Part shown: positions 1 through 64,000 of the stretch, in pieces | How positions within the stretch are numbered: position 1 is the first letter of the stretch | How the letters are laid out: each line of letters begins with the position of its first letter | DNA from: Pseudohoeflea suaedae | GTDB lineage: Bacteria; Pseudomonadota; Alphaproteobacteria; Rhizobiales; Rhizobiaceae | Direction of reading: 5' to 3' | DNA: 64,000 nucleotides | NCBI RefSeq assembly: GCF_004354915.1 | Contig: NZ_SMSI01000001.1 | Location: 868,001-932,000, forward strand | The notes under the pieces: model-generated | What the model was told of the DNA's origin: nothing | The model's input: only the letters and a program-made list of their open reading frames with translations | Databases searched by the model: none | Made by a program: the position numbers and the translations under genes

Positions 1-224
1 TTGCGGCCCGAGGCGCCATCGCCGAAGCGCGCGCCGTCGATGACGATCACCGATTTGCCGGCCCTGGCCAGATGGTAGGCCGCCTGCAAACCGGTAAAGC
101 CGCCGCCGACGATCAACACATCGGCTTCGGCATTGCCCGGCAGTTCGGGATAGAGGGGGCGATCGCTCAGCGTCGCCTGATAGAAGCTGATGCCAGGCGC
201 AATCGGGCTTTGATGGGTGGTCAT
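1..224 (-). CDS. puuB: gamma-glutamylputrescine oxidoreductase, N-terminal part (runs off window)
   Basis: Only the first 74 codons are present; the gene continues past base 1. The visible part is the N-terminus of a FAD-dependent oxidoreductase of the DAO family: a beta strand leading into the dinucleotide-binding glycines GGGFTG (residues 40-45), an acidic residue closing the second strand (VIVID, 59-63) and a GASGR segment (70-74) typical of PuuB-like enzymes. It starts 25 bases after the stop of the PuuA-like synthetase, so the two are probably co-transcribed. The family oxidises gamma-glutamylputrescine to the aldehyde in the Puu putrescine pathway. The substrate is inferred from the neighbour and the resemblance to PuuB; a related amine or glycine oxidase is the alternative. 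Confidence 0.75.
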   Translation of the reverse strand, partial: MTTHQSPIAPGISFYQATLSDRPLYPELPGNAEADVLIVGGGFTGLQAAYHLARAGKSVIVIDGARFGDGASGR

Positions 225-249
225 GTCTGTCTTCTCGAGAAAGGTCTGC

Positions 250-1686
250 TCAGACGTTGAGCAGCAGGAACTCACGTTCCCACGGGCTGATCACCCGCAT
301 GAAGGTTTCAAATTCGCCACGCTTCACGCCGGCATAGGTGTCGACGAAATCCTGGCCGAAGACACGGGCGAAATAGGGCTCGCTTTCCAGCAGGGAAACG
401 GCTTCCAGAAGCCCGCGCGGCAGATCCACCGAGCCTTCGTTGACCGCCTTTTCCGCCGGGCTGCCCGGCACGATCTCGTTGACCATCCCGATCCAGCCGC
501 AGGCCAGCGATGCCGCGAGCGCCAGGTATGGATTGGCATCCGATGACGGCAGCCGGTTTTCCACCCGTCGCGCCACCGGTTCGGAGGATGGAACACGGAA
601 GGCCGTGGTGCGGTTGTCATAGCCCCAGGCATTGTTGACCGGGCACGACATGTCCGGCGCCATCCGTCGGTAGGAGTTCACATAGGGCGCCATCATGACG
701 AGAGACTTCGGGATGAAGTGCTGCATGCCGCCGATGAAATGGAAGAAGGCCTCGCTCGGGCTGCCGTCGGCGTTGGAGAAGACGTTCTTGCCTGTCTTGG
801 CGTCGACCACCGATTGGTGGATGTGCATCGCCGATCCGGCTTCCTCCTGCATGGGCTTGGCCATGAAGGTGGCGTACATGCCGTGATTGAGCGCGGCTTC
901 ACGAATGGTGCGCTTGAACATGAAGACCTGGTCGGCGAGCTCGATCGGATCGCCGTGGCGCAGGTTGATTTCAAGCTGCGCAGGGCCTTCCTCGTGGATC
1001 AGCGTGTCGATCTCGAGGCCCTGCTTTTCCGAAAAGTCGTAGATATCGTCGACCAGCTCGTCGAACTCGTTGACGCCGGCGATCGTATAGGACTGGCCGC
1101 CCACGATTGTGCGGCCCGAACGGCCACGTGGTGGCTTGAGCGCGAGATCCGGGTCTTCCGACTGCGCAACCAGATAGAATTCGATTTCCGGTGCCACGAC
1201 CGGGCGCCAGCCGCGCTCTTCATAAAGTTCGAGCACATGGCGCAGGACCGAGCGCGGGGTGTAGGCGACGGGCTGCCCGTTCTTGTCCACGATATCGCAG
1301 ATGACCTGTGCCGTCGGATCCGTTTCCCACGGTACGCTGGCGAGCGTCGAAAGGTCCGGCATCAGCTTGAGGTCGCCGTCGAGCGGGTCGTAGCGGAAGT
1401 CGCCGGTCTCGGCGGGATATTCGCCCGAAATCGTCTGTTTGAAGACGGAGGACGGCAGCGACAGTGACGTGTTGGACGTGAATTTCGAGGTCGGCATCAT
1501 CTTGCCGCGCGGGACGCCGGCAAGGTCGGGGGTGATGCACTCGATGTCTTCGATGCCGCGGGCCCTCAGCCAGTCGTCGGCTTCCTTCCAGCTCTTCACG
1601 CCTCTCTTGGATTCGATATGTGCCGATTTTCCCTTGCGCGGTTTGGCCGGAGTTCCGGTTGGTTTGCCCGCCTTGTTCAGTACCAT
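250..1686 (-). CDS. puuA: glutamine synthetase family protein, gamma-glutamylputrescine synthetase-like
   Basis: A 478-residue glutamine synthetase type I relative. After a lysine-rich N-terminal tail of about 30 residues come the beta-grasp domain and the catalytic domain with the metal and substrate motifs APEIEFYLV, HEEGPAQLEINL, AGSAMHIHQS and NRTTAFRVPS, in family order. Length and the AMHIHQS box fit the PuuA/GlnT-like branch rather than housekeeping GlnA, which carries a C-terminal adenylylation site not seen here. It would ligate glutamate to putrescine in the cytoplasm, giving the substrate of the downstream PuuB-like oxidase. The potFGHI putrescine importer 8 kb away supports this. 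The start is the first ATG, with only a weak ribosome-binding site. Another gamma-glutamyl-polyamine or amine ligase cannot be excluded. Confidence 0.8.
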   Translation of the reverse strand: MVLNKAGKPTGTPAKPRKGKSAHIESKRGVKSWKEADDWLRARGIEDIECITPDLAGVPRGKMMPTSKFTSNTSLSLPSSVFKQTISGEYPAETGDFRYDPLDGDLKLMPDLSTLASVPWETDPTAQVICDIVDKNGQPVAYTPRSVLRHVLELYEERGWRPVVAPEIEFYLVAQSEDPDLALKPPRGRSGRTIVGGQSYTIAGVNEFDELVDDIYDFSEKQGLEIDTLIHEEGPAQLEINLRHGDPIELADQVFMFKRTIREAALNHGMYATFMAKPMQEEAGSAMHIHQSVVDAKTGKNVFSNADGSPSEAFFHFIGGMQHFIPKSLVMMAPYVNSYRRMAPDMSCPVNNAWGYDNRTTAFRVPSSEPVARRVENRLPSSDANPYLALAASLACGWIGMVNEIVPGSPAEKAVNEGSVDLPRGLLEAVSLLESEPYFARVFGQDFVDTYAGVKRGEFETFMRVISPWEREFLLLNV

Positions 1687-1950
1687 AAGTCACCGTTTCT
1701 GTTGTGAACGGCGCCATCATAACGGGATTTCATGAGAGCGCCAGACTCCGCTGCATTGCAGGAACCGGTTACGCTGAAGAAGTTTTCGATGAAAATTCAT
1801 GGGCGCGCTTCAGGTGCCGTTAACCGCTAACCCGTAGTTGTATTAGCCAACCTCGCCATGCGGATCGTGCCTTTTGCGCGTTTCCCACGGAATGCATGAT
1901 GCAGCAGGGGCAGCGCTGCCAGTTCAGTTCTTTGTCTCCCGGATATCGCT
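1687..1950. other. divergent intergenic region, puuA / chemoreceptor
   Basis: This 264-base gap must hold the promoters of both divergent genes. It is AT-richer than its surroundings near 1780-1850 and contains TTAACCGCTAAC at about 1820, which resembles but does not match a CtrA box because the second TTAA half is missing. No gene, terminator or convincing operator is seen. Confidence 0.4.
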
Positions 1951-4482
1951 ATGTCTATCGACCGCCTGCTCGCGCGTTTCTCCATTCAGACCAAGGTCCT
2001 CATTTTCGTGGTGCCTCTGATTGGCGGGATCGCTTCATTGGCTGCCATAAACTTCTATACCGGGTCGCTGCTCGGCCAGAGGCTGAACGGCACCGGCGCG
2101 TCGATAGAGTCGCTCAGCGGCTTTCAGGAAGCCTATTCGGGAATGAACGAATTCCTCGAGCACACCACGGAAGACAAGCGCAATGAAGTCACCCGTCAGC
2201 TCGACGCGCAAATCGAGAGCCTGGCCGGCAAGCAGCAGCTCGCCTCCAGCGACGTCGAACGGGATGCACTCACCAATGCCAGCGAAGTAGCCGGGGATCT
2301 CCGTACCAACGTCGATGCGCTCTGGGCCCTTCACGGTCAGGAAATGGGCATTCGCCGCGAGTTCGGCGAAATCAACACGCTTCTTGAGGAAATGGCGGCG
2401 CGGGCGACGTCACGCGGTGCTGAAATCCTCGAAGAGATCACCGGAGCCGAAGAGGAAGCCAAGGAGCTTCTGCGTCAGGCGGACTTTCTCGATGCCAGCG
2501 CCCGCGAGGTCGTCGAGATCGCGACTGCCATCGCCACGCCCTCGGAACCAGCCGAAGTCTTTGCGGCGGCTGAAGAGCTCAGCCGCAACATGCGCCGGAT
2601 GAAGACGAAGCTGCCGCGCGCCATTCCCGATGGTCAGCCCGGTCTCGACAGCATCATTTCGGACAATCTCAAGGGCATTCTTGATCTGCTGAAGGCGGAT
2701 GTGGTGAACCCCGCTTCGGTCAATCGCATCCAGCGTTTTGCCAACAATCTTCGTCCCGTCGGAATTCGCCTCCAGGGGCTTGCTTCCAAGCTCTCGAGCG
2801 AGGCCGCCAAGCGCTTCATCGAGATCGACCCGCAGGTCGTCCAGGGCCGGCTGCTGATCAACGGCATCACCGAATTCGCCAATCGCGCCGTCAATCTGGA
2901 GCTTCTGATCGCTGAATTTCTCGGCTTCCCGGACGAGACGCGTGCGGAAAACATGGCCGTGGGCCTGGTTCGCGTCGATCAGGTGATCCAGCAAATGGAA
3001 CTCGAGGAAGGCGGCCCCGCGATCATCGAACTGATCGGTGCGGAGCAGCTGGAACGGGTTCGCATGGTCAACCAGAATGCCGGCAGCCTCATGGATACGA
3101 TCGCAACCCGCGAGAACGCTTTCGATCTGGCATCTCAGCGGATCGAGGAGGGGTGGCAATCGATACTCGTCTTCGCCGACAGCCAGCGTAGCGCTGCCGC
3201 AGACACCAAGCAGCGCGCCGACGGAATTACCTTTGGCGGCGCCGCCATCGCCGGTCTGATCGCCGTGCTGGCGGCCACGCTGCTGGTCGCAGCACTCAAG
3301 CGTCCGATCATGCGTTTGGTGGACGGCATGCGCAATGTCGCGCAGGGCGATCTCGGCACCGAGGTTTCCGATACCGATCGTCGCGACGAAATCGGCGAGA
3401 TGGCGCGTGCCCTGGGCATCTTCCGTACGAATGCGATCGACAAGGTCCGCGTCGAGCGGGAGAGCGAAGGCGCCCGCGAACGCGCCGCCGCCGAACGCGC
3501 CCGCATGGATGAGGAAAAGGCCGTTGCCGAAGCCTCCGTCCAGGCCGCCGTCGCGGCTCTTGGTGCGGCGCTCAACAATCTAGCGCACGGCGATCTTGTC
3601 AGCCGGATCGAAACGCCCTTCGAGGGCAATCTCGACGTGCTGCGCGTGGATTTCAACGAATCCGTCGACCGCATGCGCGAGGCGATGTCGCGGATCCGCG
3701 ACAATGCCGAGATGATCCAGTCCAATGGTGGGCAGATGCAGGCTGCCGCCGACGACCTCGCACGTCGGACCGAGCAACAGGCCGCTTCCCTCGAGGAAGT
3801 TGCCGCCGCGGTCGAGCAGATCTCGTCGACCGTCCAGTCCTCGTCGGAGGCCGCCGCCCAGACCAACAGCCTTGCCATGGAAACCTGTTCCGACGTGGTC
3901 CGTTCGAGTGAAGTGGTCGCCGAGGCCGTCGACGCGATGGGCCGCATCGATGCCGCATCGGGCAAGATCGGTCACATCATCGAGGTTATCGACCAGATCG
4001 CCTTCCAGACCAACCTCCTGGCGCTCAATGCCGGTGTCGAGGCCGCGCGAGCCGGTGAGGCTGGACGAGGCTTTGCCGTGGTCGCCCAGGAGGTGCGCGA
4101 GCTTGCCGGTCGTTCGGCAACGGCTGCGAAGCAGATCAAGGCGCTCATCGAACACTCCGCCGTCGAGGTGCACAATGGTGTGTCGCTGGTCAACCAGAGC
4201 GGTGAAGCCATGAGCCGTGTGAACGAGCGTATCAACGAGATCACCCGGCATATCGAGGCGCTCGCTCGCGCCAGCAGCGAACAGGCTACCGGTCTGGCGG
4301 AAGTCAACAGCTCCGTGAGCCAGATGGACCAGATGACCCAGCAGAACGCGGCCATGGTGGAGGAGGTGAACGCTTCCAGCCAGTCGCTTGCCCATGAATC
4401 CGTCGCGCTGACGGAGCTTGTGAAGCAGTTCAGGACCAGTGTGGAATCCAAGGATGAAGCGCGGCATCCGGCGGCTGCGTAA
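1951..4482 (+). CDS. methyl-accepting chemotaxis protein
   Basis: A transmembrane chemoreceptor of 843 residues. TM1 lies at about residues 12-36, followed by a large predominantly helical periplasmic domain (about 37-425), TM2 at about 427-447, a HAMP domain (about 449-500), a second HAMP-like segment (about 540-590) and the cytoplasmic signalling domain. The conserved hairpin tip around residues 671-735 contains [20 protein letters not shown] and [15 protein letters not shown], which contact CheA and CheW. There is no C-terminal CheR/CheB pentapeptide; the protein ends in charged residues and alanines. The ligand is unknown, and the sensor domain is longer than the common 4-helix bundle. 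It is monocistronic, with no che genes nearby. The ATG at 1951 places TM1 directly at the N-terminus. Confidence 0.93.
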
Positions 4483-4814
4483 CAGAAGCGCAGGCGGCCG
4501 GCCGCGGTGGCAAAAGTGCAACAGCGGGCGGTCATCAAGCCATTTCAAATATGCTGGTCTTGGCATCGGGCGGGCGCGGGCGTAGGTTCGCGCCTGCTTC
4601 CGCTTCGAAGGAGTCCGGGCCGATGAACACCTTGCCGAGAATTGATTAGCGCCGCGCTGCGCCCGGTACCGGTCTAAGCTTCCTGTCCGTTTTTCAGACC
4701 CGACCGCCTGCGCGTCTTCGCGCTGCCCCGGTCGCGAGCATTTTCTGCCTCGCGCCGCATTTCCTGTTTTGGCGAGCGAAAGCGCTCACCGCCCTTTTTC
4801 GAGAGGTACTCCTC
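4483..4814 (+). other. intergenic region with possible 8-codon leader ORF
   Basis: This 332-base stretch has no recognisable gene. It contains a GC-rich self-complementary patch (CGGCCGGCCG near 4494) just after the chemoreceptor stop, without a T-run. A tiny reading frame at 4623-4649 (ATG AAC ACC TTG CCG AGA ATT GAT TAG) is preceded by AAGGAG about ten bases upstream, so it could be a leader peptide for the downstream exporter. That is inference only. Confidence 0.3.
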
Positions 4815-6014
4815 ATGGCATCCGGAATGTTCCGTACTGCCCTCATTCTCGGTCTCCTGTGCTGTGTCGGTCCGTTCAGCATCGACATGTATCTGCCGGC
4901 CATGCCCGCGGTCGGGCGGACGCTTGGCGGAACCGTTGCGGCAACGCAGATGACGATCACCGCCTACTTCATTGCCTTCGGTCTCGCGCAGATCGTCTAC
5001 GGGCCGCTGGCCGACAAATACGGTCGCAAGCCGCCGCTGATCGCCGGTCTGGTGTTGTTCATCGCCGGCTCTGCCGGCTGCGTGATCGCACCCGACATCT
5101 CCACCTTCATCGCCTTCCGGTTCCTGCAGGGGCTCGGCGGTGCAGCGGCGATGGTGATCCCGCGCGCCATCATCCGCGACCAGTATACCGGGCCTGCCGC
5201 AACGAGGCTGATGGCGATGGTCATGCTGGTGATCTCGGTGTCGCCGATGCTCGCGCCACTGGCCGGCTCCGGTGTCATCGCGCTCTCCGGATGGCGGACG
5301 ATCTTTGTCGTGCTGGCGCTTGCCGGTGTCGCCTCGATCCTCGTGACGATCTTCCTTCAGCCGGAGACGCTGGCGCGGGAACACCGCGTGCCGATCGACA
5401 TGAAGAATCTCTGGGCCGGCACCAAGGTTCTGGTGTCCGATCGCGTCTTCATGGGCGCGACTTTTGTCGGCGCATTCGGGTTTTCGAGCTTTCTCGTGTT
5501 CCTGGCGAGCGCCTCGTTCGTCTACACGGGCTATTACGGTCTGAGTTCGGTCGAGTTCAGCCTTGCATTCGCCGCGAACGCGCTGGGCTTTTTCTCCGCC
5601 TCGCAATTTGCCGGCCCGCTCGGAGAGCGCATAGGCATGGGAACGATGATCGCGCGCGGCGTGACGGGTTTTCTGGTGATGTCCCTGCTCCTTGCTGCCC
5701 TTGTGGGGGCCGGGTTCGATTCGCTCTACCTCATCATCGCCTGCCTGTTCCTCGCCAATGCATGTCTTGGCCTGGTGATCCCGACATCGATGGTTGTCGC
5801 GCTCGACGATCACGGCGAGATCGCCGGTCTGGCGTCCTCGCTCGGCGGCATGCTGCAGATGCTGGTCGGAGGCTTGATGACGGCTGTGGTGGCACCGTTC
5901 TTCTCGGTGTCTCCGCTGCCCATGGTGGTTGCCATCGCGCTTTGCGCCGTGCTGACCTTCATCGTGCTCCGGCTCACCGCATCGGCAAGCGCCCGCAAAA
6001 TCCCGGTCGTCTGA
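4815..6014 (+). CDS. MFS multidrug efflux transporter, Bcr/CflA family
   Basis: A 399-residue inner-membrane major facilitator with twelve hydrophobic segments. The opening (residues about 5-30) carries the SIDMYLPAMP motif characteristic of Bcr/CflA drug:proton antiporters. Motif A follows between TM2 and TM3 as GPLADKYGRKP, and RFLQGLGGA (motif B) in TM4. Family members export bicyclomycin, chloramphenicol, sulfonamides or dipeptides; the substrate here is unknown. The gene is monocistronic and ends at a strong hairpin. The ATG at 4815 follows a GAGG-type ribosome-binding site and gives the normal cytoplasmic N-terminus. Confidence 0.9.
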   Translation: MASGMFRTALILGLLCCVGPFSIDMYLPAMPAVGRTLGGTVAATQMTITAYFIAFGLAQIVYGPLADKYGRKPPLIAGLVLFIAGSAGCVIAPDISTFIAFRFLQGLGGAAAMVIPRAIIRDQYTGPAATRLMAMVMLVISVSPMLAPLAGSGVIALSGWRTIFVVLALAGVASILVTIFLQPETLAREHRVPIDMKNLWAGTKVLVSDRVFMGATFVGAFGFSSFLVFLASASFVYTGYYGLSSVEFSLAFAANALGFFSASQFAGPLGERIGMGTMIARGVTGFLVMSLLLAALVGAGFDSLYLIIACLFLANACLGLVIPTSMVVALDDHGEIAGLASSLGGMLQMLVGGLMTAVVAPFFSVSPLPMVVAIALCAVLTFIVLRLTASASARKIPVV

Positions 6015-6037
6015 AGCAGGGCAGGCGCACAAAAAAA

Positions 6038-6064
6038 GCCGCCGTGGAGGAAAACCGCGGCGGC
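6038..6064. terminator. bidirectional intrinsic terminator
   Basis: A GCCGCCGTGG / CCGCGGCGGC stem (one mismatch) is flanked by an A7 run on the left and TTCTTTT on the right. It can therefore end the plus-strand MFS transcript and the minus-strand transcript of the small protein that starts at 6330. Confidence 0.8.
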
Positions 6065-6090
6065 TTCTTTTCGACTGGAGGTCGAAGGGC

Positions 6091-6330
6091 CTAGCTGCGA
6101 CCCTGGGTAACGATGACCGGGATCAGCAGGTCACCCCAGTTTCCTTCCCCGCCGTGATGGCGGGCCGAACGCACCAGTTCCACTGAAACCCCGGCATCGA
6201 CCGCCTTCATGACGGCGTGATTGAGGCGGTGCAGGTCGTTTGCCACCATGCGGATGGCTGCCTGCTGGTCGGTCGACATGGACGTGGACTGCTCCTCCGC
6301 CCGTTCCTTGACTCGGGTCTGCGGTGTCAT
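6091..6330 (-). CDS. conserved small hypothetical protein (79 aa)
   Basis: I do not recognise a named family. The 79-residue product has no signal peptide or membrane segment. It has a polar N-terminal third, a central amphipathic helix (AIRMVANDLHRLNHAVMKAV), a basic-histidine patch (RSARHHGGEGNWGD) and a hydrophobic end (LLIPVIVTQG). The ATG at 6330 is chosen because GAGGAGAA lies just upstream. It sits 79 bases downstream of isocitrate lyase on the same strand, so it is probably expressed with aceA by read-through. I recall a small hypothetical protein beside aceA in rhizobia, so a link to the glyoxylate shunt is possible but unproven. Confidence 0.75.
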   Translation of the reverse strand: MTPQTRVKERAEEQSTSMSTDQQAAIRMVANDLHRLNHAVMKAVDAGVSVELVRSARHHGGEGNWGDLLIPVIVTQGRS

Positions 6331-6409
6331 GGCATTTCTCCTCTTGTAATCGGGGTTCTTGATTGCGTTTCGGTTATGCCCTCCGCCCAAGGCGGAGTGC
6401 GGTGAAGGC

Positions 6410-7699
<1,290 letters not shown>

Positions 7700-7766
7700 G
7701 TCCTGTCTCCAGTCTTTCTGTTGTTCTTTCGGCGGACCGCCCGGGAGGCTCGCTTTGTCCGCGCTC

Positions 7767-7938
7767 GATGTAACTGGATTTACATCTTCTCTCCGCGATC
7801 TCCAGAAAATCCCGGAATAGCGGGAGGAAATTGAGGTCATGCTGTATTGCGTTTGACAAGGCCGGGCTGTAAATTTGTAAAGAATGTAAAGTCCGCACGG
7901 CAGCTTCGCGTTGTCGAGTTTTGTCAATTTTCGTAAAG
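7767..7938. promoter_or_regulatory. operator array between aceA and its divergent regulator
   Basis: The intergenic DNA holds an exact inverted repeat GATGTAA-N6-TTACATC (7767-7786), in the aceA leader. It also holds three TGTAAA direct repeats starting at 7868, 7876 and 7885, and a CGTAAAG at 7932-7938 just before the regulator's start codon. The shared TGTAA core suggests binding sites for one regulator, most simply the adjacent ScfR/RamB-like protein controlling aceA and itself. Binding is inferred; the repeats are directly visible. Confidence 0.6.
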
Positions 7939-7945
7939 TTGACCC

Positions 7946-9382
7946 ATGGCCGACCAGAAAATATTTGCCGGACCCCGCATAAGGCGCATTCGCAAGGAAC
8001 GCGGGCTTACCCAGGCCGCGATGGCCGAGGCGCTGGGCATATCGCCGTCCTATCTCAACCTCATCGAGCGCAACCAGCGGCCGCTGACCGTGCAGCTGAT
8101 CCTCAAGCTCACCTCTGTCTACAAGGTGGATGCGGAGGTCCTTCAGGGCGAAGGCGGGCAGACCCTTGTGGCCCTGAGAGAGGCTTTTGCCGATCCGTTG
8201 CTCGCCGGCGAATTGCCCGGCGACGAGGAAATGGTGGAAGTTGCCGAGGCTGCCCCCAACGCCGCGGCGGCCGTGGTCAAGCTCTATCGCGCCTACAAGG
8301 AGCAGGCGAGCCGCATGTCGGACATTTCGGCGATGCTTGCCGGCGAGGGGCGGGTGGCCGAATTGCCTGCTGCCAGGATGCCGATGGACGAGGTGCGCGA
8401 GGTTCTCGAAACCCGCCCCAATCATTTTGCGGCGATCGAGGAAGAGGCCGAAGCCTTTCATGCGCTCCTCAAGCCCGGCGACGACCTGATGGGCGCGTTG
8501 CGGGGATGGCTGCAAAGCGAGCACGGTATCGTGGTTCGCACCTTGCCGGTCGCGACCATGCCCAACTGGCGCCGCCGCTACGACAGGCATTCGCATCGCC
8601 TGTTCATTTCCGAACGTCTTTCGCTCTATGACCAGTTGCGTGAAGTCGCCATGGAGGCGGCGCTCATCCGCATGCAGGTGGCGATCACCGCCGCGGTCAA
8701 TCAGCTGGGGCTCTCGGGAGACGAGGCCCGCCGTATCGCCCGTTTCGAAATGGCCCGCTACGCCGCCCATGCCTTGATGATGCCCTATGCGGCCTTCCTG
8801 GCAGCCGCGCAGCGCGCTCGCTATGACATGGACGTGCTGCGCTCGCGCTTCGGGGTTTCCTTCGAGCAGGCCGCCAATCGCGCCACGACGCTATGCCGCA
8901 AGGATGCCGGCGGCGTGCCCTTCTTCATGCTCGAGGTGGACGTGGCGGGAAACCAGTTTCGCCGCGCCGGCGCACAGGGTTTTCCCCGCCAGCGTTTCGG
9001 CGGTCATTGCCCGAAGCTCTCCATCCATTCCGCCTTCGCCCAGCCGGGCCAAATTCTGGTCGAGGCGGTGGAATCGCCGTCAGGTGCCGAGTTCCTGACC
9101 GTATCGCGTACACTGGAGGGGCCTCAGGGAGCCTATGCCGAACGGCCGCGCCGCACGGCAGTCCTTCTCGGCTGCGATATCGCCCATCGCGGCGATGTGG
9201 TCTATGGCGACACGGTTCCGCCGCGACCGGGCGCGCCGGGCGGCAGCCTGACCGTTCCGATAGGCCCCGCCTGCAGGTTGTGTGAGAGATCGGGCTGCCT
9301 CGCACGCGCAGAGCCGCCGATCACCCGGCCTCTCGGACTCGACGAGATGGTGACCGGCATATCCGTTTTCGATTTCCAGTAG
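7946..9382 (+). CDS. XRE-family short-chain acyl-CoA-responsive regulator (ScfR/RamB-like)
   Basis: A 478-residue regulator. An XRE helix-turn-helix occupies residues about 9-66 ([20 protein letters not shown], then [14 protein letters not shown]). A long central part resembles the IrrE-type DUF955 region (about 170-260), and the C-terminal part resembles DUF2083, ending with a cysteine cluster ([18 protein letters not shown]). The HTH/DUF955/DUF2083 order and length are those of RamB and ScfR-type regulators of acetate and short-chain fatty acid metabolism. Its divergent position next to isocitrate lyase, with TGTAA repeats between, indicates control of aceA; activation or repression cannot be told. 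The ATG at 7946 is the first in frame and has no strong ribosome-binding site. Confidence 0.85.
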
Positions 9383-9578
9383 GGCTTGCAAACGCCTCGC
9401 GGTTGATGCCTCATTTTTACGCTTGGGCATTGACTGCAAAATGCTTGGTCATACCTCTTGTGGCGACCACAATTAATTTTTAGGGTTGCTGCAAAGGTGT
9501 GAAGGAGCAGCCAAATGGCCCAACCGGCAGCGCCGATAGTGCAGCAGTTAGAACGACAAAACGACAGAGGGGTCACCC
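9383..9578 (+). promoter_or_regulatory. potF leader and promoter region
   Basis: This region ahead of potF is AT-rich around 9410-9490. It contains TGGTCATACCT (9446-9456), close to the TGGTNNNACCA-type sites of FadR-subfamily GntR regulators, and a larger TGGTC-N14-GACCA dyad overlapping it. No promoter hexamers are clear enough to call. A GntR-type operator is a weak inference. Confidence 0.3.
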
Positions 9579-10679
9579 ATGAAAACCACATCGAAGATAT
9601 TCACCGCTGCGGCCGCGATCTTCGCGGCGACCACGATGCTCGCCTCCGCCCAGGAGCGCGTGGTGAACGTCTACAACTGGTCGGATTACATTGATGAGTC
9701 CATCCTGTCCGACTTCACCAAGGAGACCGGCATCAAGGTCGTCTACGATGTCTTCGATTCCAACGAGGTTCTCGAAACCAAGCTCCTCGCCGGTGGCACC
9801 GGCTACGACATCGTCGTGCCGACGGGGACCTTCCTCGCCAACCAGATCAAGGCCGGCGTCTTCCAGAAGCTCGACAAGGACAAGCTGCCGAACCTGTCCA
9901 ACATGGATCCGGCCATCTCCGAGCGCCTGGCCAAATACGATCCCGGAAACGAGTATGCGATCAACTACATGTGGGGCACCACCGGTCTCGGCATCAATGT
10001 CGACAAGGTGAAGCAGATCCTGGGCGAGGATACCGAGCTTGATAGCTGGGATCTGCTGTTCAACAAGGAAACCGCCGACAAGCTGGCCGATTGCGGCATC
10101 TTCATGCTCGACGCGCCGACCGAGACCTTCCCGGCTGCACGCAACTATCTCGGCCTGGATCCGGACGACAAGAGTGCCGAAACGCTTGAAAAGGCCAAGG
10201 CGAAGCTTCTCGAGATCCGCCCGGACATTCGCAAGTTCCACTCTTCGGAATACATCAATGCGCTCGCAAACGGCGATATCTGCATGGCGATGGGCTGGTC
10301 GGGCGACGTGCTGCAGGCCCGTGACCGCGCGGCGGAAGCCGATGCCGGCGTGACCGTCGAATACATCATCCCCAAGGAAGGTGCGCTGATGTGGTTCGAC
10401 AACATGGCCATCCCGTCCGATGCGCCGCATGTCGAGGAAGCGCATGAGTTCCTGAACTATATCATGAAGCCGGAAGTCATGGCGAAGGCGTCGAACTACG
10501 TCTACTACGCCAATGGCAACAAGGCCTCCCAGGAATTCCTCAATGAAGACGTGATCGGTGACCCGGCCATCTACCCGAGCGATGAGGCCATGGGCCGCCT
10601 TTACACCGTTTCGCCTGAAAACGCCCGCGAGAAGCGGGAGCTCAACAGGGCCTGGACCGAGGTCAAGACGGGCCAGTAA
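9579..10679 (+). CDS. potF: putrescine ABC transporter, periplasmic binding protein
   Basis: A 366-residue extracytoplasmic binding protein with a Sec signal peptide of about 24 residues (basic start, alanine-rich core, cleavage near ASAQE). The mature part opens with VVNVYNWSDYIDESIL, the hallmark of PotD/PotF polyamine-binding proteins, and carries the Asp/Trp/Tyr-containing ligand segments (GTTGLGINVD, AMGWSGDVLQA, EGALMWFDNMAIP). It delivers putrescine to PotGHI. It is the first gene of potFGHI and is followed by an intrinsic terminator, so it should be made in excess over the membrane parts, as is common for binding proteins. Confidence 0.93.
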   Translation: MKTTSKIFTAAAAIFAATTMLASAQERVVNVYNWSDYIDESILSDFTKETGIKVVYDVFDSNEVLETKLLAGGTGYDIVVPTGTFLANQIKAGVFQKLDKDKLPNLSNMDPAISERLAKYDPGNEYAINYMWGTTGLGINVDKVKQILGEDTELDSWDLLFNKETADKLADCGIFMLDAPTETFPAARNYLGLDPDDKSAETLEKAKAKLLEIRPDIRKFHSSEYINALANGDICMAMGWSGDVLQARDRAAEADAGVTVEYIIPKEGALMWFDNMAIPSDAPHVEEAHEFLNYIMKPEVMAKASNYVYYANGNKASQEFLNEDVIGDPAIYPSDEAMGRLYTVSPENAREKRELNRAWTEVKTGQ

Positions 10680-10693
10680 GCAAGCCTCTCCAC

Positions 10694-10722
10694 CCCCGGG
10701 CTGTCTGGCCCGGGGTTTTTTC
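10694..10722 (+). terminator. intra-operon terminator after potF
   Basis: A perfect 8-bp stem CCCCGGGC-TGTCTG-GCCCGGGG is followed by T6. It lies 14 bases after the potF stop and 32 bases before potG, so partial termination would reduce expression of the ATPase and permeases relative to the binding protein. Confidence 0.85.
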
Positions 10723-10753
10723 TTCGTGTTTTTCGTCGGGGCGGGGTGCCAGC

Positions 10754-11893
10754 ATGAAATCTTTAGGGAATGTGCGTCGTTCGTTCGCACCTTGGATCGA
10801 TCCGAAATCGGTCCCCTATATTCGCTTTGAGAACGTGACCAAGAAGTTCGGGGACTTCACCGCGGTCGACAATCTCTCTCTCGACATCTTCGAGCGCGAG
10901 TTCTTTTCCCTCCTCGGACCTTCGGGGTGCGGGAAGACCACCTTGTTGAGAATGCTTGCCGGCTTCGAGAACCCGACCGAGGGCGATATCTTTCTCGACG
11001 GACAGTCGCTCAAGGGCGTGGCGCCGCACAACCGGCCCGTCAACATGATGTTCCAGTCCTATGCGCTGTTCCCGCACATGTCGGTCGAACAGAACATCGC
11101 CTTCGGCCTCAAGCAGGCGAAGATGAACAAGTCGGAGATCAGCGACCGCGTCCAGCAGATGCTCAAGCTGGTCAAGCTCGAGAAATTCGCCAAGCGCAAG
11201 CCGCACCAGCTTTCCGGCGGCCAGCGCCAGCGGGTTGCGCTCGCCCGCTCTGTCGCCAAACGTCCCAAGCTGCTTTTGCTGGACGAGCCGCTCGGCGCGC
11301 TCGACAAGAAACTGCGTGAGGAAACCCAGTTCGAACTGATGGATCTTCAGCAGGAACTGGGTCTAACCTTCGTCATCGTCACCCACGATCAGGACGAGGC
11401 GATGACCATGTCCGACCGCATCGCGGTGATGGATGCGGGCGTCGTCAAGCAGATCGGCACGCCCGCGGAAGTCTACGAGGCACCCGATTCCCGCTATGTC
11501 GCGGACTTCATCGGTTCGGTGAACATCTTCGAAGGCGAGGTGAAGCAAAACGCCGACGGACTCGTCAAGCTCGACAGTCCGGACGGTTTTTCCGAGATCC
11601 AGGCCGTCGAAGACCACAAGTTCGAAACCGGCCAGAAGCTGTTCCTCGCCATCCGCCCCGAGAAGATGAACCTGACACGCGAGCGGCCGACGGATGCGAA
11701 TGCGGCCTCCGGCGAGGTGTGGGAAATCGCTTACATGGGCGATGTGACCAATTACATCGTCAAGCTCGACGGCGGAAAGATGGTCCGCGCCTCGACGATC
11801 AACCGGAAGCGTGCGGTCGAAAACCCCATCGGTTACGATGAAGTCATCTGGGTCTCTTTCGAGCCGGATGGCGGCACGCTGCTGGACAGGTGA
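10754..11893 (+). CDS. potG: putrescine ABC transporter ATP-binding protein
   Basis: A 379-residue ABC ATPase of the polyamine/iron/sugar (CUT-like) class. Walker A GPSGCGKTT, Q-loop MMFQSYALFPHM, signature LSGGQRQRVALARS, Walker B LLLLDEPLGALD and the H-loop VTHDQDEA are all present in the first 250 residues. The C-terminal part is a TOBE/OB regulatory domain. It powers putrescine import with PotH and PotI. A roughly 25-residue N-terminal extension precedes the usual start (YIRFENVTKKFG), as in PotG. It sits between potF (separated by a terminator) and potH (11 bases). Confidence 0.93.
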   Translation: MKSLGNVRRSFAPWIDPKSVPYIRFENVTKKFGDFTAVDNLSLDIFEREFFSLLGPSGCGKTTLLRMLAGFENPTEGDIFLDGQSLKGVAPHNRPVNMMFQSYALFPHMSVEQNIAFGLKQAKMNKSEISDRVQQMLKLVKLEKFAKRKPHQLSGGQRQRVALARSVAKRPKLLLLDEPLGALDKKLREETQFELMDLQQELGLTFVIVTHDQDEAMTMSDRIAVMDAGVVKQIGTPAEVYEAPDSRYVADFIGSVNIFEGEVKQNADGLVKLDSPDGFSEIQAVEDHKFETGQKLFLAIRPEKMNLTRERPTDANAASGEVWEIAYMGDVTNYIVKLDGGKMVRASTINRKRAVENPIGYDEVIWVSFEPDGGTLLDR

Positions 11894-11903
11894 GGACCGC
11901 GCC

Positions 11904-12800
11904 ATGAGCAACATGTTCCGCCGTCTGACGATCTTCATTCCCTATATCTGGCTGCTGGTTCTCTTCCTGCTGCCATTCCTGATCGTCTTCCGCATTTCGG
12001 TTTCCATTCTAGAATACGGCAGCCCGCCCTATGTGCCGCAGTTCGAATTCGAGAGCTGGGCCGGCTTCATCGACAAGCTCGGGATGCTCAATCTCGACAA
12101 CTACCGCTTTCTTGCCTCCGACGCGCTTTACAGGAATGCCTATATCTCCAGCGTCATCATCGCGTTCTTCTCGACGATGTTCACGCTGGCTATCGGATTT
12201 CCGCTCGCCTACGGCATGGCCCGTGCTTCCACCAGTCTTCGGCCCATCCTGCTGATGCTGGTCATCCTGCCGTTCTGGACGAGCTTCCTCATCCGCGTCT
12301 ACGCCTGGATCGGTATCCTCAAGCCCGAAGGCCTGCTCAACCAGCTGCTGCTCTGGCTCGGGGTCATCAGCGAGCCGCTGACGATCCTCAACACCAATGC
12401 AGCGGTCTATATCGGTATCGTCTATTCCTATCTGCCCTTCATGGTGCTGCCGATCTATTCGACGCTCGAAAAGCTCGACTACTCGCTGATCGAGGCTGCG
12501 CAGGATCTCGGCTGCACGCCGTTGGGCGCCTTCTGGAAGGTGACGATCAGGCTGGCGCTTCCGGGCATCCTCGCGGGCTGCCTTCTCGTCTTCATTCCCG
12601 CCGTCGGCGAATTCGTCATTCCCGATCTTCTCGGCGGATCGCAGACGCTGATGATCGGCAAGGTGCTCTGGACGGAGTTCTTCAACAATGGTGACTGGAC
12701 GATTTCCTCGGCGCTCGCGATGGTGCTGCTGATCGTCCTCGTCGTGCCGATCGTGCTGTTCCAGAATGCACAGGCGAAGGCCACGGAGGCAGGCAAATGA
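11904..12800 (+). CDS. potH: putrescine ABC transporter permease
   Basis: A 298-residue integral membrane permease with about six hydrophobic segments. The EAA loop contacting the ATPase reads EAAQDLGCTPLGAFWKVTIR. The frame is open upstream, but ATG 11904, ten bases after the potG stop, gives a normal N-terminus with the first membrane helix at residues about 8-30. The last four bases overlap potI (ATGA), indicating translational coupling. The protein is half of the membrane channel. Confidence 0.92.
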   Translation: MSNMFRRLTIFIPYIWLLVLFLLPFLIVFRISVSILEYGSPPYVPQFEFESWAGFIDKLGMLNLDNYRFLASDALYRNAYISSVIIAFFSTMFTLAIGFPLAYGMARASTSLRPILLMLVILPFWTSFLIRVYAWIGILKPEGLLNQLLLWLGVISEPLTILNTNAAVYIGIVYSYLPFMVLPIYSTLEKLDYSLIEAAQDLGCTPLGAFWKVTIRLALPGILAGCLLVFIPAVGEFVIPDLLGGSQTLMIGKVLWTEFFNNGDWTISSALAMVLLIVLVVPIVLFQNAQAKATEAGK

Positions 12801-13618
12801 GCGGTCGCTGGACGTGGTTCAACATCACCTCGGTGATCTTCGGGATGGGCTTTCTCTACCTGCCCATCGTGATCCTCATCGTCTTTTCATTCAACGAATC
12901 CCGGCTGGTCACGGTCTGGGCGGGATTCTCCACCAAATGGTACGGGGCGCTCTTTCGCAACGAGGCACTTCTCGATGCCGCGTGGGTGACGTTGCGCGTT
13001 GCACTTCTTTCGGCCTCCGTCGCTACCGTTCTCGGCACGCTCGCAGCTCTCGCACTGACGCGCTATACCCGTTTCCCCGGTCGGACGCTGTTCACCGGCA
13101 TGGTCTTTGCGCCGCTGGTCATGCCGGATGTCATCATCGGTCTGTCGCTTCTTCTGCTTTTCGTCGCGATCGGTTTCGATCGTGGCTTCTTGACCATCAC
13201 GCTCGCCCACATCACCTTCTCGATGTGTTTCGTGGCGGTGGTGGTGCAGTCGCGGCTTGTCTCCTTCGATGAATCGCTGGAGGAGGCCGCCCAGGATCTA
13301 GGCTGCACGCCGTTCCACGCCTTCTACAAGGTGACGCTTCCGGTCATCCTGCCGGCCGTGATTTCGGGCTGGATGCTGGCCTTCACCCTGTCGCTCGATG
13401 ATCTGGTGATCGCCTCCTTCAACTCCGGACCGGGCGCGACGACGCTGCCGATGAAGATCTATTCGCAGGTTCGCCTCGGCGTGACGCCGGAAATCAACGC
13501 GGTCTGCACAATCCTGATCGGGATAGTGGCAACGGGTGTGCTGATTGCTTCCATTGTCGGGCGAAGGCGCGACATCCAGCGCAAGCTCGATGAACAGCAG
13601 GCCGCCCAGGAAGGCTGA
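12797..13618 (+). CDS. potI: putrescine ABC transporter permease
   Basis: A 273-residue permease with six predicted membrane helices, paired with PotH. The EAA loop is EAAQDLGCTPFHAFYKVTLP, nearly the same as in PotH. The ATGA overlap with potH couples their translation. It is the last gene of potFGHI; only 13 bases separate its stop from the convergent AsmA gene. Confidence 0.92.
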   Translation: MSGRWTWFNITSVIFGMGFLYLPIVILIVFSFNESRLVTVWAGFSTKWYGALFRNEALLDAAWVTLRVALLSASVATVLGTLAALALTRYTRFPGRTLFTGMVFAPLVMPDVIIGLSLLLLFVAIGFDRGFLTITLAHITFSMCFVAVVVQSRLVSFDESLEEAAQDLGCTPFHAFYKVTLPVILPAVISGWMLAFTLSLDDLVIASFNSGPGATTLPMKIYSQVRLGVTPEINAVCTILIGIVATGVLIASIVGRRRDIQRKLDEQQAAQEG

Positions 13619-13631
13619 AACGTCGGGGCGG

Positions 13632-15599
13632 TCAGCGGCCGGAAACCACCGGTGATATCACCGGCTCCGGCCACGAGCCGCCGAGGAAGAAGCGCAGGGG
13701 CTCTTGTTGCTGCCTCGACGCCGCCGACCCGGCGCCCGGCGTTTCCTCGTTCGCCATTTCGCTGTCGGGCACATTGTCGGCAAGGCTTCCGGCAACCGCG
13801 AGACTGCCGCGCGCATAGGGGATCACGCCCGAAAGAGTGATCGTCTCGTCCTCGCCGACGATCTCGCCACGCGTGATTTCCGCGGCCCCGTCGGCGATAT
13901 CGGCGGCGAAGCTGACCGTCTCGAACTGGAAGGACGAGCCGGTGTCGGTATCCTCGAGCTGGAAGAACGGCCGGCTGGCTGCCAGTTCGCGGAATTCTGC
14001 GAGGTTGAGGCCGGCGATGCTGCCGGGGCCGACCGAAAGCGAGAAATGTCCGGTGAAATCGCGCGGTGCTGTAGCCCAGGTGGGATAGGGTGTGTCGAGT
14101 TCGAGGTCGAGCGTGCCCCGTCCGCGAGGCAGCGGGCCGGCAAGGCCCAGCTTGTCGAACAGGCTGCCGAATTCCATGTTGCGCACCGAAAGCTGCAGCT
14201 TCGCGCCTCCGCCGTCGCCGGCCTCGGTCAGCAGGACGCGTCCCAGCATGTTGCCGCCATAGGCCATGGCATCGCCGAGATCGAATGTGGCGCGACCGCG
14301 TTCAATGCGCGCGGCGGCTGCCATGTTTGCCATGGTGATGGGCCCGAGTTTGGCCGACTGGGCCGAAAGCCGGAGGTCGAGCCGGAGCTCGCGCAGAAAG
14401 CGGGTGTCGATCGTCGAGGCGATATCGGCGCCCGAATGGGGAAGAGGCGTGAAGGCCTTCAGGAACGACGTCACGTCGAGCGTGTTGAAGGCGAGTGTGC
14501 CGGCAATAAGCGGAGGCGCGGTCTTGTCGAAGGCGAGGTCGAGAACGCCGATGCCCCGGTTGTCGTCGACGACGATGATGAGATCGTCGAGCTTGGCCGT
14601 CATCTCGCTGGAGGTCAGATCCGCGCTCAGCTCCAGGGCGCCGATGGCTTCGCCGGGGCGGATATCCGTCCCCGACCATTCGAGCGCACGCCGAACCGAG
14701 GGCGTCTTCATGCTGAGTTCGCCATTGGCGAAGCCTGTCGATGACAGGTTGACCTCTCCGTTGAACTCCAGATTGAGGGGAGAAGAGGTGATGACGGCTT
14801 CCACCGGGGCGCTGCGGCGGCCCAGAAGAAGGAGTGGCGAAGCAGATGATGCCTCGATCTTCAATTGTTCGCCGCGGAAGATCGCCGAGAGGTTCGTCCG
14901 GGCAACCGAGCCCGGCGACTGCCAGATCACCGTGCCGTTCATCGCCGACAGGCGCTCGGCGGGTGCGCCGGGATCGCGGACCCAGTTCAGCGTTCCGTCG
15001 ACCATGGTGACCGAGCCGAAGGCGGAATTTTCGGGGATCCGGACCTGGGGTGCCGGCGTGGCATCGGATTGCGCGGCTTCGTCGATCGCCACGGCAGCTT
15101 CGACACCGCGTGTCAGTTCGCCTTCGCCAGACGTCCAGTTGGTAGAACCGTCCGGATAGATTTCGAGGTTGAAGGTCGGCCGCACGAGGCGGAATTCGGA
15201 GAAGCTGGGGGAGCCGATCGCTGCCGAGAAGAGATTGAAGTTCGCAACGATGGAATCCGCCCGCATGATCGGATCGCTGTCGCGATTGCCGAGCGGCAGG
15301 ATTTTGACGTTGTCGAGCTGGATGCGCGGGACCGGCCAGAAAGTCATCCGCGGCGCATTGCCGAGCATCACCCGTTGTCCCGCCCAGTTGCCGATGTCGC
15401 GTTCCAGCCGGTCGCGCACGACGTCGCTCGAGACCGCGAAGGGAACGAGAAGCAGCACCGCGAGAATGGCGAGGACGGGCAGCAACGCCAAAAGGACGAT
15501 GGAGCGGCTGAGCCGCCATTTTCCCAACCATGCTCCCAAGGCGCTCTCCGGTCCGATACGCGTGTGTTTTACGGGTATTCTGGATAAGGTGTCGCTCAA
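13632..15599 (-). CDS. AsmA family protein
   Basis: A 655-residue envelope protein anchored by one N-terminal membrane helix (residues about 31-54). AsmA-type repeats follow, starting RDIGNWAGQRVMLGNAPR with the PRIQLDNVKI motif, and AsmA-type beta-strand segments (MEFGSLFDKL, GRGTLDLEL) run to residue about 610; the tail is low-complexity. AsmA proteins lie in the periplasm and are linked to outer-membrane lipid or protein homeostasis. The only plausible start is TTG at 15599, with no strong ribosome-binding site, so the N-terminus is uncertain by a few residues. The 3' end contains the palindrome CCGGTGATATCACCGG (13649-13664), which may serve as a hairpin. Confidence 0.85.
   Translation of the reverse strand: MSDTLSRIPVKHTRIGPESALGAWLGKWRLSRSIVLLALLPVLAILAVLLLVPFAVSSDVVRDRLERDIGNWAGQRVMLGNAPRMTFWPVPRIQLDNVKILPLGNRDSDPIMRADSIVANFNLFSAAIGSPSFSEFRLVRPTFNLEIYPDGSTNWTSGEGELTRGVEAAVAIDEAAQSDATPAPQVRIPENSAFGSVTMVDGTLNWVRDPGAPAERLSAMNGTVIWQSPGSVARTNLSAIFRGEQLKIEASSASPLLLLGRRSAPVEAVITSSPLNLEFNGEVNLSSTGFANGELSMKTPSVRRALEWSGTDIRPGEAIGALELSADLTSSEMTAKLDDLIIVVDDNRGIGVLDLAFDKTAPPLIAGTLAFNTLDVTSFLKAFTPLPHSGADIASTIDTRFLRELRLDLRLSAQSAKLGPITMANMAAAARIERGRATFDLGDAMAYGGNMLGRVLLTEAGDGGGAKLQLSVRNMEFGSLFDKLGLAGPLPRGRGTLDLELDTPYPTWATAPRDFTGHFSLSVGPGSIAGLNLAEFRELAASRPFFQLEDTDTGSSFQFETVSFAADIADGAAEITRGEIVGEDETITLSGVIPYARGSLAVAGSLADNVPDSEMANEETPGAGSAASRQQQEPLRFFLGGSWPEPVISPVVSGR
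13649..13664. repeat. perfect 16-bp palindrome in the asmA 3' end
   Basis: CCGGTGATATCACCGG is a complete inverted repeat close to the convergent stops of potI and the AsmA gene. Thirteen of its bases (CCGGTGATATCAC) recur at 15673-15685, in the divergent region upstream of the same AsmA gene. Confidence 0.6.
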
Positions 15600-15709
15600 T
15601 TGATTGCAATCACCCGTAAAGCTTCGTCCCTCGGCAATGCGCGTCCAGATTTCAGCTTCGCTCTGCCTGCCTCCGGTGATATCACGCTGCCCGTTAGAGG
15701 AGATTTTTC

Positions 15710-17662
15710 ATGACTGATGCCCCACTCTGGACGCCTTCCGCCAAGCGTATCGCGTCGAGCGAATGGATGAAGTTTGCCGCCTTCGCGGGAGAGAGGGCCG
15801 GCCGGGATCTGTCGGAGCCCGACGACCTTCACCTCTGGTCGATCGAAGAGCGGGGCGACTTCTGGTCGGCTGTCTGGGATTATTGCGGCGTCGTGGGCGA
15901 GAAGGGCGGGCGCCTGGTCGAAAATGGCGACGCCATGCCGGGCGCAGCTTTCTTCCCCGATGCATCGCTGAATTTCGCCGAGAACCTTCTCGGAACGGAA
16001 GGTGACGGCCCGGCAATGCTGTTTCGCGCCGAGAATGCCCACGCCTCCCAGATCAGCTGGAACGAACTGCGTGCACTCGTCTCCCGCCTGCAGCAGGCCT
16101 ACAAGGCCCATGGCGTGGGCAAGGGAGACCGGGTCGCGGCGATGATGCCGAACATGCCCGAAACCATCGCGCACATGCTGGCGGTCGCTTCCCTCGGCGC
16201 CATCTGGTCGTCCTGTTCGCCCGATTTCGGCATCCAGGGTGTGGTCGACCGTTTCGGCCAGATCGAACCGAAGGTCTTCATCGCCTGCGACGGTTACTGG
16301 TACAACGGCAAGCGCCAGGACGTGGCCGACAAGCTCGGCCCCATCGCCGATCAGATCGGACCCGAGGCCGTCATCATCGTGCCGCTTCTGGGGCAGGCTG
16401 ACGACGTTGCGGGCCGCATCGACAAGGCCGTCACCCAGGATCGCTTCATCAGCGATCACGAACCGCGCGAACTCACCTTCGAGCGCCTGCCGTTCTCCCA
16501 TCCGCTTTACATCCTGTTTTCCTCGGGTACGACCGGTATTCCGAAATGCATCGTGCACTCGGCCGGGGGGACGCTGCTCCAGCATCTCAAGGAGCACCGG
16601 ATCCATTGCGGTCTGACGGAAGGCGACAGGCTGTTCTATTTCACCACCTGCGGATGGATGATGTGGAACTGGCTGACCTCCGGTCTCGCGGTCGGCGCGA
16701 CGCTCTGCCTTTATGACGGTTCGCCGTTCTATCCTGACGGCAACGTCCTGTTCGATTATGCCGCCGAGGCCGGCTTCCACGTGTTCGGCACGTCGGCCAA
16801 ATATATCGACGCCGTGCGCAAGGCAGGCCTCACCCCCGCCCAAAGCCATGACCTGTCCTCGCTGCGGATGATGACATCGACCGGTTCGCCGCTTTCACCG
16901 GAAGGTTTTACCTTCGTCTATGAGGGCATCAAGCCCGACATCCATCTCGCCTCGATTTCGGGCGGCACAGATATCGTGTCCTGCTTCGTCCTGGGCATTC
17001 CGGTCAAACCGGTGTGGCGCGGCGAGATACAGGGGCCGGGTCTCGGCATGGCGGTCGACGTCTGGGATGATGACGGGCAGCCGATCCGCGGCGCGAAGGG
17101 CGAACTCGTCTGCACCAAGCCGTTTCCGGCCATGCCCGTCGGCTTCTGGAACGATCCCGACGGCGCGCGCTACCACGGCGCCTATTTCGACCGTTTCGAC
17201 AATGTGTGGTGTCATGGCGATTTTGCTGAATGGACGGAACATGGCGGTCTCGTCATCCACGGTCGCTCGGATGCCACTTTGAACCCGGGCGGGGTGCGTA
17301 TCGGGACGGCCGAAATCTACAATCAGGTCGAGAAGCTGGACGAAGTGCTCGAAGCGATCTGCATCGGCCAGGAGTGGGATGACGATGTGCGCGTTGTCCT
17401 CTTTGTTCGCCTTGCAGAAGGGGTGACCCTCGACGAGGAGCTGAAGGCAAGGATCAAGACGGTGATCCGCAAGGGAGCCTCGCCGCGCCACGTGCCGGCT
17501 CGCATCATCGCGGTTGCCGATATTCCGCGAACAAAATCCGGCAAGATCGTCGAACTCGCGGTCCGCGATGTGGTGCATGGCCGGCCGGTCAAGAACCAGG
17601 AAGCTCTCGCCAATCCCGAGGCTCTGGCCCTGTACGAACATGTCGAAGAGCTCGCGCGCTGA
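15710..17662 (+). CDS. aacS: acetoacetate--CoA ligase (acetoacetyl-CoA synthetase)
   Basis: A 650-residue ANL-superfamily enzyme of the length typical of acetoacetyl-CoA synthetases. The AMP-binding P-loop [18 protein letters not shown], the [10 protein letters not shown] segment specific to this subfamily, the hinge region [19 protein letters not shown] and the C-terminal catalytic lysine in [10 protein letters not shown] are all present. It activates acetoacetate released from polyhydroxybutyrate breakdown to acetoacetyl-CoA in the cytoplasm. This fits the phasin gene and acetate-metabolism genes nearby. ATG 15710 follows the strong site TTAGAGGAGA. The symbol acsA2 is used in some rhizobia. 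Confidence 0.92.
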
Positions 17663-17733
17663 TAATCTTTAGCACTTGCGAATATATTAATAAAACCTTT
17701 TCAAGGAATTAACCACTCGCGGAAAGGTTGCCG

Positions 17734-17879
17734 GAGACCCTTAAAATGCAGACAAGTCCGGTAAGGTCTCGTTAAAGCCTCACGCGCATTAGTGGATACC
17801 AACGAGGGCCGCCTTGGCCCACGTGAAGTTCAGCAAGCCGATTTTTTTAGTGAGGGGTCCAGCGGGCCCCTCCTTTTTT
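17734..17879 (+). ncRNA. possible small RNA or structured 3' trailer
   Basis: Between aacS and the convergent cbrA gene lies a structured stretch. It has an inverted repeat GAGACC (17734-17739) / GGTCTC (17765-17770), a short GGGCC/GGCCC stem near 17805, and finally a plus-strand intrinsic terminator, GAGGGGTCC-AGC-GGGCCCCTC followed by CTTTTTT (17852-17879). The terminator lies about 190 bases after the aacS stop, far for a simple trailer, and serves only the plus strand. An independent sRNA or a long aacS 3' UTR are both possible; no promoter is clear. Confidence 0.35.
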
Positions 17880-17905
17880 GTCTGGCTTCGGATATTGCTG
17901 CTAAA

Positions 17906-20900
17906 TCAGTCGGCGAGTACCCGCTGGGACGGGAAGGTGATCGTTACCAGCGTCCCCTCCTTGGGGGCCGAAACGATATCAAACATGGCACGATTTGCTT
18001 CGACCATCGCCTTGGTCAGCGGCAGGCCGAGACCGGTGCCGTCACCGCGCTTGCGCGGTGTGGGGCCGACCTGGCCGAAGGGCTTCATCGCCTGCTCGAG
18101 TTCCTTGCGCGTCATGCCGATACCGGTGTCGCGGATGCGGATCACCACATTGCCGTTGAGCTCATAGGCGGTCGAGACGACGATCTGGCCGCCGGACGGC
18201 GTGTAGCGGATGGCGTTCGACAGGAGGTTGAGCGCGATCTGCTTGACCGAGCGGGTGTCGGCGACGACATCGGGCAGGGTGGCCGAGAGGCTGGTGCGGA
18301 TGATGACACGCTGGCTGTTGGCAAGCGGCTGCAGCATCGACACGCATTCGGCCAGCTGGTCGTTCAGCATCACGGCGTCGAAGTCGAGATCGATCTCGCC
18401 GGCCTCGATCTTCGATATGTCGAGAAGGTCGTTGACGATGTCGAGAACGTGCTTGCCGGAATTGCCGATGTCGTTCGCGTATTCCAGATAGCGCGGGCTG
18501 CCAATCGGGCCGAAACGTTCCTCGACCATCATCTCCGAGAAGCCGATGATCGCGTTGAGCGGTGTGCGGATCTCGTGGCTGACCCGCGCCAGGAAATCGC
18601 TTTTGTGCGAGTTCGCGGTCTCTGCGGCGCGCTTGGCTTCGCGGAGTTCTTCCTCGCTGCGCTTCCACTGGGTGATGTCGCGCAGCACCGCGCAATAGCC
18701 GTTGGATCCCGACAGACGCCCAATCGTCATGAAGAGCGGCGACAGTCCGCCATTGGCTTCGCGGCCGATGACCTCGCGCCCGTCATTGAGCACACTGGAT
18801 ACGCCGTTCTCGGCCAGGCCCGACAGATAGTCCATGACAGCCCGCTGGCTCTCATGGGCAAACAGCATGGCGAAGGGCTGGCCGATCGTCTCGCTGTCGT
18901 CATAGCCGAACAGCACATGCGCCGAGCCGTTCATCGAGCGGATGCGGTTGTCGTCGCCGATGATGACGACGCCGTCGGTCGCCGTCTCGAGGATGGAGCG
19001 CAGTTCGCGGACTTCGATCTCGAGGGCTGTCAGGCGCGCATCGGCTTCCTCGTCGATTGCGGCATCTTCGGCAGGCAATTCGGCGACGCTATCCTGCGGC
19101 GCGTCATCGACGGCTTCCGCCTCCGGCCCGTCTTCCGGAACGGCGACGGGGATCATCGGGTCCTTGAGTGCGAGGCTCAGAAGAAGGGCCTGACTGTCAT
19201 GCCAGTTGATGGAGCGCAGTCGCGCGATCACCGGCGCCAGTTCGCCGTCCGAATGGCGCATCTGCATTGCGCCGGTTTCCTCGTCGCTGGTCAGCAGCAT
19301 GTCGAGCCCGCCAGCCTCGTCGAGATCCGAAAGCGAGCTGTAGCCGGTCAACCCGAAGAAGGCAGGGTTGCCGTGGATGAGATCGTCACCCGCATGCACC
19401 AGGAGCGCGGCCGGGATCATGTCGATCACGTCTTCGGTCATGCCCGACGCGATCGCATTGCGCGGCGGCAATCCGAAATGCGGCTGGCGTGATGCGCTTT
19501 CAGGCTCGCCGGCCTCGATCTCTTCTTCTTCGCCGTCATGGGCTTCGAGCGGATCGAGGTCCTCGTCGGCATATTCGGAAGCCGGATCCGGCTCGTCGAA
19601 TACGTCCGCCTCCTCCGCGCGGGGCTCGTCAACTTCCGGAACGTCCCAGTTTCGGGAGGCGGATTCTACGGCGTCGCGGTCCTCGTCGTCGAGTTCGGCC
19701 ATTTCAGGCGCGGTTTCGTCGCCAGCCCCGTCGTCAGCTCGAGTTTCAGTGCCTTGCTCGGCCGCATCGGCGGCCTCGAAGCCGGCTTCGGCTGAGGGCT
19801 CTTCAGAGCTTTCCACGACGTCTTCGGCATCGTCACTGGCGGGACCGTCGACATTGTCAAACAGAGCACTGACTTCTTCCGGTTCCTGCAGCCGCCTGGA
19901 TGAGGATGTCTCGTCCAACCTGTCGACCGGCAGTTCGGACTTCAGCGTCGTCACTGTCTCCGGCTCGTCATCGGCGCCGTCGGCGATCGGCTCTTCGGCG
20001 GCTTCTGGCGGACGGAAGGCCTCCAGGCTCAGACCCAGCTTTTCACCGATCTCGCGGAAGGCCGCCTGCTCGAGCGGCGTCAGCGTCTCGCGCGCCTTGG
20101 CCCGGCGTGTCTCGAGGTGGATGACCTTGTCGCTTTCCGGGCGCACGGGATCCGGCGTGAAGGTAATGGCGGGCTTTTCGCCCTGAAAGGGATCATCCTT
20201 GGGCTCTTCAACGGTCGCCGGCTCGTCATCGGAGCCAGGTGTGTCGTCCTCGTCGGATGGCGCAGCGACATCGTCCCAAGAGCCGGTCGGCTCGTCAGTC
20301 GCATCGAGATCATCACCGCTGGCACCGGTGGCGGGCAACTCCGCCACGGGCTGTGCCGGGCCGTCGTCCCGAGGGCTTTCGGCGACAGCTTCCTCGCTGG
20401 TCGTCTCCGCTTCGCTGCGGGCCAGTTCGTCGGCCAGATCTTCAGGCGTGTCCTTGATCGCCGGGGGCGAATGCCGCGTTACCGGGGTGTAAGGGCCGGG
20501 CACGAGGGCGAGGCCTATCGCTTCATCATCGTCGCGGGCTTCGCCGATGCGCACGATGCCAAAGCCGCGGAAGCCGTCGAAGCGGCGTTCCCGGGTGTAG
20601 GTGGGCAGTGCGGCCAGATCGACAGGCACCACCATGCCGGTGCCCTGGATCGGCCAGTAGACGGTCTTGCCGGACCATGTGTCCCGGCGGCTCAGCAGAT
20701 CGGTGATGACGTGATCGGGGTCGAGATTGAAGACACGGGCGACATCCGGGAAGCTGCGTCCCAGAATGTCGGCAGCGTTCGGGCCGACGGCCTCTGCAAA
20801 TTCGGAGGAAAGCTCCGAAAAGGTGCCGCTGCGGTCGATCTTCCAGACGAAACGCACCGGCCGGCCGTCGGGATCGAAGGTGAATTCATCTTCCGGCGCG

Positions 20901-22018
20901 GTCGTCTCCGGCTCATGGTCCTCGACCATTTCCGCGGAGATATCTCCGGACCCGGTCTCGTCGCCAGTCTCGTCCCTGGTCTCGTCGTCGTCTTCGAACG
21001 CCTCCTCGAGGTCGTCCTCGAACGCCTCCTCGAGGTCGTCCTCGTCCGGCTCGTCGGCCCCTTCTGGCCAGTCGTATCGATCGGCTACCGGCTCTTGCAT
21101 CGAAGTCTGGGGCGGGACTTCCGCCCAGAGCGCGTCATCCTCGAATGCATCTTCGGCGGCGGGCTGCCCGTCACCGGTGTCGTCGCTGGCGGAAATGTCC
21201 TGCGCCGCGGCAAATGGCGGGGGGAGGACCTCTTCATCCATGACCGGAGGCGGTGTGGCGGCGAGTTCTTCCCGCACCTTGTCTGCGTCGAAGGCGGCAG
21301 GCTGGGAGGCGAGGGGGACATCCGTGCTGGCGGGTTCGTCTGGTGCGTCAGTCTCGCTGGCGCCGGTATCGACCACGAAAACGAGATTGAGCGCGGGGTC
21401 GTCGGTCAGCCGTCCGATCGCTGCGGGCATTTCCCCGCGTGCGCTGTGAATCATGCGCTTGATCAGCCGGTCGCCCTGCTGCTCGACATCGCGCGCCATC
21501 TTTTTCAGGTCGCTTGCGGAAAGCTCGGCCGCCTCGAAGGATGCGGAGGCCGCGAGAAGCACGCCGGTGTCGTCGAGCACGGCAACATGGGCATCGGCTT
21601 CCTCGAAGCCGCTGATGATCTGGCGCGCGCGACCGGCCAGCCCGCCGGGATAGTCGCGCTCGGCGGAAATCAGCACCGCAGGCGCGCCGCCTGGCAGCTG
21701 GATGAGCTCTACGCGCGCGCCAACCACCTTGCGCTGGAAACCTTCGGAAACGCGGATCAGGAAATCCTGCCCGTCCTTGCGGGCCAGGCCGACCACGGCG
21801 CCCGCGATCTGCCGCCTGATGGCGGGGCGGGTGCCGATACCGTCCTCGATCAATTCGTAGATGCTGGCATAGCCGAACAGGTTCGCAGCCGGCCCGTTGG
21901 CCCAGACGATGGTCTCCAGATCCGGGCTCGCAACGACAAGGGCATCACCGCGGGCGAAGCGCTCGCGAATGTCCTTGTGCACGGCAAGATCGATGAATGG
22001 ATGACTTTCGTACTGCAT
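17906..22018 (-). CDS. cbrA: PAS-domain sensor histidine kinase, CbrA-like
   Basis: A very large hybrid-free histidine kinase (1370 residues from ATG 22018). An N-terminal PAS-like region (about 1-125) precedes a long acidic, low-complexity stretch rich in Glu, Asp, Pro and Ala. PAS-like segments are embedded near 390-500 and 890-950, and a clear PAS comes just before the kinase core (about 1010-1130). The H-box FLARVSHEIRTPLNAIIGFS has His1148; N (LLSNAIRYTPSGG), G1 (IRDTGIGM) and G2 (GDGTGLGLPL) boxes follow. No transmembrane helix is seen. In Sinorhizobium, CbrA sits beside a phasin gene and acts through DivK on CtrA and the cell cycle; the location here matches. ATG 22018 with ACAGGACAGT upstream is preferred to GTG 22078, which abuts a CtrA-type box. 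Confidence 0.88.
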   Translation of the reverse strand: MQYESHPFIDLAVHKDIRERFARGDALVVASPDLETIVWANGPAANLFGYASIYELIEDGIGTRPAIRRQIAGAVVGLARKDGQDFLIRVSEGFQRKVVGARVELIQLPGGAPAVLISAERDYPGGLAGRARQIISGFEEADAHVAVLDDTGVLLAASASFEAAELSASDLKKMARDVEQQGDRLIKRMIHSARGEMPAAIGRLTDDPALNLVFVVDTGASETDAPDEPASTDVPLASQPAAFDADKVREELAATPPPVMDEEVLPPPFAAAQDISASDDTGDGQPAAEDAFEDDALWAEVPPQTSMQEPVADRYDWPEGADEPDEDDLEEAFEDDLEEAFEDDDETRDETGDETGSGDISAEMVEDHEPETTAPEDEFTFDPDGRPVRFVWKIDRSGTFSELSSEFAEAVGPNAADILGRSFPDVARVFNLDPDHVITDLLSRRDTWSGKTVYWPIQGTGMVVPVDLAALPTYTRERRFDGFRGFGIVRIGEARDDDEAIGLALVPGPYTPVTRHSPPAIKDTPEDLADELARSEAETTSEEAVAESPRDDGPAQPVAELPATGASGDDLDATDEPTGSWDDVAAPSDEDDTPGSDDEPATVEEPKDDPFQGEKPAITFTPDPVRPESDKVIHLETRRAKARETLTPLEQAAFREIGEKLGLSLEAFRPPEAAEEPIADGADDEPETVTTLKSELPVDRLDETSSSRRLQEPEEVSALFDNVDGPASDDAEDVVESSEEPSAEAGFEAADAAEQGTETRADDGAGDETAPEMAELDDEDRDAVESASRNWDVPEVDEPRAEEADVFDEPDPASEYADEDLDPLEAHDGEEEEIEAGEPESASRQPHFGLPPRNAIASGMTEDVIDMIPAALLVHAGDDLIHGNPAFFGLTGYSSLSDLDEAGGLDMLLTSDEETGAMQMRHSDGELAPVIARLRSINWHDSQALLLSLALKDPMIPVAVPEDGPEAEAVDDAPQDSVAELPAEDAAIDEEADARLTALEIEVRELRSILETATDGVVIIGDDNRIRSMNGSAHVLFGYDDSETIGQPFAMLFAHESQRAVMDYLSGLAENGVSSVLNDGREVIGREANGGLSPLFMTIGRLSGSNGYCAVLRDITQWKRSEEELREAKRAAETANSHKSDFLARVSHEIRTPLNAIIGFSEMMVEERFGPIGSPRYLEYANDIGNSGKHVLDIVNDLLDISKIEAGEIDLDFDAVMLNDQLAECVSMLQPLANSQRVIIRTSLSATLPDVVADTRSVKQIALNLLSNAIRYTPSGGQIVVSTAYELNGNVVIRIRDTGIGMTRKELEQAMKPFGQVGPTPRKRGDGTGLGLPLTKAMVEANRAMFDIVSAPKEGTLVTITFPSQRVLAD

Positions 22019-22080
22019 ACTGTCCTGTACCCGAGTCGCCGGCAATCGTGTGCTCCGCGTTCGGGCCAGCAGAGTCACAG

Positions 22081-22095
22081 TTAACGCCTCATTAA
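22081..22095 (-). promoter_or_regulatory. CtrA-type box upstream of cbrA
   Basis: TTAA-CGCCTCA-TTAA is an exact match to the CtrA consensus TTAA-N7-TTAA. It lies 63 bases upstream of the chosen cbrA start. Two GANTC (CcrM methylation) sites, at 22033-22037 and 22072-22076, lie between it and the start codon. Function is inferred from the consensus. Confidence 0.6.
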
Positions 22096-22168
22096 TAGCT
22101 GGGACGCCTTTTCCGGTCTAGCAAGGCCTTGCGCCGTGGAGGATCAATGTCAATTTGAGGTTAACGTA

Positions 22169-22229
22169 TTGTGCAGTGCACAAAAATTCTTGCGGAGATG
22201 TTGCAATGCACAATAATCGGTGCTATATA
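22169..22229 (+). promoter_or_regulatory. phasin promoter with operator-like dyads
   Basis: A -35 TTGCAA (22201-22206) and -10 TATATA (22224-22229) with 17-bp spacing give a good sigma-70 promoter 60 bases ahead of the phasin start. The perfect palindrome TTGTGCA-G-TGCACAA lies at 22169-22183, and a second copy with one intact half-site (TTGCAATGCACAA, 22201-22213) overlaps the -35. This arrangement fits repression by a PhaR/AniA-type polyester-responsive regulator, which is inferred. Confidence 0.65.
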
Positions 22230-22291
22230 GGCTGCAGAAGCGGATGGGAACGCGTTTTTCCGAACCGCACAACGTTACCGAGGAGAATGAA

Positions 22292-22756
22292 ATGGCTACT
22301 ACCAAGAAGCAGGCAGAAATGTTTCAGTTCCCGGCTTTCGACGTCAGCAAGATGTCCGAAACTTACCGTGATTATGCCGAGAAGGCCATGGCGCAGTCGA
22401 AGGAAAACTACGCCAAGATGAAGGAAACCGCCGAAGGCGCGACCAAGACCATGGAAGCGACCCTCGAGAAGGCCCAGGCCGGTACCGTCGAACTCAGCCT
22501 CAAGGGCATCGACGCCATCCGTGTCAGCACCGACAATTCGCTGTCGCATCTCGAAGCCCTGCTCGGCGTCAAGTCGATGGCCGAAATGATCGAGCTGCAG
22601 AGCACCTTCTTCCGCAAGCAGGCCGACCTGATGGTCGACCAGACCAAGGCCATGCAGGAAGCAGCCCGCAAGCTCGCCGAAGACGTGTCGAAGCCGACCC
22701 GGGACGCAACCGAGAAGGCGATGAGCGAAGTGGAAGCCAAGGTCAAGGCTGCCTGA
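22292..22756 (+). CDS. phasin (polyhydroxyalkanoate granule protein)
   Basis: A 154-residue, largely helical protein of the phasin family (Phasin_2). After a polar start comes FQFPAFDVSKMSETYRDYAE, then long amphipathic heptad-like helices with the typical segment EMIELQSTFFRKQADLMVDQ and a lysine/alanine-rich end. Phasins coat intracellular PHB granules and control their number and size. ATG 22292 follows AGGAGAATGAA; an in-frame upstream ATG at 22220 lies before the -10 element and is rejected. The gene is monocistronic with its own terminator. Neighbouring aacS supports a PHB role. The symbol phaP1 is used in Sinorhizobium. Confidence 0.9.
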   Translation: MATTKKQAEMFQFPAFDVSKMSETYRDYAEKAMAQSKENYAKMKETAEGATKTMEATLEKAQAGTVELSLKGIDAIRVSTDNSLSHLEALLGVKSMAEMIELQSTFFRKQADLMVDQTKAMQEAARKLAEDVSKPTRDATEKAMSEVEAKVKAA

Positions 22757-22790
22757 TCCGTTTTCGGATCGCTCACTACCGCACTGAAGA

Positions 22791-22815
22791 GGCCGGGTTC
22801 GCCCCGGCCTTTTTC
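22791..22815 (+). terminator. intrinsic terminator of the phasin gene
   Basis: The GGCCGGG-TTCG-CCCCGGCC hairpin followed by TTTTT lies 35 bases after the phasin stop. Confidence 0.85.
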
Positions 22816-22963
22816 ATGTCCGCAATCATCCGGGCGGCATGGAAAGGGGAAGAGCTTCGGATGTCTCTTTGTCAAAACCCTGCCGACCCCTCTTGCAAAA
22901 GCGGCATGAGGAAAGTATTTGAGCGGCAGTTGGAACGAAGCGCCCGCGCGGCGCTCGTCCTGT

Positions 22964-23040
22964 GCGATTGTAGCTCAGTTGGTTAGAGCGCCGGATTGTG
23001 GATCCGGAGGTCGCTGGTTCGAACCCAGCCAATCGTACCA
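22964..23040 (+). tRNA. tRNA-His (anticodon GTG)
   Basis: A complete 77-nt cloverleaf: acceptor GCGATTG/CAATCGT, D-arm GCTC/GAGC, anticodon stem CCGGA/TCCGG with loop TTGTGGA (anticodon GTG), T-arm GCTGG/CCAGC with TTCGAAC, and encoded CCA. The discriminator is A73 and the first pair is G1:U72. The genomic base before position 1 is T, so no templated G-1 exists. Both traits are those of the divergent alphaproteobacterial tRNA-His. Confidence 0.97.
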
Positions 23041-23130
23041 CCCATTTTTCTCGACAAACTGAACATGTGCATGAACCGGCAAGCCACGGTGGCAGGTCCT
23101 TGCCGTCCGCAGTGGGGCCTGTCCCTGCCG

Positions 23131-23367
23131 TCAGAACGCCTTGAACGTCAATGTCGTCTGGGTGCGCTCGATGCCGTTGATCGAGTGGATGTTCTCCGCA
23201 ACGAAATGGCCGATATCCACATCGTCGCTGACATAGAACTTGGCGAGCAGGTCGAACGGACCGCTGACGGAGTAGACTTCGGAGGCGATTTCCCGATTGG
23301 CCAGTTCCTCGGCGACCGAATAGGCCTTGCCGAGTTCGCAGCGAAATTCGACGAAGAAACATTGCAT
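23131..23367 (-). CDS. stand-alone Lrp/AsnC-type effector-binding (RAM) domain protein
   Basis: A 78-residue protein that is essentially one ACT-like RAM domain: the opening beta strand (CFFVEFRCELGKAYSVAEEL), then the conserved VYSVSGPFDLLAKFYV turn and a C-terminal GIERTQTTLTF strand. It has no helix-turn-helix, so it cannot bind DNA the way full Lrp proteins do. Such single-domain proteins form Lrp-like oligomers and bind amino acids; a regulatory or sensing role is inferred. It is monocistronic. Confidence 0.85.
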   Translation of the reverse strand: MQCFFVEFRCELGKAYSVAEELANREIASEVYSVSGPFDLLAKFYVSDDVDIGHFVAENIHSINGIERTQTTLTFKAF

Positions 23368-23470
23368 GGAAACCGTCCTGCTTCGTTGGGCGCCCGGCGG
23401 GCGCTTGTTCGCAATTCAGGTTCCCCTTCTAAGGCAAGCGGGCGCGCCCTGCCAATAGCCGTCGCGGGAA

Positions 23471-23494
23471 ATGCCGCCGCCTATTCGGCGGCAT
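23471..23494 (-). terminator. hairpin overlapping the RND gene stop
   Basis: ATGCCGCCG (23471-23479) pairs perfectly with CGGCGGCAT (23486-23494) around the stop codon of the efflux gene. Only three T residues follow on the minus strand, so it is a weak intrinsic terminator or an mRNA-stabilising end. Confidence 0.5.
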
Positions 23495-26400
23495 CCCTCG
23501 AAACGATCAGGCGCGGGCCGCGCTGTTCGCCGGCCTCGATCCGGGCTAGGCGCTCCCTGAGTTCGCCGATCTCCTCGGCATTGGCCGAGACAGTGGCACC
23601 GAGATCTTCTTCTTCCGGTTCCTCTTCCGTCGGGCCGACGAAGCGGGAGAAGATCCGCCCCAGAAGTCCCGAGAGGTCGTCCATGATCAGGAAGAAGGAC
23701 GGCACCACGATCAGGCTTAACACGGTGGAGACGATGATGCCGCCGATAACCGCCACGGCCATGGGCGAGCGGAACGAACCGCCTTCGCCAACGCCGAGCG
23801 CGGAGGGCAGCATGCCCGCCGACATCGCGATGGACGTCATCACGATGGGCTGCGCGCGCTTCTGGCAGGCCTCGATCATCGCGGGCATCCGGTCCATCCC
23901 GCCACGAACCATCTCGATGGCGAAATCGACGAGCAGGATCGCGTTCTTTGTCACGATACCCATCAGCATCAGGATGCCGATCAGCACCGGCATGGAAACC
24001 GAGTAGCCCGTGAGAATGAGGCCGGCCGCCACGCCGCCGATCGCGAGCGGCAGCGAGAACAGGATGGTGAACGGCTGGATCACGTCCTTGAAGAGCAGGA
24101 TCAGCACCGTCAGCACCAGAAGCAGGCCCATCAGCATGGCATTGCGGAAACTGGCCAGAAGTTCGGCCTGCACCTCCGCATCGCCGCTTTCCAGTACGCT
24201 GACGGAGGCGGGAAGATCGGTGGTGTTGACGATCTCCATGAAGTTCTTCTTCGCCGTCTCGAGAGCGACGCCGATCGGAAGGCTGGCGCCGATTGTCGCC
24301 TGGCGCTGCCGGTCGAAGCGGTTGATGGTGCTCGGTCCCTGGGTGATCTCGATATCGGCCACGGATTTCAGCGGTACGCGCTCGCCGGAAGATGTCGTGA
24401 CCTTGAGATTGGCGATACGGTCGAGATCGCTGCGATAGTCACGATCGAGCTGGACGCGGATCGGCACCTGGCGGTCGTCGAGCGAGATCTTGGCAAGCGC
24501 GGAATCGGCGTCACCAATGGTTGCCACGCGGACGGTTTCGGCGATCTGGTTGGTCGTCACGCCGAGGCGCGCGGCTTCGTCGTTCTTCGGCCGCACCTGG
24601 ATCTCGGGCCGGGGCAGGGCGCCCGAGACGCTGACGCCGGTCATCGATCGGTCCTGGCGCAGCCTGGGTTCGAGCAGCGCGACCGCCCGTTCGATGTCGG
24701 CCTCGTTGTTCGAGACCACATTGTAGGAGATATCGCGCTCGCCACGGTCATTGAGCTTGTAGGCGCGCACGTCGGGAATGGCAGCCAGCTTGTCGAAGAC
24801 TTCGACCTCGATTGCCGCCTGGGATTTGACACGCCCGTTTTCGGTCATGCGCGGCAAGATGTAATGGACGAGCGGTACGTTGTCGACGAACCCGTTGACG
24901 AGGGTCTTGAGCATCGAATGCTCTTTCTTCTGCAGCAGGACCGCGATCGATGCCCGGCGGATGTCCATCTCGCCCCGCGGCGAGCTGCCGCCGAGGATGA
25001 AGACATTCTCCACGCCCGGGATCGGGACAATCAGCTCGCGCATCTTCTCGGTGGTCCGGTCGGTATCCGCAAGCGTCGCGCCGGGCGGCAGCTCCACGCT
25101 GACCGAGATGCGCGAGACGTCGTCGGGCGGCAGGAAGGAGCCGGGGATCTGCGCCATGAAGTAGATCGCCACACCGAGGGACGCAAAGGCGACCAGGAGC
25201 GTCGAATAGCGCCAGCGCAGCGTATGCTGGATGAGGTTGGTATAGCCCCTCATGATCGGCCCGTTCTGCTCGCCTTCCTCATGGGCGTCGCTTGTGCGCA
25301 TCAGATAGGCTGCCATCATCGGCGTGATCAGACGTGCGACCAGCAGTGAGAAAAGCACCGCGAAGGCCACCGTCAGGCCGAACTGCACGAAATACTGGCC
25401 CGGAATGCCCGGCATGAAGGAAACCGGAACGAACACGGCGATGATCGTGAAAGTGGTGGCGATCACCGCAAGGCCGATTTCGTCTGCCGCATCGATCGCC
25501 GCGCGATAGGGCGACTTGCCCATCTTGATATGCCGCGAAATGTTCTCGATCTCCACGATCGCGTCATCGACGAGAATACCGGTCGACAGCGTGATGGCGA
25601 GCAGGCTCACCAGGTTGAGTGAGAAGCCGAGCAATTCCATGATGTAGAAGGTCGGGATGGCCGACAGCGGCAGGGCCACGGCAGCGATCAGCGTCGCGCG
25701 CCAGTTTCTCAGGAACAGGAAGACCACGAGAACGGCGAGGAGCGCGCCTTCCACCAGCGTGTGGAGAGCGGATTCGTAGTTGCCATAGGTGAAGAAGACG
25801 GTGTCGTCGACCGGAACGATTTCCACATCGGGATATTTCGCACGGATCTCGTCGAGTTTCTCGGTCACGGCCTCGTCGACGGTGACCTCGCTGGCGCCCT
25901 TGGCGCGGAAAACCGCGAAGGCAACCAGCTGATCGCCGTTATAGCGGGCGAAAGAGCGAAGCTCCTCATAGCTGTCGCTCACTGTGCCGAGCTCGGACAG
26001 GCGGACGAAGCGGCCGTTCGGAAGCGAGATCGTGCGGTTGGCGAGATCTTCGGGACTTGAAGCGTCCCCCAGCGTCCGGATGGTCTGTTCCCGCTCGCCG
26101 ATCTCGCCGCGGCCGCCGCCCAGATTGGCGTTGGTCGCGCGCAGCTGCTGGTTCACCTGGCTGGCCGTGATGCCGTAGCTGTCGAGACGGGCCGGATCGA
26201 GTGCCACCATGACTTCCCGGTCGGCACCGCCATAGCGGTCGATTTTGCCCACTCCCTCGGCCCCCTGAAGGGCGCGCTTGATCGTATCATCGACGAACCA
26301 GGAAGCCTCTTCCAGCGTCATCCCGGGCGCATGAACGGCATAGGTCAGGATAGCCTGGCCTTCGACATTGACGCGCGTGACGATCGGTTCTTCCACATCA

Positions 26401-26762
26401 GCCGGCAGGTCGCCACGGATCTGGTCGATCTTGTCCTTGACGTCCTGCACTGCTTGATCCGTGGGCACTTCCATCTTGAACAGGACATTGGTCTGCGACA
26501 GGCCGTCGGAGACTGTCGAGATGATGTCGTCGACACCGGTGATGGAAGAGACCGCGTCCTCGACTTCCTTGGTCACCTGCGCTTCGAGCTCCGACGGTGC
26601 GGCGCCCGGCTGCGTGACCGCGATGGAAACGAGCGGGATGTCGATATTCGGAAAGCGCGTGATCGGCAGCGAGAAGAAGGACTGAATTCCGAGCACGATG
26701 AGCAGCACAAAGGCGAGCAGCGGCGCGATCGGGTTACGAATGGACCAGGCGGAAAAGTTCAT
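23481..26762 (-). CDS. RND efflux transporter, inner-membrane pump subunit
   Basis: A 1093-residue AcrB/MexB-superfamily proton antiporter: short cytoplasmic N-terminus, TM1 near residue 12, two large periplasmic loops and twelve membrane helices. The proton-relay aspartates lie in ILVDDAIVEIENISRH (TM4). The duplicated second half ends in the usual PIVMTSIAMSAGMLP and VPSFFLIMDD segments. The C-terminus extends about 50 residues past the family norm with an acidic part (EEEPEEED) and a short coiled-coil-like helix (EEIGELRERLARIEAGEQRG). It is co-transcribed with the adaptor 11 bases upstream and the TetR gene; no outer-membrane channel gene is present. The sequence type suggests multidrug or lipophilic-compound export rather than metal export. 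Confidence 0.93.
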   Translation of the reverse strand: MNFSAWSIRNPIAPLLAFVLLIVLGIQSFFSLPITRFPNIDIPLVSIAVTQPGAAPSELEAQVTKEVEDAVSSITGVDDIISTVSDGLSQTNVLFKMEVPTDQAVQDVKDKIDQIRGDLPADVEEPIVTRVNVEGQAILTYAVHAPGMTLEEASWFVDDTIKRALQGAEGVGKIDRYGGADREVMVALDPARLDSYGITASQVNQQLRATNANLGGGRGEIGEREQTIRTLGDASSPEDLANRTISLPNGRFVRLSELGTVSDSYEELRSFARYNGDQLVAFAVFRAKGASEVTVDEAVTEKLDEIRAKYPDVEIVPVDDTVFFTYGNYESALHTLVEGALLAVLVVFLFLRNWRATLIAAVALPLSAIPTFYIMELLGFSLNLVSLLAITLSTGILVDDAIVEIENISRHIKMGKSPYRAAIDAADEIGLAVIATTFTIIAVFVPVSFMPGIPGQYFVQFGLTVAFAVLFSLLVARLITPMMAAYLMRTSDAHEEGEQNGPIMRGYTNLIQHTLRWRYSTLLVAFASLGVAIYFMAQIPGSFLPPDDVSRISVSVELPPGATLADTDRTTEKMRELIVPIPGVENVFILGGSSPRGEMDIRRASIAVLLQKKEHSMLKTLVNGFVDNVPLVHYILPRMTENGRVKSQAAIEVEVFDKLAAIPDVRAYKLNDRGERDISYNVVSNNEADIERAVALLEPRLRQDRSMTGVSVSGALPRPEIQVRPKNDEAARLGVTTNQIAETVRVATIGDADSALAKISLDDRQVPIRVQLDRDYRSDLDRIANLKVTTSSGERVPLKSVADIEITQGPSTINRFDRQRQATIGASLPIGVALETAKKNFMEIVNTTDLPASVSVLESGDAEVQAELLASFRNAMLMGLLLVLTVLILLFKDVIQPFTILFSLPLAIGGVAAGLILTGYSVSMPVLIGILMLMGIVTKNAILLVDFAIEMVRGGMDRMPAMIEACQKRAQPIVMTSIAMSAGMLPSALGVGEGGSFRSPMAVAVIGGIIVSTVLSLIVVPSFFLIMDDLSGLLGRIFSRFVGPTEEEPEEEDLGATVSANAEEIGELRERLARIEAGEQRGPRLIVSRDAAE

Positions 26763-26773
26763 CTCGGTTTCTC

Positions 26774-27964
26774 CTAGTCGGCGATCGCCGCTGTGGTTTC
26801 AGGGTCGCCCCCGACAACTGGATTGATCCGGTCGCCGTCACGCACGAAGGCGCCGGCCTTGGCCACGATCAGGTCGCCCGCCGACAATCCGTCGACGATC
26901 TCGATACGGTCGCCATCGCGAATGCCGGTTTCGACCTCCGTCCGGTGTGTCTGGCCGTTTGTGATGAGGAGAACGCTGTCGCCGTCGCGCGACAGGCTGA
27001 CAGAGGTTACCGGCACGGTCACGCCTTCGCGTTTGGCTGCAATGATCTCGGCTTCGGCAAAAAGGCCGGCCTTGAGACGATCCGAATTGTCGAAGTTGAT
27101 GCGCACGGTACCGAGCCGCGAGGTGGTGCTGAGCGTCGGCTCCACGAGACGAACGGTGCCGGTGCGCGGATCCTTCAGGCCGGAAACCTGGATATCGGCC
27201 TTCATGCCGGGCTCGATGCGCAGGAGGTCCGTTTCGGAGACATCGGCTCTCAGTTCGAGCCTGCCGTCGCGGATCATCGTGAACATCGCGCCGGCGGAAG
27301 CGCTGGCGATGGTGCCGACCTTGGCAGCCCGTGCGGTGATCACGCCATCCGCCGGAGCCTTCACTTCCGTGCGGGCAAGCTTCAGATCGATGTCCTTGAT
27401 CTGGGCCTCGACGACATCGATGTCGGCTTGTCCGACCTTGATCGATTCCTCGACGGAGCGAACCTTGGCGCGACCGGCCACGGCCTTCGCTTCGGCCTGT
27501 TCCGCCTGAACGGTCGAGAAGGTGCCCTTTGCTGCCAGCTGCCTGGCGCGCTCGGCCGTCTTTTCGAGTTCGTTGGTATTGGCCTCGACCTCCACCTTCT
27601 GCGCTTCGAGCTGGGCGAGCCCGGCTTCCGCCTTGGCCTTGTTGGCGGCGAGCTGGCTCTTCTGCAGGATCAGCTGATCGTCGGAAAGCCGCGCAAGCAC
27701 GTCCCCCTTCTTAACGGTGTCGCCGATGGCAGCCAGAAGTTCGTCGATCGCCAGGCCCTCGACCTGAGGCTGGACGAGGATTTCCTCCTGCGCGGCGATC
27801 AGGCCGCTCACGAGAATGCGGTCGACGACCTGGCTCGTCTCGGCCCGCACCGCGATGATGGGAGGGGCGAGATTTGTCTTGGCGCTGTCCGCGGCTTCTT
27901 CCGCCGCCATTGCGGAGAAGGAAACGAGTGAAAGTGCGGCTGCGAAGAGTGCTGTCCGTTTCAT
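26774..27964 (-). CDS. RND efflux periplasmic adaptor (membrane fusion protein)
   Basis: A 396-residue adaptor with a Sec signal peptide (MKRTALFAAALSLVSFSAMA). Lipoyl, alpha-hairpin and beta-barrel segments follow in order: DELLAAIGDTVKKGDVLARL, a long helical hairpin around residues 95-180, then VKAPADGVITARAAKVGTIA and the barrel LRADVSETDLLRIEPGM. No N-terminal lipobox cysteine is present, so it is not a lipoprotein. It bridges the RND pump to an outer-membrane channel encoded elsewhere. Its start overlaps the tetR stop (ATGA), and the pump gene follows after 11 bases. Confidence 0.93.
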   Translation of the reverse strand: MKRTALFAAALSLVSFSAMAAEEAADSAKTNLAPPIIAVRAETSQVVDRILVSGLIAAQEEILVQPQVEGLAIDELLAAIGDTVKKGDVLARLSDDQLILQKSQLAANKAKAEAGLAQLEAQKVEVEANTNELEKTAERARQLAAKGTFSTVQAEQAEAKAVAGRAKVRSVEESIKVGQADIDVVEAQIKDIDLKLARTEVKAPADGVITARAAKVGTIASASAGAMFTMIRDGRLELRADVSETDLLRIEPGMKADIQVSGLKDPRTGTVRLVEPTLSTTSRLGTVRINFDNSDRLKAGLFAEAEIIAAKREGVTVPVTSVSLSRDGDSVLLITNGQTHRTEVETGIRDGDRIEIVDGLSAGDLIVAKAGAFVRDGDRINPVVGGDPETTAAIAD

Positions 27965-28599
27965 TGGGAAAGAACCTGTTCGTCGGATGTGGTGGTTGCA
28001 GAGGCCTCGAAGGCCATGCGCAAGGTTTTGAAGACGAGCTGGCCGAGCGCCTTGTCGTCTGCCTGGTCCGTCTTGAGCGAGCCGTAGCGGCGTTGGGCAA
28101 AGCCGTGGACCATGAGCATGATTAGCTGCGCATGCTGTTCGTAGCGCTCGAGATCGGCGGGAGAGCTTCCGCCATGGATACGCACCAGCGCATTGACGAA
28201 CTTCTTGCGGATCATCCGTTCCATCGTTCGCTTCACCGCCGCGATCTCAGGCACGCGGAAGGAGGCTGCCTGCATCTCGGTCCACAAGGCGGCTTCCTCG
28301 TTCGAAAGATTCTCGATCCGGTCGCTCAACTTGGCGAGAAAGACTTCGCGTGGATTTTCAGCGGTCTCGATCTCGGCGAATTCGGCATCCAGGCAATTCA
28401 TGTCGAACTGGATCATCGCCTGGATGATGGCATTCTTGGACGGAAAGTAGCGATAGAAGTTGCCGACGCTCATCTGCGCGCCTTGCGCCAGATCCTGCAT
28501 CGAGGCGCCGTCGAAGCCCTTCGAGGCGAAGACGGACTTCACCGCGATCAGGATCCCGAGGACCTTCTGGTTGGAAAAATCGATAGTTGGCGCATCCAT
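27961..28599 (-). CDS. TetR-family transcriptional regulator
   Basis: A TetR repressor (212 residues from ATG 28599) with the N-terminal helix-turn-helix at about residues 12-57: AVKSVFASKGFDGASMQDLA, then MSVGNFYRYFPSKNAIIQAM. The C-terminal ligand domain is not assigned. It heads the efflux operon and overlaps the adaptor gene by four bases, so it most likely represses its own operon until a pump substrate binds. The frame is open to 28671, but that ATG lies inside a palindrome that looks like the operator. ATG 28599, with GGAAG upstream, is chosen with moderate confidence. Confidence 0.85.
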   Translation of the reverse strand: MDAPTIDFSNQKVLGILIAVKSVFASKGFDGASMQDLAQGAQMSVGNFYRYFPSKNAIIQAMIQFDMNCLDAEFAEIETAENPREVFLAKLSDRIENLSNEEAALWTEMQAASFRVPEIAAVKRTMERMIRKKFVNALVRIHGGSSPADLERYEQHAQLIMLMVHGFAQRRYGSLKTDQADDKALGQLVFKTLRMAFEASATTTSDEQVLSQ

Positions 28600-28661
28600 G
28601 GTGGCGTCAGCTTCCCCAAATTCGGAGTGAACAGGCACGTGGTATTGCATCGCAATATAGT

Positions 28662-28677
28662 GAATGAACATTCATTC
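28662..28677. promoter_or_regulatory. putative TetR operator
   Basis: GAATGA-ACAT-TCATTC is a dyad with exact 6-bp arms, 63 bases upstream of the chosen tetR start and next to an AT-rich TATATT element (28655-28660 on the minus strand). Autorepression is inferred. Confidence 0.55.
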
Positions 28678-28779
28678 GCAAGTGGATGGGAGCTGAAACC
28701 GGCCGGTCTCACCAAGTTGTGATCGAGAATGCTTAATAAATTTTGGCGAGAATTAGACGATGGCGATCAAAACGAAAGA

Positions 28780-28808
28780 GGCCCGCGGGACTTTCGGTCC
28801 CGCGGGCC
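28780..28808 (-). terminator. terminator of gcvTHP
   Basis: A perfect 12-bp stem GGCCCGCGGGAC / GTCCCGCGGGCC with a 5-base loop is followed on the minus strand by T-rich sequence (TCTTTCGTTTTG). It lies 26 bases after the gcvP stop. Confidence 0.8.
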
Positions 28809-28833
28809 ATGTCTTTCAGCCAAGTGCCGGTAT

Positions 28834-31686
<2,853 letters not shown>

Positions 31687-31695
31687 GCGTGATCC

Positions 31696-32058
31696 TCAGT
31701 CGATGATCGCCTTGTAGGCGGCTTCATCGAGAAGCGCCTCGATATCGGACGGGTTGGCGAGCTTGAGCTTGAAGAACCAGCCCGCACCGGCGGGATCGGA
31801 ATTGACAAGCGACGGATCGTTGACGATCGCCTCGTTGACTTCGGTGATCTCGCCCTTGAGCGGGCAGTAGACTTCGGAAGCCGCCTTGACGGATTCAACC
31901 GTTGCAGCTTCATCGCCCTTGTCGAATTCGGCGCCTGCATCGGGCAGCTCGACGAAAACGAGATCGCCGAGCTGTTCTGCTGCGTGTTCGGTAATGCCGA
32001 CGGTTGCGACATCGCCGTCGAGCTTAAGCCATTCGTGGTCTTCGGTGTATTTGATCAT
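31696..32058 (-). CDS. gcvH: glycine cleavage system H protein
   Basis: A 120-residue lipoyl carrier protein. The lipoylation site is Lys58 in [13 protein letters not shown], flanked by the usual [13 protein letters not shown] and [11 protein letters not shown] strands. It shuttles the aminomethyl intermediate between GcvP, GcvT and lipoamide dehydrogenase. The frame is open further upstream, but ATG 32058 gives the conserved start [11 protein letters not shown], 22 bases after the gcvT stop. Confidence 0.97.
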
Positions 32059-32080
32059 GTGGATGGTTCCCGTCTGAAGC

Positions 32081-33220
32081 TTAACGTTTGTAGGTGTTGG
32101 GGACGAAGGGGAGGGAGGCGACGCGAAGCGGCAGACGCTTGCCGCGCACTTCGGCGTAGACGATCGTGCCGGGTTCGCCCTGGGCGCTCGGCACGTAACC
32201 CATGGAAACCGGACCGCCATGGGACGGGCCGAAGCCGCCGGACGTCACCTTGCCGAACGGCTCGGTGGACGTCTCGTCGGCAAACAGATCTGCGCCTTCG
32301 CGCACCGGAGCGCGGCCCTCCGGCGCCAGGCCGACACGGATTTTTTCCGCGCCGTTTTCGAACTGGGGCAGGATGATGTCCGCGCCCGGGAAACCGCCCG
32401 CCCGCTCGCCGCCGGTGCGGCGCACCTTCTGGATGGCCCAGGTGAGGGCTGCTTCCACCGGCGTGGTGGTCATGTCGATGTCGTGGCCGTAGAGGCAGAG
32501 ACCGGCTTCGAGCCTGAGAGAATCCCGCGCGCCGAGCCCGATCGCCTCGACACGCTCGTCTGACAGCAGCCTGCGCGCGAGCTTCCCGGCATCGCCGGCG
32601 GCGACCGAGATCTCGTAGCCATCCTCGCCGGTATATCCCGAGCGCGAGACCACCGCGGAGATGCCGTCCAGGTCGACGTCGCGAACATCCATGAACGTCA
32701 TGTCCGCGACTTCGGGAGCCAGGGCGGCCAGGACCGCTTCGGCTGACGGTCCCTGAAGCGCCATCAGGCCGCGCTCGAACGGAGCCTCGATATCGCAGCT
32801 TGCAGCGCAGGCCTTGCGGATCAGGCCGAGATCCTGCTCCTTGCAGGCGGCGTTGACGACGACGTAGAGGTGATCGCCGCGATTGGCGACCATGAAGTCG
32901 TCGAAGAGACCGCCCTCGTCATTGGTGAACAGGCCATAGCGCTGTCGGCCTTCCTTCAGGCCTGCCACGTTGATGGGGGCAATGCTCTCGAGCGCCAGGG
33001 CCGCGTCTTCCACGTTGCCGCTCTTCGGGCGGATCAGGATCTGTCCCATGTGGGAAACGTCGAACAGGCCGGCTGCCGCACGCGTATGAAGGTGCTCTTT
33101 CAGCACGCCGAGCGGATACTGTACCGGCATGTCGTAGCCGGCGAAGGGCACCATCTTGGCACCAAGTTCTATATGCAGGTCATGAAGCGGAGTCTTGGAA
33201 AGGGGTTTGTCAGTTTCCAC
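32081..33220 (-). CDS. gcvT: glycine cleavage system T protein (aminomethyltransferase)
   Basis: A T protein of 379 residues if translated from GTG 33220. The folate-binding N-terminal part starts [27 protein letters not shown], split here as [15 protein letters not shown] and [12 protein letters not shown]. It also contains VSHMGQI, the conserved aspartate segment [12 protein letters not shown] and the C-terminal barrel ending [14 protein letters not shown]. It transfers the one-carbon unit to tetrahydrofolate. An in-frame ATG at 33283 would add 21 residues with no counterpart in the family as I know it; GTG 33220 gives the normal length, but its ribosome-binding site is weak. The operon is preceded by a tandem glycine riboswitch. 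Confidence 0.93.
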
Positions 33221-33298
33221 TGGCAATCTCACACGAAGGTGCTTGGCTGTCGCCGCGCACGGGGCAAAGGTATCGGACGTCATTCATCCGGATTCGTA

Positions 33299-33456
33299 CC
33301 CCCTCTGTCCGTTTGCCTGAGATTGCTATCCCTTCGGCCGGCGCGTCGGGCACGCCTGTCTCCAGAGTCCGTATTTGCCTGCTGGTCCTTTCGCCTGAGA
33401 GTTTCCGGGGCGGTTGCTCCTTCGGCACCGGTGCTGAACCGGCTTCTCCCAACAGG
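33299..33456 (-). promoter_or_regulatory. tandem glycine riboswitch
   Basis: Two consecutive glycine aptamers are readable on the minus strand. Aptamer 1 (33456-33378) is closed by CCTGTTGG/CCAGCAGG and contains GCCGAAGGAGCAAC and AACTCTCAGGCGAAAGGACC. Aptamer 2 (33368-33299) starts ACTCTGGAGA and contains GCCGAAGGGATAGCAATC, TCTCAGGCAAACGGACAG and a G-rich end. The spacing of about nine bases is typical of cooperative tandem glycine switches. It sits directly upstream of gcvT and should turn on gcvTHP when glycine is abundant. No clear terminator stem separates it from gcvT, so control may be translational. Confidence 0.93.
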
Positions 33457-33627
33457 TTTGAAGATGTTCGCGTAATCGGAGGCCGAATGCAAGAGCGATC
33501 AGCGGGCGCGGACAAAACTCACAGCAATTTGCGAGCCTTCAGGCGACCTGTGCTGGCCTGCCTGCGCCGCTCTTGCTTGCCTGCGCTCCTGCCTCGTGCG
33601 AAATGGAACGTGAACGAGAGAAGAAGA

Positions 33628-34272
33628 ATGCAGACGACCTCAGTTACAATTGAAAACCTAAGCGAACTGGCGAACACGATCCGCATGCGGGCGATCGGGG
33701 CTGAGCGCTTCATCGTCGCGATTGCCGGACCGCCGGGGGCAGGCAAGTCGACCCTTGTGGACGAGCTCAGGGATAAACTGTCGAGTGCGCATGGCTCGGT
33801 TCCGGTCGTGCCGATGGATGGGTTTCACCTCGACAACGCGATCTTGACCGGACGCGGGCACCTCCCGCGGAAAGGCGCGCCCTTCACCTTCGATGTGGCG
33901 GGCTATCGCGCCCTCGTCGAACGGTTGCGCAACGACCGTGACAGCGATGTCATGGTGCCGCTTTTCGATCGTGATCTCGATCTGGCGCGCGCCGGTGCCG
34001 GCGTCGTTCCCGCCGGAAGCCCCATCGTGCTGACCGAAGGCAACTATCTTCTTCTCGATGAAGCGCCGTGGAGCTCGCTCGCACCGCTTTTCGATCTCAC
34101 GGTGATGATCGAGACCGACCGCAAGACGCTGGAAGACCGGCTGGTCCGGCGCTGGCTTGCGCATGGCCATGACGCCGACGCGGCAAAGGCGAGGGCGCAG
34201 GGCAACGACATGATCAATGCCGATCTCGTGCTGACCAGATCCCGTCCTGCCGACATCGTCTGGCGGAACTGA
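33628..34272 (+). CDS. nucleoside/sugar kinase-like P-loop protein (uridine kinase/PRK superfamily)
   Basis: A 214-residue cytoplasmic kinase. Walker A is GPPGAGKS (residues 34-41). VVPMDGFHLDNAIL follows, with the catalytic aspartate of the phosphoribulokinase/uridine kinase/pantothenate kinase group, then FDRDLDLARAG and LTEGNYLLLDEAPWSSL with the acidic Walker B-like segment, and a lid region RLVRRWLAHGHDADAAKARA. It resembles the YggC/FrcK group, which includes proteins placed next to fructose transporters; the substrate is unknown. It is divergent from gcvT and monocistronic. ATG 33628 is preceded by GAGAGAAGAAGA. Open frame upstream overlaps the riboswitch and is not coding. Confidence 0.85.
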   Translation: MQTTSVTIENLSELANTIRMRAIGAERFIVAIAGPPGAGKSTLVDELRDKLSSAHGSVPVVPMDGFHLDNAILTGRGHLPRKGAPFTFDVAGYRALVERLRNDRDSDVMVPLFDRDLDLARAGAGVVPAGSPIVLTEGNYLLLDEAPWSSLAPLFDLTVMIETDRKTLEDRLVRRWLAHGHDADAAKARAQGNDMINADLVLTRSRPADIVWRN

Positions 34273-34283
34273 GCGGCAAGCGC

Positions 34284-34340
34284 TTGCCGCACACGTGGTC
34301 GGCGCACACATGGTTGCCGCACACATGGTTGCCGCAAATG
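34284..34340. repeat. 15-bp tandem repeat, about 3.8 copies
   Basis: Units TTGCCGCACACGTGG, TCGGCGCACACATGG, TTGCCGCACACATGG and the partial TTGCCGCAAATG follow one another without spacing, between the kinase stop and the terminator. The last full pair differs from the others at only a few positions, which suggests slippage duplication. Confidence 0.8.
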
Positions 34341-34342
34341 AA

Positions 34343-34372
34343 AAGGCCCGGTCGCGAGACCGGGCCTTCTTT
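34343..34372. terminator. bidirectional intrinsic terminator
   Basis: A perfect 11-bp stem AAGGCCCGGTC-GCGA-GACCGGGCCTT has a T-rich tail on the plus strand and, on the minus strand, TTCATTT beyond the stem. It separates the kinase gene from livK, which end here tail to tail. Confidence 0.85.
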
Positions 34373-34393
34373 CCGAATGATCGGAAAACCAGA

Positions 34394-35488
34394 TTACATC
34401 TGGCTGTACTTGCCTTCGTGCCATTCATACATGACGTAACCCGGCAGCGACACGTCGCCCTTGTCGTCGAACGACAGGTCGCCGAGGACGGTCGAGAACG
34501 TGCCCTCGTCGAGCGCCTTGGTGACGGCGTCGAAGTCGGTCGAACCGGCAGCCTTGACGGCGTCGGCCCATGCCTGGATCGCTGCATAGGTGTAAAGCAC
34601 ATAGCCTTCGGTGGTCTTGCCGGCGGCCTGCAGTGCGTCCACGACCTTCTTGGCCGATTCATACTGTGTCGGGTCCGGCGAGAAGGTCATCAGCGTGCCT
34701 TCGCCGGCGTCACCGGTGATGGCCCAGTATTCATCGGTCACCAGGGCGTCGCCCGAGATGATCTGAAGGTCCATGCCCTGTTCCTTGGCCTGGCGAGCCA
34801 TCAGGCCGGCTTCGGTGTGGTAGCCGCCGATATAGAGAACGTTGATGCCTTCGGCCTTCAGCTTCGAGACGAGAGCCGAATAGTCCTTTTCACCGGCAGT
34901 GTAGGATTCCACCAGTGCCGGCTTGCCGCCAGCCTTTTCGTAGGCTGCCTGCGTTTCGTCGGCGAGACCCTTGCCGTAAGCGGTCTTGTCGTTGATGAAC
35001 GCGATCTTCTTGTCGGCGAAGTTGTCCATCAGGTACTGGCCGGCGAAGGCGCCCTGCTGGTCGTCACGGCCGCAGACGCGGTAGATGCCCGGGCCGGGAC
35101 GCTCGTCGGTGAACTTCGGGTTGGTCGAAGCCGGCGAGATTTCCACGATGCCTTCGTCGGCATAAACGGCCGAAGCCGGGATCGACGAGCCGGAGCAGAA
35201 GTGACCGGCAACGAAGACGACGCCTTCACCAGCGAACTGGTTGGCAACGGCGACGGCCTGCTTCGGGTCGCAGGCATCGTCGCCCACTTCCAGCTTCAGC
35301 ATTTCGCCGTTGATGCCGCCAGCGGCATTGATGTCGGCCACGGCCTGCTCGGCGCCGGTCTTCATCTGTTCACCGAAGGAAGCGTACTGGCCGGTCATCG
35401 GACCCGCCGTTGCGATGATGATGTCCGCATAGGCGGAGGTCGACATCAGAAGGCCGAGTGCAGCGCCTGCCAAGAGTGCCTTTTTCAT
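34394..35488 (-). CDS. livK: branched-chain amino acid ABC transporter, binding protein
   Basis: A 364-residue periplasmic binding protein with a signal peptide (MKKALLAGAALGLLMSTSAYA). The Leu/Ile/Val-binding fold is shown by IIIATAGPMTGQYASFGEQM, GVVFVAGHFCSGSSIPAS (ligand and disulfide region), FINDKTAYGKGLADET and ALVTDEYWAITGDAGEGT. It captures branched-chain or related amino acids for LivHMGF. It lies 184 bases downstream of the livHMGF operon on the same strand, with its own leader. Confidence 0.93.
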   Translation of the reverse strand: MKKALLAGAALGLLMSTSAYADIIIATAGPMTGQYASFGEQMKTGAEQAVADINAAGGINGEMLKLEVGDDACDPKQAVAVANQFAGEGVVFVAGHFCSGSSIPASAVYADEGIVEISPASTNPKFTDERPGPGIYRVCGRDDQQGAFAGQYLMDNFADKKIAFINDKTAYGKGLADETQAAYEKAGGKPALVESYTAGEKDYSALVSKLKAEGINVLYIGGYHTEAGLMARQAKEQGMDLQIISGDALVTDEYWAITGDAGEGTLMTFSPDPTQYESAKKVVDALQAAGKTTEGYVLYTYAAIQAWADAVKAAGSTDFDAVTKALDEGTFSTVLGDLSFDDKGDVSLPGYVMYEWHEGKYSQM

Positions 35489-35672
35489 TGTGTTCCCTCA
35501 ATTTTTACACACCGGTTGCAAGATGCGGCAGAACGGTCGGTGTCGGTCCGGTCTACCTGTACACAGCAGGCCAACGCCCGCTTGGAAGCCATCAAATCCC
35601 AAATTTTTGCGGATTGAAAGGGTTCTCGAGGTTTTTTCTTTTCTCGGGCCAGGTTGTATTAAACCCTGGTTA

Positions 35673-36023
35673 TCAGCGATCTTTCCAGGAGAAAGGTCCC
35701 GATCTCGTGAACTTGAAACTGTACTGCGACGCCATTTGCCTGGAGCGGGTGAAACGCTTGGCGGCAAAAGCGATCCCGAGCAGAACGATCAGGTCGACGA
35801 TGTAGTAGTGCAGCGAAATCAGCGAGCCGTTGAAGAGCGAGAAGTGAATGAACCTCACGGCTGCGGTCAGGAGCACGATATAGAAGCCGAGAAGCTTGTT
35901 GGTTTCCCAGGAATGGGCCACCGAGCGCCCCGTCATCCATGCCGCGGCACCGCCGAGGACGACGGTGACGAGGATGAATTCGAAGGCCGAGACTTCCCAG
36001 AGAAGGGCGTTTTCAAGTTCCAT
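35673..36023 (-). CDS. small membrane protein in liv operon (DUF6867-like)
   Basis: A 116-residue protein with about three hydrophobic helices (residues about 14-30, 45-62 and 70-88) and a basic, serine-rich cytoplasmic tail (AAKRFTRSRQMASQYSFKF). It follows livF by nine bases, so it is made with the transporter. I recall a conserved protein of this kind, DUF6867, at this position in Rhizobiales liv operons; its function is unknown. An accessory or assembly role for the LivHM permease is inference from position only. Confidence 0.8.
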   Translation of the reverse strand: MELENALLWEVSAFEFILVTVVLGGAAAWMTGRSVAHSWETNKLLGFYIVLLTAAVRFIHFSLFNGSLISLHYYIVDLIVLLGIAFAAKRFTRSRQMASQYSFKFTRSGPFSWKDR

Positions 36024-36032
36024 CTTCGTATC

Positions 36033-36767
36033 CTAGTGCTTTCCGCCTTCGAGATAGGCTGCGCGGACTTCCTCGCGCTTGAGGAGTTCGGCTCCCGTTC
36101 CGCTCATCGTGATCTTGCCGTTGACCATGACATGGCCGCGGTGGGCGAGCTTGAGCGCATGAAACGCGTTCTGCTCCACGAGGAAGACGGTCAGGCCCTC
36201 GTTCTTGTTGAGGTCGCCGATGATGTCGAAGATCTGCCGCACGATCAGCGGGGCGAGACCGAGCGACGGTTCATCGAGCAGAAGCAGTTTCGGCCGGCTC
36301 ATCAGCGCGCGCCCGATGGCGAGCATCTGCTGTTCGCCGCCCGAGAGCGTGCCGCCGCGCTGGACCTGACGTTCCTTCAGGCGCGGAAACAGATCGAAGA
36401 CGCGCTTGACGTCGTCGTCGAAATATTTGTCGTCGACGAGCTGGGCGCCCATCTGCAGGTTTTCCATCACCGTCATGCGCGGGAAGATGCGGCGACCTTC
36501 CGGCGACTGGGCGATCCCGAGCCGCATGATCTCGTGGGTCGGCATCGCCGAGATATCGGTGCCGTCATAGACGATCTGTCCGTGACGGGCGCGGGGATTG
36601 CCGCAGATGGTCATCATCAGCGTCGACTTGCCGGCGCCGTTCGCACCGATCAGCGTGACGATCTCGCCACGATGAACATCGATATCGACGCCGCGCAAGG
36701 CGACGATGTTGCCGTAATAGGTCTCGACGCCGGAGACGGAGAGAAGCGGGGCTGAGGTCTCGCTCAC
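36033..36767 (-). CDS. livF: branched-chain amino acid ABC transporter ATPase
   Basis: A 244-residue ABC ATPase of the LivF type: Walker A GANGAGKSTL, Q-loop FPRMTVMENL preceded by SPEGRRI, signature LSGGEQQMLAIGRAL, Walker B LLLLDEPSLGLAP and H-loop region VFLVEQNA. The C-terminal VMVNGKITMSGTG is standard. The first bases overlap the livG stop (ATGA), so the two ATPases are translationally coupled. Confidence 0.95.
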   Translation of the reverse strand: MSETSAPLLSVSGVETYYGNIVALRGVDIDVHRGEIVTLIGANGAGKSTLMMTICGNPRARHGQIVYDGTDISAMPTHEIMRLGIAQSPEGRRIFPRMTVMENLQMGAQLVDDKYFDDDVKRVFDLFPRLKERQVQRGGTLSGGEQQMLAIGRALMSRPKLLLLDEPSLGLAPLIVRQIFDIIGDLNKNEGLTVFLVEQNAFHALKLAHRGHVMVNGKITMSGTGAELLKREEVRAAYLEGGKH

Positions 36768-38191
36768 TTGCTGCCTCCCTTGCCTTTACCGGATCGGCTG
36801 GAGGGCACGGCGCCCTTGTCGACCCGTTTTGAAAAATCGGTATCCCCGCCCTTGGCGAGGGTCTTGGCCTGCTTGACCCATTCTTCGCGCTTGATGCGTC
36901 CGTCGAAGGCCAGATAGTCCTCGGCCTGCTTGACGTCGGCAGCCTTCCAGGCAGCGATCTGGTCGAAGTGGAAGATGCCGTGTGCATTCAGCTTCTTCTC
37001 GTTGATCGGACCGATGCCCTTGATGCGGGTCAGGTTGTCGCCCTTGCCGTCGCGCGGCGCGTTCAGGCCGCCCGCCATGGCAGGCGCCGGCGTCGCACCG
37101 GCTGCCGCGGGAACCGGCTCGGATCTGGCTTTCGCCGGCGCGGCCTTCTTTGCTTTCGGCTTTGCCTTGCTCTTGGCCTTTGCTTTTTCCGGCATCACGA
37201 CGTCGTCGGAAACTTCCTCGCCCCTGGCGTGGGCTTTGGCGATCTCGGCATCCTCTTCGAGAATTTCCTCAATCTCTTCCTCGTCGTCGACGCCGAGATA
37301 GGCGGCGATCACCTTGGGATCGTTGCGCACCGCTTCCGCGTCGCCGTCGGAGATTTTCTCGCCGTAGTCGAGCACGACCACATGGTCCGAGATTTCCATC
37401 ACCACGCCCATGTCGTGCTCGATCAAGAGGATCGAGGTGCCATGCTCGCGACGGATGAATTGAAGCAGATCGTTGAGTTCGGCCGATTCACGCGGGTTGA
37501 GGCCCGCCGCCGGCTCGTCGAGGCAGAGAAGGTGCGGGTCGGTGCACATGGAGCGGGCGATCTCGAGACGCCGCTGCGCGCCATAGGGCAGATCACCCGC
37601 CGGATCGTCGGCACGGTCGAGCAGGTTGACGCGCTCCATCCAGTAGATGGCCTTCTCCATCGAGGCCTGTCGGGCCTTCCTGTAGCCCGGGAGGCCCAGA
37701 AGTCCGCCGAAGGTGAAGTTCGATGCCACCATCAGACGATTGTGCTGGGCGACGAGCAGGTTTTCCAGAACCGTCATGCCTGCGAACAGCCGGATGTTCT
37801 GGAAGGTACGTGCCACCTTGGCCTTGTCGGAAATGGTGAAGTCCGGCATCCGCTCGAGCAGATAGACCCCGGCATTGCCTTCGACGCGATATCGCTCGCC
37901 GGTATCGGTCACCCGTTCGATGAAATCGTTCGAGACCTTGCCGTGGCGCATCGTGATGCGCCCTTCGGTCGGTTTGTAGAAACCGGTTACGCAGTTGAAG
38001 ACCGTCGTCTTGCCGGCGCCGTTCGGGCCGATGAGGGCGGTGATGTCACCCCGTCCCACATTGAACGACAGGTCGTTGACCGCTGTCAGGCCGCCGAAGC
38101 GCATCGTCAGATGCTCGACGGTCAGTACGGCGTCGTTTTCCCACGCTCGCCCCGTCGAGGCCGGCGCGGTCATGTCCTTGGTGTCTGCCAT
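36764..38191 (-). CDS. livG: branched-chain amino acid ABC transporter ATPase LivG with appended helix-hairpin-helix domain
   Basis: LivG proteins are about 250-295 residues; this one is 475. The ABC domain is complete: Walker A IGPNGAGKTT (54-63), Q-loop RTFQNIRLF (128-136), the LivG-type signature YGAQRRLEIARSM (203-215), Walker B LLCLDEP (221-227), H-loop LLIEHD (255-260). About 22 extra residues are inserted at 85-118. After residue 300 come an acidic helix (DEEEIEEILEEDAEIAKA), a Lys/Ala/Pro-rich linker (335-380), and a helix-hairpin-helix domain (386-447) with LTRIKGIGPINEKKLNAHGI and AFDGRIKREEWVKQAK. The tail ends in basic and glycine residues. The HhH segment resembles tails I know on rhizobial NuoE and ribosomal L21. 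The gene is in frame throughout with no sign of a sequencing join, two bases after livM. Confidence 0.93.
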   Translation of the reverse strand: MADTKDMTAPASTGRAWENDAVLTVEHLTMRFGGLTAVNDLSFNVGRGDITALIGPNGAGKTTVFNCVTGFYKPTEGRITMRHGKVSNDFIERVTDTGERYRVEGNAGVYLLERMPDFTISDKAKVARTFQNIRLFAGMTVLENLLVAQHNRLMVASNFTFGGLLGLPGYRKARQASMEKAIYWMERVNLLDRADDPAGDLPYGAQRRLEIARSMCTDPHLLCLDEPAAGLNPRESAELNDLLQFIRREHGTSILLIEHDMGVVMEISDHVVVLDYGEKISDGDAEAVRNDPKVIAAYLGVDDEEEIEEILEEDAEIAKAHARGEEVSDDVVMPEKAKAKSKAKPKAKKAAPAKARSEPVPAAAGATPAPAMAGGLNAPRDGKGDNLTRIKGIGPINEKKLNAHGIFHFDQIAAWKAADVKQAEDYLAFDGRIKREEWVKQAKTLAKGGDTDFSKRVDKGAVPSSRSGKGKGGSK

Positions 38192-38193
38192 GG

Positions 38194-39636
38194 TCAGTGT
38201 CCCTCACCCTGTGCGACCATATCGGCGCCGATTGCCTTCTTCTCCTTGTAAATCGCGGACGGATTACGGGAGGAGATGAGACCGCGCGGTTTCCAGACCA
38301 TGATGAGAACCATGGCGAGGCCGAAGATCAGCATGCGGTACTGGGTCGGATCGAAATTCGAACCGAAGATAGCTTGCAGGAAGTCGAGGTTACGCAGCAG
38401 TTCGATGCCGCCGATCATCACGATGGAGGCGATGACGACACCGATCTGCGAACCAAGACCACCGAGAACCACGATCGCGAGGATGATCGCGGATTCGAGG
38501 AAGGTGAAGCTTTCCGGTGAAATGAAGCCCTGACGGGTGGCGAAGAAGGAGCCCGCAAGGCCGCCGAACATCGCGCCGGTCGAAAAGGCGGTCAGCTTGG
38601 TGTTGGTGGTGTTGATCCCCAGCGAACGGCAGGCGATCTCATCCTCGCGCAGAGCTTCCCAGGCGCGGCCGATCGGCATCTTGCGCAGACGCATGGTGAT
38701 CAGGTTGGTCGCGATCGCCAGTATGAAGATGATGTAATAGAGGAAGATGAAGCGCTGGATGGAATCGTATTCGAGTCCGAAGAAGTCGGCAAAGCCGCCT
38801 TCGCCGCGCGTGAATTCGAGGCCGAACAGCGTCGGCTTCGGAATGCCGGACACGCCGTCGGGGCCGCCGGTGAACTCGTACCAGTTAAGCAGCACCACAC
38901 GGATGATCTCACCGAAGGCGAGCGTCACGATCGCGAGGTAGTCACCCCTCAGACGCAGGACGGGGAAGCCCAGGATCATGCCCCAGAATGCCGCCAGGAT
39001 GCCTGCCAGAGGCAGGGCGATCCAGAAGCCGATGAAGTCGAAATGCGTCGCAAGAAGCGCGAACGAATAGGCGCCCACTGCGTAAAACGCGACGTAGCCG
39101 AGGTCGAGAAGGCCGGCGAGGCCCACCACGATGTTCAGTCCCCAGCCGAGCATGATGTAGGTCATGATCAGGATTGCGAGGTCGATGAACTGGCGGTCGC
39201 GACCGGGGAAGAAATAGACGAAGAAGAAGGGCAGGATCACCGCGAAGGCGAAGAGAATGCGGCCCAGCCACGTGCCGAGGCCGGGGACGGCGACGGCACT
39301 GACGACCTTGTTGCCCGCGCCTTTCGCCTTGCCGCCGCGGAAGAACAGGCTGATCGCCAGCCGTCCGCCGAAGACGACGATCATGGAGATGATCCAGAGC
39401 GCCCAGCGTGTGGTGACTTCCAGACCGCCCGGCGCGATGTCGGTGCGGATGGCGAGGAAGAAGAAGCCGAGAACGCCGGCAAGCAGAGCTGCGATTGCTG
39501 CGTCCTTGATGGCGGCGGCGTAGGAATTTGCGGGATCGTCAGCCGGGAGATTGGGGGCAGCCAGACGCTCTTCGCGTTTGATCTGCGCCCCTTCCGGATG
39601 GTTGACGTCCGCCGGTTGGGTATCGTTGCTGGACAT
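38194..39636 (-). CDS. livM: branched-chain amino acid ABC transporter permease
   Basis: A 480-residue permease. The N-terminal 150 residues include a polar, cytoplasmic lead (about 1-45) and extra helices, as in longer LivM proteins. The core carries GLAGLLDLGYVAFYAVGAYS, LRGDYLAIVTLAFGEIIR and the ATPase-contact loop RMRKMPIGRAWEALREDEIA, read in the sequence as LRKMPIGRAWEALREDE. The start overlaps the livH stop (TAATG), and livG begins two bases after its stop. Confidence 0.93.
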   Translation of the reverse strand: MSSNDTQPADVNHPEGAQIKREERLAAPNLPADDPANSYAAAIKDAAIAALLAGVLGFFFLAIRTDIAPGGLEVTTRWALWIISMIVVFGGRLAISLFFRGGKAKGAGNKVVSAVAVPGLGTWLGRILFAFAVILPFFFVYFFPGRDRQFIDLAILIMTYIMLGWGLNIVVGLAGLLDLGYVAFYAVGAYSFALLATHFDFIGFWIALPLAGILAAFWGMILGFPVLRLRGDYLAIVTLAFGEIIRVVLLNWYEFTGGPDGVSGIPKPTLFGLEFTRGEGGFADFFGLEYDSIQRFIFLYYIIFILAIATNLITMRLRKMPIGRAWEALREDEIACRSLGINTTNTKLTAFSTGAMFGGLAGSFFATRQGFISPESFTFLESAIILAIVVLGGLGSQIGVVIASIVMIGGIELLRNLDFLQAIFGSNFDPTQYRMLIFGLAMVLIMVWKPRGLISSRNPSAIYKEKKAIGADMVAQGEGH

Positions 39637-40565
39637 TAGACTTTCTCGACTTCAGGCTTTCCGAGCAGGCCCGACGGCATGAAGATCAGCACGATCGCCA
39701 GGATCGAGAATGCCGCCACGTCCTTGTACTCAACGGTGAAATAACCGGACCAGAGGGTCTCGATGAGGCCGATCAGCAGTCCTCCGAGCATGGCGCCCGG
39801 CAACGAACCGATACCGCCAAGCACAGCTGCGGTGAAGGCTTTCACCCCGGCGAGGAAGCCGATGTAGAAATCGACCACGCCGTAGAGAAGCAGGAACATC
39901 ATGCCGGCGACGGCGGCGAGCGCCGCGCCCATGACGAAGGTCAGCGAAATCGTGCGGTCGACGTTGACGCCGAGAAGCGCAGCCATCTTCTGGTCCTGCT
40001 CGCAGGAGCGCTGAGCGCGGCCGAGCGGAGTCTTGGCGATCAGCAGCGAGAAGCCGACCATGAGGAGGAAGGTCACGCCGATGATGATCATCTGCATGTA
40101 GGAGAGCTGAACGGCGATGGTGCCGGCTTCCGTGCTGCCCTCCATCAGGGTGATGCCGCCGGAAATCTGCGGCGGAAGCGGCTTGACGCGCGCACCCTGG
40201 GTGACCTGCACGAAATTCTGCAGAACGATCGACATGCCGATTGCGGTGATCAGCGGCGCCAGCCGGAACGAGCCGCGCAAAGGCCGGTAGGCCAGGCGCT
40301 CGACGGTCCAGCCCCAGGCCGAGGTGAACAGCATCGACACGATAAGGACGATGAGCAGAACCAGCGGCAGGAAGGCGAAGCCGAAAATCGAAGTGAGTAT
40401 GAGAAATACGGCGAGGGCGATGAAGGAACCGACCATGAAGACGTCGCCATGGGCGAAGTTGATCATGCCGATAATGCCATAGACCATCGTATAGCCGATG
40501 GCGATCAGACCGTAAATCGATCCGAGGGTCAGCCCGTTGATGAGCTGCTGGATCAGGTATTCCAT
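39636..40565 (-). CDS. livH: branched-chain amino acid ABC transporter permease
   Basis: A 309-residue permease and first gene of livHMGF. ATG 40565 gives the canonical start MEYLIQQLINGLTLGSIYGL; the frame upstream of it is not conserved-looking. Other family segments are NFAHGDVFMVGSF, the EAA-like loop TPLGRAQRSCEQDQKMAALL, and GGIGSLPGAMLGGLLIGLIE. About eight membrane helices are predicted. The gene overlaps livM by one base. Confidence 0.94.
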   Translation of the reverse strand: MEYLIQQLINGLTLGSIYGLIAIGYTMVYGIIGMINFAHGDVFMVGSFIALAVFLILTSIFGFAFLPLVLLIVLIVSMLFTSAWGWTVERLAYRPLRGSFRLAPLITAIGMSIVLQNFVQVTQGARVKPLPPQISGGITLMEGSTEAGTIAVQLSYMQMIIIGVTFLLMVGFSLLIAKTPLGRAQRSCEQDQKMAALLGVNVDRTISLTFVMGAALAAVAGMMFLLLYGVVDFYIGFLAGVKAFTAAVLGGIGSLPGAMLGGLLIGLIETLWSGYFTVEYKDVAAFSILAIVLIFMPSGLLGKPEVEKV

Positions 40566-40907
40566 GAAAGTTGTTACCCTGTATTTGTTTATTGGCGAGT
40601 ACTTGGACGTACCCGCATCCCCTACGCGCATCTTCCACAAGAATGGCGCCGTCGCAAATCAAAAATTGCAAAGTCGGGAAGATTCCTGCCCAATTCACAG
40701 CCACTGCCGCGATGGCAGGACGGCATGCGAATGAATTGAGCGGGCCACTCCGGCCGGAAAACAGGGCGTCGCAGGCAGGCGGCGAGGCGGGACATGCTTG
40801 ATCTGGAAAGGTGAGCCGCGTAACACGGTTCAAGCCGGAACAATCCGGAGAATCGGTTGCAGTTCGAGTCACCCGAGAACGCTGAAAAATTTCTGGAGTC
40901 TCGTTCC
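40566..40907. other. divergent intergenic region, livH / glycan island
   Basis: This 342-base gap should hold promoters for both directions. Visible elements are a small CTGCC-GCGAT-GGCAG hairpin near 40712 and CCGGA-ACAA-TCCGG (40836-40849), which overlaps the ribosome-binding region of a possible TTG start at 40857 for the next gene. I see no gene and no clear sigma-70 hexamers. Confidence 0.35.
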
Positions 40908-41621
40908 ATGAAAGCCCTCTCGAATTCGGTCATCGAGAAAATCCGGCGCAACCGCATCTCGACGTCGGAAGTCACGGATTGCCTTGGAAAGACCGGGGTG
41001 CTCAAAGGCGTTTCTGCGCTGAACCCACGCCATTTCCGGGTCGGACCTGTCCGGCTTGTCACGGCGTGGAATTGCAGCAACTGGGAGCTCCACGAACAGG
41101 CGAGTGCGGTTCAGCCCGGCGAAATCGTCATCTTCCACGCATTCGATTACGAAGACTACGCCATGTTCGGCGCATTGGTCGCCAAGTTCCTGCTTCTGTA
41201 CCGCGAAGCGGCAGCCCTCGTCGTCTGCGGCCTCGTGCGCGACGCGCACACTCTGAAGATGGAGAACTACCCCATCTGGTGCGAAGGGGTGACGCCGGTC
41301 GGCGCGCTCAATCGCAAGAATTCGGCGCCGGAACCCGCCGAAGCCGAGGAATTGCGCCGCCGCTACGACGGCGCGATCGCCGTCTGCGATGATTCCGGTG
41401 TCGCGATCATCGGTAAGGAGTGGATGACGGAAGACTTCCTTGAGCGGCTCGATTTCATCGAGCTCCAGGAAGATGCCTGGTTCCACTGCATCGATACCGC
41501 CGGCATGACGACTTACGAGACCGTCTGCGAGAAGAAATATTTCGACGAGAAGAGCGTGTTCTCGCGCTTCGACCGGCTGCGCGAGGGATCGCCGCTGGTT
41601 TCCGGGGAGACCAAGGAATGA
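40908..41621 (+). CDS. RraA-like (HMG/CHA aldolase fold) family protein
   Basis: A 237-residue protein with the RraA/4-hydroxy-4-methyl-2-oxoglutarate aldolase fold. STSEVTDCLGKTGVL is the family's opening motif, and GLVRDAHTLKMENYPIWCEG keeps the Arg-Asp pair and the proline-turn found in true aldolases of the group, so catalysis is possible. It is longer than RraA (about 160) through an extended C-terminus, and FHAFDYEDYAMFGALVAKFL replaces the usual active-site entrance. ATG 40908 has GGAG nine bases upstream; TTG 40857, with GGAG six bases upstream, would add 17 residues and is a real alternative. It heads a four-gene operon and overlaps the next gene by four bases (ATGA). The substrate is unknown. 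Confidence 0.75.
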   Translation: MKALSNSVIEKIRRNRISTSEVTDCLGKTGVLKGVSALNPRHFRVGPVRLVTAWNCSNWELHEQASAVQPGEIVIFHAFDYEDYAMFGALVAKFLLLYREAAALVVCGLVRDAHTLKMENYPIWCEGVTPVGALNRKNSAPEPAEAEELRRRYDGAIAVCDDSGVAIIGKEWMTEDFLERLDFIELQEDAWFHCIDTAGMTTYETVCEKKYFDEKSVFSRFDRLREGSPLVSGETKE

Positions 41622-42352
41622 AGGACGATCGCGCGGAGTTCAGCGAACAGGCGAGGCGCGACGCGATTGCCCTCGGGCAGGACGACGCCCTCAACCGCGA
41701 CGGGCTCCACCTGATGCGCGAAGCCGGCAAGCACCGCTTCACCTATCTCTGGAGCTGGCTTGGCGTGCCGATCATCCAGGTCCCGTCCGATGTCGTCGCC
41801 ATGCAGGAAATCATCTGGGAGACCAGACCGGATATCATCATCGAGACCGGCATCGCCCGTGGTGGAAGCGCGATCTTCTTTGCGTCGATGATGCAGCTCC
41901 TCGGACGCGGTACGGTGATCGGCGTGGATATCGATATCCGCGCCCATAACCGCGACAGCATCGAGAGCCATCCGCTCGGCCACAGGGTCCGTCTGATCGA
42001 GGGATCGTCGACCGACCCGGAGATCGTCAGCACCGTCAGGTCGATGATCGAGCCGGGTGCGAAGGTCATGGTCATCCTCGATTCCGATCACTCCTATGAG
42101 CATGTGAAGAATGAACTGGCGGCTTACGCGCCCCTCGTTACCGAGGGCCAGTTCATGATCGTGGCCGATACGGGGCTGGCGATCGAGACGGACAACTTCA
42201 CGCCGCCCCACGGCTGGGGCAACGGCAACGACCCGATGGCGGCCATGGACGAGTTTCTCCAAGGCAGCGACCGGTTCGAGATCGATCCGGTCTATAACGG
42301 CAAGATGCTGATGACGAGCTCGCCGCGCGGCTATCTGCGCTGCGTCAAATAG
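41618..42352 (+). CDS. CmcI-like (cephalosporin hydroxylase / rhamnosyl O-methyltransferase) family protein
   Basis: A 244-residue Rossmann-fold protein of the CmcI family, whose known members are SAM-dependent O-methyltransferases or act in cephamycin and rhamnosyl modification. The SAM-binding motif is IIIETGIARGGSAIFFASM (73-91), the second-strand acid GVDIDIRAHNRD (102-113), and the metal/catalytic-type motif VILDSDHSYEHVKNEL (152-167). Position inside a cluster with glycosyltransferases and another methyltransferase suggests methylation of a sugar hydroxyl. It overlaps the RraA-like gene (ATGA), and the amidohydrolase gene follows after 18 bases. Confidence 0.82.
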   Translation: MKDDRAEFSEQARRDAIALGQDDALNRDGLHLMREAGKHRFTYLWSWLGVPIIQVPSDVVAMQEIIWETRPDIIIETGIARGGSAIFFASMMQLLGRGTVIGVDIDIRAHNRDSIESHPLGHRVRLIEGSSTDPEIVSTVRSMIEPGAKVMVILDSDHSYEHVKNELAAYAPLVTEGQFMIVADTGLAIETDNFTPPHGWGNGNDPMAAMDEFLQGSDRFEIDPVYNGKMLMTSSPRGYLRCVK

Positions 42353-42370
42353 AGTGATTTCGGGGGCGGC

Positions 42371-43156
42371 ATGAGCGGATTGTTCGATTCCCTGTCCCAT
42401 CCCACCCTGAGCGGTCGATGGTTCGCGCGCGATCTCGATGCCGGCTGGCAGGCGCTCGTCAAGCGCCTGCGCGAAAGCGGTTACAGCCGTGCCTGTGCCG
42501 TTGGCCTGGCCGGTGTCGAGGGCTATGAGCACGAGGCCTTCATCGAGGCCTGCCGGCCTTATGCCGAACTCGTCCCGATCGCCGGGATCGATCCGCGTGG
42601 CGATCTCGTGGCCGAGCTGCGCCGGGTCAAGCAGCTCGGTTTCAGCGGCATCAAGCTGCATCCGCGACTTTCCGCCTTTGCCATGGGCGATGATTGCCTG
42701 ATCGAGGCCTTCCGGGCCGCCCGCGCCGTCGATCTGCCGGTCTTTCTCTGCACCTACTGCCATGGTCCGGTGGAGCGGGCGCCGCTGGAAGATCCCCTCT
42801 ATGGCCTGGCCCGCGCATTGCGCGCAGTGCCGGACATCCGCCTCGTCCTGCTGCATGGCGGCGACGTGGAGCTCATGCGCTACATGCAGCTGGTGAGACA
42901 TTCGCCCAACATCCTGATCGACCTGTCCTTCACCATGATGAAATACACCGGCAGCTCGCTCGATCTCGATCTCGCCTATGTCATGCGCGGTTTCAACCGC
43001 CGCACCTGTTTCGGTGTCGACCACCCCGAATACACCCATGCGGAGGTGCGCACCCGTTTCGACGCGCTGTCCGCTGGATTGTCCCCCGAAGAGCGCGCCA
43101 ATGTGGGGTTCAACAATCTGAGCCGTTTCCTGCGCTTGCCGGAGCCCGCCGAATGA
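42371..43156 (+). CDS. amidohydrolase-superfamily TIM-barrel protein
   Basis: A 261-residue protein resembling the amidohydrolase_2 (ACMSD-like) group. Later metal-site motifs are visible: IKLHPRLSAF with His97, VLLHGGDVEL with His162 and FGVDHPEYTHAEV with Asp217-His218. The N-terminal HxH motif is not canonical; the equivalent stretch reads FDSLSHPTL (residues 5-13), so the first metal ligand pair may be missing or altered. It could be a decarboxylase or hydrolase acting on a cyclic or acyl substrate, or a catalytically modified member. It overlaps the next methyltransferase gene by four bases (ATGA). Confidence 0.75.
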   Translation: MSGLFDSLSHPTLSGRWFARDLDAGWQALVKRLRESGYSRACAVGLAGVEGYEHEAFIEACRPYAELVPIAGIDPRGDLVAELRRVKQLGFSGIKLHPRLSAFAMGDDCLIEAFRAARAVDLPVFLCTYCHGPVERAPLEDPLYGLARALRAVPDIRLVLLHGGDVELMRYMQLVRHSPNILIDLSFTMMKYTGSSLDLDLAYVMRGFNRRTCFGVDHPEYTHAEVRTRFDALSAGLSPEERANVGFNNLSRFLRLPEPAE

Positions 43157-43821
43157 AGGATGACGAATGGGACCGGATGCGGGCGATGTATGCCGCGCGG
43201 CTGGCCGAAACGGGTTATTCGCCCGAGACGCTGGGCTGGACCAAGCCCAAGCATCGCCTTCGCTACAAGATCCTGGTGGATTACTGGTTCGGCGGCCCCG
43301 ATCCGCTCGACGGCTCGGCGAGCCTTCTGGATTTCGGCTGCGGCTTTGGCGATCTTGCCGTCTATTGCGCAGCGCGCGGCCTCGACGTCGATTATCACGG
43401 TATCGACTTGAGCGAGGATCTGGTCGCCGCGGGCCGCAGGGTCTTTCCGCATCTCGATCTGGAAGCCGGTTCGCCGATCGAGGATGGGCTGGACAGGGTC
43501 TATGACGTCATCGTCTCGTCAGGCGCGCACAATTACGCGCTCACGGACAACGAAGCCTATATCCGCCGGACGTTCGAACTCTTCGACGCGTCCTCGCGTT
43601 GTGGCTTCGCGATCAACTTCCTGTCGGACCGGGTCAATCACCGCAACGCCGGGAACTACTACGCCAGCCCCGCATGGGTTCTCGATCTCGCCTTGTCCCA
43701 TTCGCGGCGTGTCGAGATCCGGCACGACTACATGCCCTTCGAATTCACGGTCTTCGTCGACAAGCGCAGCGATTTCGGCGATCTGACGGTTTTTGCGCCC
43801 TTCGAGGCGGATTGCGGCTAG
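43153..43821 (+). CDS. class I SAM-dependent methyltransferase
   Basis: A 222-residue methyltransferase. Motif I is LLDFGCGFGDLAVY (58-71), the second acidic residue is in YHGIDLSEDLVAAGR, and motif IV-like VYDVIVSSGAHNYAL follows. The last third (GFAINFLSDRVNHRNAGNYY, FEFTVFVDKRSDF) is typical of small-molecule or lipid/glycan methyltransferases. ATG 43153 overlaps the amidohydrolase stop. The stop is one base from the convergent ATP-grasp stop. The acceptor is unknown. Confidence 0.85.
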   Translation: MKDDEWDRMRAMYAARLAETGYSPETLGWTKPKHRLRYKILVDYWFGGPDPLDGSASLLDFGCGFGDLAVYCAARGLDVDYHGIDLSEDLVAAGRRVFPHLDLEAGSPIEDGLDRVYDVIVSSGAHNYALTDNEAYIRRTFELFDASSRCGFAINFLSDRVNHRNAGNYYASPAWVLDLALSHSRRVEIRHDYMPFEFTVFVDKRSDFGDLTVFAPFEADCG

Positions 43822-43822
43822 G

Positions 43823-45025
43823 TCATTCCATTTCGAGCCGGATGGCGGCGAGAGCAGCCCTGGCGCGTTCAAGTGCCTCCTGGCGATCGGCGCCGCCGGT
43901 CACTGCCCAGCCATGACGGGCATTGTCATGGCTGACCGCTCCTCCCGTGTCACCGGGCCGGATGGTCAGTCCGATCGTTGCGACACCCGGATGGTTCCTC
44001 GCCGCCTCAAGGCCATCAGCAGCAATGAAGCGCCCCGCGGGTGCCGCGAGAAACCGGTAGCAGGCGCCTCCGGACTTCCGTGGCGCGGGATCGACATCCC
44101 ACCGCAGGAGAAGCCGGGCGAGAACCACGGGCGCATCGAGGCCGCTTGCCTGTTCGATCGCATGGGCGAACAGATGTCCGCCGCCGGGGCGCGCACCGAT
44201 TTCGACGAGATGGACGCCGTCGTCCGAAACAATGCACTCGCAATGAAAGGCGCCCTGGCGATGGCCGACGGCTTCGATGGCCCCGGCAACGAGCGCGCGC
44301 GCCTCCGCGATCACCGCCGCCGGATAATTTGCCGGGTAATTGAGGCTCATGTTCACCCGGTAGCGGTCATGGTCCTGAAACTCGACGTCGCCGATCATGC
44401 TGAACGTCACATGACCGTCGTTGACGAAGCCGTCGCAGGTCAGGAGAGGGCCGTCGATGAAGCGTTCGACGATGCAGCCGTGTGAACCCGAGTGGCGGAG
44501 CGCGCCGTCGATCGCCTCGTCGAGCTGGTCGTGGCGGGTGACCACCGAAACCCCCTTGCTCGCCCAGGACCGGCGGGGTTTGATCACGGCGGGCAGCCCG
44601 ATGTCGTGCACGGCGCGACGAAGCCCGTCTTCCGTATCCGCCAGTCGAAAATCGGGCTGACACAGGCCTGCCTGTTTCCAGGCCTGGCGCATCCTGCCCT
44701 TGTCGAGGCAGTTGAGCGCAACCTCGACCCCGATACCCGGCAGGCCGAGTTGTTGGCTTGCGGTAGCGGCTGCCAGAACGCCGGCCTCGGTCGCGGCCAT
44801 CACGAGGTCGGCGCCACAGCCGCGCGCCGCCTCGGTCACCGCATCGGCGTCCTCGATGCTGCCGAAAATGCTGCCGTCGGCGATGGCATGGCCCGGCGCG
44901 TCTTCGTTGCGGTCCATCGCGATGACGCGAAACCCGCCCCGTTTCAGGCTCTCGATCGCCTTGACCAGAGGCTCGCCGGCCGCAAGCAGCAGGATCGTCG
45001 CTTTCCGTGTGTGAGCGTGGGTCAT
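43823..45025 (-). CDS. ATP-grasp domain ligase
   Basis: A 400-residue ATP-grasp enzyme of the PurK/BtrJ/carbamoyl-phosphate-synthase-like type. It has an N-terminal preATP-grasp Rossmann part (ILLLAAGEPLVKAIESLKRG, then GADLVMAATEAGVLAAATAS). The ATP-binding lysine segment is AVIKPRRSWASKGVSVV, the metal-binding segment GAFHCECIVSDDGVHLVEIGARPGG, split here as GAFHCECIV and VHLVEIGARPGGG. Such enzymes join a carboxylate to an amine through an acyl phosphate, so it may attach an amino acid or amine to the cluster's product. It is the third gene of the minus-strand operon, 39 bases after the glycosyltransferase. Confidence 0.85.
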   Translation of the reverse strand: MTHAHTRKATILLLAAGEPLVKAIESLKRGGFRVIAMDRNEDAPGHAIADGSIFGSIEDADAVTEAARGCGADLVMAATEAGVLAAATASQQLGLPGIGVEVALNCLDKGRMRQAWKQAGLCQPDFRLADTEDGLRRAVHDIGLPAVIKPRRSWASKGVSVVTRHDQLDEAIDGALRHSGSHGCIVERFIDGPLLTCDGFVNDGHVTFSMIGDVEFQDHDRYRVNMSLNYPANYPAAVIAEARALVAGAIEAVGHRQGAFHCECIVSDDGVHLVEIGARPGGGHLFAHAIEQASGLDAPVVLARLLLRWDVDPAPRKSGGACYRFLAAPAGRFIAADGLEAARNHPGVATIGLTIRPGDTGGAVSHDNARHGWAVTGGADRQEALERARAALAAIRLEME

Positions 45026-45064
45026 GGAGAGCCCTCAAGGCAGACGAAACGGCAAGGTGCAGCC

Positions 45065-46234
45065 CTATTTGAGCCGGCCCTCGAGCAGGTGAACGGGAAA
45101 CAGCATTCCATCGATCATCTCGTAATATTCGCCGGCGCTTCCGGTGTCGCCCATGCCCATGTCGATATAGAGCTTGTCTTCGTGCAGCCCGACATAGCGC
45201 GGCACTTCGGGGCGCCATTTGAACTCCGGCCTGAAGCTCTTGAGAGCATCCTTGCCGCGCCATTCGGCAATGGCTTCGCCATAGGCGCTTTTTCGGGCAT
45301 CGAATTGGTCCCTGTCGACGGTGGTCTCGCAGTCCTTCGCGCATGCTGCGATGAAATTGTCTTCCCAACCGGACAGTTCGATCCCGTATTTCTGCTTGAA
45401 GCGCTCGATCGTGTGGCCGATGGAGGCGGTAATTCCGAGATCTGCGGGGAACGGGAAGCCGTCCGCGTAAAAGCCCTCCGCGTTCTCGGCGAGAAACTGC
45501 GCGGAGCGTTCCGCCGCGAGGCTTCGATCGCGCAAGGCCATGGTATTGGAGGCGCGGCAGGTGCCGAAGACCGAGAGCGGGCGTTCCCACAGGACGAAGT
45601 TGCGCGCCAGCATCACCACCTTGCAGATATTGTCGTAGTCCAGGTTGCCATGCTCGAAATAGCGGCCGGAGAAGGTTTCCCTGATCTGCTCGAGAAGGCT
45701 GCGGCGAATGGTGCCGTGATAGATGCCGAACGGGCAGCCGGGACGGTCCGTCGCCTGGTCCCAGAAGAACATCCGCTTCATCAGGTCCTTTTTCTCCAGA
45801 CCGTGCAGATGGCTCGAGGTCGGCAGCGTCGTGATCTCCCGCTCCGCGCGCGCGTCCGGCCATGTGTAGTAGGCCCGGCCCCAGGAGATCGAATCCACGG
45901 TCTCCACCCGTGCGGTCGCCACCCGGATGATCTCGCAGAGTTCAGGATCGACGTAATCGTCGTCCCCGATATAGGTGATCCATTCTCCGGATGTCTCGGG
46001 AACGATCCGCTCCCAGTTTTCCAGCATCGTCAGCGGTCGATCCGCAGGCGGTATCATCTTGAGCCGGCTGTCGGCCGCTTCCGCGACGAAGGCCGATATG
46101 GGGCGGGGATCATCCGAGTTGTCGCCGATGACGATCTCGAAATCGTCACGCTCCGACTTGAGCATGTGGCGCGCGGCGTCAATGGCATAGGCTTGCCTGT
46201 TGCGCGTCGGAATGCAGATCGACAGAATGGTCAT
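45065..46234 (-). CDS. family 2 (GT-A) glycosyltransferase, copy 2
   Basis: A 389-residue cytoplasmic glycosyltransferase. The nucleotide-sugar domain opens SICIPTRNRQAYAIDAARH, with VIGDNSDDPR and the metal-binding DDD at 91-93 (ITYIGDDDYVDPEL). The C-terminal part (YFEHGNLDYDNICKVVMLAR, FGTCRASNTMALRDRSLAAE) is shared with the upstream gene, so the two are tandem paralogues. No membrane helix is seen. It overlaps copy 1 by four bases (ATGA) and is followed by the ATP-grasp gene. Donor and acceptor are unknown. Confidence 0.87.
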   Translation of the reverse strand: MTILSICIPTRNRQAYAIDAARHMLKSERDDFEIVIGDNSDDPRPISAFVAEAADSRLKMIPPADRPLTMLENWERIVPETSGEWITYIGDDDYVDPELCEIIRVATARVETVDSISWGRAYYTWPDARAEREITTLPTSSHLHGLEKKDLMKRMFFWDQATDRPGCPFGIYHGTIRRSLLEQIRETFSGRYFEHGNLDYDNICKVVMLARNFVLWERPLSVFGTCRASNTMALRDRSLAAERSAQFLAENAEGFYADGFPFPADLGITASIGHTIERFKQKYGIELSGWEDNFIAACAKDCETTVDRDQFDARKSAYGEAIAEWRGKDALKSFRPEFKWRPEVPRYVGLHEDKLYIDMGMGDTGSAGEYYEMIDGMLFPVHLLEGRLK

Positions 46235-47436
46235 CGCGCAAAAGTCCTTGCGCCGGAGATCACGAGATCGACCGGCAGCATGGCGTGTTCGCCGAAACGG
46301 TAGAATTCTCCGGGTGTCTCGACCTTGAGCGTGTTTTCACGAATATAGAGCACCTTGCCGATCACGCCGCTCGTCTGGTTGAGGATCCGTTCGCCGGGCG
46401 CGAAGGGCGGCGGAGCGAAGGCCGATGCCCATTTCCCGCCTTCCCATTCCGCAAAACCGCGGCGAAATGCGGCGACCTTCTGCTCGTATTCTTCCTTGTC
46501 GCGCGAACTGAGGCATTCCTTGGTCGCTGCGGCGGCGAAATTCTCGGGGAAGCCGGTGAGGTCGAAGCCGTAGGTCTTGCAGAACCAGTAGGTCGTGTGG
46601 GCCACGCTCACGCAGACCGAGCTGGTTTCATCCGATATCGTGAACGGAAAGTCCGGATGTTGCGGCGGCACGTTCCCCTTCGTTTCCTCGATGAAGATGC
46701 GTGTGCGCTCGAGCCGGATGTCGCGGTTCTGCGCCGCGGCCGAGTTCGAGGAGGCGCAAGCGCCGAGAACCGAGAAACCGCGCTGGCAGTGAACCATCAG
46801 CTTTGCTTCGGCCAGCACCTTGCAGGAATTGTCGTAGTCGACATTGGGATGTTCGAAATAGCGGTTGCCGAATTTGCGCTTGATGCGTTCCATCAGCGTG
46901 CGCTTGACCGCTCCGTGATAGATCCCGAAGCCGGCCGATGGGCGTCTGTCCCGTTCGCTCCAGCGGTAGAGCCTGTCCTGGTCCGGCTTCTTTCGTCCGA
47001 CGAGGACGCTGAATGCGCAGGGTATGGTCGCCAGTGTCGGGCGGGTGCGGTTATCCGGCCAGTTGAAGTTCATCCGGCTCCAGCCGATCGCCTCCACACC
47101 GTTGTAGAGCTTCTCGAAGCTTTTCAGCAGACCGGTGACGCGCGGATCGATGTAGTCGTCGGCGCCGATGACGACGATCCAGCGACCCGACGTTTCGGGA
47201 ATGGTCCTTTCCCAGTTGTCGACCATGGAATAGACGCGCTCGCCCGGCGGCAGCAACCGGAAACGGTCATCGTGGAAATCGTTTGCGAAAAATTCGGCCA
47301 GCACCGAAGGATCATCGGAATTGTCGGCGACGACGACCTCGAAATCCTGGCCCTCGTTTTGTGCGAGAGCCCGTATGGTTTCTATGCAATAGCGCTGCCG
47401 GTTCCGTGTCGGCACGCAAATCGTCAGGTCTGTCAT
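46231..47436 (-). CDS. family 2 (GT-A) glycosyltransferase, copy 1
   Basis: A 401-residue glycosyltransferase paralogous to the next gene: TICVPTRNRQRYCIETIRAL, VVADNSDDPSVLAEF, the metal site VIGADDYIDP (ADD at 92-94), and the shared C-terminal block YFEHPNVDYDNSCKVLAEAK plus VLGACASSNSAAAQNRDIRL. It lacks membrane helices. The frame is open to 47475, but ATG 47436 gives the family start MTDLTICVPTRNRQ. It is the first gene of the three-gene minus-strand operon. Confidence 0.87.
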   Translation of the reverse strand: MTDLTICVPTRNRQRYCIETIRALAQNEGQDFEVVVADNSDDPSVLAEFFANDFHDDRFRLLPPGERVYSMVDNWERTIPETSGRWIVVIGADDYIDPRVTGLLKSFEKLYNGVEAIGWSRMNFNWPDNRTRPTLATIPCAFSVLVGRKKPDQDRLYRWSERDRRPSAGFGIYHGAVKRTLMERIKRKFGNRYFEHPNVDYDNSCKVLAEAKLMVHCQRGFSVLGACASSNSAAAQNRDIRLERTRIFIEETKGNVPPQHPDFPFTISDETSSVCVSVAHTTYWFCKTYGFDLTGFPENFAAAATKECLSSRDKEEYEQKVAAFRRGFAEWEGGKWASAFAPPPFAPGERILNQTSGVIGKVLYIRENTLKVETPGEFYRFGEHAMLPVDLVISGARTFAR

Positions 47437-47541
47437 CACTCGGTTTCCGCGGCTTGTCGGCCCGGAAAGTCTCAAATCAAGCTTGTGTCATGCTTGCCGA
47501 CGGGCGGACAGGTGTCGCGCCCGTCGGAGATGCGTTCTGCG

Positions 47542-48900
47542 TCACTCGTCGATTTCTTCGGGAAGGACGAGGTTGAGAATGATTGCAATCGTGGCCGCGG
47601 GCAGAAGCCCTGTCGTCAGCAGCATCTGGGCCGTGTTGCCCAGATGCTGGAGCGCGCTCGGTTCGAGTTGCAGGCCGAGGCCGATCGATAGCGAGATCGC
47701 GAAGATCACCATGTTGCGGCGGTTCCAGTTCACGTCGGCCAGCATTCGCACGCCCGACGCGCAGACCATGCCGAACATCACCACGACGCCGCCGCCGAGA
47801 ACGTTGATCGGCACGGTGTTGATGACGGCGCCGATTTTCGGAATGAAGCCGCAGACGATGAGGAAGATCGCGCCGATGGTGACGACATGGCGGCTCATGA
47901 GCCCGGTCATGGCGATCAGCCCGACATTCTGTGAGAAGGAGGTGTTGGGCAGGCCACCGAAGACGCCGGCCACCGCGGTGCCGAGTCCGTCGGCGAACGT
48001 GGCGCCTTCGAGCTCCTCGTCGGTGGCTTCGCGTCCCGCGCCACCCTTGGTGATGCCCGACGTGTCGCCAACGGTCTCGATCGCCGAGATCACCGCCATG
48101 AAACACATGCCGATGACGATGGCGATGTTGAACTCGAAACCCCACTTGAAAGGCATGGGAAGCTCGAAGAAGCTCGCCCGGCCGACATTGCCGAAACTGA
48201 CCTGACCCATCAGCAGCGCGACGACGTAGCCGGCCAGAATGCCGATCAGCACGGCGGCGACGGCGAGAAAGCCGCGGGTGAAGAACTTGATCGCGAGCGT
48301 GACCACGATCACGACGAGCGCGGGGAACCACATCGAGAGAGAGCCGAATTCCGGCTTGCCCATCAATGGCACGCCGCCGGCGGAGTACTGGATGCCGACC
48401 CGGATCAGCGCCAGGCCGATCATCAGCACGATGAGACCCGTCACCAGAGGCGGGAGGGCATGCCGGATCTTGCCGACGATGAAACCGAGGCAGAAGTGGA
48501 AACATCCGCCGACGATGATCCCGGTCATCAGCCCGGCGAGACCCGCGGTGCCGAGCCCCGCGACAGCCGGGATCATGATCGGAACGAAGGCGAAGCTGGT
48601 GCCCTGGACGATCGGCAGGCGCGCGCCGACGGGGCCGAAGCCGATGGTCTGGAACAGCGTGGCGATGCCGGCAAACAGCATCGACATCTGGATCATGTAG
48701 GTCATGTCCGGGAAGCCCAGCGCGCCCTGATCCGAGCCGAAACCGATCCCCGCCGCGCCGGCAATGATGATGGCCGGCGTCACGTTGGACACGAACATCG
48801 CGAGAATATGCTGGATGCCGAGCGGCACGGCCTGCGCCAGTGGCGGTGTGAAATTCGGATCGCGCCGTTGTTCGGCCGTTCCCATGGTCGCATCAGTCAT
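47542..48900 (-). CDS. NCS2-family purine (xanthine/urate) permease
   Basis: A 452-residue nucleobase:cation symporter-2 protein with about 14 membrane segments. It carries LAMFVSNVTPAIIIAGAAGI, the TM10-like signature ATFADGLGTAVAGVFGGLPN followed by TSFSQNVGLIAMTGLMSRHV, and GGGVVVMFGMVCASGVRML. The GLPNTSFSQN-type motif and the FG..xNxG pattern fit the xanthine/uric-acid branch rather than uracil. The allantoicase gene upstream on the same strand supports purine or urate import. It is 106 bases downstream of the allantoicase gene and may be part of its operon. Confidence 0.88.
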   Translation of the reverse strand: MTDATMGTAEQRRDPNFTPPLAQAVPLGIQHILAMFVSNVTPAIIIAGAAGIGFGSDQGALGFPDMTYMIQMSMLFAGIATLFQTIGFGPVGARLPIVQGTSFAFVPIMIPAVAGLGTAGLAGLMTGIIVGGCFHFCLGFIVGKIRHALPPLVTGLIVLMIGLALIRVGIQYSAGGVPLMGKPEFGSLSMWFPALVVIVVTLAIKFFTRGFLAVAAVLIGILAGYVVALLMGQVSFGNVGRASFFELPMPFKWGFEFNIAIVIGMCFMAVISAIETVGDTSGITKGGAGREATDEELEGATFADGLGTAVAGVFGGLPNTSFSQNVGLIAMTGLMSRHVVTIGAIFLIVCGFIPKIGAVINTVPINVLGGGVVVMFGMVCASGVRMLADVNWNRRNMVIFAISLSIGLGLQLEPSALQHLGNTAQMLLTTGLLPAATIAIILNLVLPEEIDE

Positions 48901-49006
48901 GAGTTATCCCCCGTTGAACTGACCCGCCCTGCCGTTTGCTCCCCTCATCTCCGCGCTGCCTGTTTCCGTCTTGCGCGGAACGCCTGTCGGCAGCGCGGGT
49001 ATCCGA

Positions 49007-50017
49007 TCAGCCTATCCGTCCGAACAGCCTCAGGCGGCTGACGCCGCCGTCTGGATAGATGTTGAGCCGCACATGCGTTACGGGCCCGACAGTCTCGATG
49101 AACGCGCTGAGATCATGGACATGATCGGCCTTGAGCTTCTGATTGGCAACAACCGTCGGCCAGAACATCGACGAGGTGATGACGGCCTGGTCGGCGTCCG
49201 ATCCGTAGGCGCTCATGTCGGCGGCCTGCAGCGAGCACTGATCGGGAAAATTGCCTTTGAAATTGGCGGTGTCAACGATGGCGCGGGAGATGGTGCCGCG
49301 CTGGGCGAGCGCTATGACCATCCATTCGTTTCCGGGCACGCGCCGGCGGCTCGTCTCCCAGCCATCGCCCATGTTCTCGCCCCGGCCGGGTGCCAGGATC
49401 CGGTGATAGGCGCCGTAATGCGCATCCGAAAAGCCGACGATGCGCGCGCCGTTGAGCGCCGCCGTCAGCTCGAAATCATCGCCTTCCGCATGTTTGGGAT
49501 CGATCTTCGGCTGGCCATAGACCCTCAGCCGCGCCACGCCTCCGTCCGGCAGGATGTGCAGACGTATATGCGTCCAGCTTTCACCCGAGGCGCACTCGAA
49601 GAAATGGTGGCTGTTCGGCCCGAGCGGCACGGTCGGCAGGATTTCGGTCCATTCCGTTCCCTCGACAGGGTCGTTCTCGACCGAGCAGGCCATGATCCGG
49701 CAGGCGGGCGGATAGTTGCCGGTAAAGAATGCGGTGTCCACGTCGAAGCCGTGGATGCGACCGGGAACGGCGAGGCGAACGACGGCGAAGTCGTGGCCGA
49801 GCACGCGCTTGCGGCGGGTTTCCCAGCCGTCCATCCACTTGCCGTGATCGTCGTACTTGTCTGGAATGAAGACCGGCGGCGTATCCTGCAGCATGCGTTC
49901 GAGCGGAGCGAAGAATTCGTCGGTGGCGTGAAGCCCCCTGGCGCCGAGGCCCGCCGAGGCCAGGTTGATGCCCTTGCGGACGAAGTCGGGAACCTGGATT
50001 TCAGGGCTCATGCTCAT
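49007..50017 (-). CDS. alc: allantoicase
   Basis: A 336-residue allantoicase (allantoate amidinohydrolase), which splits allantoate to ureidoglycolate and urea in purine degradation. The protein is an internal duplication: GWETRRKRVLGHDFAVVRLA in the first half matches GWETSRRRVPGNEWMVIALA in the second, and VDTAFFTGNYPPAC matches VDTANFKGNFPDQC. Histidine/aspartate-bearing loops THIRLHILPDGGVARLR and THVRLNIYPDGGVSRLR also repeat. The frame is open to 50119, but ATG 50017 with AAGGATC upstream gives the family start. It is upstream of the purine permease gene; other urate-pathway genes are not in the window. Confidence 0.93.
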   Translation of the reverse strand: MSMSPEIQVPDFVRKGINLASAGLGARGLHATDEFFAPLERMLQDTPPVFIPDKYDDHGKWMDGWETRRKRVLGHDFAVVRLAVPGRIHGFDVDTAFFTGNYPPACRIMACSVENDPVEGTEWTEILPTVPLGPNSHHFFECASGESWTHIRLHILPDGGVARLRVYGQPKIDPKHAEGDDFELTAALNGARIVGFSDAHYGAYHRILAPGRGENMGDGWETSRRRVPGNEWMVIALAQRGTISRAIVDTANFKGNFPDQCSLQAADMSAYGSDADQAVITSSMFWPTVVANQKLKADHVHDLSAFIETVGPVTHVRLNIYPDGGVSRLRLFGRIG

Positions 50018-50048
50018 GCGGGGATCCTTGCGAAAGATGCGTCGATGG

Positions 50049-50068
50049 ACGCGGGCGAAAGCCCGCGT
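50049..50068. other. hairpin between yaiI-like gene and alc
   Basis: ACGCGGGC-GAAA-GCCCGCGT is a perfect 8-bp stem. Its T-rich flank (TCTTTTTTC) is on the plus strand, where no gene reads in, so it does not look like a terminator for the minus-strand pair around it. It may be an mRNA structure in the alc leader. Confidence 0.5.
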
Positions 50069-50115
50069 TCTTTTTTCTGGCCTTTTTCTCGCGATCCGGC
50101 AAGGGCAGGCTTGGT

Positions 50116-50580
50116 TCAACCCCGGCGACAGTGCCGCATGATGGCGAGGTCGAGCGCGGAGAGAAAGGCCGACCGGTCGGCCTTGGAAAACGGTGGCGGG
50201 CCACCGACTTGCGCGCCGCCAGCCCTGAGATCGGACATGATGGCGCGGGTCGCCACCGCCATGCCGATGGAGTTGGCTGTGAACGGCTTGCCATTGGGTC
50301 CGAGAACGGCCCAGGCATTTGCGGTTACGCAGCGCTCGGCGAGAAGAATATCGGCGGTGATAACGATCGTGTTCCCGTCGGCGCGTTCGGCAATCCAGTC
50401 GTCGGCGGCATCGAAATTGCCGGGTACCACGACCATCGAGATCAGCGGGTCCCTTTCCAGGCGCAGCCAGGAATTGGCGACGAAAACGGTTTCGATCTCC
50501 AGCCGTTGCGCGACCTTGATGATCTCCGCCTTGACCGGGCAGGCGTCGGCGTCCACGAGAATTTTCAGTGCGTTGTCCAT
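50116..50580 (-). CDS. YaiI/YqxD family protein (DUF188)
   Basis: A 154-residue protein of the YaiI/DUF188 family: ILVDADACPVKAEIIKVA at the N-terminus, then ADDWIAERADGNTIVITADI, the LLAERCV segment, and the basic GGPPPFSKADRSAFLSALD signature near the end. The fold is NYN/PIN-like with acidic residues, so a nuclease-type role has been proposed, but function is not established. ATG 50580 is chosen; nine extra codons upstream are not conserved-looking. It lies 98 bases upstream of alc on the same strand. Confidence 0.88.
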   Translation of the reverse strand: MDNALKILVDADACPVKAEIIKVAQRLEIETVFVANSWLRLERDPLISMVVVPGNFDAADDWIAERADGNTIVITADILLAERCVTANAWAVLGPNGKPFTANSIGMAVATRAIMSDLRAGGAQVGGPPPFSKADRSAFLSALDLAIMRHCRRG

Positions 50581-50718
50581 GCGGGCGGTTTGCGGGCTGA
50601 CGCCCATGATGTCAATCGCATCCCGGCGGCCGATGGCCGGCTGCGGACTTGCAATGGGCGGGCTCGCATTGCATCATCCCGCAATGCAGCATCAACGGAT
50701 TAGCGTGACCCGCCCCAG

Positions 50719-52497
50719 ATGAACTCTGAAAAGATCGAGAAAACCGCAATCGATGCGCCGTCCAGGCTCAGGCACGGCGTGCGCCAGCTTCTCGATTTCA
50801 TCTATCCGGACAAGGCGTCCGACGAGCTCGTCCAAACGGTCATCGATGCCTTTTACGGCAGTTCCGCTCCGCGCCGGCGTGCGCGCGTACCCGGCAACAG
50901 TTTCTGGAGCGAGCGCGACAACTACGTCATTACCTACGGCAACACGATCTATGACGGCGAGCACAATCCGCTCGACGTCTTGCGGCACTTTGCCGAGACC
51001 CATCTCGCCCCTGTCTTCAAGGGCATTCACATCCTTCCCTATTTTCCGTTCACATCCGATGACGGTTTCGCGGTCACCGACTATCGCGAGGTCAATAGCC
51101 GCCTCGGCTCATGGGAGGATATCGGTCGCATCGCATCGAAGTTCCGGCTGATGAGCGACCTTGTGCTCAACCACTGTTCAAGCCAGTCGAAGATGTTCAG
51201 CGACTATCTTCAGGGGCACGCGCCTTACGACAGGTTCTTCTACGAAGCCCTGCCGACCGATGATGTGAGCATGGTGACGCGGCCACGGACCCATCCGCTC
51301 CTGAGGGAGGTCGAGACGGCCAACGGCGTGAAGCACGTCTGGTGCACGTTCAGTCACGACCAGGTGGATTTCGACTTTTCCAATCCCGATGTGCTCGTCG
51401 AGTTCATGGACATCCTGTCCTATCATGTCGCGCGCGGGGTGCGGACGATCCGCATGGATGCGGTGGCCTTCATCTGGAAGGAACTCGGCACCACCTGCAT
51501 CCACCTGCCGCAGACCCATGCCATCATCCGGCTGGTCCGGCTTCTGGCCGATTTCCATCCCGAGCTGATCATCCTCATCACCGAGACCAACGTTCCGAAC
51601 CTGGAAAATCTCTCCTATTTCGGCAATCGCAACGAAGCGCATGCGATCTACAATTTCTCTCTGCCTCCGCTGCTGCTTCATGCACTGCTGAACGGCACTT
51701 CGCGCTATCTCAATGCCTGGCAGATGCGCATGCCGCCGGCTCAGCTCGGCTGCGCCTATTTCAATTTCTCCGCCTCTCACGACGGCATCGGCGTCCGCCC
51801 GGCAGAGGGGTTGATACCGGATGAGGAGATCGGCGGCATGATTGCCGCGATCGAGAGCTTCGGTGGACTGGTGAGCTATCGTTCGCTGCCCGACGGCGGC
51901 AAGAAGCCCTACGAGATCAACGTCTCCCTCTACGATGCCTTAGCGGGCACGACCGAAGGGCCGGACGAGTATCAGTTCGAACGCTTCATCCTGAGCCAGG
52001 CGATCGTCTTGTCGCTGGAAGGCATCCCGGCCTTCTACATTCACTCGCTCGTGGCAAGTCGCAACGATCTCGAAGGCGTCGGGCGGCTTGGCTACAATCG
52101 CGCCATCAACCGCAGGGCGATCGATTCCGCGACCCTGCTCGACGATCTTGCTGATGAAACCAGCCTGCCGGCGCGCACCTTCACGACCATCAAGTCGATG
52201 CTTCAGATCCGTTCCCGCCAGGAAGCGTTTCATCCGAACGCCACGCAATTCACCCTGCAGCTGGGGGAACAGTTCTTCGGCTTCTGGCGCCAGAGCCTCG
52301 ACCGCTCGCAGAGCATTTTCGCGATCTTCAATCTCACCGCGGAAGAGACGACCATTCCATTGATGTCGCTGAACCTGATTGGCGGCGATCACTGGGAGGA
52401 CATCCTGACCGGTGAAATCATCCGGATGAACGCCACCGATATATCCTTCCGCCCCTATCAGGCGCGCTGGATCACCAACAACCGAAAGCCCTCATGA
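50719..52497 (+). CDS. GH13_18 sugar phosphorylase, probably glucosylglycerate phosphorylase
   Basis: A 592-residue (beta/alpha)8 enzyme of the sucrose-phosphorylase subfamily of GH13. The nucleophile is Asp247 in TIRMDAVAFIWKELGT, the acid/base Glu289 in LIILITETNVPNLENLSYFG, and the transition-state residue is in NFSASHDGIGVRPAEGLIP. It begins an operon with a HAD phosphatase (overlap of four bases) and a GpgS-like synthase. That makes glucosylglycerate the most likely substrate, converted with phosphate to glucose 1-phosphate and glycerate. Sucrose phosphorylase is the alternative; it is usually about 490 residues, shorter than this. Confidence 0.82.
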   Translation: MNSEKIEKTAIDAPSRLRHGVRQLLDFIYPDKASDELVQTVIDAFYGSSAPRRRARVPGNSFWSERDNYVITYGNTIYDGEHNPLDVLRHFAETHLAPVFKGIHILPYFPFTSDDGFAVTDYREVNSRLGSWEDIGRIASKFRLMSDLVLNHCSSQSKMFSDYLQGHAPYDRFFYEALPTDDVSMVTRPRTHPLLREVETANGVKHVWCTFSHDQVDFDFSNPDVLVEFMDILSYHVARGVRTIRMDAVAFIWKELGTTCIHLPQTHAIIRLVRLLADFHPELIILITETNVPNLENLSYFGNRNEAHAIYNFSLPPLLLHALLNGTSRYLNAWQMRMPPAQLGCAYFNFSASHDGIGVRPAEGLIPDEEIGGMIAAIESFGGLVSYRSLPDGGKKPYEINVSLYDALAGTTEGPDEYQFERFILSQAIVLSLEGIPAFYIHSLVASRNDLEGVGRLGYNRAINRRAIDSATLLDDLADETSLPARTFTTIKSMLQIRSRQEAFHPNATQFTLQLGEQFFGFWRQSLDRSQSIFAIFNLTAEETTIPLMSLNLIGGDHWEDILTGEIIRMNATDISFRPYQARWITNNRKPS

Positions 52498-53279
52498 CCT
52501 CTCGCATGATCGTGTTTTCTGATCTGGACGGCACGCTCTTGGACCACGAGACCTATTCGTTCGACGCGGCGAAACCGGCGCTCGAACGGCTGAAATCCGA
52601 AGGGCACGTTCTGGTGCTGGCGTCTTCCAAGACAGCCGCCGAGATCGCGCCGCTGCGGGAGGCTATGGGCTTTGCCCATTGCCCGGCAATCGTGGAAAAC
52701 GGTGCCGGACTTCTGCAGGCGGGTGAAAGCGGTGAGACCTGCGATGGATCGGCGCATGAGGCGATCCGGGCCGCTCTTTCCGATCTGCCTGAGCGACTGC
52801 GCTCTCGTTTCGAGGGTTTTTCCGATTGGGGCATCGCGGAAATCGCGCGCCGCACCGGGTTGGCGCCGGAACAGGCCGAGAAGGCAGCGAGGCGGCGCTT
52901 CTCGGAGCCCGGCGTCTGGTCCGGTTCCGATACGGAGCTCGAGGAATTCGTTACCCGGCTTTCGAAGTCGGGAATTACGGGTGTGAGGGGAGGGCGGTTC
53001 TTCACCCTGTCGCATGGTTCGACGAAGGCATCGCGGATGGAAGCTGTCCTTGCGATGTATCCCGATGCCGGCAAAGTTCCGAAGACCGTGGCGCTCGGCG
53101 ACGCGCCGAACGACGTCCCGATGTTGGAGAACGCCGACCTCGGGATCATAATCGCAAACCGTGCACATGCGGGGATCGGATCCCTCGGGAGCGAGGTGAG
53201 CGGAAAGATCATCCGTTCGGTGAAGTTCGGTCCCGAAGGATGGAATGAAGAAATGCTGCGCGTTCTCGATACGCGCTGA
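52494..53279 (+). CDS. HAD-IIB phosphatase, glucosyl/mannosyl-3-phosphoglycerate phosphatase-like
   Basis: A 261-residue HAD phosphatase of the Cof/MPGP branch. The nucleophile motif is FSDLDGTLLD (Asp10, Asp12), motif II SSKTAAEI with the serine/threonine, and motif III/IV KTVALGDAPNDVPMLENAD. The C2-type cap (about 85-190) contains RFEGFSDWGIAEIARRTGL, a pattern of mannosyl-3-phosphoglycerate phosphatases. With the downstream GpgS-like synthase it would dephosphorylate glucosyl-3-phosphoglycerate to glucosylglycerate, a compatible solute. Its start overlaps the phosphorylase stop (ATGA). Confidence 0.87.
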   Translation: MTSRMIVFSDLDGTLLDHETYSFDAAKPALERLKSEGHVLVLASSKTAAEIAPLREAMGFAHCPAIVENGAGLLQAGESGETCDGSAHEAIRAALSDLPERLRSRFEGFSDWGIAEIARRTGLAPEQAEKAARRRFSEPGVWSGSDTELEEFVTRLSKSGITGVRGGRFFTLSHGSTKASRMEAVLAMYPDAGKVPKTVALGDAPNDVPMLENADLGIIIANRAHAGIGSLGSEVSGKIIRSVKFGPEGWNEEMLRVLDTR

Positions 53280-53294
53280 CGAACTGGAGCATCA

Positions 53295-54506
53295 ATGGGC
53301 GATTTTCAGCAACCCGGCCACGTGGCGACCCTGCACAATTTCGGAACCTGGTCGTCCTCCGATCTCGAGCGCCATGTCGAGGCATTCAGCGCGACCCGGA
53401 AGATCAACCTGATCCTCCCCTCCCTGTTCTCGGAACTGGAGGCGCCGGCACTCGACAATATCGTCAATACGCTATCGGACGTGCGCTATCTCAATCACAT
53501 CGTCATTGGTCTCGACCGCGCCAATGCCGAGCAGTTCGCCTTCGCCAAGCAATATTTCTCACGTCTGCCGCAGAAGCATTCGATCCTCTGGAATGACGGC
53601 CCGCGCCTGACCGAGATCCACAATCGTCTCGCCGAAAAGGAACTTGCGCCGCAGGAACTGGGGAAGGGGCGGAACGTCTGGTACTGCATGGGGTATAATC
53701 TGGCCTGCCGTGACAGCGAGATCGTCGCGCTGCATGACTGCGATATCGTCACCTATTCGAAGGAAATGCTCACGCGGCTGGTCTATCCGCTCGCCAATCC
53801 CTCCTTCCCCTACTACTTCGCCAAGGGCTTTTACCCGCGTGTCGCCGACGGCAAGCTGAACGGCCGGGTGACACGCCTTCTGGTCACGCCGCTCCTCATG
53901 GCGATCGAAAAGACCTGTGGCCGGACGGATTACGTCGATTACCTGCAGGCGTTCCGCTACCCGCTCGCGGGCGAGTTCGCCATGCGCACGTCGGTGCTTT
54001 CCTCGATCCGCATTCCTTCCGACTGGGGGTTGGAAATCGGCGTTCTGTCGGAAGTTTCTCGCAATCTCTCGCGCCATGCGATCTGCCAGGTCGATATCGC
54101 CGATACCTACGACCACAAGCATCAGCCGCTGTCGCAGGAGGACGCAAGCCGTGGTCTTTCGCGCATGTCGATGGATATTTCGAAGTCGCTGTTCCGCAAG
54201 CTCGCCACCGAGGGAATGGAGTTTACGGGCGGCACTTTCCGCACCATCAAGGCGGTCTATTACCGCATCGCGCTCGACATGATCGAAATGTACTACAACG
54301 ACGCGATGATGAACGGCCTGCATCTCGACCGGCACAAGGAAGAGCAGGCCGTCGAACTGTTCGCGGCCAACATCATGGAAGCCGGCAAGACCTTCATCGA
54401 CAATCCGATGGAGACGCCGTTCATCGCGAACTGGAGCCGGGTACGTTCGGCTGAACCCGACATCATGCGTGCGCTGCGCGCGGCGGTCGAGGAAGACAAC
54501 GCCTGA
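53295..54506 (+). CDS. gpgS: glucosyl-3-phosphoglycerate synthase-like glycosyltransferase
   Basis: A 403-residue GT-A enzyme resembling bacterial and archaeal GpgS. It has LILPSLFSELEAPALDNIVN at the nucleotide end, GKGRNVWYCMGYNLACRDSE, and the metal-binding DCD (148-150) in IVALHDCDIVTYSKEMLTRL. Acceptor-side segments are DYVDYLQAFRYPLAGEFAMR and PSDWGLEIGVLSEVSRNL. It would transfer glucose from NDP-glucose to 3-phosphoglycerate. It is the last gene of the operon with the phosphatase and GH13_18 phosphorylase, 15 bases after the phosphatase stop. Confidence 0.85.
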   Translation: MGDFQQPGHVATLHNFGTWSSSDLERHVEAFSATRKINLILPSLFSELEAPALDNIVNTLSDVRYLNHIVIGLDRANAEQFAFAKQYFSRLPQKHSILWNDGPRLTEIHNRLAEKELAPQELGKGRNVWYCMGYNLACRDSEIVALHDCDIVTYSKEMLTRLVYPLANPSFPYYFAKGFYPRVADGKLNGRVTRLLVTPLLMAIEKTCGRTDYVDYLQAFRYPLAGEFAMRTSVLSSIRIPSDWGLEIGVLSEVSRNLSRHAICQVDIADTYDHKHQPLSQEDASRGLSRMSMDISKSLFRKLATEGMEFTGGTFRTIKAVYYRIALDMIEMYYNDAMMNGLHLDRHKEEQAVELFAANIMEAGKTFIDNPMETPFIANWSRVRSAEPDIMRALRAAVEEDNA

Positions 54507-54535
54507 AGCGGTACCACCGGATTGGCGGCAAAAAA

Positions 54536-54559
54536 ATGCCAGGCACGAAGGCCTGGCAT
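54536..54559. terminator. bidirectional intrinsic terminator
   Basis: A 9-bp stem ATGCCAGGC / GCCTGGCAT with a 6-base loop is flanked by A6 on the left (T-run for the minus strand) and TCTTC on the right. It ends the gpgS operon and the convergent secreted-protein gene. Confidence 0.8.
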
Positions 54560-54583
54560 CTTCAAACTTGTTATGGCTGGCTA

Positions 54584-54907
54584 TTACGGAGCGACAGCCA
54601 TCTTGCAGCGTGCGCTGACGCTGTCGGAGAACAGGGCTTCGTCCTGTTCCCATTCCGAGCAGGCAGCCTTGAACGCTTCCTGGTCTTCGGCGGATGCTTC
54701 ACCCCACATGGCGGCGAAGTCGTCGTCGCTGCGCATGGCCTTGGCGTCGGCATCATACATCAGCTTGTAGACGCCCGGCTGAACTTCCTGGGCATTTTCT
54801 TCCCAGTAGGTGGTGGTGTCGAGAGCGGTCGACTTGGCCAGTGCCGGTGCGGCAGCGGCGGAAAGGGCAATTGCAGAAGCGGCTGCGATCTTGATGAACG
54901 TTTTCAT
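54584..54907 (-). CDS. small secreted hypothetical protein
   Basis: A 107-residue protein with a clear Sec signal peptide (MKTFIKIAAASAIALSAAAA, then cleavage after APALA). The mature 82 residues are acidic, with two tryptophans (TTYWEENAQEVQPGVYKLMY, FAAMWGEASAEDQEAF) and two cysteines (ACSEWEQ, ARCKMAV) that could form a disulfide. I do not recognise a family. A GGAAC-N16-GGTT element 71 bases upstream, one base off the EcfG consensus, suggests induction by general stress. Confidence 0.82.
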   Translation of the reverse strand: MKTFIKIAAASAIALSAAAAPALAKSTALDTTTYWEENAQEVQPGVYKLMYDADAKAMRSDDDFAAMWGEASAEDQEAFKAACSEWEQDEALFSDSVSARCKMAVAP

Positions 54908-54977
54908 GGTCTGATCCTTCGTGTCTTTGTTTTTGTTGTCGGCCGGGTTCGTCCCGGCTTCGTATTGTCACGGAGAT

Positions 54978-55002
54978 AACCAACGGCTCCCACGTTAGTT
55001 CC
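54978..55002 (-). promoter_or_regulatory. near-consensus EcfG-type promoter
   Basis: Read on the minus strand: GGAAC-N16-GGTT, one mismatch in the -10 (CGTT expected). It lies 71 bases upstream of the secreted-protein start at 54907. Confidence 0.45.
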
Positions 55003-55174
55003 CAAAAAAGCGGATGCAATTTCACCCATCACGCAGCTGTGTTTCTGCCCGCCAGCACAAAGAGAAGGCAGAACGCAGGATTTGGATGGTCAATATCTTG
55101 GCATTTCGTGAGTGGTGGCTGCTCGGGCGGCCTTTTTCTCTCCGAAATGAGTGAATTATCTTGCGAAACGCAAG

Positions 55175-55190
55175 TTGGCACGGTCCATGC
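55175..55190 (+). promoter_or_regulatory. sigma-54-like promoter
   Basis: TTGGCACG-GTCC-ATGC matches the RpoN consensus TTGGCACG-N4-TTGC at all but one position and has the essential GG-N10-GC spacing (GG 55177-55178, GC 55189-55190). The dyad CTTGCGAAACGCAAG ends one base upstream. No classical enhancer-binding site was found. Confidence 0.45.
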
Positions 55191-55249
55191 ATTGCTATGG
55201 AAGGTCCAGAGGGGGACCATGACGCGGCCTCACATGGCGCGCGGCGAAC

Positions 55250-55297
55250 GGCTGCCGGGTGAACCGCTCCCGGATGTACGGAGCGAACCCGGCAGCC
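55250..55297 (+). other. 48-base hairpin of unknown function
   Basis: An outer 11-bp perfect stem GGCTGCCGGGT / ACCCGGCAGCC encloses a 6-bp stem CGCTCC / GGAGCG, with a small asymmetric internal loop (GAAC opposite A) and a 9-base apical loop. No T-run follows. It begins about 60 bases after the sigma-54-like promoter. Confidence 0.6.
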
Positions 55298-55604
55298 ATT
55301 CAGCCACTATTCCCCTGTTCCTGTATCTCCCATGCCCGGTCCATCGCACGCGGCTTGCCAGACCAGACGCTGGGCGCCGGGGCGGATCAAGGTACCTGCA
55401 AAATTTTACGGGACGGCGTGAACGCAATCGAAGGAGAGCCCCGGCACATTCAGGGCGAAGGGGAGACACTTTTCTCCCTGCCGCAATCCGTGCGGTCGCT
55501 GTCCAATCGCGACCCATGGCGAGAGTTCTGGCCTGGGTGAAATGTTTTGCGTTCCCGGGCCGATCCGATCGGGTGCGCGAAGTCAGTATTGCGTCTCGCG
55601 CCCC

Positions 55605-55636
55605 GCCAGGAACCCCGCTCATACGGGGTTCCTGGC
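55605..55636 (-). terminator. hairpin just downstream of the BLUF gene
   Basis: A perfect 13-bp stem GCCAGGAACCCCG / CGGGGTTCCTGGC with loop CTCATA lies six bases after the BLUF stop. There is no T-run on the minus strand, so termination is likely but not certain. Confidence 0.6.
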
Positions 55637-55642
55637 GTTTGG

Positions 55643-55996
55643 TCATGCGTCTTGGTCGTGGGTCTTCTCTCGCGAAGACATCGCATTGACGAAATCCTGA
55701 AAATCCAGCCCGTCGACGAAACTCATGTCCCAGTGCCCGAACATGCGGTCGTCAGCCTCGGCTTCTGCCACGACGATCACGCCCGTATGGCGCTTGTCGT
55801 AGCGGATCGTCGACATCAGTCGCAGAACCGCATCCTTCTCGCCTTCCAGAACCTGGGCGAAATTGATGCCGTTGAACTTCAAGGCCCCGGTAATCCCCAG
55901 CTCGCGGTTCTTGGCTGAGGCGGTCTCCACCAGCGGCTTGATATCGCCCGGCGTGAAATCCGGAGCAGCCGTGCTGACATAAAACAAGCGAAACAT
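55643..55996 (-). CDS. BLUF-domain blue-light sensor protein
   Basis: A 117-residue stand-alone BLUF domain that should bind FAD. The photocycle residues are present: Tyr6 (LFYVSTA), Asn30 (AKNRELGITGALKF) and Gln48 (FAQVLEGEKDAVLRL), together with the RYDKRHTGV segment and the Trp/Met pair Trp89 and Met91 (FGHWDMSF). There is no output domain, so signalling must be through a partner protein. It is monocistronic between an intergenic region and a hairpin. Confidence 0.92.
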   Translation of the reverse strand: MFRLFYVSTAAPDFTPGDIKPLVETASAKNRELGITGALKFNGINFAQVLEGEKDAVLRLMSTIRYDKRHTGVIVVAEAEADDRMFGHWDMSFVDGLDFQDFVNAMSSREKTHDQDA

Positions 55997-56334
55997 GTCT
56001 TTCCTTCCTGAAATTATTTTGCCCTTGAGGGCTCGTATATTCCCGGGGTTTAGAACCGGCGCGAGCAGGGCCGCAATTAACTTTGCTAATTCCGGGGATT
56101 TATAAGATCGCGCGCGCGTGCGTGGGGAACTACGGTGAGGAAGGGGTCTCGCGTTGCTCTCGCCCAGGGTCCCTTGGAAATATCTTCAAGAGAAGCGGCA
56201 CTCTCACGGAACGAATGCCGTGGCTTCACGTTCTTCCCCTGCAAGACGAAAAAAGTCCGACTCGCACACTTGGTCTGGAAAACGAAATGGCGAGCCGGAC
56301 AGTACATCGATCAGACATACAAGGAGAGGCTATC
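55997..56334 (+). other. promoter region of the PRC-barrel gene
   Basis: This 338-base gap contains a short alternating CG run (about 56107-56119), two similar GTTTA/ATTTA-bearing segments (ATTCCCGGGGTTTA and ATTCCGGGGATTTA) about 50 bases apart, and the exact EcfG promoter at 56208. Open frame upstream of 56335 is not coding because it precedes that promoter and lacks a ribosome-binding site. Confidence 0.5.
56208..56232 (+). promoter_or_regulatory. EcfG (general stress) promoter
   Basis: GGAAC-N16-CGTT is an exact match to the alphaproteobacterial EcfG consensus, about 100 bases upstream of the PRC-barrel gene start. Confidence 0.75.
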
Positions 56335-57501
56335 ATGATCCGCACTCTGTTGACTACTACCGCCATGGTCGCGATTCTGCAGACCGGCGCGTTCGCCCAG
56401 TCCGAGGACACCACGGCTCCGGCCGCTGACCCCGCAATGCAGACTGAAGGCACTGCCGCCACCGGCGCGCAGGTCGATGCAAATGCCGGCGCCGAAGTCG
56501 AAGGCACCGAGCAGACCGCAGAGGCTCTTCCGAGCGACAGCATTTACGACACTGCCGAGGTCGGCGACGTTCTCGCCAACCGCCTGATCGGCACCTCGGT
56601 CTACAACGGCACCGGCGAAGAAGCTGAAGCCATTGGCGACATCAACGACATCATCCTGTCCAAGGACGGTCAGGTCGAAGCTGTCGTGATCGGCGTCGGC
56701 GGCTTCCTCGGCATCGGCGAGAAGAACGTCGCCGTGCAGTACGACAAGGTCGAAGTGACCGGCGAAAAGGGCGAGGAGCGCTTCGTTCTCGACGCGTCCA
56801 AGGAATCGCTCGAAAATGCTCCGGCATTCGATATCGCTGCGATGACCACTCCGGAAAATACCGGCACCGACACGGCAATGACCGCTCCGGCTGACGGTTC
56901 GGGCATGGCGACCGACACTACCGGCATGGCCGCTGCCCCGGCTGATCCGGCCGCAGCTCCGGCTGAAGAAACGGCCCAGGCTCCGGCCGAAGAGACTGCC
57001 GCTCCGGCCGAAGAAATGGCTGAAGCCCCGGCTGACACGACTGCCAATGAAGAGCAGGCAATGGCCGACGACACGTCTTCGGACGAGATGACCACCGGTG
57101 CGATCACCACCGACAGCGCCACCGCTGGTGCTGAAGAAAAGCTCGCCGTTGATCGCGACAGCATGCAGACTGTCGATGCCGGCACCATGTCCGCCGACGA
57201 ACTGGACGGTGCGACCGTCTACAATTCGGACAATGAATCGATCGGTGAGATCGGCGACATCATCCTCGGCGACAACGAGAAGATCGAAGCTTTCATCGTT
57301 GACGTCGGCGGTTTCCTCGGCATCGGCGAAAAGGAAGTCGCCGTGAACGCGTCCGATCTGGACTTCCGCAAGGATGAATCGGGTAACATCGTCGTCTTCA
57401 CCCCGTTCACCCAGGATCAGCTTGAGCAGCAGGCTGCCTACGACGAAGACAGCTACAAGAACGACAAGGAAGCCGGTTCGCTGAAGGCTACCAAGTCGTA
57501 A
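56335..57501 (+). CDS. exported protein with two PRC-barrel domains
   Basis: A 388-residue protein with a signal peptide (MIRTLLTTTAMVAILQTGAF, AQ cleavage). PRC-barrel 1 is at about 81-142 (IGTSVYNGTGEEAEAIGDIN, VVIGVGGFLGIGEKNVAVQY) and PRC-barrel 2 at about 286-344 (LDGATVYNSDNESIGEIGDI, VDVGGFLGIGEKEVAV). A Pro/Ala/Glu/Thr-rich acidic linker of about 140 residues separates them. The two barrels are clearly duplicated. PRC-barrels occur in photosynthetic H-subunits, RimM and envelope stress proteins; the role here is unknown, presumably in the periplasm. ATG 56335 follows AAGGAGAGG. The exact EcfG promoter upstream makes it a general-stress gene. Confidence 0.9.
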   Translation: MIRTLLTTTAMVAILQTGAFAQSEDTTAPAADPAMQTEGTAATGAQVDANAGAEVEGTEQTAEALPSDSIYDTAEVGDVLANRLIGTSVYNGTGEEAEAIGDINDIILSKDGQVEAVVIGVGGFLGIGEKNVAVQYDKVEVTGEKGEERFVLDASKESLENAPAFDIAAMTTPENTGTDTAMTAPADGSGMATDTTGMAAAPADPAAAPAEETAQAPAEETAAPAEEMAEAPADTTANEEQAMADDTSSDEMTTGAITTDSATAGAEEKLAVDRDSMQTVDAGTMSADELDGATVYNSDNESIGEIGDIILGDNEKIEAFIVDVGGFLGIGEKEVAVNASDLDFRKDESGNIVVFTPFTQDQLEQQAAYDEDSYKNDKEAGSLKATKS

Positions 57502-57526
57502 GCAACCAAAACCTTGAAATCTTGAG

Positions 57527-57555
57527 AAGCCGGCCTTTTGGGCCGGCTTTTTTTT
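57527..57555 (+). terminator. intrinsic terminator of the PRC-barrel gene
   Basis: AAGCCGGCC-TTTTG-GGCCGGCTT followed by a T-run lies 25 bases after the stop. Confidence 0.9.
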
Positions 57556-57580
57556 GGAACTTCACAAGGCCGATTACGTT
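57556..57580 (+). promoter_or_regulatory. EcfG (general stress) promoter
   Basis: GGAAC-N16-CGTT, exact to consensus, starts right at the end of the preceding terminator and 37 bases ahead of the YqjD-like gene start. Confidence 0.78.
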
Positions 57581-57616
57581 GAATCAGCGAGTTCAATTAA
57601 TTTTACGGAGATAAAC

Positions 57617-57952
57617 ATGGCACGTGCAGCAACTTCCAATTCCGCTCCCAAGGCGACCGGCGATATCAGCGCCGACATGGAAGCGCAGATCGCGCACCTG
57701 AAAGCGGAAATGAGCAAGCTGGCCGAGAGCGTGTCGAATGCCGGCTCCGTCATCGCCAAGGACGTCAAGGGTAACGCCCGCGTGCGCGGCGAACAGGTTC
57801 GTCGCCAGTCGGAAGCCACCATCCGCGACTTGCGCGAGCAACTGGACGAGATCGAAGCGACCGTGAGCGGCCATGTCCGCGAGCGTCCGCTGACGGCAAT
57901 TGCCGCTGCTGCGGGCGTCGGCTTCCTGGTCGCACTTCTCGCGCGCCGGTAA
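57617..57952 (+). CDS. YqjD/ElaB-like (DUF883) membrane-anchored protein
   Basis: A 111-residue protein with the layout of YqjD/ElaB. A polar N-terminus precedes a long coiled-coil-like helix (MEAQIAHLKAEMSKLAESVS, then VRRQSEATIRDLREQLDEIE) and one C-terminal membrane helix (PLTAIAAAAGVGFLVALLARR). In E. coli such proteins are stress-induced inner-membrane proteins that can bind ribosomes. ATG 57617 follows ACGGAGATAAAC; upstream in-frame sequence overlaps the EcfG promoter and is not coding. The next gene starts 12 bases later. Confidence 0.87.
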   Translation: MARAATSNSAPKATGDISADMEAQIAHLKAEMSKLAESVSNAGSVIAKDVKGNARVRGEQVRRQSEATIRDLREQLDEIEATVSGHVRERPLTAIAAAAGVGFLVALLARR

Positions 57953-57964
57953 TAGCTGGCAGCC

Positions 57965-58417
57965 ATGAGGGTACCTTATCCCGCAGTGTCGATACTCTCC
58001 GGCCTGATCTCAGGTGAGACCGGATACTGGATGAAACGCGCCAAGCGTCGGGCGATTTTTCTGTCGTTGGCGGGCCTTCTGTTCGTCAGCGTCTGGGCGC
58101 TTCTGGTCGTTGCGGGCGTGATCTGGTTCTCGCGCACGACCGACCCGCTCACCGCCACCCTCTCGGTTGCGGGCATCATAGCGGCGCTGGCCCTGCTGGT
58201 CATCGCGGCGCTCATGGTGCTGGAGCGGGTGGAGCGTCGCAAGGCGCGGGCGCGTGAAGCGAAGTCGTCGCTTTATACCACGGCGGCCCTTGTCGCCTTG
58301 CCGATGATCATGCGGTCCAGGCCGTTGATGATGCTCGCGGTAGCCGCCGGCGGGAGCGCGCTTCTGGCAAAGGTTCTCGGAACGGGCTCCGGCGACGATT
58401 CCGACTTCGAAGCATGA
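57965..58417 (+). CDS. small membrane protein, YqjE-like by position
   Basis: A 150-residue protein with two strong membrane helices (about residues 30-55 and 65-87) and a third hydrophobic stretch near the C-terminus (LMMLAVAAGGSALLAKVLG). Basic patches flank the helices (KRAKRR, RVERRKARAREAK). The order YqjD-like gene then small two-helix protein mirrors E. coli yqjD-yqjE, whose second member is a holin-like membrane protein; this relation is inference. The start is uncertain: ATG 57965 has a poor ribosome-binding site, and ATG 58031 would begin at MKRAKRRAIF. Confidence 0.75.
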   Translation: MRVPYPAVSILSGLISGETGYWMKRAKRRAIFLSLAGLLFVSVWALLVVAGVIWFSRTTDPLTATLSVAGIIAALALLVIAALMVLERVERRKARAREAKSSLYTTAALVALPMIMRSRPLMMLAVAAGGSALLAKVLGTGSGDDSDFEA

Positions 58418-58472
58418 AATGCAAAATGACATCAACTTGAGCCGTAACGGCCGATAACAGGGAGAATAGACG

Positions 58473-58985
58473 ATGAGCAGTCAGGCTGCAGCTGTCTTGA
58501 AGACCAGAAGCCACGCCCAGGATATCAACACGGGTCTGGAAGCCGATTATCGCGATGACATGACCGGTCGCCTGACCGACATTCTCGCCGCCACCTACAA
58601 GCTCACGATCAAGAGCCATGTCTACCACTGGAACGTCGTGGGCCCCCTTTTCAAACCGCTCCACGAGCTGACGGAAGAGCACTATAACGCTCTTTTCGCC
58701 GCGACCGACGTGATCGCCGAACGTATCCGTGCGCTCGGTCATCTCGCGCCGGAGAAGTTCGGCGATGCCTCGAGCTTCGCGCCCGATGGCAAGTCGCTCA
58801 ACCACAAGACGGCCGAGGCGATGGTCGAGGATCTCGTCAAGGATCATGAAGCCGCCGTGCGCACCATGCGTGAAGCCGGTGAGAAGGCCGGTGACGCCGG
58901 TGACCTCGTGACCGAAGACATGCTCACCCAGTTTCTGACCTTCCACGAGAAGGCAATCTGGATGCTGCGCGCGCATATCGCCTGA
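58473..58985 (+). CDS. dps: Dps-family DNA-binding ferritin-like protein
   Basis: A 170-residue Dps protein. The ferroxidase residues lie in KSHVYHWNVVGPLFKPLHEL (His/His) and ATDVIAERIRALG (Asp/Glu), and the four-helix bundle ends with FLTFHEKAIWMLRAHIA. Dps forms dodecamers that bind DNA and store iron, protecting cells in starvation and oxidative stress. AACAGGGAGAATAG precedes the ATG. It is 55 bases after the YqjE-like gene and is probably read from the EcfG promoter at 57556 as well as any promoter of its own. Confidence 0.94.
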   Translation: MSSQAAAVLKTRSHAQDINTGLEADYRDDMTGRLTDILAATYKLTIKSHVYHWNVVGPLFKPLHELTEEHYNALFAATDVIAERIRALGHLAPEKFGDASSFAPDGKSLNHKTAEAMVEDLVKDHEAAVRTMREAGEKAGDAGDLVTEDMLTQFLTFHEKAIWMLRAHIA

Positions 58986-59010
58986 TCGGACGACGATCGA
59001 CATCACGTCA

Positions 59011-59047
59011 AAAGGCCCGGTCGAGCAATTCGGCCGGGCCTTTCTTG
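59011..59047. terminator. bidirectional intrinsic terminator
   Basis: AAAGGCCCGG (59011-59020) pairs with CCGGGCCTTT (59034-59043), followed by CTTGTT. It lies between dps and the convergent DUF2254 gene. Confidence 0.8.
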
Positions 59048-59076
59048 TTGCTCAGTTGCCGGAACGGTGCAGCGTG

Positions 59077-60333
59077 TCAGGACAGGGAAGGGAGGTGACG
59101 GCGCACCAGCTCGAGATCCTCTTCCGGGTGCTTCTCGAGTTCGAGGGTCTTCATCAGGAGTTCGGCGTGCGTGCGGATAAGCAGCAGCGAATCCTTCGAG
59201 GCAATCGCTGCGAGCCGGTCGAGCGCCAATGCGACGGCACTGGCCATCATGATGTTGTCCCGCGAGGCGCGGCGCAGCGGATGAAAGGCGGTGTCCATCA
59301 TTGCCTGCAGCGAAAGCCCGGGGATGACGAGCCGCAAATTCTCCTCGTCGTCGCATCGCCGATATGTCGGCAGCCCCTCTCGGACCGGCTGTGAGAGCGC
59401 ATAGGTGATGCTGTCGACGCAGGCGCGGGCCGTATAGGTGTCGTTCACACCCGGCGAAAGCGCGCGAAGCGATATCTCGATCAGCAGGTTGATCGAAAAT
59501 TCGACATTGCGGGAATCCGACCGCGACTCCTCGATATTGACGAGCATGGCCAGTTCCTTTGCCTCATTCTCGTCCTCCACCTTTCGGGTGGTCAGCAGAA
59601 GCTTTTCCCCTTCGAGCAGATAGTCGCCGGCTGGCTGGGCCAGACGGATGGCGATCCCGAGCTCCTTGGCCCGCCGCACCGCCTCGAGTTCGTCTATGTG
59701 GCCGACATAACCGGTCTTCCCGGCCGGGATGGAGTAGTTATATTCGTGTTCGTCTTCGGCGATGTCCCATTTCGCATCCCGGTCCATCAGCTCTTCGATG
59801 TCCTTGAAGAGCTTGCGGGAGATCGCCGCAATTTCGTCGTCGATCGTCACCGTCGTGGAAACATGGCGGACGAAATAGATGAGCTGCACCACCGAAAGGA
59901 TGGCCAGAAAGCCTGCGACGGAAATCGTGATCTTCGGCAGGAAGTCCTCTCGGATCATCATGATGGTGACGAGGCTGTAGAGGAACGTGCCGCCGAGAAT
60001 GCCGGCGGTCACCTGATTGACCGGCTCCGTGGTAAACCTGCGCAGCAGCCGCGGGCCGATATTGCCGGCAGCCAGTGTGAAGACCAGCAGCACGAGCGAG
60101 TAGGTGAGGCTGAGCGCGGTGACCGCGCCGGTCGCCACGGCGGACAGAAGCGTGTGTGCGCTCTCCGGATCGATCTGAAGCACGAACGGGCTCATGATGC
60201 CCTCGGCATAATTGCTGTCGATCCAGTAGAGCGGCAGCGGCATGGCGGCAATGCTGAGCGCGATCATCGCCGGCATCGTCAGCAGCACGAAAATGGTCTG
60301 CGGCATCCGCCTGATCTGTTCGCGTAGCCTCAT
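59077..60333 (-). CDS. DUF2254 membrane protein
   Basis: A 418-residue protein of the DUF2254 family: four membrane helices in the first 150 residues (about 12-33, 62-86, 107-128 and 138-158) and a large soluble C-terminal part (SPGVNDTYTARACVDSITYA is a typical conserved stretch). The function is unknown. Its start overlaps the DGK-like gene by four bases (ATGA), and that gene follows the Crp/Fnr gene, so the three are one operon next to the stress locus. Confidence 0.88.
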   Translation of the reverse strand: MRLREQIRRMPQTIFVLLTMPAMIALSIAAMPLPLYWIDSNYAEGIMSPFVLQIDPESAHTLLSAVATGAVTALSLTYSLVLLVFTLAAGNIGPRLLRRFTTEPVNQVTAGILGGTFLYSLVTIMMIREDFLPKITISVAGFLAILSVVQLIYFVRHVSTTVTIDDEIAAISRKLFKDIEELMDRDAKWDIAEDEHEYNYSIPAGKTGYVGHIDELEAVRRAKELGIAIRLAQPAGDYLLEGEKLLLTTRKVEDENEAKELAMLVNIEESRSDSRNVEFSINLLIEISLRALSPGVNDTYTARACVDSITYALSQPVREGLPTYRRCDDEENLRLVIPGLSLQAMMDTAFHPLRRASRDNIMMASAVALALDRLAAIASKDSLLLIRTHAELLMKTLELEKHPEEDLELVRRHLPSLS

Positions 60334-61241
60334 GCCTCTTCCTCATTCCGCGGGAGGACGACCTTGAGTGCCCCCGGCAGGATCTCGATATCGACGGATG
60401 GGTCGAGATCGACGAGTTCGCCGTCTATCACGGCCTTTGCCGATTTCCGCTTCTGGGGGAAGGAGATGTGGACCTTCCGGCCGCCCTCCTGGACGATGTC
60501 GGGATTGTTGGACCAGTTGCCGAAGGTGAGGTCGGCGAGCATCTTCGCATTGGCGGCGGCGGTCGCCGGCCTGGCGTAATAGATGCCGAGCATGCCGCTC
60601 GTCACGTCGTCTGCATAGGGTAGGTGCCCCTCGCCATAGGGGTTGTTGGTCACCGCCAGAGAACTCACCTTCTCCCGAATTTTCCTGCCGTCGACTTCCA
60701 TGTCGATCGGGAATGAAGGCGGCCTGCGGATCGTGTCGAGCGCAGCGATGATCGAAGCGCGGATCTTTCCAAGCTTGGAAGCGAAATTGTAGCTGTTGCG
60801 CTCGGCCACCATGCGCGAGTGAAAGCCGATCGAGAACTGGTGCAGGAAGGGGCGTCCATTGGCGCGTCCGATATCGCTCTTCCCGATCCTGCCCGGAGCC
60901 AGTGCGCGAACCGCATCCTCGAGATCGAGCGGAATGCCGAGCGCGCGGGCGTAAAGGTTCATCGTTCCGGCGGGAAGTATGCCGAGAGGCTTGTCGCCCC
61001 TGAGCGCCATTCCACCTGCCGCCGATACCGTGCCGTCGCCACCGCCGGCTATCACGCCTTCGACCGCGTCGTCATCGAACGCTTTCTGAAGCGCGTCGAT
61101 CAGTTCGTCGCCGCTGACAGGGTGCACCTCGATAGAATTTCCCGCCGCCTGGAAGGTTTCCCTGATGAACTCCCCGAATGTGTCGATATCGGTACTCTTG
61201 AGAGTGCCGCCGTCCTTGTTCAGAATTGCACGAAATTTCAT
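60330..61241 (-). CDS. diacylglycerol kinase catalytic-domain protein (YegS/BmrU-like lipid kinase)
   Basis: A 303-residue lipid kinase-like protein. The nucleotide-binding glycines are in EGVIAGGGDGTVSAAGG, followed by LGILPAGTMNLYARALGIPL and the C-terminal beta-sandwich (AKAVIDGELVDLDPSVDIEI). YegS/DgkB-type enzymes phosphorylate diacylglycerol or phosphatidylglycerol at the membrane. ATG 61241 with AGGTGGACC upstream is chosen; the frame is open further upstream but that overlaps the Crp/Fnr gene. It lies 14 bases after that gene and overlaps the DUF2254 gene. Confidence 0.88.
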   Translation of the reverse strand: MKFRAILNKDGGTLKSTDIDTFGEFIRETFQAAGNSIEVHPVSGDELIDALQKAFDDDAVEGVIAGGGDGTVSAAGGMALRGDKPLGILPAGTMNLYARALGIPLDLEDAVRALAPGRIGKSDIGRANGRPFLHQFSIGFHSRMVAERNSYNFASKLGKIRASIIAALDTIRRPPSFPIDMEVDGRKIREKVSSLAVTNNPYGEGHLPYADDVTSGMLGIYYARPATAAANAKMLADLTFGNWSNNPDIVQEGGRKVHISFPQKRKSAKAVIDGELVDLDPSVDIEILPGALKVVLPRNEEEA

Positions 61242-61255
61242 GGTCCACCTGACCT

Positions 61256-61999
61256 CTAGATGAAGGGACGACTTGACTCTTCGAAACCTTCCCAACTGGA
61301 AACGGTCAACAGGCCTTCCTCGTCGAGGATATCGCAGGCGCGCTCGCGCCATTTGATGAGGTTGCGGTCGGCGAGCTTGCGCAGCGTCTTGTTGGTGTGC
61401 ACCGTGGAAAGTCCCAGAGTGTCTGCAACATGCTGCTGGGTTACCGGTATTTCCGCCGAGCGGCCCGTGAGAAGACCCGCGAGCTTGGCCCGCTGATAGA
61501 GATAGACGAGCAGATAGGCAGCCCGTTCGAAAGCCGACCGGCGTCCGACGCTCAGGAGGTTTTCGTCAAGAATACGTTCTTCCCGCGCCGCCATCCACGT
61601 GATGTCGAAGGCAAGCGTCGGATGTTGCGTATAGACCTTGGAAATCCTGCCGCGTTCAAACACGCAGAGACGAACGGGGGTGAGCGCCTCGATGGAATGC
61701 TGCATCTCGTCCATCAGCGTACCCTGAAGGCCGACCAGATCGCCGGGCATGACGAAATTGAGGATCTGCCGCCGGCCGTCGGCAAGCGTCTTGTAACGAA
61801 AGGCCCAGCCGCTCAGAACGGTGTAGAGATGCGCGCTGTGCGCGCCTTCCACCAGGATCGTGGCCCCCGGATCGGCGACCAGTTCGCCTGTCTTGAAATC
61901 CGAGACGAACGCCAGTTCCTTGTCGGAAAAGTCGCGGAAGGCCGGCAGCGACCTGAGTGGGCACTCGCTGCAGGAAACACGTTTCTTGTCCTTGTCCAA
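61256..61999 (-). CDS. Crp/Fnr-family transcriptional regulator
   Basis: A 247-residue regulator with a cyclic-nucleotide-binding-like sensor (about 20-140) and a C-terminal winged helix (PVTQQHVADTLGLSTVHTNK, then TLRKLADRNLIKWRE). Two N-terminal cysteines (SCSECPL) resemble the start of Fnr-type proteins, but the four-cysteine iron-sulfur set is incomplete and there is no full cAMP-contact pattern, so the signal is unknown. It heads the operon with the DGK-like and DUF2254 genes, beside ecfG. Orthologues in rhizobia often sit in stress loci. Confidence 0.88.
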   Translation of the reverse strand: MDKDKKRVSCSECPLRSLPAFRDFSDKELAFVSDFKTGELVADPGATILVEGAHSAHLYTVLSGWAFRYKTLADGRRQILNFVMPGDLVGLQGTLMDEMQHSIEALTPVRLCVFERGRISKVYTQHPTLAFDITWMAAREERILDENLLSVGRRSAFERAAYLLVYLYQRAKLAGLLTGRSAEIPVTQQHVADTLGLSTVHTNKTLRKLADRNLIKWRERACDILDEEGLLTVSSWEGFEESSRPFI

Positions 62000-62081
62000 T
62001 TGCCCCTCCGGTATGTTCGCTGTCCGCCCAGAAGCAAAAGCTCATAAGGGGACATTGGTTCCCGAGGGCAGGGTAGACACA

Positions 62082-62110
62082 AAAAGGCCGGGTGGCAGGA
62101 GCCACCCGGC
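62082..62110 (-). terminator. intrinsic terminator of nepR-ecfG
   Basis: A perfect 10-bp stem GCCGGGTGGC / GCCACCCGGC with a 4-base loop is followed on the minus strand by TTTTT, 12 bases after the ecfG stop. Confidence 0.9.
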
Positions 62111-62121
62111 TGAAAAAAATA

Positions 62122-62676
62122 TCAGGATGCGAAAGAGCGCAGCGTGGTCGCCGCCGAGGTCTTGTCCGGCCCGAAATCGGCTTCTCCGTCGATTTGAAGA
62201 ATCTCCTGAAGACGTGCGCGGGCGCGGCTGACGCGGCTCTTGATGGTGCCGACGCGGCATTCACAGATCGCGGCCACTTCCTCGTAAGCAAAGCCCGACG
62301 CACCAACGAGCAGCAGCGCTTCTCGCTGATCCTCCGGTAACTGGTTCAGCGCCTTGGAGAAATCCTGCAGGTCGAGAGATCCGTACTGGCCCGGATGGAC
62401 CGCCAGCTTTTCGGTGAACACGCCGTCAGAATCCTGCACCTCACGGCCTTTCTTGCGGGCCTGGCTGTAGAATTCGTTGCGCAGGATCGTGAAGATCCAC
62501 GCCTTTATGTTGGTGCCGATCTCAAAGCGGTCCTGGGCGCCCCAGGCCTTCAGGATGGCATCCTGCACCAGATCATCGGCCCGGTCTGCATTGCCGCAGA
62601 GCGAAACCGCGAATGCGCGAAGGTTCGGCAAGACAGCCAACAGGTCGCGCTTGAAGGGATCCGATGCCTCACTCAT
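62122..62676 (-). CDS. ecfG: RNA polymerase ECF sigma factor EcfG (general stress response)
   Basis: A 184-residue ECF sigma factor of the EcfG group. Sigma region 2 is at about 10-75 (DRADDLVQDAILKAWGAQDR, TNIKAWIFTILRNEFYSQAR) and region 4 at about 105-165 (ALNQLPEDQREALLLVGASG, YEEVAAICECRVGTIKSRVS). It directs RNA polymerase to GGAAC-N16/17-CGTT promoters, several of which are in this window. NepR, encoded just upstream with an 8-base overlap, holds it inactive until PhyR-P sequesters NepR. Sinorhizobium names it rpoE2. Confidence 0.94.
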   Translation of the reverse strand: MSEASDPFKRDLLAVLPNLRAFAVSLCGNADRADDLVQDAILKAWGAQDRFEIGTNIKAWIFTILRNEFYSQARKKGREVQDSDGVFTEKLAVHPGQYGSLDLQDFSKALNQLPEDQREALLLVGASGFAYEEVAAICECRVGTIKSRVSRARARLQEILQIDGEADFGPDKTSAATTLRSFAS

Positions 62677-62872
62677 CAGCGTGTTCCGTCTTGCTGCCGG
62701 CGCCTTTTTTCTCGGCTTCGTCGAGTTTTTCGAGGAGGCTCAGGAACTTGTCCGGAATGCCTTCCTGCTCGACGGCGGAATAAAGCGCCTTCAGCTTCTG
62801 GCTGATGATGCGGTTCGGATCCTTCTGCCCGTTCAATCGATCCAAGCCTTTTCCCATATGCTCATGCGGCAT
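62669..62872 (-). CDS. nepR: anti-sigma factor NepR
   Basis: A 67-residue NepR protein. The conserved helical core reads NRIISQKLKALYSAVEQEGI then PDKFLSLLEKLDEAEKK, the segment that binds both EcfG and the sigma-like domain of PhyR. ATG 62872 gives MPHEHMGKGLDRLNGQKD; open frame upstream overlaps the divergent promoter region and is not used. The stop is inside the ecfG start region, an 8-base overlap that couples antagonist and sigma factor. Confidence 0.92.
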   Translation of the reverse strand: MPHEHMGKGLDRLNGQKDPNRIISQKLKALYSAVEQEGIPDKFLSLLEKLDEAEKKGAGSKTEHADE

Positions 62873-62907
62873 TTTTTGACTACTCTTCGGTTCATCTTCC
62901 CTGTCGA

Positions 62908-62932
62908 AATGCGTCACGATAAAAAAAGTTCC
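62908..62932 (-). promoter_or_regulatory. candidate autoregulatory EcfG promoter of nepR-ecfG
   Basis: On the minus strand GGAAC-N16-CATT ends 36 bases ahead of the nepR start; the -10 differs from CGTT at one base. Autoregulation of nepR-ecfG is common in this group. Confidence 0.5.
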
Positions 62933-62940
62933 ATACCGTT

Positions 62941-62965
62941 GGAGCCTTTTTTGACTTCGCTCGTT
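62941..62965 (+). promoter_or_regulatory. candidate EcfG promoter of phyR
   Basis: GGAGC-N16-CGTT, with one mismatch in the -35, ends 41 bases ahead of phyR. Confidence 0.5.
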
Positions 62966-63006
62966 ATCTCTGAGACATAACAAACGTCATCTCAAGGAGT
63001 TCATTG

Positions 63007-63801
63007 ATGTCGATTGCTGCGCGCATCGCGCCCCATCTCCCCTATCTGCGCCGTTTTTCCCGTGCTGTCACGGGGTCGCAAACGTCGGGCGATGCTTACG
63101 TCGCTGCCGTCCTCGAGGCTCTCATAGCGGATATTTCGATTTTCCCGGACGCCTCTAACGACCGCATCTCGCTTTATAAACTTTTCGTGGCGCTGTTTGG
63201 TTCCATCAACATCGATGTCGGCGAGGCCCTGTCGCCCTATGCCTGGGAGCAGCGCGCAGCGGACAATTTGATGCATCTGGCGCCTCTGCCTCGCCAGGCC
63301 TTCCTGCTCGTCGCGGTGGAGGGCTTCAATGAGGATCAGGTCTGCGAGATCCTCGACAAGCCGAAGGGCGAAGTGGAGTCCCTGCTCGAGGACGCGTCGC
63401 GCCAGATTTCCAATCAGGTTGCCACCGACATCCTCATCATCGAGGACGAGCCGCTTATCGCGATGGACATCGAGGAAATGGTTGAATCGCTCGGCCACAA
63501 GGTAACCGGCATCGCCCGTACCCATGCGGAAGCCGTTCGCCTGTTCGAGGAAACGAGCCCGAAGATGGTTCTGGCCGATATCCAGCTCGCCGACGGCAGC
63601 TCGGGCATCGACGCGGTCAACGATATTCTCAAGACTGCGGAAATTCCCGTGATCTTCATCACCGCGTTCCCGGAGCGTCTCCTGACGGGTGACCGTCCCG
63701 AGCCGGCATTCCTCGTCACCAAGCCGTTCAATCCGGAAATGGTCAAGGCGTTGATCAGTCAGGCGCTCTTCTTTGAACGCGTCGACGCCAAGGCGGCGTG
63801 A
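63007..63801 (+). CDS. phyR: response regulator PhyR (anti-anti-sigma factor)
   Basis: A 264-residue PhyR. The N-terminal half (about 1-130) is a degenerate EcfG-like sigma domain, with MHLAPLPRQAFLLVAVEGFN and VCEILDKPKGEVESLLEDAS equivalent to region 4. The C-terminal half is a receiver: acidic pocket ILIIEDEPLIAMD, phospho-acceptor Asp191 in VLADIQLADGSS, switch threonine in VIFITAFPER and the lysine in VTKPFNPEMV. On phosphorylation it binds NepR and frees EcfG. It is divergent from nepR-ecfG, and ATG 63007 is preceded by AAGGAG. The kinase (PhyK type) is not in the window. Confidence 0.95.
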   Translation: MSIAARIAPHLPYLRRFSRAVTGSQTSGDAYVAAVLEALIADISIFPDASNDRISLYKLFVALFGSINIDVGEALSPYAWEQRAADNLMHLAPLPRQAFLLVAVEGFNEDQVCEILDKPKGEVESLLEDASRQISNQVATDILIIEDEPLIAMDIEEMVESLGHKVTGIARTHAEAVRLFEETSPKMVLADIQLADGSSGIDAVNDILKTAEIPVIFITAFPERLLTGDRPEPAFLVTKPFNPEMVKALISQALFFERVDAKAA

Positions 63802-63839
63802 CAAACTTTAATCGTTGCGTGAGGTAATGCGTGTGTCCG

Positions 63840-63864
63840 GGAACCAAAGAGCGGTTCGGTCGTT
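63840..63864 (+). promoter_or_regulatory. EcfG (general stress) promoter
   Basis: GGAAC-N16-CGTT, exact to consensus, ends 33 bases before the start of the DUF1328-like gene. Confidence 0.78.
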
Positions 63865-63896
63865 TTCCCGTCATCAGACAATGATGGAGAAACAAA

Positions 63897-64000
63897 ATGC
63901 TGTACTATGCTCTGGTCTTCCTGGTCGTCGCGATTATCGCCGGCGTTCTTGGTTTCGGTGGTATTGCGGGCGCATCCGCAAGCATTGCTCAGGTGCTCTT
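63897..64000 (+). CDS. DUF1328/YtjA-like small membrane protein, 5' part (runs off window)
   Basis: The first 34 codons read [20 protein letters not shown] then [14 protein letters not shown], two hydrophobic segments typical of the 50-60 residue DUF1328 (YtjA) proteins. The function is unknown; the family is often stress-induced. ATGGAGAAACAAA precedes the ATG as ribosome-binding site, and an exact EcfG promoter lies just upstream. Confidence 0.8.

Follow-up and report, generated by a model that had tools for sequence, protein, structure and literature searches.

The locus lies in a window of 64,000 nucleotides from contig NZ_SMSI01000001.1 of Pseudohoeflea suaedae, in which we confirmed seven open reading frames across the region 40857-47436. 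Those on the plus strand encode an RraA-fold protein, a possible aldolase or decarboxylase (40908..41621; PF03737), a CmcI/rhamnosyl O-methyltransferase-type enzyme (41618..42352; PF04989), an amidohydrolase-superfamily protein with a degenerate N-terminal HxH motif (42371..43156; PF04909) and a class I SAM-dependent methyltransferase (43153..43821), the last recognized by profile search and by its homologue in the L100 operon (see below). On the minus strand they are met by an ATP-grasp ligase of the L-amino acid ligase/PurT type (43823..45025; LAL_C2 domain), followed by GTb (45065..46234) and GTa (46231..47436), two GT2-family glycosyltransferases that are paralogues with 36% identity. The plus-strand genes overlap at ATGA motifs at 41618 and 43153, the coding regions of GTa and GTb overlap at 46231-46234, and the convergent stops at 43821 and 43823 are separated by a single base. 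This layout and the seven family assignments had been proposed in an earlier note made from the letters alone, and both hold up on re-examination of the reading frames and in profile searches. The same note was right about the existence of the RraA-like gene, but its TTG start at 40857 is better replaced: a codon-score caller and the alignment of the homologues from genomes G003 and G657, which begins about there, make the ATG at 40908 the more probable start.

The island is bounded on the left by livH (39636..40565, minus strand; 94-99% identical in the congeners), which adjoins the variable region in all four of them, and on the right by a conserved uracil/xanthine-type permease gene (47542..48900, minus strand; 95-97% identical in G001 and G003). 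The transporters adjoining the island are of the Liv and nucleobase-permease types. No flippase, polymerase or polysaccharide exporter (Wzx/Wzy/ABC) is found among the called genes of the island and its immediate flanks, in keeping with the earlier statement that the locus has no transporter, polymerase or carrier-lipid transferase to handle its product. Sugar-nucleotide synthesis genes are also missing from the island, and a scan for promoters and terminators returned nothing exceeding the chance level.

Both glycosyltransferases match the Glycos_transf_2 domain (PF00535; E 1.5e-11 and 2.9e-8), and the two residues of the acidic DD motif, D93 and D94, are invariant across 14 sequences. An AF2 model of GTa (pLDDT 81.5) adopts the GT-A fold and superimposes on the GT-A enzyme CgT (Z 17.2, rmsd 5.1, 257 aligned residues), with RmlT and TarS as further GT-A matches. 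By fold, domain and motif, GTa and GTb are members of the GT2 family. The ATP-grasp protein scores above the cut-off for LAL_C2 (E 2.8e-17) and matches the L-amino acid ligase 3vot (E 1.6e-18) as well as BacD; K109, K149, E263, E275 and R279, the catalytic ATP/Mg residues, are invariant across five cassette ligases. Its core, the LAL_C2 domain and these conserved residues identify it, at the level of sequence, as an LAL-type ligase.

The CmcI-like protein is strongly recovered by PF04989 (E 5e-76; 255.6 bits against a gathering score of 23.2) but stays well short of the cut-off of the rhamnosyl O-methyltransferase equivalog (105 against 400). The RraA-like protein scores above the cut-off of PF03737 (E 2e-16), and its R111-D112 aligns with the R-D signature of the HMG/CHA aldolase 3noj, yet it reaches only 42 bits against the 304.5 required by the LigK equivalog model, and its GDL box has an Ala at the position that is Asp in both 3noj and the G657 homologue. 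In the amidohydrolase (Amidohydro_2, PF04909; E 3e-14), H97, H162 and D217 are conserved, while of the N-terminal HxH a single His is left. Given the GDL-box Ala and the incomplete HxH, either of the two proteins may not catalyze the textbook reaction of its family.

Comparison with the sister genomes revealed that the island is composite. In Hoeflea, as in each of the four congeners, the glycosyltransferase pair occupies this same site. In G003, one of the three congeners compared, all seven genes occur in identical order with 76-90% protein identity, and every one of them has a dN/dS of 0.05-0.16; the shared order and these low ratios show it to be a functional locus rather than an accident of assembly. 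Blastn homology to the G003 locus (L022) runs unbroken through the region, whereas homology to the G001 locus (L035) ends at 40712 and restarts at 45072, and that to the G002 locus (L036) ends at 40667 and restarts at 45081. One breakpoint coincides with the end of GTb and the other lies just upstream of livH; the DNA between them that is not common to G001 (40713..45071, irrespective of strand) amounts to about 4.4 kb here, in place of which G001 carries about 4.1 kb of other genes. Judged by these alignments, the glycosyltransferase pair is the conserved core and the other five genes, the ATP-grasp gene included, are a cassette. The CmcI protein belongs to the cassette too, since it is 89% identical to its G003 counterpart but only 42-45% identical to the CmcI-like proteins of G001 and G002. 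In the sister species the replacements are a PhyH/methyltransferase/GNAT/WbqC/CmcI set or CmcI alone, and other cargo at this and related glycosyltransferase loci comprises a DegT aminotransferase, a NeuB-type synthase, other ATP-grasp proteins, radical SAM proteins and an AMP ligase/LuxE/LuxC/FabA-like set; this cargo consists of glycan-decorating enzymes. The GNAT of the G001 cassette finds its best NCBIfam match in PseH, below the PseH cut-off, and neither the cassette described here nor that of G003 has a separate acyltransferase left. A recent foreign or plasmid origin was considered and rejected: a search of 72,556 plasmids gave no match to GTa, the GC and GC3 of the genes resemble those of the flanks, and no IS-like repeats were found flanking the cassette.

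Cassette genes also recur away from this site. In the distant genome G657, the genes for homologues of the RraA-like protein (43% identity), the methyltransferase, the ATP-grasp ligase and the amidohydrolase share an operon with those for PseG and PseF, adjoining PseB/C/I, with intergenic gaps of -4 to 79 bp; no PseH above cut-off is present in that genome. The methyltransferase homologue of the L100 operon (E 5e-22) lies between RraA and ATP-grasp genes, and that operon also has an amidohydrolase homologue. The ATP-grasp and amidohydrolase genes further occur as a pair next to a sugar aminotransferase (L098) and next to Wza/Wzc-like genes (L099). Apart from G657, no close RraA relative of the window's protein was found among 297 genomes of the order, 385 of the class and 48 of the order of G657. 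As the subfamily is thus very rare, having been seen in three genomes (the window's own, G657 and G003, the last known from its locus), any view of the cassette's chemistry rests on few examples.

We also identified an unlinked operon at about 696.6-701.5 kb of the same contig, encoding a glucose-1-phosphate cytidylyltransferase (TIGR02623; 441 bits against a cut-off of 300), a CDP-glucose 4,6-dehydratase (TIGR02622; 383 against 278), an RmlC-like epimerase, a sugar 3-C-methyltransferase that is a close homologue of the MtmC/TcaB9 type (E 1e-73) and a DegT/PseC/LegC-type aminotransferase with 68% identity to one linked to the glycosyltransferases in another genus. The glycosyltransferase family is found in 33 of the 297 family genomes; CDP-glucose 4,6-dehydratase accompanies it in 24 of these 33, compared with 35 of the 264 other genomes (Fisher p 1.8e-12), and counting by genus gives 10/12 against 24/97 (p 1.2e-4). 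The dehydratase gene is 2.8-3.6 kb from a glycosyltransferase gene in 16 genomes, and nine glycosyltransferase-positive genomes have no dehydratase at the cut-off used. These patterns make the CDP-aminosugar operon the likely partner of the island, which the earlier note had treated as self-contained. Here the operon and the island are about 210 kb apart, and co-occurrence is no proof of a shared product. A nonulosonic acid was rejected as the sugar in this genus: the NeuB-family profile PF03102 matched 9 of 14 control genomes and none of the four congeners, so that the genome is without NeuB/PseI.

We regard it as reasonably probable that a glycosylation system in two parts has its site for exchangeable decoration here, and that a CDP-activated amino-deoxysugar would receive a methylated substituent in amide linkage from the cassette before the glycosyltransferases transfer the sugar. 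We infer the following for the sequence of reactions, the chemistry of the acyl group, the amide linkage and the acceptor. The unlinked operon would make a CDP-activated, C-methylated amino-6-deoxyhexose, while the cassette would make a small acid and attach it. The RraA-fold aldolase or decarboxylase and the amidohydrolase may shape a short hydroxy or oxo acid, CmcI and the second methyltransferase may methylate either the acid or the sugar, and the ATP-grasp ligase would join the acid to the amino group of the sugar through an amide bond, a step for which the counterpart in the sister species is probably a GNAT-type acyltransferase. GTa and GTb would then transfer the decorated sugar or sugars in the cytoplasm to an acceptor, which may be LPS or another surface polysaccharide, flagellin or a lipid. 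No acceptor gene is linked to the island. A link to flagellin was considered, but neither the site itself nor the set of gene types recognized in the relatives' loci includes a flagellar gene.

These observations support the earlier note where it proposed that the genes decorate a glycan or sugar by means of methylation and an amide-type ligase; they do not support its view of the seven genes as one pathway. The note had itself named the separation of the arms in relatives as a finding that would count against it, and the parts do occur apart: in G001, G002 and every Hoeflea locus read, the glycosyltransferase pair lacks the plus-strand arm, the G657 locus has four of the five cassette genes without the pair or CmcI, and the ATP-grasp gene, grouped by strand with the glycosyltransferases, sorts instead with the plus-strand arm. 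A seven-gene pathway that makes a methylated sugar conjugate independently of other loci would suit the conservation of the entire set under purifying selection in G003, but we hold it to be very unlikely in view of this separation, the cassette swap and the want of a sugar-nucleotide synthesis gene in the island. The two arms could also be unrelated neighbours, with a natural-product-like small-molecule cassette inserted alongside surface-glycan glycosyltransferase genes. Their convergent orientation is compatible with this, as are the membership of CmcI in an antibiotic-biosynthesis family and the capacity of LAL-type ligases (here with a BacD match) to make dipeptide antibiotics such as bacilysin. 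Such a juxtaposition is nevertheless unlikely, because the cassettes of other genomes at the site are glycan-decorating genes, the same four genes stand in a pseudaminic-acid operon and the ATP-grasp/amidohydrolase pair recurs near sugar aminotransferase or exopolysaccharide genes.

A subtler variant retains the decoration of a sugar but has the ligase first make an acid or peptide-like side chain, with a different enzyme forming the bond to the sugar, or with the group attached as an ester. LAL-family enzymes usually join amino acids, with substrates not predictable from sequence, but in neither the window nor G003 does the cassette offer the separate acyltransferase that G001 has in its GNAT, and we consider this variant quite unlikely. 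Under the favoured reading of the locus as a decoration site, Hoeflea-type bacteria exchange glycan-decorating genes like serotype cassettes at a fixed chromosomal site while the transferases are kept, and this site can now be linked to a CDP-sugar operon in another part of the genome. More tentatively, and with considerable doubt, one might generalize to an ATP-dependent N-decoration of nucleotide-activated amino sugars, in which the acetyl-CoA-using GNAT step of the PseH type would give way to an ATP-grasp ligase supplied by an RraA-type aldolase together with an amidohydrolase and methyltransferases, the cassette moving between different sugar pathways, such as that of the CDP-C-methyl-aminosugar here and that of pseudaminic acid in G657. 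If the ligase does acylate amino sugars directly, bacteria would have a new means of varying their surface sugars.

In the searchable literature we found no described pathway with this exact gene set, in agreement with the earlier note, no paper joining flagellin glycosylation, ATP-grasp and amidohydrolase, and nothing relevant on WbqC/PhyH, CmcI/cytidylyltransferase or vinelose; a broader search brought up genome surveys only. A precedent is the flagellin modification operon sfmABCDE of Shewanella oneidensis, in which the ATP-grasp protein SfmE and the SAM methyltransferase SfmD serve to build a glycan substituent and export or polymerase genes are lacking; however, PseI-like and TPP enzymes are reported there instead of RraA-like, amidohydrolase or CmcI genes, and its acceptor has been demonstrated to be flagellin (PMC3765264). 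The pseudaminic acid pathway (PseB-C-H-G-I-F) likewise employs a PseC-type aminotransferase to make an amino sugar that is then N-acylated, and its operon in G657 houses the four cassette-gene homologues, but the window's genome lacks NeuB/PseI and has an ATP-grasp protein where the GNAT stands. With the 3-C-methyl-deoxysugar pathways, namely those of TcaB9, MtmC and the proposed virenose route of Coxiella LPS (PMC3539893), the unlinked partner operon shares the 4,6-dehydratase and 3-C-methyltransferase chemistry, from which the system differs in the CDP carrier, the extra aminotransferase and the swappable decoration cassette. Finally, although the site is without Wzx/Wzy/ABC polysaccharide exporter or flagellar genes, and the sugar-nucleotide genes are located elsewhere in this genus, it resembles the variable O-antigen and flagellin glycosylation islands in combining conserved glycosyltransferases with exchangeable decoration genes at a fixed chromosomal site.

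Re-reading of the sequence bore out all seven open reading frames, the overlaps and the convergent stops that the earlier note had described at window 40857-47436. The plus strand encodes an RraA-like protein (its start is probably the ATG at 40908), a CmcI protein, an Amidohydro_2 amidohydrolase and a class I methyltransferase, while the minus strand encodes an ATP-grasp ligase with LAL_C2 and two GT2 glycosyltransferases, GTb and GTa, which are paralogues that share 36% identity across almost the whole length. The host genome is 3.77 Mb, and the window corresponds to C1:868001-932000. Elsewhere in the window, three consecutive genes at 50719-54506 for a sucrose-phosphorylase-like GH13 protein, a mannosyl-3-phosphoglycerate phosphatase-type HAD protein and a glucosyl-3-phosphoglycerate synthase-like protein likely form a glucosylglycerate compatible-solute operon.

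We compared the island site, flanked by livH and a uracil/xanthine-type permease gene, across three congeners. In G003 (locus L022) all seven genes lie in unchanged order between the permease gene and livH, and DNA homology is unbroken through the island. The site in G001 (L035) carries the GT pair followed by genes for PhyH, a methyltransferase, GNAT, WbqC and a CmcI-like protein; G002 (L036) has only the GT pair and one CmcI-like gene ahead of livH, with different genes at the place expected for the permease. DNA homology with G001 ends at window 40712 and restarts at 45072, a position seven bases inside the end of GTb, and that with G002 ends at 40667 and restarts at 45081; therefore, five genes including the ATP-grasp gene vary as one block beside a constant GT pair. 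CmcI belongs to this block, since the window protein is 89% identical to its G003 counterpart as against 42-45% to the CmcI-like proteins of G001 and G002. Comparison with G003 shows purifying selection on every one of the seven genes (dN/dS 0.05-0.16). The GTs have changed more rapidly than their surroundings, with 75-79% identity to G001 and G003 versus 92-99% for flanking genes. G003 also has a chemotaxis-receptor-like gene (L022 15559-17424) that separates the GT pair from the permease gene and is absent from the window and the G001 site.

Searches of samples of relatives recovered GTa profile matches in 33 of 297 family genomes. Four Hoeflea loci (L067, L070, L089 and L091) keep the order GT-GT-...-CmcI-livH with the permease close by. 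In the same genus, a second GT pair of this family adjoins genes for a membrane-fusion-type protein and an RND transporter (L068 8062-14770 in G343; L071 3926-10590 in G492). In other genera the GT genes have as neighbors glucose-1-phosphate cytidylyltransferase, CDP-glucose 4,6-dehydratase, RmlC-like epimerase and sugar 3-C-methyltransferase genes, frequently a DegT-type aminotransferase gene, and diverse cargo. The dehydratase occurs in 24/33 genomes with a GT match versus 35/264 without one, all from the same sample (p 1.8e-12); the count by genus, 10/12 versus 24/97 (p 1.2e-4), is safer because genomes share ancestry. The dehydratase gene and a GT gene are 2.8-3.6 kb apart in 16 genomes. 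At L084 (G407) and L086 (G012), genes for an AMP ligase, LuxE, LuxC, an ACP-sized protein, a FabA-like protein, an acetolactate-synthase-like TPP enzyme and a NeuB-like synthase sit between two GTs, an apparent further decoration cassette.

The host itself encodes a cytidylyltransferase, CDP-glucose 4,6-dehydratase, epimerase and 3-C-methyltransferase at C1 ~696.6-701.5 kb, unlinked to the island. An aminotransferase gene there, on the opposite strand, has a product 68% identical to a GT-linked aminotransferase of another genus, and the dehydratase-aminotransferase spacing is ~3 kb in all four congeners (4/4). Going by co-occurrence, the activated amino sugar missing from the island could come from this set.

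Cassette relatives also occur in distant genomes. G657, a distant member of the same phylum, has homologues of the RraA-like protein (43-45% identity), the methyltransferase and the ATP-grasp ligase (30% each) and the amidohydrolase (26-30%), which form one same-strand run with genes for PseG, PseF, a radical SAM protein and a further methyltransferase, adjoining PseB, PseC and PseI of a pseudaminic-acid operon. No PseH in G657 scored above the curated cut-off (best 35 bits versus 93), which is only suggestive given the divergence of the family, a genome completeness of 91% and PseF and PseG scores that are also below cut-off. On a Pseudoroseomonas plasmid the ATP-grasp and amidohydrolase genes are adjacent, accompanied by genes for a sugar aminotransferase and an HMGL-like protein, and in G925 they adjoin Wza/Wzc-like exopolysaccharide genes. 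Thus, ligase and amidohydrolase recur jointly in glycan settings, with an aldolase-type gene in two of these. In two distant genomes (L098 5967-8503; L099 11871-13615) the pair is accompanied by two proteins lacking a Pfam match, one of ~320 aa with a glycosidase-like look and one of ~258 aa with a dioxygenase-like look.

We propose that a short acid would be shaped by the aldolase-type and amidohydrolase proteins, that the acid or the sugar would be methylated by one or both methyltransferases, and that the ligase, whose ATP-grasp residues are conserved, would couple the acid as an amide to the amino group of the sugar. In alternative cassettes this amide-forming step is probably performed by GNAT-type enzymes. 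The HxH and GDL-box motifs have functional roles in their families; because the amidohydrolase is missing a complete HxH motif and the RraA-like protein, whose subfamily was found in only three genomes among the samples searched, has Ala in place of the GDL-box Asp, their textbook reactions are uncertain here. GTa and GTb would transfer the sugar; the predicted GTa structure adopts a GT-A fold that resembles those of CgT, RmlT, TarS/TarP and WrtF, a similarity that does not specify the acceptor. Shewanella sfmDE offers a precedent: there an ATP-grasp protein and a methyltransferase take part in glycan modification, and loss of sfmE gave a flagellin mass change slightly smaller than did loss of the other genes (PMC3765264).

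Follow-up and report, generated by a model that had tools for sequence, protein, structure and literature searches.

The window analyzed here (the whole 64-kb stretch of Pseudohoeflea suaedae DNA) contains three exact copies of GGAAC-N16-CGTT, and the question is whether these short sequences are promoters and, if so, which sigma factor reads them. The first-pass annotation took them for EcfG promoters that define a local stress regulon. The sites are almost certainly real and part of a conserved stress-gene cluster. Very probably, they are promoters read by the EcfG factor encoded between them, within this general-stress-response cluster. This reading is favored because the motif is a published consensus, the only close EcfG of the genome is encoded next to the sites, the sites are placed upstream of genes, and they are conserved while their spacers drift.

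Exact sites and the genes behind them

The exact motif occurs three times in the window, always on the + strand, where 0.49 matches are expected. The sites, and the genes and terminator-like elements behind them, are as follows.

56208-56232, + strand: EcfG-type promoter GGAAC-N16-CGTT, 5' of the PRC-barrel gene
56335-57501, + strand: two-PRC-barrel protein, 388 residues (Pfam PF05239, E 3e-23, in two stretches)
57529-57555, + strand: terminator-like palindrome with a T-run, 3' of the PRC-barrel gene and abutting the next -35 box
57556-57580, + strand: EcfG-type promoter GGAAC-N16-CGTT, 5' of the DUF883-membrane protein-dps unit
57617-57952, + strand: DUF883 (YqjD/ElaB-type) protein, 111 residues (Pfam PF19029, DUF883_C, over the cut-off)
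58031-58417, + strand: small membrane protein, 128 residues, second gene of the DUF883 unit (open frame)
58473-58985, + strand: Dps-like ferritin, third gene of the DUF883 unit (Pfam Ferritin, E 6e-25)
59011-59043: terminator-like hairpin, 3' of the Dps-like gene (hairpin scan)
63840-63864, + strand: EcfG-type promoter GGAAC-N16-CGTT, 5' of the DUF1328 gene
63897-64061, + strand: DUF1328 small membrane protein, 54 residues (window numbering; the window ends at 64000)

The positions and N16 spacers given in the first-pass annotation were reproduced by the motif scan. Each site has the -35 box (GGAAC), the -10 box (CGTT) and a spacer within the 16-17 nt range of EcfG promoters, and each lies 5' of a co-oriented gene at a suitable distance, as had been claimed. 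From the end of the -10 box to the ATG there are 102 nt at the PRC-barrel gene (ATG 56335), 36 nt at the DUF883 gene (ATG 57617) and 32 nt at the DUF1328 gene (ATG 63897). The first of these promoters is also present in the relatives' loci L056, L057 and L058, 101-103 nt from the gene start. Two further exact sites lie shortly beyond the window end (G000:C1:933630, - strand, and G000:C1:935388, + strand), at the genes for csbD and an AI-2E permease, so that five exact sites are found within 11.2 kb. The count of three exact sites is thus correct for the window, but falls short of the five in the region.

The two-PRC-barrel protein behind the first site, with PF05239 in two stretches, and the DUF1328 protein behind the third had been named correctly. 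The DUF1328 gene, which runs past the window end, matches Pfam PF07043 with an E-value of 8e-16 (on L031:13897-14058). The supposed 'YqjD/YqjE-like pair' holds for one member: the DUF883_C match supports the likeness to YqjD, but the YqjE-like partner, the 128-residue membrane protein, has no family over the cut-off in Pfam and none in NCBIfam, and its match to the holin-type family PF07332 (E=0.01) is below the cut-off. The Dps-like protein matches the NCBIfam Dps model with an E-value of 8e-15, which is below the cut-off of that model. The intergenic gaps in the three-gene unit are 78 and 55 nt. No motif was found directly 5' of dps, the membrane protein gene or the CHASE kinase gene, in this locus and in the relatives' loci. 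The palindrome that abuts the second site was read directly from the sequence and is absent from the hairpin scan's listing.

The sigma factor, its regulators and variant sites

The sigma factor was said to be encoded in the same 8 kb as the sites, and profile searches indeed located EcfG there, together with NepR and PhyR.

62036-62062, - strand: possible degenerate site GGAAC-N16-GCTT, 5' of a Crp-like gene, weak in this lineage
62122-62676, - strand: EcfG (ECF15-type) sigma factor (Pfam sigma-70 regions 2 and 4; NCBIfam PRK12516 over the cut-off)
62672-62872, - strand: NepR anti-sigma factor, 67 residues from an inner ATG (Pfam NepR, E 2e-13)
62908-62932, - strand: variant site GGAAC-N16-CATT (one mismatch), 5' of nepR-ecfG
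62941-62965, + strand: variant site GGAGC-N16-CGTT (one mismatch), 5' of phyR
63007 (ATG)-63801, + strand: PhyR, with sigma-like and receiver domains (Pfam PhyR_sigma2, PhyR_sigma-like and Response_reg; NCBIfam NF006623 over the cut-off)

The arrangement is that of a PhyR-NepR-EcfG locus. EcfG has both regions 2 and 4, nepR precedes ecfG in one unit and overlaps its start, phyR is divergent from this unit, and two HWE_HK (HWE-type histidine kinase) proteins, encoded beyond the window end just past phyR, represent the nearby HWE/HisKA2 kinase. NepR scores 19.6 bits with the NCBIfam NepR model, below its cut-off of 100.

For each of the one-mismatch sites at nepR-ecfG and phyR, about one chance occurrence per window is expected. 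Their position and their conservation in Hoeflea-type loci support them as candidate promoters. The CATT form recurs 5' of nepR-ecfG in L056, L057 and L058, and the GGAGC form 5' of phyR in L056 and L057. In the -35 box of the phyR site here, the near-invariant AAC is missing; in Sphingopyxis granuli, 3 of 79 promoters deviate there (PMC7083833). Crp-like genes have an exact site in 33 of 49 cases in the relatives' loci. A window-wide one-mismatch scan gave 5 of 49 genes (control mean 2.5, largest 8), and is uninformative alone because the gene calls, made with a codon model derived from 28 long ORFs in the window and no ribosome-binding-site model, missed nepR and the Crp-like gene.

Placement, conservation and the probable reader of the sites

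In a GC-rich genome, a pattern of 9 bases might occur by chance, and the exact matches could be no more than that. Three matches were reached in 2 of 100 shuffled windows, and the genome contains 37 exact matches compared to 33 for the reversed-pattern control, which is not above the control; in 20 relatives the count is often below it. Not every exact match is therefore a promoter, and the raw genome-wide count was rejected as a criterion in favor of placement and conservation. The genome-wide scan proposed in the first-pass annotation gave no excess in number, but a clear one in position: a correctly oriented gene begins within 200 nt downstream of 26 of the 37 exact N16 sites, compared to 2 of 30 control sites (those of the 33 for which loci were obtained). 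Across the genome, catalase, superoxide dismutase, CsbD and DUF892 are among the genes behind exact sites. Furthermore, 5 of the 37 sites fall within the 11.2 kb described above, where 0.11 would be expected. This placement and clustering, and the conservation of the sites with changing spacers, render chance extremely unlikely.

The conservation was evaluated in 80 phyR loci of relatives, a sample rich in Mesorhizobium (44 of 80), excluding the locus itself and any match preceded by fewer than 150 nt of sequence. The relatives' genes were chosen by best tblastn match, in some cases at 26-45% identity, and so count as members of the family at this locus rather than as established orthologs. 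The motif lies upstream of DUF1328 in 71 of 72 cases, DUF883 in 57 of 60, phyR in 63 of 80, the PRC-barrel gene in 25 of 55, AI-2E in 10 of 18 and csbD in 4 of 5. None of 319 permuted motifs reached these counts. The best single control motifs reached 39 for DUF1328, 30 for PhyR and 21 for PRC, values that are read as reflecting the shared ancestry of close strains. The spacers vary, while the motif stays ahead of the same gene families. When Mesorhizobium is left out, the counts are 28/29 for DUF1328, 15/18 for DUF883, 19/36 for phyR, 11/13 for the PRC-barrel gene, 8/16 for AI-2E and 4/5 for csbD, with a sharp drop for NepR (9/26), the HWE kinase (3/22) and DAGK (3/11). PRC-barrel and AI-2E genes are without the motif in about half of the relatives' loci. 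Class-wide, the motif is found at 11 of 27 scorable DUF1328 loci (30 loci minus L180 and L195, cut by contig ends, and L177, the window's own).

Even if the sites are real, the genome could encode another ECF sigma factor that is their main reader. Three other sigma-factor matches are present (23-27% identity), and 27 genes activated by RpoE6 in Sinorhizobium meliloti belong to the RpoE2 targets as well (PMC6180224). However, none of the three is close to EcfG, whose only close match in the genome is the gene at this locus, and the motif is the published EcfG consensus (PMC3892343, PMC7083833). Moreover, the sites cluster around phyR-nepR-ecfG: the 69 phyR loci of full length carry 7.6 exact sites per locus, compared to 0.42 for control motifs. 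These sites occupy a bounded stretch of ~10 kb and become sparse ~7 kb upstream and ~3 kb downstream of the start of phyR. A different principal reader is very unlikely.

The EcfG reading is therefore preferred. The locus belongs to a conserved type of cluster, whose regulators and several of whose effector genes each retain a predicted EcfG promoter of their own. The term 'local stress regulon' agrees with every sequence-level test but understates the finding, which extends to a larger cluster that belongs to a genome-wide regulon and is conserved in related genera. By analogy with the known pathway, stress would lead, via the HWE-type histidine kinases, to phosphorylation of PhyR. Phosphorylated PhyR would take NepR off EcfG in a partner switch, and EcfG-RNA polymerase would then initiate at GGAAC-N16-CGTT. 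The products raised would be the PRC-barrel protein, the DUF883-membrane protein-Dps unit, DUF1328, CsbD and the AI-2E-family permease, whereas the variant sites would give more NepR-EcfG and PhyR.

Known systems and the target cluster

Both the regulator and this type of promoter are familiar from earlier work. Rhizobium etli has the identical EcfG1 consensus, GGAAC-N16-CGTT, and an ecfG-nepR-phyR-kinase locus, but carries a second EcfG on a plasmid, whereas one close match is found here (PMC3892343). Its ecfG1-phyR region also yields ReC64, an EcfG1-dependent transcript with a 5'-RACE-mapped start (PMC3892343). The possibility that ReC64 is the DUF1328 mRNA was set aside on size and position: ReC64 is an 88-nt RNA downstream of tcrY (PMC3892343), whereas the DUF1328 gene alone spans 165 nt and is located here between phyR and the kinase gene. 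The passages of the R. etli paper on this region make no mention of a wider target cluster (PMC3892343).

In S. granuli, the consensus is the same, nepR-ecfG is autoregulated, csbD and catalase are directly targeted and the -10 box is flexible, but there are two EcfG paralogs, compared to one close match here; the main text, so far as it was searched, does not name DUF1328, DUF883 or dps (PMC7083833). RpoE2 of S. meliloti is likewise an EcfG-type factor, which induces a PRC-barrel gene with a GGAAC...CGTT promoter and has rpoH2 as a target (PMC3616915, PMC6180224). In Sinorhizobium loci, unlike here, DUF1328 is inverted and on the other side of nepR. In Salmonella, DUF1328 (YtjA) and the CsbD-like YjbJ are among the small proteins controlled by the stress sigma factor RpoS, which differs from EcfG in kind and in promoter type (PMC5437024).

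The least described part of the system is the bounded target cluster. A search of titles, abstract openings and text passages of largely open-access papers gave no cluster of EcfG targets around phyR beyond ecfG, nepR, phyR, a kinase and ReC64, and for DUF883 together with EcfG the same literature gave no match. It is conceivable, if on balance unlikely, that the Rhizobiales phyR-nepR-ecfG locus is a bounded ~10 kb cluster whose effector genes for DUF1328, DUF883, PRC-barrel, CsbD and the AI-2E permease stay next to the sigma-factor gene, each behind an EcfG promoter of its own, because their proximity is important, either for the first and strongest responders or for feedback on the switch by the 54-residue DUF1328 protein. 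These genes would then be core effectors of the general stress response in Alphaproteobacteria.

From the finding follow direct, testable predictions of function for several uncharacterized protein families. The most striking are DUF1328 and DUF883, which at phyR loci are almost always preceded by an EcfG promoter. The occurrence of DUF1328 both at EcfG promoters and among RpoS-controlled proteins (PMC5437024) suggests that the same small proteins may serve general stress responses that depend on unrelated sigma factors. With its sharply limited extent, the cluster provides a short list of genes for the minimal needs of the alphaproteobacterial general stress response.

Exact EcfG sites in and beside the window

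The window holds exactly three exact matches to GGAAC-N16-CGTT, the -35 and -10 boxes of an EcfG promoter, at 56208, 57556 and 63840, all on the plus strand, as the first-pass annotation had claimed. The shuffled window contains 0.49 exact sites on average, and three or more were found in 2 of 100 shuffles. Each site had been described as suitably spaced from a gene, and the measured distances bear this out.

Genes behind the exact sites, with the distance from the -10 end to the start codon
Start codon 56335, plus strand: PRC-barrel gene, 102 nt
Start codon 57617, plus strand: DUF883 gene, 36 nt
Start codon 63897, plus strand: DUF1328 gene, 32 nt

A BLUF blue-light sensor gene (55643-55996) adjoins the plus-strand PRC-barrel promoter and is divergent to it; BLUF is also found in L056 and L058, two phyR loci of relatives. 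The sigma factor that had been said to be encoded nearby was located between the exact sites, together with NepR and PhyR.

The window corresponds to G000:C1:868001-932000 within a genome of 3.77 Mb. Two further exact sites follow shortly after its end, one on the minus strand ahead of csbD and one on the plus strand ahead of the gene of an AI-2E-family permease. Two HWE-type histidine kinases, one PAS-like and one with a CHASE sensor, flank csbD (L031:14151-17348, in the same locus past the window end). Five of the 37 genomic exact sites are contained in 11.2 kb, compared to 0.11 expected at the mean genome density (Poisson P ~1e-7), for an interval that was picked after the hits were known. 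Elsewhere in the genome, intervals of this length starting at a site hold at most two sites.

Placement of sites across the genome

The genome-wide scan suggested by the annotation gave a divided result: placement before genes is far above the control, but the raw count is hardly so. There are 37 N16 sites versus 33 for the reversed control, and 24 N17 sites versus 15. Because the pattern is hardly commoner than its reversed control, a single exact match has little predictive value. Nevertheless, an intergenic position no more than 200 nt ahead of a gene in the matching orientation was found for 26 of 37 N16 sites and for 13 of 24 N17 sites, compared to 2 of the 30 control sites (Fisher P 7e-8 for N16 and 1.5e-4 for N17). 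Downstream of the placed sites are catalase, Fe/Mn superoxide dismutase, DUF892, a second CsbD, a second DUF1328, DUF3309, DUF3008, a transglycosylase-associated protein, another PRC-barrel protein and one sigma factor. The latter has only sigma-70 regions 2 and 4 in Pfam and, judged from its sequence, we take it to be RpoH. The gene set looks like a stress regulon. In excerpts of published work, rpoH2 is described as controlled by EcfG-type factors in both R. etli (PMC3892343) and S. meliloti (PMC3616915). The second DUF1328 gene (G000:C1:172626-172816) has its own exact GGAAC-N17-CGTT 37 nt upstream.

A bounded cluster around phyR in relatives

Conservation was scored in 80 phyR loci of relatives as presence of the exact motif (N16 or N17 spacer) at most 300 nt upstream.

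Genes with the motif upstream in relatives' phyR loci (all; without Mesorhizobium)
DUF1328: 71/72; 28/29
DUF883: 57/60; 15/18
phyR: 63/80; 19/36
DAGK: 40/50; 3/11
Crp-like: 33/49; 6/12
HWE kinase: 40/66; 3/22
nepR: 26/43; 9/26
PRC-barrel: 25/55; 11/13
AI-2E: 10/18; 8/16
csbD: 4/5; 4/5
CHASE kinase: 0/64; 0/20

None of 319 permuted motifs reached the full-set counts of the first ten genes. The highest single control motifs scored 39 (DUF1328), 30 (PhyR) and 21 (PRC), which probably reflects sequence common to close strains. The PAS-like HWE kinase often carries the motif in Mesorhizobium. No motif was found upstream of the relatives' matches to P3, the 128-residue membrane protein encoded after DUF883 (0/5), DUF2254 (0/3), Dps (0/2) or BLUF (0/2). 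The ecfG gene itself, which nepR precedes, has it in 8 of 69 cases, a count equaled by 3 of 319 control motifs. Spacer positions in the relatives' sites are mostly variable, though some close to the boxes change little. Eleven of the 29 non-Mesorhizobium DUF1328 genes are on the strand opposite to phyR. Class-wide, DUF1328 was detected in 37 of the 142 genomes covered, own included; the exact motif occurs at 11 of 27 other scorable DUF1328 loci, while permuted motifs have a mean of 0.06 and a maximum of 3 over all 30.

Across 69 full-length phyR loci, 7.6 exact motifs were counted per 20.8 kb (range 2-12), versus 0.42 for control motifs. Nearly all sites are found from ~7 kb before to ~3 kb after the phyR start, with background level outside; the 30 full-length non-Mesorhizobium loci have a mean of 5.5 sites and unchanged limits. 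At L063:12857, in a Mesorhizobium locus, and at similar positions in others, an exact site follows the start of the HWE kinase match by ~1-1.4 kb, and the next matched gene is on the opposite strand. A small gene, or an RNA similar to R. etli ReC64, may be expressed from this site.

Regulators, transcripts and known context

The regulators have the usual order: nepR and ecfG overlap on the minus strand, and phyR is divergent to them. Nothing else in the genome matches EcfG closely, the three other matches being only 23-27% identical. PhyR shares 98% identity with its counterpart in a Hoeflea MAG, 95% with that in a Hyphomicrobiales MAG and 87% with the Pseudohoeflea protein, which marks the organism as Hoeflea-like. 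The regulators' own sites are back to back, with 8 bp between the -35 boxes.

Putative regulator promoter sites, each with one mismatch
62908-62965, divergent: nepR-ecfG GGAAC-N16-CATT and phyR GGAGC-N16-CGTT

The CATT form is common to all four Hoeflea-type loci, own included; the phyR form is found in three of the four (own included), and the fourth has GGAGC with GGTT. Since Mesorhizobium loci usually have the exact forms at both sites, autoregulation may be weakened in the lineage of the window. The Crp-like gene is preceded by GGAAC-N16-GCTT (62036-62062), whereas the Crp-like genes of relatives keep an exact site in 33 of 49 cases; the EcfG promoter of the Crp-DAGK-DUF2254 genes has possibly decayed here.

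The first predicted transcript would carry the PRC-barrel gene up to a terminator-like palindrome abutting the next promoter, and the second would run through DUF883, the membrane protein and dps to a terminator-like hairpin at 59011. We infer from the sequence that these three genes form a single unit, because the intergenic gaps are just 78 and 55 nt. As dps would be reached via the DUF883 promoter, EcfG control of Dps is predicted by co-transcription only.

The promoter, the sigma factor and the switch are already known. According to excerpts of the respective papers, the published EcfG consensus has identical boxes in R. etli (PMC3892343) and S. granuli (PMC7083833); for one such promoter of the R. 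etli ecfG1-phyR region, the start was mapped by 5' RACE and activity is lost in an ecfG1 mutant (PMC3892343); and the family has an established partner switch, in which a kinase yields PhyR~P and NepR lets go of EcfG (PMC8103513). The genes of the window locus suggest that the same switch would operate there. The conserved context described in such excerpts comprises ecfG, nepR, phyR and a kinase, to which R. etli adds ReC64 (PMC3892343, PMC8103513, PMC7083833). The literature searched, as far as its available portions go, gave no account of a wider, sharply bounded target cluster, nor of the almost constant association of DUF1328 and DUF883 with the phyR-locus cluster. A partial text on Salmonella also lists DUF1328 (YtjA) and a CsbD-like protein as being under RpoS control (PMC5437024). 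The surroundings of the locus form a moderately interesting pattern.
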